Assembly (NCBI GenBank): GCA_903821905.1 | Contig: CAIJMQ010000028.1 | Location: 1 to 14,509, forward strand | Length of the DNA: 14,509 nt | Source of the DNA: an uncultured bacterium | GTDB taxonomy: Bacteria; CAIJMQ01 | Direction: 5' to 3' | Shown here: piece after piece, positions 1 to 14,509 of the stretch | Position numbering within the stretch: position 1 is the first letter of the stretch | How the letters are laid out: the number at the start of each line of letters is the position of its first letter | Notes under the pieces: generated by a model | What the model was told of the DNA's origin: nothing | Databases searched by the model: none | What the model saw: only the letters and a program-made list of their open reading frames with translations | Program-made: the position numbers and the translations under genes

Positions 1-1044
1 ATAATTAATAAATATAGGAAATTTCTTCCCGTTACAAAAAATACACCAGTTATAACACTTAACGAAGGAAACACGCCCCTTATACCCGCTAAAGTTCTTT
101 CTGAAATAACAGGCGCAAAAGTTTATTTAAAATACGAAGGGGCAAACCCCACGGGTTCTTTCAAGGATAGGGGCATGACAATGGCTATATCAAAAGCACT
201 TGAAGAAGGTTCTAATTCAGTAATGTGCGCATCTACCGGCAATACTTCGGCTTCTACTGCAGCTTATGCCGCAAGAGCTGGAATGAAATGTGCCGTTTTA
301 ATTCCTGACGGTGCAATTGCTTTAGGTAAATTATCCCAGGCACTTATGCACGGTGCAAAAGTTATTTCTATCAAAGGTAATTTTGATGATGCATTGGCAT
401 TAGTTATAAAGATTACTTCATCTTATCCGATAACATTGGTAAATTCTTTAAATCCATACCGCTTGGAAGGGCAAAAAACAGGAGCTTTTGAAATATGCGA
501 CCAACTCGAGAAAGTACCGGATTTTCACTTTATTCCTGTAGGCAATGCAGGCAATATAACCGCTTATTGGATGGGATATAAAGAATATAAAGCCAAAGGC
601 AAAACAAATTCTCTCCCTAAGATGATAGGATGGCAAGCAGAAGGAGCAGCTCCTATTGTGAAGAAAATGATAATAAAAAATCCTGAGACAATAGCAACAG
701 CAATAAGAATAGGCAACCCTGCAAGATGGAAAGAAGCAGAAGAAGCAGCTTTATCTTCCGGAGGATTTATAAATGCCGTATCTGATAAAGAAATATTAAG
801 TGCATACCATCTTCTGGCAGATAAAGAAGGTCTATTTGCTGAACCGGCTTCTTGTGCTTCAGTGGCAGGACTTCTAAAAGCAAAACAGAAAAATCTATTA
901 CTGTTAAAGAACTCACTTATCGTATGTATCATAACAGGATGCGGACTCAAAGACCCTGACAGAGCCGTAAAAGAATCTCCCCCACTTACTGTTTTAGCAA
1001 AAGATGATATGGAGAAAATATTGGAAATAATAGGCGTCAAATGA
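1..1044 (+). CDS. thrC: Threonine synthase, 5' end cut by window edge
   Basis: PLP-dependent enzyme converting O-phosphohomoserine to threonine in the cytoplasm, the last step of the threonine branch of the aspartate pathway. The frame is open from base 1, so the ATG at 175 is not the start: the coding upstream of it holds conserved family sequence ([18 protein letters not shown]) and the PLP-lysine motif GSFKDRG, with the lysine at codon 55 from the window edge. Other family signatures are ASTGNTSAS (serine/glycine-rich substrate and cofactor loop), PVGNAGN (phosphate-binding loop) and the C-terminal [10 protein letters not shown]. With 347 codons visible and a usual length near 350, only a few N-terminal residues are missing. 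The stop overlaps the next ATG (ATGA at 1041-1044), which suggests translational coupling. It is the first visible gene of the operon; homoserine dehydrogenase is a plausible upstream neighbour, not seen. Confidence 0.96.
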
Positions 1045-1880
1045 AAAAGTTAACTTTCCTGTTTATTGCTGTTCTCTTATTTTCTGCTGTAAATATTGTT
1101 TATTCGGATATAAATGAAGACTTGTTGAAAGCGGCGGGAGAGGGAAATGTAGAAACTGTTCGAGCTCTTCTTGATAAAGGAGCAGATGTCAATGCAAAAG
1201 ATAATGATGGCAAGACCGTGTTAATGTATGCTTCCATAGAGGGACAGACCGATACTGTAAAACTGCTTATTGAGAAGGGGGCAGATGTTAACATGAAAAA
1301 CTATTTTGGCCATGCTGCGTTAATGTTGGCTTCTCTAGGTGGGTACACTGATATAGCAAAACTGCTTATTGATAAGGGAGCGGATGTCAATGCGAAAGAT
1401 AATGCTGGATGGACTGCGTTAATATCGGCTTTCATAAACAGACACGCTAATACAGCAAAACTGCTTATCGAGAAGGGCGCAAATGTCAATGCAAAAGACA
1501 ATTACGGTAGGACTGCGTTAATGTTGGCTTACACAGGAAGCACAGATATAGTGGAATTGCTTATTGAAAAGGGAGCAGATATAAATGCAAAAGATAATAA
1601 AGGCGCTACTGTGTTAATGTGGGCTTCCACAGGAAGCATAGATATAGTGGAATTGCTTATTGAAAAGGGAGCAGATGTCAATGCAAAAGATAATAACGGC
1701 TATACTGCGCTAATGTTGGCTTCCTATAGAGGACAAACTGACATAATAAAAGTGCTTATTGAGAAGGATTCAGATATCAATGTGAAAGACAATGAAGGTT
1801 ATACTGCGCTAATGTTGGCTTCCGAAAATGGACATACTGAAATAGTAGAACTGCTTAAACAAGCAGGTGCAAAAGAATAG
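1041..1880 (+). CDS. Exported ankyrin-repeat protein
   Basis: A 279-residue protein with an N-terminal signal peptide (KK, then a hydrophobic core about residues 4-19, likely cut after the YS at 21-22), so it is probably periplasmic or secreted. The rest is eight consecutive ankyrin repeats: a degenerate first one from about residue 24, then repeats starting with GKTVLM, GHAALM, GWTALI, GRTALM, GATVLM, GYTALM and GYTALM, most carrying LLIEKGAD(V/I)NAKDN. Repeats five and six are 32 residues instead of 33. Ankyrin repeats bind other proteins; no enzymatic domain is present, so the partner is unknown. The start codon overlaps the thrC stop, placing the gene inside an amino-acid operon, where I see no obvious metabolic role. 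It may be a passenger that shares the promoter. Confidence 0.9.
1533..1676 (+). repeat. Recent 96-base duplication inside the ankyrin gene
   Basis: The 48-base stretch at 1533-1580 recurs at 1629-1676 with a single difference (C versus T in the fourth codon). The 96-base offset equals one 32-codon ankyrin repeat. The other repeats of the gene are clearly more diverged at DNA level, so repeats five and six look like a recent duplication or a gene-conversion tract. Confidence 0.75.
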
Positions 1881-1885
1881 AAAAA

Positions 1886-2839
1886 ATGAAAAAATATTTC
1901 TATATTATTGGGATTTTATTGGTACTGCTGATTGTTACATCATTAATTATCAGTCAAGTTTTAATATCTTCGAAGATAAAAAAAGAGATAAGAGATTGGT
2001 GTGGTAATCATAGTATAGAATCTTCTGATTTCAAGTGTGGAGTTAACATTCTCTCAGGGAATATAACTTTAGAAAAATGGGCACTAAAACAAGCGGATAA
2101 TAATTTTAGAATTGACAAAGCCACTGTTTCTTTTAATCCATTAGAGGTTTTGTCAAAAAAAACCATCAAACTTATCCATATACAGAAGGCAGATATAACA
2201 CTCAAACATTTCACCCCTTTTCTTCCCTCAATAACAAGTAATGATGATAATGCCAATAATAATCCTGCCCCTTCGACAAGTAATTTTATAATAGACGAGT
2301 TAAGAATAGACAATGTAATTGTAAGAGTTGAACTCCCAGATGGAAATAAAACCCCGGACATAACTCTTGAAGGTTTATTTAAAAATATAGGGGCAGATAG
2401 AAATACAATATTTTCAGTAAAAGCAACGTCTAACGCTTCTTCTTTAAAACTGACAGGAGATTTTAATTTTAACGATTGGAAGAAACATTTCGCTTATCTG
2501 CTTTTTGGTAAAAACGTATCTCTAAGTATAGTAAATATACTAGAAGAAGGTTTTTTGCCACCAGAAGTAAGAGAACAACTTCTTTCTCTTTATTTTAAGA
2601 ATGCCTTGCAAACAAAACTAAACGGAAAAATGGATATTGAGGGAAGTGGAGAGATAAAAGAAGAAACTATCGATTCGAAACTAAAGTTTGTTGTATCTGA
2701 TTTATCATGTGATACAGAAAATGAACGGATTAAATCTCTTATAAATAAAATAAAAAGTAAAGAAGGGTATGTGGAAGTCAACTATAAAATATACGGCACA
2801 TTAAAAAATCCGTATCTAACATACGATATATCTTTTTAA
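1886..2839 (+). CDS. Membrane-anchored AsmA/DUF748-like protein
   Basis: A 317-residue protein with one N-terminal transmembrane helix (about residues 4-27) followed by a large, beta-rich domain expected on the outer side of the inner membrane. The pattern around residues 70-110 (FRIDKATVSFNPLEVL, then IHIQKADITLKHF), with a second unit beginning NFIIDELRIDNVIV, is typical of AsmA/DUF748-type proteins, long beta-groove proteins associated with envelope lipid transport and outer-membrane assembly. At 317 residues it is much shorter than full AsmA members, so it would be a minimal version. It starts five bases after the ankyrin stop and ends one base before the phosphoglycerate mutase start. 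I see no strong ribosome binding site, so coupling to the upstream gene is likely. The family assignment rests on pattern only; another single-pass exported protein remains possible. Confidence 0.55.
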   Translation: MKKYFYIIGILLVLLIVTSLIISQVLISSKIKKEIRDWCGNHSIESSDFKCGVNILSGNITLEKWALKQADNNFRIDKATVSFNPLEVLSKKTIKLIHIQKADITLKHFTPFLPSITSNDDNANNNPAPSTSNFIIDELRIDNVIVRVELPDGNKTPDITLEGLFKNIGADRNTIFSVKATSNASSLKLTGDFNFNDWKKHFAYLLFGKNVSLSIVNILEEGFLPPEVREQLLSLYFKNALQTKLNGKMDIEGSGEIKEETIDSKLKFVVSDLSCDTENERIKSLINKIKSKEGYVEVNYKIYGTLKNPYLTYDISF

Positions 2840-2840
2840 A

Positions 2841-4031
2841 ATGAAATACTTAATGCTCATTGGGGATGGTATGGCTGACAGAAAGATTATTGATAGGGGT
2901 AGAAAAACGCCATTACAGTTAGCAGATATTCCCAATATGAATAAGTTAGCCAGAGAAGGAGAATGTGGGATGGTCAGAACACTTCCTCCTAACCTACCCA
3001 GAGGAAGTGATGTAGCAATAATGTCTCTTTTGGGATATGACCCCAAGAAGTTCTATACAGGCAGAGGACCGCTTGAAGCTCTTAACCTCGGTATTAATCT
3101 AAAGATGGGGGAAACCGCCTTCAGATGTAATTTTGTTACTGTTTCAGGGGATAAACTTGTTGATTACTCTGGAGGTCATATTCCTTCCTCCCAAGCGAAA
3201 ATCCTAATAGAATCCTTAGAGAAAGAATTAGGCGGAAATCAATTCTCTTTCTATCCGGGGCTTTCTTATCGGAATATTATGCTAGCCAGAAAAAATTCAG
3301 GTATTATAACGGAAGATTTAGAAACTCGTCCCCCTCATGATATAATCGGCGTTTCAGTAGAAGAAAATTTACCCAAAGGAAAGAGTTCAATTATACTTAA
3401 ACAAATAATGGAAAAGTCCTATAAATTACTTAAAGACCATCCAATAAATATTAAAAGACAGAAAAGTAAGGAAAATCCTGCCAATATGATATGGTTATGG
3501 GGAGAAGGTAAAAAGCCCCAAATCCCGTCCTTTTATGAGAAATATGGGAAAAATGGTGCCATTATATCAGCAGTAGACATAGTAAAAGGCATAGGAAAAG
3601 CAATCGGAATGGAAAGTAAATCTATAAAAGGTGCTACAGGATTTTTGGATACAAATTACCGGGGCAAAGTAAATGCGGCAGTTAAAGCCATAAAAGATAA
3701 AGATTTTGTCCTAATCCACGTAGAAGCTCCCGATGAAGCAGGACATTTAGGAGATGTGGATTTAAAAATCAAAGCATTGGAACAATTTGATAAGAATATT
3801 GTGGGCCCAATATTAAAGTATGTTTTAAAAAGCAAAGAGAAATATAAGATTTTTGTAGGATGTGACCATGCAACACCCGTGATCATGAAAACACATACCG
3901 ATGAAGCAGTCCCCTTTGTAATCTGGGGAAACAAAAGTAACAAGTGTGTTTCTTATAACGAAATAGCCATTTCATCTTCTTCTGTTTATTTTGAAGAAGG
4001 ACATAAATTAATGGAATATTTTCTAAGATAA
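2841..4031 (+). CDS. apgM: 2,3-bisphosphoglycerate-independent phosphoglycerate mutase (archaeal-type)
   Basis: Cytoplasmic metalloenzyme interconverting 3- and 2-phosphoglycerate in glycolysis and gluconeogenesis. At 396 residues it matches the ApgM branch of the alkaline-phosphatase superfamily, not the ~510-residue GpmI form. It opens with LIGDGMAD (metal aspartate D9), has the nucleophile region RGSDVAIMSLLGYDP with S56 as the likely phosphoserine, then TGRGPLEA, and near the C-terminus the metal-binding segments HVEAPDEAGHLGD and CDHATP followed by a THT triplet. Motif order and spacing look intact. It is one base downstream of the AsmA-like gene and 35 bases upstream of lysC. The same enzyme sits next to homoserine dehydrogenase, threonine synthase or aspartate kinase genes in several bacterial groups, and it was once confused with homoserine kinase; a metabolic reason for the linkage is not evident from sequence. 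Confidence 0.93.
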   Translation: MKYLMLIGDGMADRKIIDRGRKTPLQLADIPNMNKLAREGECGMVRTLPPNLPRGSDVAIMSLLGYDPKKFYTGRGPLEALNLGINLKMGETAFRCNFVTVSGDKLVDYSGGHIPSSQAKILIESLEKELGGNQFSFYPGLSYRNIMLARKNSGIITEDLETRPPHDIIGVSVEENLPKGKSSIILKQIMEKSYKLLKDHPINIKRQKSKENPANMIWLWGEGKKPQIPSFYEKYGKNGAIISAVDIVKGIGKAIGMESKSIKGATGFLDTNYRGKVNAAVKAIKDKDFVLIHVEAPDEAGHLGDVDLKIKALEQFDKNIVGPILKYVLKSKEKYKIFVGCDHATPVIMKTHTDEAVPFVIWGNKSNKCVSYNEIAISSSSVYFEEGHKLMEYFLR

Positions 4032-4066
4032 AATTTTATTAAATTAGATAACTTAAAGGTAAAAAT

Positions 4067-5284
4067 ATGGCTTTAGTGGTAAAGAAATTCGGCGGGTCCT
4101 CACTGGCAACGCCACAACATATAAAAAACATAGCCAAAAGAATAGTAGAGGACAAAAGAAATAAAAAAGATAATATAGTCATTGTTGTTTCAGCCACCGG
4201 TGACACTACCGATGACTTGATTTCTTTAGCAAAACAAATCCACCCAAACCCGCCACATAGAGAACTAGACATGCTAATTTCAACCGGCGAGGTAGTATCC
4301 AGCGCACTCATGGCAATGGCTATAGATAATTTGGGAGAACAAGCCGTCTCTTTGACTGGTCCACAAATTGGTATTATGACCGACAGTATACATACTCGAG
4401 CATCAATCAGAAAAGTTAAAACCGAAAGAATTAATAAAGAACTTGAAAAAGGTAAAATTGTTGTTGTGGCCGGATTCCAAGGAAAAGATGACTGCGAAGA
4501 AATAACTACACTTGGCAGAGGCGGTTCTGATACTACGGCAATAGCTATCGCTATCGCATTAAAAGCAGACGTCTGCGAAATATTTACTGATGTTGAAGGT
4601 GTATATACTGCTGACCCGCGGATTGTCCCTGACGCAAAAAAAATTAAAATAATCTCCTATGAGGAAATGCTTGAATTTGCTTCAAGCGGCGCCAAGGTAA
4701 TGCAAACAAGAGCAACCGAACTTGCAAGTAAATACGACCTCAAGTATCATGTTCGTTCAAGCTTCACAAAAACGGAGGGGACTATAATAATGAAAGAAAT
4801 TGATTCAATGGAAAAAGTTGTCGTAAGAGGAGTAGTGGCTGCAAAAGATGAAGCAAGGGTTACCATTCATGATATCCCGAATAAACCTGGAGTTGCAGCT
4901 TATATCTTCGGGAAGCTTGGCAAAGAAAAAATCAATGTAGATATGATTATCCAGTCCTCTGCTCAGAAGGATAAAAGTGACATATCTTTTACAGTAAATG
5001 AAGACATACTTCCCAAAACTTTGGAGGTAATGGAAAAAGCAAAAGAACACTTAAAAGCAGGAAAAGTATCAAGTGATTCCAATATCGGAAAAATCGGCGT
5101 TGTAGGAGTGGGAATGAGAACCCATTCTGGAGTAGCAGGCAAGATGTTTGAAGCCCTAGCAAGAGAGGACATAAACATAGAGATGATTTCAACTTCTGAA
5201 ATCAGGATTTCCTGTGTAATAAGAAGAGATTTATGCGATAAAGCAATGAAAGTTCTGCATAAGGAATTCGAATTGGAGAAATAA
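4067..5284 (+). CDS. lysC: Aspartate kinase
   Basis: Phosphorylates aspartate, the committed first step toward lysine, threonine, methionine and diaminopimelate. The 405 residues divide into an amino-acid-kinase domain (about 1-240) with KFGGSS at 7-12, ISTGE at 71-75, the nucleotide loop GRGGSDTTA at 150-158 and DVEGVYTADPR at 175-185, and two C-terminal ACT domains (about 258-325 and 340-400) that normally bind lysine and/or threonine for feedback inhibition. Length and layout match the monofunctional, Bacillus aspartokinase II/Corynebacterium type. An AAAGG at 4054-4058 precedes the ATG at suitable distance. It lies three bases before cimA. An internal start near 4790 may give a separate ACT-only subunit (listed separately). 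Confidence 0.96.
   Translation: MALVVKKFGGSSLATPQHIKNIAKRIVEDKRNKKDNIVIVVSATGDTTDDLISLAKQIHPNPPHRELDMLISTGEVVSSALMAMAIDNLGEQAVSLTGPQIGIMTDSIHTRASIRKVKTERINKELEKGKIVVVAGFQGKDDCEEITTLGRGGSDTTAIAIAIALKADVCEIFTDVEGVYTADPRIVPDAKKIKIISYEEMLEFASSGAKVMQTRATELASKYDLKYHVRSSFTKTEGTIIMKEIDSMEKVVVRGVVAAKDEARVTIHDIPNKPGVAAYIFGKLGKEKINVDMIIQSSAQKDKSDISFTVNEDILPKTLEVMEKAKEHLKAGKVSSDSNIGKIGVVGVGMRTHSGVAGKMFEALAREDINIEMISTSEIRISCVIRRDLCDKAMKVLHKEFELEK
4774..4792 (+). promoter_or_regulatory. Candidate internal start for an aspartate kinase beta subunit
   Basis: Inside lysC a GGAGGGG at 4774-4780 stands 9-11 bases before an in-frame ATG at 4790-4792 (codon 242). Translation from here would yield a 164-residue protein made only of the two ACT domains. 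Bacillus subtilis aspartokinase II is known to be an alpha2beta2 enzyme whose beta chain of about this size comes from such an internal start. The caveat is that the purines encode the conserved Glu-Gly-Thr, so the resemblance to a ribosome binding site could be incidental. Confidence 0.55.
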
Positions 5285-5287
5285 CAA

Positions 5288-6856
5288 ATGAAAAAGATAA
5301 AACTATACGATACTACTTTAAGAGACGGAGCCCAATCCAGAGGCATATCATTTTCTTTGGAAGACAAACTAAAGATAGCAAAGAAACTTTCCCAGACTGG
5401 TATTCATTATATTGAGGGCGGATGGCCCGGTTCCAATCCGAAGGATATAAGTTTTTTTAAAGAAATCCGGAACTTAAATCTTGGCAATAGTAAAATTGCG
5501 GCTTTCACTTCAACCCGAAGAGCAAACACAAAAGCAGAAGAAGATATTTCGCTTAAACGCTCTTTGGAAGCAGAAGTACCCGTAATTACAATCTTTGGGA
5601 AAAGCTGGGAACTGCACGTAAAAGACGTATTGAAAACAACAAACGAAGAAAACCTTAAAATGATTGAAGAATCCGTGCATTTCTTCAAAGGAAAAAATAA
5701 AGAAGTTATCTACGATGCCGAACATTTCTTTGACGGATTTAAAGATAATGCCGACTATGCTTTAAAAACACTAAAAGCAGCTTTTAAAGGCGGAGCTGAT
5801 TGTGTCGTTCTTTGTGATACAAACGGTGGAACCCTACCCTCTCAAGTTGCCTCAATAACAAAAAAAGTTAAGGAAGAGATAGGCTGTGAGGTAGGAATTC
5901 ATACTCACAATGATAATGGCATGGCAGTTGCAAACTCTATTATAGCCGTAGAAAACGGTGCAATACATATACAGGGAACTATTAACGGACTGGGTGAAAG
6001 ATGCGGTAATGCCGACCTTATTACCATTATCCCAAATCTGCAACTTAAAATGGGTATTAAGTGTATAACAGAAGAGAACCTCGCAAAACTAACGGAACTT
6101 TCTCTTTATGTTGACGAGATTGCCAACCTGATCCCGCAAAAGAATCATCCATTTGTCGGAGAAAGCGCTTTCGCTCACAAAGGTGGTATGCATATAGATG
6201 CTGTAAAGAAAAATCCGCTTTCATTTGAACATATAAACCCTATACTTGTAGGCAACAAGAGAGAAATTCTTGCTTCTGAACTTTCAGGAAAATCTACTAT
6301 CTTTCTTAAGGCTAAAGAGTTGGGAATTCATTTAGACGAAAAAGATCCTAAAATAATAAATTTACTAAATAAATTGAAAGAACTGGAAAATGCCGGATAC
6401 CATTTTGAAGCCGCAGAAGCTTCATTTGAACTACTAATAAAAAGAAATTTCACCCAATACAAAAAATTCTTCCACGTAGAAGGATATGACGTTCACGTTT
6501 ACCTTCAAAACGGTAAACTATCCTCTGAAGCAACTATCAGAGTTAAAGTGGACACAAAAGAAGAACATACCGCTTCTTTAGGCGACGGACCTGTCGATGC
6601 ATTGGCAAGTGCTTTAAAGAAAGCACTACTCAAATTCTATCCATCCCTTTCTGAATTTGAATTAATAGATTACAAGGTGAGAATAATTAACCCCGAAGAA
6701 GGCACTGCTGCCAAAACAAGAGTCCTTATTCAATTCCGCGACCACAAGAGAACATGGTCTACAGTCGGCGTTTCAACCAACATTATTGAGGCATCCTGGG
6801 AAGCACTGGTAGATTCAATAGAGTATAAACTTTTGAAAGACCTGGAAGAGAAATAA
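5288..6856 (+). CDS. cimA: (R)-citramalate synthase
   Basis: Condenses pyruvate with acetyl-CoA to give citramalate, the first step of the threonine-independent route to 2-oxobutyrate and isoleucine. The 522 residues start with YDTTLRDGAQ (metal/catalytic R12, D13), continue through a TIM barrel with GIHTHNDNGMAVAN (metal ligands H205, H207) and NGLGERCGNA, and end in a LeuA-type regulatory dimer domain (about 390-520) that includes LGDGPVDAL. The segments IHYIEGGWPGSNP and TSTRRA belong to the roughly 520-residue CimA branch of the isopropylmalate-synthase superfamily rather than to LeuA. A close homocitrate or isopropylmalate activity cannot be excluded by eye. GGAGA at 5275-5279, inside the end of lysC, is its ribosome binding site; the gap to lysC is three bases. 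It is the last gene of the operon; I saw no clear terminator hairpin after it. Confidence 0.9.
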   Translation: MKKIKLYDTTLRDGAQSRGISFSLEDKLKIAKKLSQTGIHYIEGGWPGSNPKDISFFKEIRNLNLGNSKIAAFTSTRRANTKAEEDISLKRSLEAEVPVITIFGKSWELHVKDVLKTTNEENLKMIEESVHFFKGKNKEVIYDAEHFFDGFKDNADYALKTLKAAFKGGADCVVLCDTNGGTLPSQVASITKKVKEEIGCEVGIHTHNDNGMAVANSIIAVENGAIHIQGTINGLGERCGNADLITIIPNLQLKMGIKCITEENLAKLTELSLYVDEIANLIPQKNHPFVGESAFAHKGGMHIDAVKKNPLSFEHINPILVGNKREILASELSGKSTIFLKAKELGIHLDEKDPKIINLLNKLKELENAGYHFEAAEASFELLIKRNFTQYKKFFHVEGYDVHVYLQNGKLSSEATIRVKVDTKEEHTASLGDGPVDALASALKKALLKFYPSLSEFELIDYKVRIINPEEGTAAKTRVLIQFRDHKRTWSTVGVSTNIIEASWEALVDSIEYKLLKDLEEK

Positions 6857-6879
6857 AGCTAAAACATTAACTATTCTTC

Positions 6880-8616
6880 TTAATCTTTTCTCCTATTACT
6901 TTTCTTGATAACCCGATGGGAAGAAAAAGCTTGTTCTAAAATATTCCATAAAACTTCGGAATTTTCAGCCTGTATTATTGCTTCTCTCATCTCTTCCTTA
7001 GCCATTACTCTTGCGATTATCCCGAGTATCTGGATTTGCACCCAATCGTTCTCCTTGGGGGTCAGAACTAAAAATACAAAATTCGTTGGTTTACCATCAG
7101 GAGAATTCCATTCAATTCCCCTACTAGATCTTCCAAAAGCAATTATTGGTTTCATTAATAAAGGAATCCGAGCATGAGGGATAGCAATTCCTTCTTCCAT
7201 GGCTGTTCCCATTCCATCTTCACGTCTAAGCACACGTGCATAAAGTGCTTCACTATCAACTATACTTTCCTGTTCCACTACTTTATAACAAATTTCAAGC
7301 AGTACACTATTCCTATCGGCTGCTTTAATTTCAGGAATAACATTCGTTTTGGAAAAGAATTCCAAAATACTGATTTCTTTTCGGCTGGAAATTACATGTG
7401 CAAGCCAAGGCCCAAGTAAAACAGCAGAAACAATCGCACCAAAAACAATTCCTACAAAGATAGATTCATTAATAATATTGTATTTCAATGCCAAGATGCC
7501 GATAACAATTTCCATTTCGCCGCCGGGAGTATGAGCAACGGCAACAGGCATAATGTTCGGCTTTGATAATTTAGCAAATATTGCACCTAACCACGCTCCA
7601 AAGAACTTACCGAATATGCTGACAAAAGTTATAAGAAACGCTAAAAACAAATTGAAATTCTTTGCGAAATCTATTTTTAAACCTATTCCCGCAAAGAAAA
7701 GGGGAATGAATATGGCGTAAACCATCTGAGAGATAACTTGTCTTGTTCGTTCGGGTAATGCTTTTGCTTCTCCCGCCATAACTCCTGCAATAAAAAAGCC
7801 CAATAATGCATGAAGCCCGACTTTCTGCATAATTGCGCCACACAAGAATCCCAAAAGACAGATAAAGGTAAGTGAGCTACCAGGTTCTGGCAAGTTGAAT
7901 TTTTTTATACGCGAAATTACAAAGTCAGCAAATTTTCTGCCGTATGATAAACAAAATACTATAAACCCGATAGTTAGAATAAAAATAGTGAACAGATTGA
8001 CTATGGTTAGGCTTGTTTTGATAAAAATGCTTAAAATAATGCTGAAAATCATCCAGCCAATAACTTCGTTGACTGATAATGCCGATATAATAAGATATCC
8101 TAAATCAGTTTTGGCAATATTCAGGTCACTAAGTGCCCTGATAGCAAGCGGCATGGCACTTATAGTCATTGTAGTTGCCATAAAGAAACAAAACAGAATT
8201 CTTTGTGCAGGATTTACCAGGTAATGCGAAGGAATAAATAAACAAACTATAAACGATATAATCATGGGTACTGCAATGTCCGTCAAAGCTATGGTTAAGG
8301 CTTTGCCTCTTTGTCTCCAGGCAATGGAAAAGTCCATCTTAAGCCCACTTTCCAACAAAAGGAAAAGCAAACCTAACCAAGAAACCGTCTCAAGTATAGA
8401 TTGTTGAGTAATATCTGCAGGGAATATGCGTTGATGTAAAACCGGAAGGAACCTACCAAAGATAGTTGGACCTAATAGAACACCTACTAAAATTTCGGCT
8501 GTTAGTGCTGGTTGTTTCCACTTGCGGAATAATTCTCCTAATCCTCGTGCTAATCCTAATAGAAGAAAAATTTGAACCAGAAAAATAAAAATATTCTCTT
8601 CGCTAAAGAAAATCAT
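6880..8616 (-). CDS. CPA2-family cation/proton antiporter with C-terminal PTS EIIA-like domain
   Basis: A 578-residue inner-membrane protein. Residues 1-410 hold about twelve hydrophobic segments of the Kef/NapA-type monovalent cation:proton antiporter fold, with QPALTAEILVGVLLGPTIFG at 35-54, the helix-5 region ALSVNEVIGW at 179-188 and HTPGGEMEIVIG near 362-373. Residues about 420-565 form a cytoplasmic PTS EIIA type-2 (fructose/nitrogen) domain with GIAIPHAR, where H481 is the expected phosphorylatable histidine. Family knowledge suggests the EIIA part senses phosphorylation state or binds regulatory ligands; no other PTS gene is present, so the phosphodonor is unknown. The gene is convergent with cimA and starts 46 bases from the tRNA-Leu fragment. 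The usual helix-5 pair (Asp-Asp or Asn-Asp) reads Asn-Glu here. No obvious ribosome binding site precedes the ATG. Confidence 0.88.
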   Translation of the reverse strand: MIFFSEENIFIFLVQIFLLLGLARGLGELFRKWKQPALTAEILVGVLLGPTIFGRFLPVLHQRIFPADITQQSILETVSWLGLLFLLLESGLKMDFSIAWRQRGKALTIALTDIAVPMIISFIVCLFIPSHYLVNPAQRILFCFFMATTMTISAMPLAIRALSDLNIAKTDLGYLIISALSVNEVIGWMIFSIILSIFIKTSLTIVNLFTIFILTIGFIVFCLSYGRKFADFVISRIKKFNLPEPGSSLTFICLLGFLCGAIMQKVGLHALLGFFIAGVMAGEAKALPERTRQVISQMVYAIFIPLFFAGIGLKIDFAKNFNLFLAFLITFVSIFGKFFGAWLGAIFAKLSKPNIMPVAVAHTPGGEMEIVIGILALKYNIINESIFVGIVFGAIVSAVLLGPWLAHVISSRKEISILEFFSKTNVIPEIKAADRNSVLLEICYKVVEQESIVDSEALYARVLRREDGMGTAMEEGIAIPHARIPLLMKPIIAFGRSSRGIEWNSPDGKPTNFVFLVLTPKENDWVQIQILGIIARVMAKEEMREAIIQAENSEVLWNILEQAFSSHRVIKKSNRRKD

Positions 8617-8661
8617 TTAATTATTCATTTGGTTATTTTTGTCTTTAGTTTGAAAATTTAG

Positions 8662-8722
8662 TGCCGAAGGGGGGAGTTGAACCCCCAATCCCGTTAGGGA
8701 ACATGGTCCTGAACCACGCGTC
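8662..8722 (-). tRNA. tRNA-Leu (CAG) 3' fragment, probable attachment site
   Basis: Read on the minus strand this is the 3' part of a class II tRNA. There is a five-pair anticodon arm CGTGG/CCATG around the loop TTCAGGA (anticodon CAG, reading the leucine codon CUG), a long variable arm TCCC-TAAC-GGGA, a perfect T arm GGGGG-TTCAACT-CCCCC, the 3' acceptor strand CTTCGGC and discriminator A. CCA is not encoded. Similarity to leucine tRNAs begins at GACGCG, the 3' side of the D arm. The required 5' acceptor strand (GCCGAAG) and a normal D arm are absent to the right, where integrase-side DNA begins. It is therefore probably non-functional alone: a 3' segment left at the end of an element that integrated in the gene. 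The alternative is a decayed tRNA with a D-arm deletion. Confidence 0.8.
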
Positions 8723-8756
8723 CAGCACTTTTCCATTGTTTTCTATTTTTTACTTG

Positions 8757-8865
8757 CTTTTACCAATGCCATTTGCTAATATCGTTTTATGAGCTTTATT
8801 GTTTTTCTATCTTTTACCAGAGTTTACAGGAGGTGTATTATAATTCTTACACCATCCTTACACCA
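8757..8865 (+). repeat. Four CTTNNACCA repeats, candidate integrase arm sites
   Basis: Within the 331-base gene-free gap (8617-8947), CTTTTACCA occurs at 8757-8765 and 8811-8819, and CTTACACCA at 8846-8854 and 8857-8865. All four have the same orientation and agree at seven of nine positions. The last two are 11 bases apart, one helical turn. A near copy lacking one base (CTTTTCCA) is at 8728-8735, beside the tRNA fragment. Placement between a presumed core site and the integrase gene is what is known for arm-type sites of tyrosine integrases. An operator role is the alternative. Apart from the tRNA fragment and these repeats I see nothing else in this gap. Confidence 0.55.
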
Positions 8866-8947
8866 AAGAGTTTATTCTTTTGTCAAAGAAACAGTCTATT
8901 GTTGCAAAAAATAACAATGATGTCAAAATAAAACAGGAGATAATATC

Positions 8948-10078
8948 ATGTCTGTTTATCTGAGATGTCCTCACTGTAAAACTGACCAGAATTACCAGAA
9001 CAAAAGATGTAAGAGATGCTTTACACCGCTACCAGTAAAAGACAGAAATTACAGAGTGGTAGTCTGGCATAAAGGAAAAGTAGTCACCCAGCTTGTGCCT
9101 TATAATCTGAAACTTGCCAAGGATATAGAAGCCAAATTAAAAAGCGAACTTGTATCAGGCAGCTACTATCCCAGAAAAACAAAGACAGATTCTCTTGATG
9201 ACATAGCATCGAGATACTTTGAAGAATACAAGGCAAGAGGCGGAAAGATGTGGGAAGACGAGATTGAAAGATATAATTTCTGGTTCAAAAAAAGATTCGG
9301 GAATAACAGATTAGACAGGATTACTCCTTCTGATGTTGAGAAATTCAAGTTAGACCTGAGCAAAAGTATTACGAAAATGGGAACTCCCCCCAGCCCAAAG
9401 ACAGTAAAGAATGCATTAGAACTTCTATCAAGACTTTTCAATTATGCTATCAGAATGGAACTGTATGAAGGGAATAATCCTGTGAAAAAGGTTACAAGAC
9501 CCAAGATAAATAATATGCGTGAGATTACTTTAACACAGGAGCAGGCTGTAAAGCTCATCGAAGCGCTGAATGAATATCCCGATAAACTTATGTCTAATCT
9601 GGTTAAACTTGCTCTTTTTACCGGCATGAGAAAAAATGAATTGCTGAAATTAAAATGGAAAGACGTGGATTCAAAGAAAGGCTTTATCTATATCAGGAAT
9701 CCAAAAAGCGGAAGAGATGAAGTTATACCCTTAAATAACTCTGCCATTGAAGTTATTAAAGCACAAGCATTGAGTGATGAAGACGAATTCTTGCTATTCC
9801 CTGGAAAAAATGGCGAAGCAAGACATGATATCAGGCATCCTTGGAAAAGAATAAAGAATCTTGCCGGTTTGCCTGATGATTTCCGTTTTCACGATTTAAG
9901 GCATACTTTTGCTTCCTTGCTTGCTTCTTCAGGCAAGGTTGATATTTACACGCTCCAGAAATTACTTACTCACAAAAGCCCTCAGATGACACAGAGATAT
10001 GCTCATTTGATAGAGCAAAGGATAAGAGAAGGGACAGAAGTAATGGATGATATTATAAGAACAGAAAAGAAAGATTGA
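8948..10078 (+). CDS. Tyrosine recombinase (phage-type integrase) with N-terminal zinc ribbon
   Basis: A 376-residue site-specific recombinase. Residues 1-30 form a CxxC...CxxC zinc ribbon (C7, C10, C21, C24). Residues 34-76 look like the small beta-rich arm-binding domain (RNYRVVVWHKGKVV...SGSYYP), about 82-185 like the core-binding SAM-like helical domain (IASRYFEEYKARGGK), and 190-370 are the catalytic domain. All active-site residues are present: R228 (TGMRKNELLKLKW), K253, H315 and R318 (HDLRHTFAS), H342 (LLTHKSPQMTQRYAH) and nucleophile Y351. It should therefore be active in integration and excision. AGGAG at 8935-8939 lies nine bases before the ATG. It reads inward from the tRNA-Leu fragment, as expected of a tRNA-targeting integrase. 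No excisionase gene is obvious; the zinc ribbon could conceivably bind DNA or a partner in its place. Confidence 0.93.
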   Translation: MSVYLRCPHCKTDQNYQNKRCKRCFTPLPVKDRNYRVVVWHKGKVVTQLVPYNLKLAKDIEAKLKSELVSGSYYPRKTKTDSLDDIASRYFEEYKARGGKMWEDEIERYNFWFKKRFGNNRLDRITPSDVEKFKLDLSKSITKMGTPPSPKTVKNALELLSRLFNYAIRMELYEGNNPVKKVTRPKINNMREITLTQEQAVKLIEALNEYPDKLMSNLVKLALFTGMRKNELLKLKWKDVDSKKGFIYIRNPKSGRDEVIPLNNSAIEVIKAQALSDEDEFLLFPGKNGEARHDIRHPWKRIKNLAGLPDDFRFHDLRHTFASLLASSGKVDIYTLQKLLTHKSPQMTQRYAHLIEQRIREGTEVMDDIIRTEKKD

Positions 10079-10144
10079 GAGGTTTGATACTATAGATTAA
10101 TAAAGGTTGCAGAGAGTTAAATAAAGAGTTTTTAGAGAACGTTT

Positions 10145-10837
10145 TTATTCTTCTATTTTAGCAATTGGTAATAAGAGCTCTTCATAGATATCCATGACTA
10201 TATCTATTTCATCCTTAATTTCTTTGTAAGTGTAGTATAAAACAATTGCGCCATCATCTGTCACCATAATTGGATGGACTGCATTGGAAAATTCATAATG
10301 GAATGAAAGTGTGGAGATATCCCCTTCTTCTTTAAATTTTTGGAAATCAGTGGTTGATTCAAGATTGCTACCCATTAAGGCAGATGCTTTTACTAATCCT
10401 TTTTCAAAACGAAACCACACACCTTTAACATGAGGTAATTTTGAAAGGAGAGATGCCATATCTATTTTTAATGTTTTTATTTTAATATAGGTAACATCTT
10501 TTGTTTTACGACAAAAATCAATTACAAATCTTTTCTTTCCAGATAACAATAGTATTTGATTTTGTTGACTATAAAAAGATTCAATCTTTTCTTTGCGGAT
10601 ATATTTTTCGAAGGATGAATTATTCACCCTGCCACAAGCAGTTTCTTCCATTTCATGTTCAATAATATATTTAATAAAATCCTTGTGGTTGATTTGATCA
10701 TGTGCTTTAAATATTTTTGTTTGCGGTTCTGGAGGTATCCCATCCAAAGAATATTGGTTACCCATGACAAGTGGTTTCTTAGTAAATTTGGAATTTTCAA
10801 AAACATTTACTTGTGTCAATTTGTATGATTTAGCCAT
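10145..10837 (-). CDS. Unrecognised 230-residue soluble protein, second gene of two-gene cassette
   Basis: I do not recognise this protein. It has no signal peptide or membrane segment and is charged with mixed alpha/beta character. A lysine-rich N-terminal part contains a possible helix (INHKDFIKYIIEHEMEETA, about residues 48-66). Strand-like stretches follow (ILLLSGKKRFVIDF, then VTYIKIKTLKIDM), and the C-terminal third has alternating strands (STLSFHYEF, GAIVLYYTY) and ends in an acidic helix (DIVMDIYEELLLPI). It carries two cysteines and no enzymatic motif I can name. Its ATG overlaps the stop of the upstream two-TM gene by eight bases (ATGGCTAA) and it has no Shine-Dalgarno of its own, so translation is probably coupled and the products probably work together. 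The gene is convergent with the integrase and AT-rich relative to the host operon, consistent with acquired cargo. Confidence 0.75.
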   Translation of the reverse strand: MAKSYKLTQVNVFENSKFTKKPLVMGNQYSLDGIPPEPQTKIFKAHDQINHKDFIKYIIEHEMEETACGRVNNSSFEKYIRKEKIESFYSQQNQILLLSGKKRFVIDFCRKTKDVTYIKIKTLKIDMASLLSKLPHVKGVWFRFEKGLVKASALMGSNLESTTDFQKFKEEGDISTLSFHYEFSNAVHPIMVTDDGAIVLYYTYKEIKDEIDIVMDIYEELLLPIAKIEE

Positions 10838-11624
10838 TTTTTTGTGATTTTATATATTTTTTAACATTAGCAGAAAGACAAATAAAATCAGTTGAAAGTT
10901 CTTTTAAACTATGCAGGTTACTAGCATTAATAACTATTTTATCTTTTTGAACTATTACAATATCTTTTTCAGCATACTCCTTGAGTTTTAGATTAATTGT
11001 AAAAGAATTAATTTGATTCGCTTTTAAGTGAGAAATATAGATTGAATAAAATGGATTAAATTTGTTGAAATCTATATTTACTACATATGAGCAGTTCGTT
11101 GGGTGCAGCATCTCTTGAAAGTCTGTTAATAGTGGGACTAGTATAGTATTAATCCTATCTTTAGCATCGTTACTCCCTATTTCGAAAGCTGACAAAGAAA
11201 TATCTACTATTCCGTATTCATATGGCGATGTTTTTTGTGGCTGAAAATCAAAATAGAAATTTAATGTGTCATAAATAGAAAAATTTATAGAGTTTAAGGT
11301 TTTGTGAAATATTTTTACGGGTATATGTTCTTTTTGTTTCTTATCTAAAAATTTTTGGACTTTTCCGATAATATCGGAATCAAAATCCCCATCATATCTA
11401 ATATTGACTTGCCATTTTGTGGCATAATTCTTTATCCAATTTTTAAATTTTACTATATAAAAATAGAAATTTAGATTGTTTTGATAAAGAGAGAAAATAA
11501 AACTGCTAAACAATCCTATAAATCCTCCAATCATGATTGGTAGATTGGAAATATCTTTATAGGTTTTAAAAGCGCAAAAGATATATACAACTGTCAAGAT
11601 AAACCAAATAATTGTCCAAACCAT
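10830..11624 (-). CDS. Unrecognised two-TM protein with large cytoplasmic domain, first gene of cassette
   Basis: From the ATG chosen here the product has 264 residues: two adjacent transmembrane helices (about 1-19 and 29-47, separated by a short KTYKD-containing turn), then a positively charged stretch (KFKNWIKN) that should be cytoplasmic, and a roughly 200-residue soluble domain rich in alternating beta strands (VDISLSAFEI, YVVNIDFNKF, FTINLKLKEY, DIVIVQKDKIVINAS). The topology is thus a membrane hairpin carrying a cytosolic domain. The frame is also open from a TTG at 11666, giving 278 residues, but that TTG has no ribosome binding site and lies eight bases past the -10 box described separately, so the ATG at 11624 is preferred. 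That ATG also lacks a clear Shine-Dalgarno, so the start is uncertain. Two-TM plus beta-rich domain is a shape seen in membrane effectors of immune systems, but I find no diagnostic motif. Confidence 0.72.
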   Translation of the reverse strand: MVWTIIWFILTVVYIFCAFKTYKDISNLPIMIGGFIGLFSSFIFSLYQNNLNFYFYIVKFKNWIKNYATKWQVNIRYDGDFDSDIIGKVQKFLDKKQKEHIPVKIFHKTLNSINFSIYDTLNFYFDFQPQKTSPYEYGIVDISLSAFEIGSNDAKDRINTILVPLLTDFQEMLHPTNCSYVVNIDFNKFNPFYSIYISHLKANQINSFTINLKLKEYAEKDIVIVQKDKIVINASNLHSLKELSTDFICLSANVKKYIKSQKNG

Positions 11625-11674
11625 ATATTTTAATGGAATTATCTTTAATAAAATTAAGGATGTCAAATAAAGAA

Positions 11675-11703
11675 ATTATTTTGTTTATTCAAGGCATAGT
11701 CAA
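11675..11703 (-). promoter_or_regulatory. Sigma-70-like promoter of the two-gene cassette
   Basis: On the minus strand TTGACT (11703-11698), a 17-base spacer and AATAAT (11680-11675) match the -35/-10 consensus at five of six positions each. Transcription would start near 11668, giving a leader of about 44 bases before the ATG at 11624. Confidence 0.6.
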
Positions 11704-11754
11704 AATTGTTTTTTAATGAATCCCCACAGACTTTTTAATCCCCTACTCCATCAA

Positions 11755-11782
11755 TTGACCAATCTCCAAATAACATTATAAT
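11755..11782 (+). promoter_or_regulatory. Sigma-70-like promoter of the hydrolase gene
   Basis: TTGACC (11755-11760), a 16-base spacer and a perfect TATAAT (11777-11782), followed by AAGGAG (11795-11800) and the ATG at 11808. The short leader of about 20 bases leaves no room for a riboswitch. Two AATCCCC copies at 11719-11725 and 11737-11743, spaced 18 bases, lie just upstream of the -35 and between the two divergent promoters. Confidence 0.65.
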
Positions 11783-11807
11783 AAGTCAATAATCAAGGAG
11801 AAAACCA

Positions 11808-12698
11808 ATGAGTGCATTCAAACACGCACCAATTTCTGACACAAAAAAGAAACAGATAGCAAGAGCAGCTGAGAGAGCCACGGCTTTGAGAAGATTAGAG
11901 AAATTCAAGGAAGAAAAAATTTCTCTTCAGCGCGATGTGTTTTTCGTTCCAGGTTGGAGTGATGAAAAAGCCCGTTACTGGTTAGAGCTTTGTCCTAATG
12001 GTTATACTACCATGAACAACCAGATTAAAATGGTGACACTAAATCCAGAGAAAGTCCATTTTGTCACTTTTTCTGACGAGGAATCGGAAAAATGTGAAAG
12101 TTTTCTCGATTTCGCCAAAATTCTTAAAAAACGCATTGATAATGAGGTTGGATTAAAAACGCCCATTGATTTAGTAGGACACAGCATGGGAGGACTGGAT
12201 ATTGTCGCTGCCATTACGCAAGAGCCAAATCCTTTATTAAACGTCAAAAGATGCATAACCATAGTCACACCTCATCGTGGTTCTGACCTAGGCCAATATC
12301 AATACATAATAAGAGAGATTATAGACCAAAAACCTCATTGGGCAATACAAGGCAAATATCTTTCTCCCAAATACAAACCCATCAGAATTCTTCAGAATCT
12401 CGAAACTAGAAAAACTTTGTTAAACAGGATTGAAAAACTCTATACATTTACTGGAACAAGAGACAAAGTTACCTTTGGTGTAACTAGAATTCAAAATGAT
12501 GGTTTAGATAGTAAGTTCTATAGAGAAAAAGTGACTGATTTCCCAGCAATCGACGGAGCATGCCATTCATCTGAATGTGGTTTGCCTGTTCAAGCTATTA
12601 CTCAAGATTGTCGAACCATAGTTAACATCTTAGACATACTATCCGGTGTAAATATAGATATAAAAGAGGGCAATTATGGTTATATTTTCAAGGCTTAG
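11808..12698 (+). CDS. Alpha/beta hydrolase, lipase/PGAP1-like
   Basis: A 296-residue hydrolase, probably an esterase or lipase, with no signal peptide and therefore probably cytoplasmic. After a basic helical extension (residues 9-37, rich in Lys/Arg/Glu) the fold starts with DVFFVPGW (43-50), the usual oxyanion-hole strand. The nucleophile elbow is DLVGHSMGGLD with S126. TPHRGSD at 154-160 is typical of lipase/PGAP1-like members. The acid is likely D219 (FTGTRDKV) or D232, and the catalytic histidine likely H253 (GACHSSECG). The full triad is therefore available. It is divergent from the two-gene cassette, with its own strong promoter and ribosome binding site (AAGGAG, seven bases before the ATG). 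Substrate is unknown; phospholipid, acyl ester or thioester are all possible. Confidence 0.83.
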   Translation: MSAFKHAPISDTKKKQIARAAERATALRRLEKFKEEKISLQRDVFFVPGWSDEKARYWLELCPNGYTTMNNQIKMVTLNPEKVHFVTFSDEESEKCESFLDFAKILKKRIDNEVGLKTPIDLVGHSMGGLDIVAAITQEPNPLLNVKRCITIVTPHRGSDLGQYQYIIREIIDQKPHWAIQGKYLSPKYKPIRILQNLETRKTLLNRIEKLYTFTGTRDKVTFGVTRIQNDGLDSKFYREKVTDFPAIDGACHSSECGLPVQAITQDCRTIVNILDILSGVNIDIKEGNYGYIFKA

Positions 12699-12763
12699 AC
12701 GTTATCTTTATTAGTATATGTTTATTAACTCTTAATTCCCTCCTCTACGAATTTCCACAATCC

Positions 12764-12775
12764 CCTCAAAAGAGG
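12764..12775 (+). promoter_or_regulatory. Small hairpin covering the ribosome binding site of the lipoprotein gene
   Basis: CCTC-AAAA-GAGG forms a four-pair stem whose right arm is the Shine-Dalgarno (AGAGG, 12771-12775) of the gene starting at 12788. An upstream TCCTCT at 12740-12745 could pair with the same bases. This may lower translation, but a four-pair stem is weak evidence. Confidence 0.25.
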
Positions 12776-12787
12776 TAAAATAATAAT

Positions 12788-13702
12788 GTGAAGCAAAAAT
12801 ATCTAATCCTGTTTTTAGTAGTAAGTATAATCTTCGTAGCAGGCTGCACCACAAACACCCCCACAGAACCAAATACACAAAAGCCAGAAACCATAAATAT
12901 TACTAATTTAAATACAGAAAATTTACACACTATAAAAATAGCCTCATTCAATATTCAGATTTTCGGGCAGGATAAGATAAAAAAATCAGAAGTCATGAAA
13001 ATAATCACAAGAATAGTCAAGGAATATGACTTGGTTGCAATACAGGAAGTGAGAAGTACAGAACAAAACATTATACCCACATTATTAGATTACATAAATG
13101 ACGTGGATACTAAATATGATTACGTAATAAGCGAAAGACTTGGCAAAACAAACATCAAAGAGCAGTATGCTTTTGTCTATAACACCAAAACAGTAAGTCT
13201 TATTCCAAATAGCAGTTATGTTGTAAAAGATCCTGATGATGTTTTCGAAAGAGAACCTTTTGTTGCTTCTTTTAAGAGCGGGAATTTTGATTTCACGATG
13301 GTTGACAATCACATCAAGCCTGAAGATGCGGAAGCAGAACTCAAACATTTAGAAGTAGTAATAGATAATATCTATAACAGCTCTTCTGAGAAAGATGTTA
13401 TAGTGGTTGGAGACATGAATGCAGACGGCAAATATCTCAATGAAAACAAACTGGCTGTAATATTGCCGGAATGGACCCAGATGATTGGAAATAATGAAGA
13501 TACGACAGTGGCAGCTTCTGACAATACCTATGACAGGATGATGACAAGAGATACAACTGCAAAAGTAGAATATACAAGGAAATCAGGAGCATTCAGATGG
13601 GATACTGAATACGGAGTAACAGATCCTGAGCTTATCAAAAATGTTTCAGACCATTATCCTGTTTATGCAGAATTCCAGACTGATTTACCGGATGATGATT
13701 AG
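12788..13702 (+). CDS. Lipoprotein of the endonuclease/exonuclease/phosphatase (DNase I-like) superfamily
   Basis: A 304-residue protein starting with GTG. A lipoprotein signal (hydrophobic residues 5-18, lipobox VAGC with C20) is followed by a Thr/Pro/Asn-rich linker (21-48), so the catalytic domain sits outside the inner membrane. The domain (49-297) shows the superfamily metal and catalytic residues in order: N55 (IASFNIQIFG), E87 (VAIQEVR), H175 (VDNHIKP), D209 and N211 (VVGDMNADG), Y248-D249-R250, and D288-H289 (VSDHYPVYAEF). Members cleave phosphodiester or phosphomonoester bonds in DNA, RNA, sphingolipids or inositol phosphates. The QEVR and YDRM contexts and small size recall secreted DNase I-like nucleases, so an extracellular nuclease is the best guess. 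It lies 89 bases after the hydrolase on the same strand; cotranscription is possible. Confidence 0.87.
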   Translation: MKQKYLILFLVVSIIFVAGCTTNTPTEPNTQKPETINITNLNTENLHTIKIASFNIQIFGQDKIKKSEVMKIITRIVKEYDLVAIQEVRSTEQNIIPTLLDYINDVDTKYDYVISERLGKTNIKEQYAFVYNTKTVSLIPNSSYVVKDPDDVFEREPFVASFKSGNFDFTMVDNHIKPEDAEAELKHLEVVIDNIYNSSSEKDVIVVGDMNADGKYLNENKLAVILPEWTQMIGNNEDTTVAASDNTYDRMMTRDTTAKVEYTRKSGAFRWDTEYGVTDPELIKNVSDHYPVYAEFQTDLPDDD

Positions 13703-13733
13703 AGATATTAGAAAATGAGAGGAGGTGATTAAT

Positions 13734-13886
13734 ATGGCTTATCATTCAAAAGATTCAAAAATTTGGCACAAATTCGAGAAATGCGTTGACGGGAATAATA
13801 TAGAACGCGACAACAAGGTGTCAGGACCAGCAAAGAAGCTTTGCGAACACTGCAAAGATATTGAAAAAGGTAAGGCGAAACGTTAA
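13734..13886 (+). CDS. Small 50-residue cysteine-containing protein
   Basis: A short ORF whose reality is supported by its ribosome binding site: GGAGGTGAT at 13721-13729 is a nine-base perfect match to the usual 16S rRNA tail, with GGAGG eight bases before the ATG. The product begins MAYHSKDSKIWHKFEKC, has GNNIE in the middle, and ends with LCEHCK and a basic tail. C17, C37, C40 and H4, H12 or H39 could make one zinc site. I do not know its function; it looks like a small single-zinc-knuckle protein of the type carried by mobile elements. It follows the lipoprotein gene by 31 bases on the same strand. Confidence 0.75.
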   Translation: MAYHSKDSKIWHKFEKCVDGNNIERDNKVSGPAKKLCEHCKDIEKGKAKR

Positions 13887-13925
13887 TTGTTTTTCTTCTC
13901 TTACTAATGTTTGAGATGCTATTCA

Positions 13926-13944
13926 AGTTTGACTATTTCAAACT
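13926..13944. repeat. Perfect seven-base inverted repeat
   Basis: AGTTTGA (13926-13932), loop CTATT, TCAAACT (13938-13944). It sits in the 149-base gap after the 50-residue gene and about 90 bases before the exonuclease VII-like gene. No T-run follows closely, so a classical terminator is unlikely; an operator or weak hairpin is possible, and in AT-rich DNA chance is not excluded. Confidence 0.3.
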
Positions 13945-14035
13945 GGATATGAGCAAACTCCATTATATATTCTTGGGTAACTTTTTTATTTTGATTCACC
14001 TTTTTCTAAGATAATAGATATGTAATATTAAGGCC

Positions 14036-14509
14036 ATGAGCATAAAAGTAAAAACAGAAAAAATTTATTCCATTCTAGAATTAAATAACGCCGTTAAGGG
14101 CATACTGAATTGTGAGTTTCCAGATATGATTTGGGTGTATGGCGAAATTCAAGATTATAATAGGAATAAGCATAAACAACATATCTTTTTCAGACTATGC
14201 GAGAAACATCCCGAAATAGATCAGATAATTGCGCAAGTTACAGTTGTAATTTTTGAGCGAACTAAAGAAAAATTAACACAAATTCTAAAACAAGTAGAGA
14301 ATAGATTTGAATTACAAGATGATATAGAAGTGAAATTTCTTTGCCGCATTGATTTATATTCGAAGTCCGGCACTTTTATGTTAATCGTGGAAAGTATAGA
14401 TACCACTTATACTCTAGGTAAATTAGCTCAGAACAAACAGAAAATAATTGCTGAATTAAAAACAAAGGGAATATTAGATAAAAATAAAAAATTAATAATC
14501 CCTATTATG
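14036..14509 (+). CDS. xseA: Exonuclease VII large subunit homologue, N-terminal part, cut by window edge
   Basis: The first 158 codons of a protein whose N-terminal OB-fold matches XseA. YSILELNNAVKGIL (11-24) aligns with the family's YSVSELNRxIK opening, then DMIWVYGEI (30-38), HIFFRL (49-54), AQVTVVIF (66-73), a hydrophilic LQDDIEVKFLCRIDLYSKSG (93-112) and FMLIVESI (114-121). It ends in the linker TLGKLAQNKQKIIAELKTKG and KNKKL that leads into the catalytic domain in XseA. The complete enzyme with XseB degrades single-stranded DNA into oligonucleotides from both ends. The catalytic half is beyond the window, so activity and even full family membership are unproven. The start follows AAGG by only two bases, an unusually short spacing. 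Whether this gene belongs to the mobile element or to the host is unresolved. Confidence 0.75.
   Translation, partial: MSIKVKTEKIYSILELNNAVKGILNCEFPDMIWVYGEIQDYNRNKHKQHIFFRLCEKHPEIDQIIAQVTVVIFERTKEKLTQILKQVENRFELQDDIEVKFLCRIDLYSKSGTFMLIVESIDTTYTLGKLAQNKQKIIAELKTKGILDKNKKLIIPIM

Follow-up and report, generated by a model that had tools for sequence, protein, structure and literature searches.

An integrative element inserted at a tRNA-Leu(CAG) gene in an uncultured bacterium of a candidate phylum

Recombination by an integrase at a tRNA gene is the textbook mechanism and ordinary route by which genomic islands join chromosomes. An element that crosses over in the anticodon loop of a tRNA gene has to bring along the whole 3' part of the tRNA to restore the gene, so that a repeated block of about 60 bases is expected. 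In the Islander survey, a 3' fragment was found in 3760 of 3919 tDNA islands, and the anticodon-centred site was the commonest (2083 of the 3919; PMC4383910). Related integrases at different tRNA genes have already been described, and a Frankia element has an attL of 81 bp (PMC3218068). The locus analysed here shares with Islander class A (tyrosine integrases, anticodon-type site) an intact tRNA gene at one end, a displaced 3' fragment, oriented alike, at the opposite end, an integrase gene by an end and a crossover that lies inside the tRNA, probably in the anticodon loop. It differs in that its integrase has only distant relatives among the phages and plasmids searched and its ends lie on separate contigs.

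The analysed stretch of DNA (hereafter the window; 14,509 nucleotides) is the whole of contig C28 in an assembly (G000) of 1.30 Mb and 121 contigs that is 84% complete. Positions 8659–8720 on its minus strand carry a displaced 3' fragment of tRNA-Leu(CAG), an attR-type scar (reverse complement CGCGTGGTTCAGGACCATGTTCCCTAACGGGATTGGGGGTTCAACTCCCCCCTTCGGCACTA) that begins with the anticodon stem's 5' strand, extends 3 bases beyond the discriminator and comprises the anticodon arm, variable arm, T arm and 3' acceptor strand with discriminator A (8662). Its anticodon loop TTCAGGA occupies 8713–8707, with the anticodon CAG at 8711–8709, and the anticodon stem-loop CGTGG-TTCAGGA-CCATG (8702–8718, minus strand) is most likely the core site and crossover region. 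ARAGORN recognised no tRNA over the whole window and Rfam gave nothing meaningful for the fragment; the truncated tRNA that the earlier note had placed on the minus strand beside an integrase is real. Its likeness to the intact gene stops on the integrase-facing side, as that note had described, breaking off abruptly at 8720/8721 within the anticodon stem. The repeated block of about 60 bases also exists, at 62 bases, but it spans 8659–8720 rather than 8662–8722 and contains one mismatch (8717).

The neighbouring gene (8948–10078, plus strand) encodes a tyrosine integrase of 376 aa (Pfam Phage_integrase PF00589, E 7.3e-35; phrog_1, E 5.5e-70). It contains the catalytic R...H-x-x-R...H...Y set of PF00589 in the motifs TGMRKNE (R228), HDLRHT (H315 and R318), LLTHKS (H342) and RYAHL (Y351). 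At the N-terminus (window 8948–9030), a Cys4 pattern, CPHC...CKRC, is suggestive of a zinc ribbon and is kept in the integrase of Candidatus Ratteibacteria STD1_7 (see below). The genome holds one close copy of the integrase. No close relative was found in the viral contigs, phages or plasmids searched, and those among the phages and plasmids are distant, all with <60% identity. In another class member (G004:C35), a 38%-identical integrase adjoins a tRNA-Leu(CAA) gene.

An intact tRNA-Leu(CAG) gene is located at C29:13625–13709 (ARAGORN). In a BLASTN search of the whole assembly, C29:13650–13711 matched the fragment over 61 of 62 bases (98%, E 4.9e-25), and the runner-up was tRNA-Leu(GAG) at 86%. 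The intact gene is the only near-identical partner of the fragment in the assembly, and the only mismatch is at 8717, with G in the fragment and A in the intact gene. Host genes flank the C29 tRNA on its 5' side and non-host, foreign-looking genes on its 3' side, so the predicted polarity was found; the intact copy, expected further to the right of the window, is on another contig. CTA follows tRNA-Leu(CAG) at both copies (window 8659–8662 and C29 13708–13711), and CCA is encoded in the relatives G001 and G002.

We then compared the host flanks with these relatives. The window's flank (1–8658) carries a thrC-like gene, an ankyrin-repeat protein gene, apgM, lysC, cimA and a Na/H antiporter gene, and left of the tRNA on C29 lie a U32-peptidase-like gene, ilvB, ilvN, sppA and a membrane protein gene (names by sequence reading). 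Contig C10 of G002 holds both sides in one piece, in the order U32-ilvB-ilvN-sppA-yip-tRNA-Leu(CAG)-cimA-lysC-apgM, followed by the thrC end, with 57–91% protein identity; the order on contig C40 of G001 is tRNA-cimA-lysC-apgM-thrC. Because the G002 flanks are joined at one tRNA gene, C28 and C29 each represent half of a single ancestral locus that was broken at the tRNA. The orientation also fits, reading tRNA 5' host, tRNA, island, 3' fragment and cimA side. Neither G001 nor G002 has a close copy of the integrase.

These observations correspond to the Islander signature: (i) the intact tDNA and its cognate fragment belong to one replicon, as judged from the same assembly and a locus shared by synteny with G002; (ii) the fragment lies downstream of the tRNA in the orientation that fits the G002 flank order; (iii) the integrase gene is between the two, on the island side of the fragment; and (iv) relatives have an empty site (G002:C10 and G001:C40), where the tRNA-Leu(CAG) gene is intact and the island is missing. 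This empty site is that of the two relatives; no same-species empty site or circular form was seen. The earlier note had looked to relatives with cimA, the antiporter and an intact tRNA without an island, and the island-free tRNA by cimA is indeed there, but not the antiporter. The latter, a Na/H antiporter fused to a PTS EIIA domain (6880–8616, minus strand), separates the tRNA fragment from cimA and is not part of the att-bounded island. G001 and G002 lack it at this position, it is absent from the other class members searched, and among the other genomes searched only two gave matches, at 32% identity.

We therefore have little doubt that an integrative element was inserted at tRNA-Leu(CAG) by tyrosine-integrase recombination, and the earlier interpretation is essentially right. 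An attP carrying the 3' part of tRNA-Leu(CAG) would have recombined with the host tRNA gene, with the exchange falling within the tRNA and the anticodon loop as its most likely site. The C29 junction would then unite the 5' half of the host gene with the 3' half brought by the element into an intact tRNA, and the window junction (8659–8720) would hold the displaced 3' part of the host gene, adjoining the integrase gene. The island would extend from 8721 rightward through the end of C28 and on to C29, from 23132 down to 13712. A block of 62 bases is not unusual for a tRNA-targeting integrase, given the longer attL mentioned above, and the earlier suspicion that about 60 bases is long for an att site does not hold.

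The element end adjoining the integrase (8721–8947, minus strand) is similar in the STD1_7 element at another tRNA gene, as aligned between C28 and STD1_7 contig C39. It contains GGTGTAAGGATGGTGTAAG at 8846–8864 (minus strand), made of two direct copies of GGTGTAAG with 11-base spacing. The corresponding pattern GGTGTAAGGNTGGTGTAAG, itself taken from the two ends, has exactly two sites in the genome at ≤2 mismatches, C28:8846–8864 (minus) and C29:13748–13766 (plus). Each lies just inside a predicted end, the C29 site ∼37 bases past the block that the intact tRNA shares with the fragment, and the five class members without this integrase have no match. Compared locally, the two end regions reach a similarity of 18, above all 2000 shuffles though only just (shuffle maximum 17). 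By analogy with known tyrosine integrases, we read the two sites as candidate arm-type sites to which the integrase would bind. The motif also matched 12 stretches in viral contigs, and by tblastn none of these encodes the integrase or any other protein of the window or of C29; only one of the 12 has a gene for tRNA-Leu or tRNA-Glu, and that gene belongs to a large tRNA array several kb off. We estimate that, given the size of the collection, 12 matches for 17 fixed bases are about what chance and related contigs would yield.

A second element occurs in Candidatus Ratteibacteria STD1_7 (G003), of the same family as the window's genome; G003 and G060 are the same genome, with identical contig numbers and lengths, leaving two elements in the comparison. 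The elements have in common a similar end sequence, the arm motif, the small open reading frame (ORF) and integrases that are 81% identical. On STD1_7 contig C39 (JAQURI010000039.1), a tRNA-Glu 3' fragment lies beside the integrase gene, and the same end sequence and motif come after it; the intact tRNA-Glu(CTC) is at C44:9434–9508 and is followed by the motif and the small ORF that is also found beside the C29 tRNA end. The STD1_7 element differs in residing in tRNA-Glu(CTC) and in the cargo by its integrase, an AbiEi/AbiEii-like pair and an SNF2-type helicase (L035 7176–9584). The tRNA-Glu(CTC) gene of the window's genome, on C75, is identical to the STD1_7 gene over 75 bases and has no arm motif beside it.

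The fragments of both elements read GTGGTTC where both intact tRNAs read ATGGTTC, with tRNA-specific sequence right after, and the fragment and intact copy of STD1_7 also have different discriminator bases. The G/A and discriminator differences place the exchange between these points, inside the tRNA; from these letters, the crossover was most likely in the anticodon loop. As a tentative proposal, to which we give somewhat less than an even chance, the 81%-identical integrases would use Leu-CAG and Glu-CTC through the common GTGGTTC half-site, with specificity set mainly by the overlap copy in attP and not by the protein.

The island comprises at least 15.2 kb (5,789 + 9,421 bases), its middle being unassembled; the Islander length criterion is 2–200 kb between tRNA and fragment. 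We infer that the two arms join. The last 160 bases of C28 have no matching or overlapping contig in the assembly. Island GC is slightly lower than that of the host flank on both contigs (0.329 versus 0.367 and 0.368 versus 0.381). In the window, cargo extends from 10145 to the contig end at 14509: two unknown proteins (10145–10837 and 10830–11666, both minus strand), an alpha/beta-hydrolase-like protein (11808–12698), a lipoprotein-like endo/exonuclease/phosphatase (12788–13702) and the start of an XseA-like exonuclease (14036–14509), the last three on the plus strand. From the tRNA outward, C29 encodes the small ORF, a ThiF/E1-like protein, a protein with a JAMM-like motif, a protein with a ubiquitin-like N-terminus, a CoiA-nuclease-like protein, a HerA/VirB4-like ATPase, a DNA methylase and a sigma-region-4 protein. 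The small ORF has no viral-contig relative and no Pfam family; its position alone prompts the guess of an excisionase.

The ThiF/E1-like, JAMM-like and ubiquitin-like genes form an operon (C29 14155–16233, minus strand). The ThiF/E1-like protein matches PADLOC E1-E2 models, the JAMM-like metalloprotease motif HxHP...SxxD was read from the sequence and has no family match, and the apparently ubiquitin-like N-terminus was recognised by eye only. The operon is possibly a ubiquitin-like conjugation or defence system, one that fits no exact named family. The ATPase (HerA/VirB4/CedD-like; 575 aa; C29 16715–18442, minus strand) matches PADLOC mad8 and DndH, and its NCBIfam matches are far under the curated cut-offs. 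With respect to relaxase and conjugation genes, it is the only candidate seen in the assembled parts of the island, and it also gives a weak terminase-like PHROGs match; no clear phage structural gene (capsid, portal, terminase or tail) was found among the island proteins scanned against PHROGs, the middle again being missing.

Other readings of the locus have to be weighed. The ends on C28 and C29 could belong to two different elements that share the tRNA-Leu gene, or to a tandem or composite array there, as the unjoined contigs and the other cargo by the STD1_7 integrase would allow. We consider this unlikely, since the genome has exactly two arm-motif sites and one close integrase copy, STD1_7 has the same pairing of ends and BLASTN found no second tRNA-Leu(CAG) fragment in the assembly. 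A decayed tRNA pseudogene, or a duplication independent of integration, would account for a truncated fragment that is not recognised as a tRNA, but hardly for one with 98% identity to the intact gene, an abrupt end in the anticodon stem and a neighbouring integrase. Relatives carry the intact gene exactly here, and with the empty site contradicting it, this reading has almost no chance of being correct.

The fragment and the element flank might also be expressed as a D-arm-less tRNA-like RNA with a new 9-bp outer stem (AGUGCUGGA/UUCGGCACU). Flank sequence AGTGCTGGA, which is not the tRNA's own 5' strand, can pair with the acceptor-strand sequence TTCGGCACT over 9 bp, and the RNAfold z of −3.9 (1 of 200 shuffles as stable) would favour such a fold. 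However, 30-base random genomic flanks pair equally well in 48 of 1500 cases (3%), and in STD1_7 just 4 pairs form in the counterpart (z −1.0) and none in the attP version. We treat the fold as chance, since the second element is without it and some random flanks match it, and regard expression of such an RNA as very improbable.

Under the preferred reading of one integrative element inserted at tRNA-Leu(CAG), we infer that the element is still mobile. It shares with the integrases of PMC3218068 the use of different tRNA genes by related integrases and differs in belonging to another bacterial group; conjugative Rep/Tra modules of those elements were not recognised in the window's island, with its middle unassembled. 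Both ends of a mobile island are here placed to the base, and part of its cargo is shown, in a little-studied candidate phylum. If the proposed role of the attP overlap is true, the element pair would illustrate target switching by such elements. The island and its STD1_7 relative make up a matched pair in which a change of tRNA target by tyrosine integrases can be studied, and this is the mildly useful part of the finding.
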